Below are positions 1-11,110 of a DNA stretch of 11,110 nt, in pieces. This stretch comes from Acidimicrobiaceae bacterium. Its GTDB lineage: Bacteria > Actinomycetota > Acidimicrobiia > Acidimicrobiales > Bog-793. The stretch is from contig PMZN01000064.1 in assembly GCA_003170375.1 (NCBI GenBank), positions 261 to 11,370 on the forward strand, read 5' to 3'. The notes under the pieces are model-generated. The model had not been told where the DNA came from and did not search any database. It saw only the letters and a program-made list of their open reading frames with translations. A program made the translations under genes and the position numbers. The number at the start of each line of letters is the position of its first letter. The first letter of the stretch is position 1.

Positions 1-2135
1 TCGATCATGCGCGTCGCGCAGTACTTCGGGCCAAGGGTGCGCATTGACGCGCGTACCCGTTGCAGCCAAAGCTTCGGGATCCCACGATCGTCGCGCTCAA
101 AGAACGACGGCCTCACCTCATTCTCGATCAAGGCGTAGAGAGTCGCGGCATCACGCTCGTCTTTTGCCGAATCGTCAGGGTCAACATCGCCATCGATCCC
201 CCAGCCGTTCGACCCGTCGAAGCCCTCCATCCACCAGCCGTCGAGCACGCTCACATTGAGACAGCCGTTCAGAGCGGCCTTCATGCCGCTCGTGCCGCTC
301 GCCTCGAGCGGGGGACGTGGCAGGTTGAGCCAGACGTCGCAGCCGGCGATCAGGGTGCCGGCGACGCTCAAGTCGTAGTCCTCTATGAAGACCACGCGAT
401 TGCCCACCCCGGGCGACCGCCTCAGCGCGAACATGCGCTGCGCGATCGCTTTTGCGGCGTCGTCGAGGGGATGGGCCTTGCCCGCAAAGACGAATTGTGC
501 CGGTCGGTCATGATCGAGCAGGTCCAAGGCCCGTGGCGTATCGTGCAAGATCAAGTTGAGCCGCTTGTAGGTCGCGAGACGGCGAGCGAACCCGATGGTG
601 AGGAATGAAGGGTCGAACGCTTCCGCTCCAGCCTGCACATAGTCGATGTCCTCGCCACGTGCGAGGCGGTCGACGACGACCTTCCGCCGTATAAGCGCGA
701 CCAGATCCCTTCTCTGCTCGCAACGGACCTCCCAAAGCTCCTCGTCCGGGATCGCGTCGACGCCGGCCCAAACTGCTGGGTCGGACGCGCGCCGTTCCCA
801 GCCCTCGCCAAAGTGGCGGGTCAGCAACGCCCGCATCGGCGGGGCCATCCAGGTCGGCAGGTGCACCGCGTTCGTGACGTGACGAATCGGGACCTGGTCG
901 ATCGTCCCGTGCGGGAACATCTCGTGCCACATGCCGCGTGCGACCAGCTCATGGCGCGCGCTCACCGCGTTCGTCGAGCGGGCCGCACGGATCGCGAGCG
1001 GCGTCAGGCCACTGGCCTCGCCCGCATCGGCCGGGTGCACCCGGCCGAGCTCTACCAGCGACTCAGGGTCGAAATGCAATTCGTCGGCCAGCGACCCGAG
1101 GACCGCGAGAATCTCCTCGCGGTTATAGGTCTCGTTGCCGGCCTGCACGGGGGTGTGGGTGGTGAACACGAAGCGCTCGCGACCGCGTCCTATCGCCAAC
1201 GCGAGGTCACCGACGTGGCGGTTCGAAAAGCCGGCCATCCGCGACGCGACAGCCAGGGCGGCCAGGGCGGCATGGCCCTCGTTGAGGTGGAACAGGGAGG
1301 GCGTGATCCCCATGGCGTCGAGTGCGCGAACCCCACCTACCCCAAGGAGGGCGTACTGCGCCAGGCGGATCGCCCGGTTGCCCTCGTACAGGCGTGAGCT
1401 GACCCAGCGCTGCAGGGGGGTGTTCTCCGCGATCTCTGCGTCAAGGAGGTAGACCGGCACGCGCCCGACGTCGGTTCGCCACACGTGGGCGGCAAGAAGT
1501 CCGTCCCAGACCGGGACCCTGACCGTGAGTGGCGAACCGTCGGAGTCGGTGACGCGCACCGCGGGCAACATCTCGGGATCGGCTTCGATCCAGTACTCCT
1601 GTTGCCATCCTGTCCGGTCCATGCGCTGGTGCAAGTAGCCCCGGCGATAGAGCAGGCCGACCCCGACAAGCGGCAGCGCCTGGTCCGACGCCTCCTTCAG
1701 CAGGTCACCGGCTAGCACCCCGAGCCCTCCCGAGTACACCGGCAGCGACCGGTGGACGCCGAACTCGGCGCAGAAGAACGCGACCGGTCCATCACCGAGG
1801 TCCGGTCGAGCCGGGCGGGCAAGGTCGGCGTCGAGGACTTGGGCGACGACCTCGACACGAGCGAGGTACTCGTCGTCGGTTGCAGCCTCGAGAAGCGAAC
1901 GCTCGGACAAGTCTCGGAGGAAGCGAACGGGATTCTCGCCACTCAAAGTGAAGCGGTAAGCCCCGAATTGCCGGAAGAGCTCCCGGCCGCCCGGTGTCCA
2001 CGACCAGCGGTAGTTGTAGGCGATCTGCGCGAGGGGTTGCAGCGGCTCCGGTAGCCGGCGCGCCAGGCGGTCGACGGCGCGAGCCAGGTCGCTCGTGCCG
2101 TCGAGACGGGAATCGCGGTCGCGGGACACAGTCAT
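1..2135 (-). CDS. glgP: alpha-glucan phosphorylase, GT35, C-terminus cut by window edge
   Basis: Cytosolic PLP-dependent phosphorylase that releases glucose 1-phosphate from the non-reducing ends of glycogen or maltodextrin. The frame is open without a stop from the ATG at 2135 to the left edge, giving 711 visible residues. Family members are about 850 long, so roughly the last 130 are missing. The N-terminus has the DUF3417-type signature YNYRWSW followed by ELF. The substrate-site loop LPVYSGGLGVLAGD lies near residues 130-145. His327 sits in TTHTPVQAG, the phosphate-contacting RR...YKR motif is in GFARRLATYKR, and the FAGKAHP segment follows. The PLP lysine is Lys619 in EASGTSGMKAALNG, a canonical form of the motif. 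The start lies 12 bases after the stop of the GH57 gene with no clear Shine-Dalgarno sequence, which suggests translational coupling. It is the last visible gene of the block. It is a paralogue of, and quite different from, the phosphorylase at the other end. Family assignment is firm; the preferred chain length cannot be read from sequence. Confidence 0.93.
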   Translation of the reverse strand, partial: MTVSRDRDSRLDGTSDLARAVDRLARRLPEPLQPLAQIAYNYRWSWTPGGRELFRQFGAYRFTLSGENPVRFLRDLSERSLLEAATDDEYLARVEVVAQVLDADLARPARPDLGDGPVAFFCAEFGVHRSLPVYSGGLGVLAGDLLKEASDQALPLVGVGLLYRRGYLHQRMDRTGWQQEYWIEADPEMLPAVRVTDSDGSPLTVRVPVWDGLLAAHVWRTDVGRVPVYLLDAEIAENTPLQRWVSSRLYEGNRAIRLAQYALLGVGGVRALDAMGITPSLFHLNEGHAALAALAVASRMAGFSNRHVGDLALAIGRGRERFVFTTHTPVQAGNETYNREEILAVLGSLADELHFDPESLVELGRVHPADAGEASGLTPLAIRAARSTNAVSARHELVARGMWHEMFPHGTIDQVPIRHVTNAVHLPTWMAPPMRALLTRHFGEGWERRASDPAVWAGVDAIPDEELWEVRCEQRRDLVALIRRKVVVDRLARGEDIDYVQAGAEAFDPSFLTIGFARRLATYKRLNLILHDTPRALDLLDHDRPAQFVFAGKAHPLDDAAKAIAQRMFALRRSPGVGNRVVFIEDYDLSVAGTLIAGCDVWLNLPRPPLEASGTSGMKAALNGCLNVSVLDGWWMEGFDGSNGWGIDGDVDPDDSAKDERDAATLYALIENEVRPSFFERDDRGIPKLWLQRVRASMRTLGPKYCATRMI

Positions 2136-2147
2136 CAGGGTGTGAAC

Positions 2148-4226
2148 CTAGTGGTTCGGTGGGGCGAGCTCATAGCCGGCGAGGGAGCTGGGCCACTCGA
2201 CCGACGCCGCCGTGGCGAACGGGGCGAGGGCACCCAGCGCTTGGATCGTCTCCTCCGAGACGGAGGCATCGCGCAGCACCGCGAGGGCGGCACCCATCGC
2301 GTCGATCTCGCGAGACTGCAGCGGAGCGGCGGCGGCGACTAGCGCTACGAGCACCGCTGCGTCATCGATCTCTGCTGGGCGTGTCCGCAGGCTCGCCGTC
2401 AGACAGCGCAAGGCGAGGAGCGGGTCGGCGTCGGCACGTCCCGTGAGACGCGCGGCGCCAACGCGCGCGATGACGTCGGAGTCGGTGTCAGCGAGCCTCG
2501 TGTCGCGCCAGCGATCGTCCCCGGGGGTACGGCTGCGAGCCAGGGCGCCCACAGCCCCAGTGCACTCGGCTTGGATCTCGACTACGACGCTCCGCAGCGT
2601 CGGCGTGTGCTCGACGATCACCGCGCCACTGACGCGACCGGCGACCATCTCGAGGTCTCGGGAGGTGACAGTCCAGGCACCGCGCCGCGCTGGGGAACGA
2701 ACCGACCCGGCTACGAGCTCGAGCGCGAACGCCCCGGCGATCGCCGTTGCGTCGACTCGGCGAGTCTCGACCGAGCGGGCCCAGAGATCGCGGCCCGTGA
2801 GTGTCGGATCGAGATTCGATCTCGCTCCGTCGAGGCGCTCGAGGAACCCTGCAGCGACGTCGAGGCCGAGCACCCGTTCGGCGGTGTCGAGCACTACGGC
2901 CGCATGCCACAGTGACAACAGGGTCTCGACTCCCGTGACATCGGCGAAGAACCACGCGCAGCTCGTGAACGCCGAAAGGAGGTGGCGTTGCAGTTCGAGC
3001 AACTCGAGCGCGTGCGTCGTCTCGGCGTCTGAACACGGGCGGCCCGCTCTTCTCGCCACGAACGCTTCAGGTGCCTCTTGGCCCGCGACCACGACGCCGT
3101 AGTCGACAAGCGCGGCGAGGGGGTCGCCGAACAAGGGTCGCACGCCAACCGCGACCGGCTCCGCGAGGGTTGACCGTAGCCAGTCGAGCGCCTCGCGAAG
3201 CGGCGCCCGCCAGGACTGGTTCCATCCCGGCTGCGAACCCGTGGTGCAGCCGCAGTCCGAACGCCACCGCTCCACGCCGTGAGCGCAGCTCCATGAGGAC
3301 GGCGTGACCAGCTCGACCTCCCAGGCTGGTGGATGGTCCTCGAGCCACGCGCCAAGGTTCGTGACCTCGACATTCTCGGCCGACAGTTCGCGCGCCGCCC
3401 ACGCGAGCGCCATCTCGCCGAACTGGTGATGATGTCCGTAGGTCTCCCCGTCGCTGACGATCGCTATCAGCTCGTCGTCACCAGTCGTCGCAAGGGCAGC
3501 TCGAATAGCGTGCACGAACGAGGCCCCGTCGTCCAACAATGCTCCGAACGCGACCTCGCGCGACAGCGGGCCGTGCCCGAACACGACGGTCATTGACCCA
3601 CCGTCGGGCAACGCCACGAGGTAGGGACGGCTCGGGTCGATCTTCTCCCCGCTCACGTCGAGCCAGTCACCCCCGGGCGCGCGCACGCGACGCGCCTGCT
3701 CTGGCATGAGGACGGTGAAGCCAATCCCGTGCCGGGCGAGAGCCGCGAGCGTGTCGAGGTCCACCGCGGTCTCCGGCAGCCACATTCCCTCGGGTGAAAA
3801 GCCGAAGCGCGCCTTGAAGTCGGCGACGCCCCAGGCCACGAGCACGTCACGATCCTCGGGCGAGGCAAGCGGCAGGATCGCGTGGATCGCCGGTGCCGCG
3901 AGTGCCGCGCCGCTCGGTCGCCCGCCTTCCCCCCGTGCAGCAGAGCGCACGACGGAGTCAACATCGGGCGCATTGCTCGCCAACCAGCCGTGGAGCGTCC
4001 CCACAAGGTCGAAGCTCGCGATCGCGAAATTGTCACAGGACGCACGCAGGCGTCGGTCGGACGCCAGCACGGCGGCGACCGTGTTGGGTCGGTAGCACTC
4101 CGCGGTGATCCGCTGATTCCAGTCGTGATACGGGAACGCGCTGGGCTCAGGTTCGATGACCTCGAGCCAAGGGTCGGCGCGCGGCGGCTGGTAGCAGTGG
4201 AGATGGAAGCAAACGGCGAGCGTCAT
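2148..4226 (-). CDS. GH57 family protein with DUF3536 C-terminal region
   Basis: Glycoside hydrolase family 57 protein of the DUF3536 type, 692 residues, shorter than the roughly 800 I expect for relatives. The start ATG is 6 bases after the stop of the fusion gene. The N-terminus FHLHCYQPPRADPW (His8, His10) is the GH57 opening motif and is followed by YHDWNQRITAECY. The HAILPLA segment comes next. Glu152 in GMWLPETAVD matches the GH57 catalytic nucleophile region, and Asp259 in SDGETYGHHH matches the acid/base region, so it looks catalytically competent. SSWSCAHGVERW (residues 310-320) and the later TSCAWFFADVTGVETLL are hallmarks of the DUF3536 part. No signal peptide or membrane segment is visible, so it is probably cytosolic. 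GH57 enzymes include alpha-amylases, amylopullulanases, 4-alpha-glucanotransferases and branching enzymes; I know of no firmly established activity for the DUF3536 type. Its position between branching and phosphorylase genes implies an alpha-glucan substrate. A debranching role is possible but is only inference. Confidence 0.9.
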   Translation of the reverse strand: MTLAVCFHLHCYQPPRADPWLEVIEPEPSAFPYHDWNQRITAECYRPNTVAAVLASDRRLRASCDNFAIASFDLVGTLHGWLASNAPDVDSVVRSAARGEGGRPSGAALAAPAIHAILPLASPEDRDVLVAWGVADFKARFGFSPEGMWLPETAVDLDTLAALARHGIGFTVLMPEQARRVRAPGGDWLDVSGEKIDPSRPYLVALPDGGSMTVVFGHGPLSREVAFGALLDDGASFVHAIRAALATTGDDELIAIVSDGETYGHHHQFGEMALAWAARELSAENVEVTNLGAWLEDHPPAWEVELVTPSSWSCAHGVERWRSDCGCTTGSQPGWNQSWRAPLREALDWLRSTLAEPVAVGVRPLFGDPLAALVDYGVVVAGQEAPEAFVARRAGRPCSDAETTHALELLELQRHLLSAFTSCAWFFADVTGVETLLSLWHAAVVLDTAERVLGLDVAAGFLERLDGARSNLDPTLTGRDLWARSVETRRVDATAIAGAFALELVAGSVRSPARRGAWTVTSRDLEMVAGRVSGAVIVEHTPTLRSVVVEIQAECTGAVGALARSRTPGDDRWRDTRLADTDSDVIARVGAARLTGRADADPLLALRCLTASLRTRPAEIDDAAVLVALVAAAAPLQSREIDAMGAALAVLRDASVSEETIQALGALAPFATAASVEWPSSLAGYELAPPNH

Positions 4227-4232
4227 CGCCGC

Positions 4233-7200
4233 TCACACCGCCGGGCACAGGACGACAAGTGCGAGTGGCGGCAGCACGAGCGAGGCACTGTGGTCGCGGC
4301 CGTGCCAAGGCGTCTCGGTTGTGTCGAACGAGTCCGTCAGCGGGTAGCCGCTGCCGCCGAATTCAGACGCGTCGCTATTGACGAGCACCTTCCATCGGCC
4401 GCCGTGCGGCATGCCCACGCGGTACGCCTCTCGCGGCACAGGGGTGAAGTTGGCCAGGACCACGAGCACGCCGCCGGCGCCGTCGCACCGTTCGTAGCAC
4501 AGCACGCTCTGCGCCCGGTCTTCGCAGTCGATCCAAGCAAAGCCGCTGTCGGCGAGGTCGTCGCAGTGCAGGGACGGTTCGGAGCGGTACAGCTCGTTGA
4601 GCCGGCGTACCCAGGCGGAGATGCCTTGGTGGGCGGGTGAGTTGAACAAATGCCAGTCCAGGCTCGTGTCGTGGTTCCACTCGGATCGCTGGCCGAACTC
4701 GCCACCCATGAAAAGCAGCTTCTTGCCGGGTTGGGTGAACTGGTAGCCGTAAAGAAGTCGGAGATTCGCGAACTGCTGCCACTCGTCGCCGGCCATGCTG
4801 GCGAGCAACGAGCCTTTGCCGTGTACGACCTCGTCGTGCGACAACGGCAGGACGAAATGCTCGCTGTTCGCATAGATCGCCCGGAAGGTCAGCCTGTCGT
4901 GATGCCAGGGGCGGTAAATGGGATCACGGGAGAAGTAGTCGAGCGTGTCATGCATCCAGCCCATGTCCCACTTGAAGCCGAAGCCGAGCCCACCCGTGTC
5001 GGCCGGCCGGGAGACCCCCGGCCACGCCGTGGACTCCTCCGCGATCATCATGACGTCGGGAAACGACCTGTACACCTCAGTGTTGCAGGCTTGGAGAAGC
5101 TCGATCGCCTCGAGGTTCTCGTTGCCACCGAAGCGGTTCGCGACCCACTGTCCGCTCTGGCGCGAGTAGTCGAGGTAGAGCATCGAAGCCACCCCGTCCA
5201 TGCGCAGCCCGTCGGCATGGAACCGGTCGAGCCAGAAGCACGCGCTGGAGATCAGGAAGCTGCGAACCTCACTGCGTCCGAAGTTGAAGATCCAGCTCTG
5301 CCAGTCGGGGTGCACTCGCTGGCGGATGTCGGCGTGCTCATAGAGATGAGTGCCGTCGAAACTCGCCAACGCGAAGGCGTCGGAGGGAAAGTGCGACGGC
5401 ACCCAGTCGAGGATCACGCCGATGCCGGCCTGGTGGAACGCGTCGACGAACGCGGCAAAGTCGTTCGGAGTGCCGTAGCGGGCGCTCGGGGCGAAGTAGC
5501 CCGTGGTCTGGTACCCCCATGATCCGTAGAAGGGATGCTCCATGACCGGCAGGATCTCGACGTGGGTGAACCCGTGATGCTGGACATGGTCGATGAGCAG
5601 AGGAGCGAGCTCCTCATAGCTGAGAAAGCGGCCGTCCTCCTCGGGTACGCGTCGCCACGAACCGAGGTGCACCTCGTAGATCGAAATCGGCTTGTCAAGG
5701 CGCTGGAGTCGTTCGCGGCTGCGCATCCACTCGGCGTCGAGCCATTCATGGTCGGGTTCGAAGACCACAGATGCGGTCTTCGGCGGCCCCTCGTTGGCGA
5801 ACGCGAAGGGATCCGCCTTGTCGAACTCGCCACCACCGAGTCGCGACAGCAATCTGTACTTGTAGCGCATCCCAGCTGTGGCGCCAGGCAGGAAACCTTC
5901 CCAGACTCCCGAATCGCCGTGCGGCGAAAGTGGGTGTCGCGTGCCGTTCCAGTCGTTGAAGTCGCCGACCACGGCAACTCGTTCTGCGTTCGGCGCCCAC
6001 ACGGCGAAGAGAACTCCGGAGACGCCACCGACGGTCATCGGGTGGGCACCGAGCTTCTCGTACAGGCGAAAGTGCCGCCCTTCGTTGAACAGGCTGACGT
6101 CGGCGGAGTCGAGCGTGCTGACCCCCATCACGGTCTCGGCCGAGCGCTCCAGGCGACCGAGGGAGCCGGACGGGACACGCCCGCGGTGCTCCCGAAGCGG
6201 CGCCAATGCGTCGTGCACCACCGGATCATCCACGATCTGCTCCAAGGTGGCGCTCGTCAGGCGCTGCCAGTTGGGTCGTTCGGTGCTCGTCCCAGGCAGG
6301 TTGGCCGATTCCGATTCGCCGAGGAGGTCGTCAAGCTGCACGAACACAAGGCCGGCGTCGCTGCGAGCCAGCTCGCCATGGACTGCGGCGAGCACAGAGC
6401 CGGGCGCTCTGGTGCCGTCGGCCTCATCGCGTTCGGCTCCCCGGAGCTCGTCTTGACCCAAGAGGGAAAGCCGATCGCGCAGATGCGCCCGTCTTGCACG
6501 CTCCTCGCCCACCGAGGCGGCTCCCAACTGGCCGCACTCGACGCGCTCGTCGATGTCACGACCGCTCCACCAACCCGCGAATGTGGGCAGATCGTGGGTC
6601 GAGAAGGCGGCGACGCAACCAGCGGGCGGTGCTTCGAGCACCGGCTCGCCGGCGTCGCGAATGGAGAACTGCGCGACGTAGGAGCGCCGAATGCCACTGC
6701 GCCGCATCCCCTCCCGCACCTCGTCGTCGACCGTGCCGAGATCCTCGCCGATTATGTCCGCCTGATGGCGCTGGGCTTCGATCGCGAGTACGGCCAGCTG
6801 CTCTTCGAACGGCATCTTCACATAGACGCCGTCGCGTGGCTCGGCGCCGTCGGGTATCCAGAACAGCCTTTGCAGGCCCATCACGTGGTCGATGCGCAGT
6901 ATCCCAGCGACGCGCAAGTGGTGCGCGAGCGCAGCGCGGAGCTCCTCGTGACCGGCGGCCCGGAGCGCTTCGGGCCGAGTGGGAGGAAAGCCCCACGACT
7001 GGCCTTGCGCGAAGAAACCGTCCGGCGGCGCCCCGACCGACATGCCCATCGCGTACTGGTGGCGATGGCGCCAGACGTCGTAACCGCAGGGATGGATGCC
7101 CACCGGTAGGTCGAGCGCGAGGACTTGGCCACGCTGAGCAAGCCGCTCCGACAGCTCCGCCACCTGCTCGTGAGCGATCCACTGGGCGTAGATGTGATAG

Positions 7201-8303
7201 CGCTCACTGACCGGGTCGACGTCGCTCCACCTGAGCAGGCCGCCGCGCAGCGGCCCGGGCCAGGCGCGCCAGTTGACTCCGAAGCGATCGGTAGCCGCAC
7301 GAAAGCGCGCGTAGTCGACGAGCCCGGGGCGTTCGAACATGAAGTTGCGCAGAGCTGTCTCGCGACCCATCTGCGAGCGCCCCACGGCAGTCGCGAGCGC
7401 TCTAAGGACCGAGCGCTTCGCCGCGGTCACGGCGGAACCGTCGACGATCGTGCCGTTCACCCAGGCGGCGCGCCGTTTTGCCGCGCGTGGGCCCGAGACG
7501 AGCGCGTGCGCAGCCGGGGACCAAGCGAACTCTGGCACGCGTTCCACGTCGATCCAGCGTTCGTGCCAGAAGTGGCGGCTCACCGGCAGGTAGGGACTCG
7601 CCTCGAACGACTCCGGCCCGAACCCTGCGAGCAGCGGGAGCGTCGCGATCACGCTCGCTTGTTCCCTGGCAGCAAAGCGCGAAAGCTCGTCAAAGTCACT
7701 GAGGTCGCCCGATCCCCAGCTGCGAGCAGAGTGCAGCGAGAACAGCGGCGCAATGATCCCGAAGGCTCGCCAGTCCTGGGCAAAGCGCCCACGGGCGCCT
7801 GTCGCCGGCGCCACGATGACCGTTGCGGTGCCTGTGCGGCCTCGCACGCGGACCGTGAAGCTGTGGTAGCCGCACCCCAGGACCGCAGGAAGTGGAACGG
7901 CACCTCGGTACACGTTCCGGCCGTCGATGCGCTCGCTCGACAACGAGGCGAGATCGTCGCGCCGGACGTGCCACTCGAAACGGTCGCCCGCTTCGGATTC
8001 GATCGCGCATTCCAGGTCCTCGTCGGGCTCTCGCAGCCTGACGAGGATCTCGCCGCGGGACGCGTCGTCGAGGACGGTCACCGGTTCCACGATCTGCTCG
8101 ACGCGTTCGCTGCGCCGGCTGCGGAGCAGGCGGGTAGCCTCGCTCGCCTGCGCAATGGGCGTGCCGAGCGCGTTCAACACCGCGAGGAGCACCTCCGGAT
8201 CGGCATAGCGACGCTCGCCGGCGCCATCCAGGTACTCGAGCATCACGCCGGAGTCGGCAGCGAGGGCCCGCAGCGTCGCCGGGATCCGGGGAGCGGTTGC
8301 CAC
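4233..8303 (-). CDS. malQ-glgB: fused 4-alpha-glucanotransferase (MalQ, GH77) and 1,4-alpha-glucan branching enzyme (GlgB, GH13)
   Basis: One uninterrupted frame of 1356 residues carries two complete enzymes. The N-terminal half (about 1-700) is an E. coli-type MalQ, with a helical start, a beta-sandwich region and then the GH77 barrel. Its catalytic residues are Asp472 in LRIDHVMGL, Glu520 in IIGEDLGTV and Asp571 in STHDLPT; the family-typical LPGT...PNW ends near residue 679. A linker of about 40-60 residues leads to GlgB (about 738-1356). This has a CBM48 domain (LYEKLGAHP, WAPNAERVAVVGDFNDWNG), then the GH13 regions DWVPSHF, GLRMDGVASM (Asp1036), MIAEEST (Glu1089) and LSHDEVVHGK (Asp1157), and a C-terminal beta domain. 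MalQ transfers alpha-1,4 chains between maltodextrins and GlgB makes alpha-1,6 branches. I chose the GTG at 8303, 7 bases after the upstream phosphorylase stop, because it directly precedes the conserved MalQ N-terminus. The open frame extends to 8486, including an ATG at 8363, but that part has no MalQ-like sequence. The domain calls are firm; that the product is one protein in vivo is inferred. Confidence 0.92.
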   Translation of the reverse strand: MATAPRIPATLRALAADSGVMLEYLDGAGERRYADPEVLLAVLNALGTPIAQASEATRLLRSRRSERVEQIVEPVTVLDDASRGEILVRLREPDEDLECAIESEAGDRFEWHVRRDDLASLSSERIDGRNVYRGAVPLPAVLGCGYHSFTVRVRGRTGTATVIVAPATGARGRFAQDWRAFGIIAPLFSLHSARSWGSGDLSDFDELSRFAAREQASVIATLPLLAGFGPESFEASPYLPVSRHFWHERWIDVERVPEFAWSPAAHALVSGPRAAKRRAAWVNGTIVDGSAVTAAKRSVLRALATAVGRSQMGRETALRNFMFERPGLVDYARFRAATDRFGVNWRAWPGPLRGGLLRWSDVDPVSERYHIYAQWIAHEQVAELSERLAQRGQVLALDLPVGIHPCGYDVWRHRHQYAMGMSVGAPPDGFFAQGQSWGFPPTRPEALRAAGHEELRAALAHHLRVAGILRIDHVMGLQRLFWIPDGAEPRDGVYVKMPFEEQLAVLAIEAQRHQADIIGEDLGTVDDEVREGMRRSGIRRSYVAQFSIRDAGEPVLEAPPAGCVAAFSTHDLPTFAGWWSGRDIDERVECGQLGAASVGEERARRAHLRDRLSLLGQDELRGAERDEADGTRAPGSVLAAVHGELARSDAGLVFVQLDDLLGESESANLPGTSTERPNWQRLTSATLEQIVDDPVVHDALAPLREHRGRVPSGSLGRLERSAETVMGVSTLDSADVSLFNEGRHFRLYEKLGAHPMTVGGVSGVLFAVWAPNAERVAVVGDFNDWNGTRHPLSPHGDSGVWEGFLPGATAGMRYKYRLLSRLGGGEFDKADPFAFANEGPPKTASVVFEPDHEWLDAEWMRSRERLQRLDKPISIYEVHLGSWRRVPEEDGRFLSYEELAPLLIDHVQHHGFTHVEILPVMEHPFYGSWGYQTTGYFAPSARYGTPNDFAAFVDAFHQAGIGVILDWVPSHFPSDAFALASFDGTHLYEHADIRQRVHPDWQSWIFNFGRSEVRSFLISSACFWLDRFHADGLRMDGVASMLYLDYSRQSGQWVANRFGGNENLEAIELLQACNTEVYRSFPDVMMIAEESTAWPGVSRPADTGGLGFGFKWDMGWMHDTLDYFSRDPIYRPWHHDRLTFRAIYANSEHFVLPLSHDEVVHGKGSLLASMAGDEWQQFANLRLLYGYQFTQPGKKLLFMGGEFGQRSEWNHDTSLDWHLFNSPAHQGISAWVRRLNELYRSEPSLHCDDLADSGFAWIDCEDRAQSVLCYERCDGAGGVLVVLANFTPVPREAYRVGMPHGGRWKVLVNSDASEFGGSGYPLTDSFDTTETPWHGRDHSASLVLPPLALVVLCPAV
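6126..6131 (-). promoter_or_regulatory. possible internal start codons for a separate GlgB
   Basis: Adjacent in-frame GTG (6131) and ATG (6128) codons encode Val725-Met726 of the fusion, about 12 residues before the first conserved GlgB residues (LFNEG). A product from the ATG would be 631 residues, the normal length of a short-form branching enzyme. A GGAG lies about 20 bases upstream, too far for a good ribosome site, and only a weak GAG lies nearer. Internal initiation is therefore possible but unproven. Confidence 0.25.
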
Positions 8304-8310
8304 GATCGTC

Positions 8311-10869
8311 TCAGTCAGACCAGGTGATGAGGTCAGGAACGCACATGCCGGCGAGCGCGGCATGGCACGGCAGAACGCGGGCAACGAGCTCGGCGTCAGT
8401 GCCGGTCTCTTGCGGCACCTGCGCGCTGTAGCGGGCGACACCGTCGCGTCGTTCCTCGAAGCGGGCGGCGAGCGGATGGGCCGCACGCAGGCTCGGCGCG
8501 ACCCAGAGCTGCACGGTCACATCAGAAGGCTCGAGGAGGCCGAGATCTGCGACGATCTCGGCCCGCATGGCGCCGCCCGGCGCGACGGTGACGTCCTCGA
8601 CGGCGACGCGGATGGCGGGCCACCCGTCGCGTAGTCGTTCAAGAGCCGACGCAAGGTCGCGGGCCCGAGCGCCGCCCTCTGCCGCGAGCCAGCGCGCGCG
8701 GCGCGCCCCTGGAAGGTAGAACGACTCGACGTAGTCGTGCACCATCCGGTGCACGCTCCACGTCGGGGCCAGGCTCGCCATCGACTGGCGGATCGAGGCC
8801 AGCCAGGCACGGGGCAAGCCCTGGGCATCCCGGTCGTAGAAGGCCGGGACGATCTTGCGCTCGAGCCAGTCGTACAGCGATTCGGCATCGCTCGCGTCCT
8901 GTGCGTCGAGGTCCTCGTAGCGCTTGCCGGTTCCGATACACCAGCCGATCGGCGCCGCGGCCGGGTCGGCATCGTTCCATACCTCGTCCCACCAGCCATC
9001 GAGCGTGCTGCAGTTGAGCGAACCGTTTGCGCCTGCTTTCATGCCGCCGACGCCGCACGCCTCGAGCGGCCGCCGCGGGGTGTTCAGCCACAGATCGACG
9101 CCCTGCGCAAGGGCCCGGTCCATCGTGAGGTCGAAGTCCTCGATGAACACGACTCGATGCTCAAGTCCATATCGCCGCGCGAACTCGATGACTTCTCGTA
9201 ACAGCTGCTTTCCGAACTCGTCGCGGGGATGAGCCTTGCCTCCGAAGATGATCTGAACGGGACGGTCCGGATCGCCGAGGATGCGCGCGAGGCGTTCGGG
9301 GTCACGCAGGAACAGCGTGGGTCGCTTGTACGCGACAAAACGTCCGACGAAACCAATAGTGAGCGCATCCGCGTCGAGGAGCGCATCCGCGGCCGCGAGA
9401 CGCGTCGCATCGGCACCGCGGCGGGCAAGCTGCTCGTGGCGGCGAACACGGGTGAACTCGATGAGCCGGGCGCGCCCGCGACATTTAGCGTTCCACAGCG
9501 CCTCGTCCTCGGCCTCGATCAATGGCTTCCACGAGACTGGTGAGCCCGGCGTCGTCCGCCAAAACGACCCGAGCTGACGGTCGAGGAGCTCCTCGATCTC
9601 CGAGGAGATCCAGGATCTGAAGTGAATACCGTCCGTGACATGGCCGATCGGCACCTCGCTCAACGGCAGCCTTGGCCAAAGGCCGCCCCACTGGTCCCGA
9701 GTCACCCTGCCATGCAACCGGCTCACTCCGTTGGCGGCACCCGCGAGCCTCAGTGCAAGCACGGTCGGACAGAACGAGTCAAGTGGGTCGTCGGGCCGGT
9801 ATCTGCCGAGTGAGCTGAGCGTCGCGAGGTCGATGCCGAGCAGTGGGGCGTACGGAGCGAGGTACTGACTGGCTAGCTCGGCCGGGAAGTAATCATGTCC
9901 GGCGGCGACAGGGGTATGTGTCGTGAAAAGCAGTCCAGGTGCCGCGACGAGGCGAGCTTCGGCGAATGAGAGCCCGTCGCGTACCATCACCCGATGGATG
10001 CGCTCGAGCGCGGCGAAGGCGGTGTGCCCCTCGTTGAGGTGTGCCACCTCGGGGTCGTGACCGAGCGCCGCGAGCGCACGGACGCCGCCGATGCCGAGAA
10101 CGAGCTCCTGTTGGATACGCGTCTCCTGGTCACCGCCATACAGCCTCGCGGTGATCTCGCGGTCGTTGCGCCGATTCTGCCTGACGTCGGTGTCGAGCAG
10201 GTACAGCCGGGTCCGTCCGACCAGCACGGTCCACACCTGGACAACCACGTCGCGACCGGGCAACGGAACCTTGACCCGCACCGGACGGCCCGACTCGTCG
10301 CGTGCCACCTCGATGGGCAGCTGCTCGAAGTCGAGAACCTCCCACGACTCCTGTTGCAGCCCGGCGTCGTCAAGCCACTGATGTGACGTCTCGCGGTAGA
10401 GCAGACCGACCCCGAAGAGCGGAACACCGAGTGCGCTCGCCGACTTGAGGAACTCGCCGGCGACGGTGCCAAGGCCGCCCGCGTAGACCGGCAGCGAGTC
10501 CGTGAGGGCGAACTCCGCTGCAAAGAACCCGACCTCGAACTGGCGGTCCTTCCGGTGCGTCTGCGGGAACCAAGTCTTGGCGCGTTTCGCCTCGTAACGG
10601 GCTGCGCCATCGACGACCGTCGCTGCGCGCGCCGCGAGATCCGGGTCGGACGCGAGCCGCTCTTCTATGGCGGCGCGTCCGAGGCCGACAAGCAGGCGAC
10701 GGGGCCATTCGAGCGCAGAGGGTCCGGCAGCCGGGTCCAGGCGCGCGAAGAGGGCGCGCGTGCGCGCGTGCCAGGTCCATCCCAGGTTCGTCGCCACGCC
10801 GAGGAGGTCTTCAAACTCGACGACTTGGCTCCGCGACCTCCTCGGAGTAAACCGACGAGCCGTGATCAC
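8311..10869 (-). CDS. glgP: alpha-glucan phosphorylase, GT35, with variant PLP-lysine motif
   Basis: PLP-dependent alpha-glucan phosphorylase of 852 residues, full length for the DUF3417-containing family, and the first gene of the block. In order it shows ATNLGWTWHARTRALFARLDP (N-terminal DUF3417 region), LPVYAGGLGTVAGEFLK, HLNEGH, His318 in TTHTPVAAG, GFVGRFVAYKR (phosphate-site Arg and Lys), FGGKAHPRDEFGKQL, and Lys611 as the PLP lysine in EACGVGGMKAGANG. The C-terminal beta-rich extension ending in RVLPCH...LITWSD is typical of the group. The PLP motif is unusual: the normal T-S before GMK is V-G, and the usual Leu or Met before the Asn is Ala. The start is GTG at 10869, because no in-frame start lies just upstream and a strong AAGGAGGTG immediately precedes it. 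The conserved part begins near residue 21, so a slightly later start cannot be excluded. It would make glucose 1-phosphate from alpha-glucan; the altered motif leaves substrate preference, or even activity, open. Confidence 0.93.
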   Translation of the reverse strand: MITARRFTPRRSRSQVVEFEDLLGVATNLGWTWHARTRALFARLDPAAGPSALEWPRRLLVGLGRAAIEERLASDPDLAARAATVVDGAARYEAKRAKTWFPQTHRKDRQFEVGFFAAEFALTDSLPVYAGGLGTVAGEFLKSASALGVPLFGVGLLYRETSHQWLDDAGLQQESWEVLDFEQLPIEVARDESGRPVRVKVPLPGRDVVVQVWTVLVGRTRLYLLDTDVRQNRRNDREITARLYGGDQETRIQQELVLGIGGVRALAALGHDPEVAHLNEGHTAFAALERIHRVMVRDGLSFAEARLVAAPGLLFTTHTPVAAGHDYFPAELASQYLAPYAPLLGIDLATLSSLGRYRPDDPLDSFCPTVLALRLAGAANGVSRLHGRVTRDQWGGLWPRLPLSEVPIGHVTDGIHFRSWISSEIEELLDRQLGSFWRTTPGSPVSWKPLIEAEDEALWNAKCRGRARLIEFTRVRRHEQLARRGADATRLAAADALLDADALTIGFVGRFVAYKRPTLFLRDPERLARILGDPDRPVQIIFGGKAHPRDEFGKQLLREVIEFARRYGLEHRVVFIEDFDLTMDRALAQGVDLWLNTPRRPLEACGVGGMKAGANGSLNCSTLDGWWDEVWNDADPAAAPIGWCIGTGKRYEDLDAQDASDAESLYDWLERKIVPAFYDRDAQGLPRAWLASIRQSMASLAPTWSVHRMVHDYVESFYLPGARRARWLAAEGGARARDLASALERLRDGWPAIRVAVEDVTVAPGGAMRAEIVADLGLLEPSDVTVQLWVAPSLRAAHPLAARFEERRDGVARYSAQVPQETGTDAELVARVLPCHAALAGMCVPDLITWSD

Positions 10870-10968
10870 ACACCTCCTTCGCCCATGATCGCGCGGGAGG
10901 ACCCGGCGTGCTGGCCTGGTGGCAGTGCGAGCTAGGTCGGCGTCCCAAGCCTCCGCAACGAGGTCGCG
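10870..10968 (-). other. 99-base gap upstream of the alpha-glucan block
   Basis: This is the only sizeable non-coding interval in the window, between the vapC-like stop and the first phosphorylase start, so any promoter internal to the window for the block should be here. The best candidate is TTGCGG (10953-10958) with TAGCTC (10929-10934) 18 bases downstream, a poor match to a vegetative actinobacterial promoter. I see no strong hairpin with a T-run and no clear operator repeat. Read-through from the upstream gene is also possible, as both are on the same strand. Confidence 0.3.
10871..10879 (-). promoter_or_regulatory. Shine-Dalgarno sequence of the first phosphorylase gene
   Basis: AAGGAGGTG on the minus strand is fully complementary to the 3' end of 16S rRNA. 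It is the only strong ribosome site I found in the block and stands before its first gene, as expected for the head of an operon. Only 3 bases separate the AGGAGG core from the GTG at 10869, shorter than the usual 5-9, so the exact start codon carries some doubt. Confidence 0.6.
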
Positions 10969-11110
10969 TCACTCAGGCGCCGCGACCGCAAGACCGAGGT
11001 CCCGGGCTGCATCGGCCATGCGCCGGTCATATGTCACCACCGCTCGCAACTCTTGACCGACAACCTGTGCCGCGGCCAGATGAACGGCATCAAGGCTTCT
11101 CAGTGGTCCG
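10969..11110 (-). CDS. VapC-like PIN-domain toxin, C-terminal fragment (window edge)
   Basis: The last 46 codons of a minus-strand gene that enters from the right edge and stops with TGA at 10971-10969. The peptide contains LRSLDAVHLAAAQ followed by VVTYDRRMADAARDLGL, the C-terminal half of a PIN ribonuclease domain. The Asp in SLDAVHLA and the Asp in TYDRR are two of the acidic residues that hold the catalytic metal in VapC toxins. VapC proteins cleave RNA and are normally neutralised by a VapB antitoxin encoded just upstream, which here would lie outside the window. The gene is cut by the window, not visibly broken. A solitary PIN protein is the alternative to a toxin-antitoxin pair. Nothing in the sequence ties it to alpha-glucan metabolism except that it is on the same strand. 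Confidence 0.8.
   Translation of the reverse strand, partial: GPLRSLDAVHLAAAQVVGQELRAVVTYDRRMADAARDLGLAVAAPE

Follow-up and report, generated by a model that had tools for sequence, protein, structure and literature searches.

A fusion of glgB with malQ has been described in a Neisseria, which is given as N. suica in the text and as N. sicca in the legend of those parts of section 3.3 of a 2024 review that were available to us (PMC11046441). Proteins of this type also carry a label at JGI, i.e. 'alpha-1,4-glucan:alpha-1,4-glucan 6-glycosyltransferase/4-alpha-glucanotransferase'. The fusion architecture is therefore not new, contrary to a preliminary description of the locus studied here; in the literature found it is described only from Neisseria, and we found no biochemically characterised MalQ-GlgB fusion in the open-access literature. 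In E. coli, MalQ acts in glycogen or maltodextrin formation, according to Park et al. 2011 as cited in excerpts of two later papers (PMC10395257, PMC6339891). The DUF3536-containing GH57 protein of Pontibacter is hydrolytic and has almost no branching activity, according to the accessible part of the report on it (PMC11206854).

Results

One frame encodes MalQ and GlgB

Exploring the window, i.e. the whole stretch of 11,110 nucleotides from an Acidimicrobiaceae bacterium analysed here, we found that 4233..8303 encodes a genuine two-enzyme protein, in which an E. coli-type MalQ is followed by a short flexible linker and GlgB (Table 1). The frame is on the minus strand, the preliminary description naming no strand. 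Its 1356 codons contain no internal stop and, as the preliminary description had it, hold a complete GH77 enzyme and a complete CBM48-GH13 branching enzyme, which pass the cut-offs of Pfam (PF02446, 311.9 bits vs 25) and of NCBIfam (TIGR00217 malQ, 266.8 bits vs 205.65; GlgB equivalog NF003811, 947.7 bits vs 741). The GlgB half scored 855.8 bits with TIGR01515, and Pfam placed CBM48 at residues 750-834 (82.1 bits) and an alpha-amylase C domain at residues 1257-1353 (78.3 bits). Two models with a MalQ-like region and a different partner, the GlgX-MalQ fusion NF011082 (340 of 2511 bits) and TreY NF011077, which the MalQ half matches over model positions 1-730 (456 of 2148 bits), remained far below cut-off. 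The MalQ half aligns with the solved structures 4s3p (a 4-alpha-glucanotransferase) and 5b68 and the GlgB half with 6joy, 1m7x and 3k1d; each half has the catalytic residues, and the enzymes, separate there, are here joined in one chain.

Table 1. Features of the window
Feature	Coordinates	Strand	Details
GT35/DUF3417 alpha-glucan phosphorylase A, upstream	8311..10869	minus	TIGR02094 726.8 bits; variant motif EACGVGGMK
MalQ-GlgB fusion CDS	4233..8303	minus	1356 aa; GTG start at 8303, stop at 4233
MalQ N-terminal beta-sandwich domain, residues 73-166	7806..8087	minus	Pfam PF21226 (MalQ_N), 50.4 bits
GH77 4-alpha-glucanotransferase domain, residues 186-681, with D472, E520, D571	6261..7748	minus	PF02446
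Low-confidence linker, residues 710-722	6138..6176	minus	pLDDT <50 at model residues 551-563
GlgB half, residues 735-1352: CBM48, GH13 barrel (D1036, E1089, D1157), C-terminal beta domain	4248..6101	minus	
GH57 protein with DUF3536	2148..4226	minus	PF12055 163.1 bits, PF03065 57.1 bits
GT35/DUF3417 phosphorylase B, downstream	3..2135	minus	TIGR02094 692.7 bits; motif EASGTSGMK

The six catalytic residues named earlier lie at the positions then given, D472, E520 and D571 being the GH77 catalytic residues. Alignment of the best 120 database proteins, which include the window's own protein (P0001), showed D472, E520, D571, D1036 and E1089 to be invariant (120/120) and D1157 to be kept in 119 with one gap. 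Judged by sequence, both halves look catalytically intact, and their activities are predicted ones.

The database search returned full-length fused proteins from several sources; among the matches listed, 112 of 120 align across >90% of the window protein, and fused proteins at the end of the list retain about 45% full-length identity. The assembly behind the window is incomplete and split into 199 contigs, so that an error of sequencing or assembly might be suspected as the source of the fusion. A stop or frameshift between the halves was looked for in close relatives, and in each of the other three genomes of the genus analysed the frame is full-length and uninterrupted (88, 82 and 80% identical); the same unbroken frame recurs in many database proteins of several sources. 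These unbroken frames rule out an artefact or frameshift, to which we assign practically no probability.

An AlphaFold2 model of residues 160-1356 was confident for each half, with a pTM of 0.59 and a low-confidence linker. Of the 112 full-length fusions, 108 have a spacer of 27-56 residues between residues 693 and 733, and in the other four it measures 79-226. Because the predicted structure gives the halves no fixed arrangement, the channelling between them that had been proposed earlier is unsupported, and a rigid channel between the active sites gains no support from the model.

Distribution and origin of the fusion

The fusion is present in 4/4 genomes of the genus analysed, in at least 6 of 395 genomes sampled from the class Acidimicrobiia (including G180 and G423, recognised by reading long frames directly) and in at least 1 of 148 in the order sample, the class and order counts being lower bounds from examination of part of the short-frame rows. 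In four other genomes of the family, malQ and glgB share a reading frame, and a single stop codon separates their open stretches. This single in-frame stop shows how a fusion could arise; those four genomes are not its parents. An origin from the family's own malQ-glgB pair was rejected, as the window halves fall with other fused proteins in both trees and away from the family's separate genes: 18 rows with SH-aLRT 100 in the MalQ tree (78 rows, some genomes twice) and 20 rows with SH-aLRT 98 in the GlgB tree (133 rows, left after repeats of a locus were removed and the unfused rows of L019-L081 and L084-L112 were thinned to one in two). Both are quick trees without bootstrap, to each of which 12 of the best 120 database proteins were added. 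As to whether all fusions share one origin, parsimony on the fusion state gave 6 changes in the MalQ tree and 8 in the GlgB tree, and the starred branches force at least two in each. As read from these trees, the fused form has been gained or lost repeatedly. Some advantage of fusion is suggested because it was kept over deep divergence and repeatedly gained or lost.

The fusion lies in a four-gene cassette

The order phosphorylase A, MalQ-GlgB, GH57/DUF3536 and phosphorylase B, tightly packed, was found in 13/13 Acidimicrobiia carrier loci, as far as the contigs reach. Searches of the open-access literature yielded nothing on this cassette, in Acidimicrobiia or elsewhere; subscription papers may be missing from that search. 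The two flanking phosphorylases are absent from the preliminary description. Phosphorylase B runs past the window, its frame on the contig being 781 aa (L082 53-2395). In every cassette with a readable active-site loop of phosphorylase A, this loop is EACG[V/I]GGMK and not EA[S/C]GTSGMK. The GH57/DUF3536 protein had no solved-structure match below E 0.016. Scanning 14 neighbouring genes revealed no sugar importer; the ABC genes next to L170 resemble those for transport of branched-chain amino acids.

Glycogen-building enzymes in the carriers

The GlgE N-domain, by which the GlgE pathway was scored, was found in 0 of the 13 carriers, whose genomes are incomplete (80-97% completeness for seven, the other six having no given value), while the same model finds GlgE in 23 of 35 family genomes: in 23/24 with an unfused glgB, 0/4 with the fusion and 0/7 without a glgB match. 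As to the GlgC-GlgA pathway, GlgA at E 1e-30 or better was likewise found in 0/13 carriers, and GlgC over cut-off in 0/4 genomes of the genus. GlgM over cut-off was also found in 0/4, the GlgC and GlgM searches covering the genus (n=4) out of the 13 carriers. The GlgM model gave GT4-type matches in 4/4 genus genomes, the best at 85 to 125 bits vs a cut-off of 302.4. An uncharacterised GT4 enzyme has been speculated to be the glycogen synthase of an archaeon in the accessible part of the review (PMC11046441), and a GT4 enzyme below the GlgM cut-off may serve as synthase in the genus.

No debranching or other GH13 gene besides the fusion was detected in 6/13 carriers. Other GH13 genes in the genus are TreS, GlgX or TreC/BglA-like genes below cut-offs. 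GlgX passes its cut-off in one genus genome, in line with a branched glucan. Counting against a synthase-free reading, besides these GT4 matches and the incomplete genomes, TreS passes its cut-off in 4/4 genus genomes and has a maltokinase-like gene alongside (cap domain 25.6, 21.7, 26.1 and 25.0 bits vs a cut-off of 22). A TreS and maltokinase pair normally feeds GlgE. Five other fused genomes were tested, of which three have GlgA over cut-off and two a GlgE domain; judging by these, possession of the fusion does not in itself stand in for a synthase.

The earlier proposal that branched glucan is made without a sugar-nucleotide synthase thus gains genomic support from the lack of detected GlgE and GlgA in the carriers and of GlgC and GlgM over cut-off in the genus. 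Of the earlier interpretation as a whole, the intact halves and this synthase-free idea gain support, whereas the novelty of the architecture and the channelling are unsupported.

Discussion

We propose, tentatively and at a little under an even chance, that a branched storage glucan is built and recycled by the cassette with no need of GlgA, GlgM or GlgE. From the observed gene, domains, residues and conserved cassette we infer the activities and the direction of flux: the phosphorylases would extend or shorten linear chains in a reversible reaction with glucose-1-phosphate; the MalQ half would turn short maltodextrins, by reshuffling, into chains of a length that can be branched; by branching these chains the GlgB half would create new ends; and the GH57 enzyme would trim or transfer chains. 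With the flanking phosphorylases, chains could also grow from glucose-1-phosphate, so that chain building need not rest on MalQ alone. Judged by gene content, it appears plausible that maltodextrins or glucose-1-phosphate could give rise to branched glucan with no dedicated synthase involved. Phosphorylase in cells usually favours phosphorolysis over synthesis, which counts against the cassette as a builder. It is improbable, in our estimate, that the locus encodes a storage-glucan cycle without a known glycogen synthase in which phosphorylase A, with its variant loop, is the dedicated chain builder, the fusion the elongating and branching engine and phosphorylase B the breakdown enzyme, the cassette having replaced the family's GlgE pathway in the window's genus.

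Two phosphorylases, MalQ and a GH57 protein with a hydrolytic domain relative form a degradation-like set. They would fit a cassette that degrades stored glucan or maltodextrins taken up from outside, in which MalQ returns short chains to the phosphorylases and the role of GlgB is limited to buffering the pool. GlgX in one genome and extra TreC/BglA/TreS-like GH13 genes in some carriers, below every cut-off, agree with such a catabolic role. However, pure breakdown offers no obvious use for a branching enzyme, which is yet kept in 13/13 carriers; six of these have no detected debranching or other GH13 gene, and the scanned neighbours include no sugar importer. We consider a purely catabolic cassette unlikely, though worth keeping in mind. 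Another source of chains would be the usual trehalose route (TreS, maltokinase, GlgE) feeding the fusion, GlgE having been missed through assembly gaps or divergence. TreS in all four genus genomes and the maltokinase cap domain around its cut-off (21.7-26.1 bits) point this way, but the GlgE model that is positive in 23/35 family genomes finds none in 13 carriers, the genus GH13 genes besides the fusion are those listed above, and six carriers have no TreS-like GH13. A hidden GlgE is accordingly quite doubtful.

Compatible with any of these readings is a functionally neutral fusion, in which loss of a stop codon between neighbours only fixed equal amounts of the two enzymes with no kinetic coupling. 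The four family genomes with one stop between malQ and glgB, the variable spacer and the predicted structure, which suggests no defined interface (pTM 0.59, low-confidence linker), speak for neutrality, whereas retention of the fused form at about 45% full-length identity and its repeated gain or loss suggest some advantage. We regard neutrality as a real possibility, though clearly short of an even chance; the tether may bring some benefit.

The more interesting part of the locus is its setting, a conserved four-gene set where GlgE and GlgA were not found. If the cassette alone builds branched glucan, it would represent a glycogen pathway in nature that requires neither a nucleotide sugar nor a maltose-1-phosphate transferase, and it would become testable whether phosphorylase can serve as a synthetic enzyme in a living cell; a single protein making branched polymer from short maltodextrins would also be useful for enzymatic glucan synthesis. 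If it does not, the locus still holds, in conserved form, a variant of a fusion that the literature found describes only from Neisseria.

According to the accessible part of the review, the Neisseria fusion lies among glycogen genes and has the same order as here, the 4-alpha-glucanotransferase N-terminal and the branching enzyme C-terminal. By its description, the chain builder discussed for that fusion is amylosucrase, whereas the genes flanking the fusion here encode two DUF3417 phosphorylases and a GH57 protein. The likeness to E. coli MalQ, as far as the excerpts go, lies in making longer maltodextrins that can enter glycogen; E. coli has separate enzymes and GlgA, while here the enzyme is fused in genomes without detected GlgA or GlgE. 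The Pontibacter GH57 protein, again likened by the part of its description available, has DUF3536 and a nearby CBM48-GH13_9 branching enzyme as here, and its locus is tied to the GlgE pathway, unlike the window cassette.

Fusion gene and cassette

The preliminary description had placed MalQ and GlgB in one open frame, and this was confirmed on the minus strand at 1356 residues. Profile models gave a GH77 match at residues 186-681 and a GlgB-model match at residues 735-1352, both above curated cut-offs; by sequence, the MalQ half lies closest to the solved structures 4s3p and 5b68, and the GlgB half to 6joy, 8zqa, 1m7x and 3k1d. The six catalytic residues assigned earlier were right, and all are kept in the best 120 of 4758 database matches (P0001 being the window's own protein) save for one gap at D1157; 112 of these 120 cover >90% of the window protein. 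Close relatives show no stop or frameshift between the halves, the frame being unbroken in all three other genomes of the genus examined (88, 82 and 80% identity). The fusion is the sole GH77 gene detected in the window's genome.

Coordinates of cassette genes in the window
Feature	Position	Strand	Remark
Phosphorylase A	8311-10869	minus	loop motif EACG[V/I]GGMK
MalQ-GlgB fusion CDS	8303 (GTG) to 4233 (stop)	minus	1356 residues
GH57/DUF3536 gene	2148-4226	minus	

In the window, four same-strand genes follow in the order phosphorylase A, fusion, GH57/DUF3536 and phosphorylase B, separated by 7, 6 and 12 bases. This order is kept in 13/13 Acidimicrobiia carriers, within contig reach: all four genes are at least partly present in genomes G000, G154, G155, G156, G297, G385 and G430 and loci L004, L005, L006 and L007; in L003 and L015 the contig stops short of at least one gene. 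The downstream phosphorylase of L166 (G156; 13926-16032) is broken across two frames, through either decay or misassembly. Outside the 13, GH57 adjoins the fusion in L008, L011, L014 and L017, with no phosphorylase of the cassette kind within the available stretch, and L209 (G423) carries GH57 and a common-loop phosphorylase on the opposite strand. A GH57/DUF3536 relative also lies near glgB, fused or unfused, at many loci of Chloroflexota, Acidobacteriota, Verrucomicrobiota and Myxococcota; the protein had no close match among solved structures.

The pyridoxal-phosphate lysine of phosphorylases sits in the loop of the motif listed for phosphorylase A, which recurs in all 11 other cassettes readable there and, with small variants allowed, in 108/120 database relatives, the other 12 falling outside the pattern used. 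Phosphorylase B carries EASGTSGMK in 10/10 other readable cassettes.

Distribution and origin

Within the family, 4/35 genomes have a fused frame, all of one genus; the order sample has at least 1/148 and the class sample at least 6/395 (G000, G297, G385, G430, G180, G423). Fused frames also occur at loci labelled Myxococcota, Calditrichaeota, proteobacterium and Legionella. In many relatives malQ and glgB are separate but adjoining, and in four family genomes (G168, G169, G173, G175; loci L116, L117, L118, L204) they lie in a shared frame, separated by a single stop codon.

In MalQ and GlgB half-trees alike, the window clusters with fused proteins of other Acidimicrobiia, apart from its own family's separate genes. 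The genus thus probably did not fuse its family's pair but acquired the gene already fused, or retained an old fusion. The state switched several times, with 6 parsimony changes on the MalQ tree and 8 on the GlgB tree; starred branches force at least two in either.

Missing synthases

The GlgE N-domain, and GlgA at E 1e-30 or better, were found in 0/13 carriers, a set and counts that leave out the fusion-bearing G180 and G423. GlgE occurs in 23/35 family genomes, namely 23/24 with unfused glgB (G172 being without), 0/7 without a glgB match and 0/4 with the fusion, these four of one genus counting as one event. Neither GlgM-type (TIGR02149) nor GlgC exceeded its cut-off in the genus's four genomes, the part of the 13 that these counts cover; the family totals are 12/35 and 11/35. 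A GH13 domain census detected the fusion as sole GH13 gene in 6/13 carriers (G430, G506, G507, G509, G510, G515).

Other evidence speaks against a clean synthase-free story. In each of the genus's four genomes (L179, L177, L187, L178) TreS was above cut-off, near a protein with a maltokinase cap domain (25.6, 21.7, 26.1 and 25.0 bits vs a cut-off of 22) that weakly matches the putative maltokinase model; G155 additionally has GlgX (978.6 bits). TreS and maltokinase normally supply GlgE, and the pair with its maltokinase-like member is retained in 4/4 despite no GlgE being found. All four also encode GT4-type proteins under the GlgM cut-off (best 85 to 125 vs 302.4 bits). Among five other fused genomes tested, GlgA was above cut-off in G512, G514 and G516, and a GlgE domain occurred in G511 and G513. 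A GT4 synthase in an archaeon is a speculation in the accessible part of a review (PMC11046441).

Proposed mechanism

The best-supported mechanism has the four genes' products acting together: phosphorylases would lengthen or shorten chains, the MalQ half would reshuffle them, the GlgB half would add branches and GH57 would trim. Flux direction and tether benefit we infer. Modelling residues 160-1356 with AlphaFold2 from 57 sequences (mean pLDDT 88.4, pTM 0.59) showed well-folded halves but no fixed mutual arrangement of them, pLDDT falling below 50 at the linker (710-722) and short segments 619-630 and 1159-1162.

Comparison with known systems

Accessible portions of PMC10395257 and PMC6339891 attribute to Park et al. 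2011 a role of E. coli MalQ in glycogen or maltodextrin formation, and an excerpt of PMC11206854 describes a DUF3536-containing GH57 as hydrolytic with almost no branching activity. The preliminary description treated the fusion as undescribed; this does not hold, the architecture being published for a Neisseria (PMC11046441, in the part accessible) and already denoted by JGI protein names. Searches of the open-access literature listed no recognised description of the cassette, or of a connection between it and the lack of GlgA and GlgE. The architecture is thus known; its setting is new.
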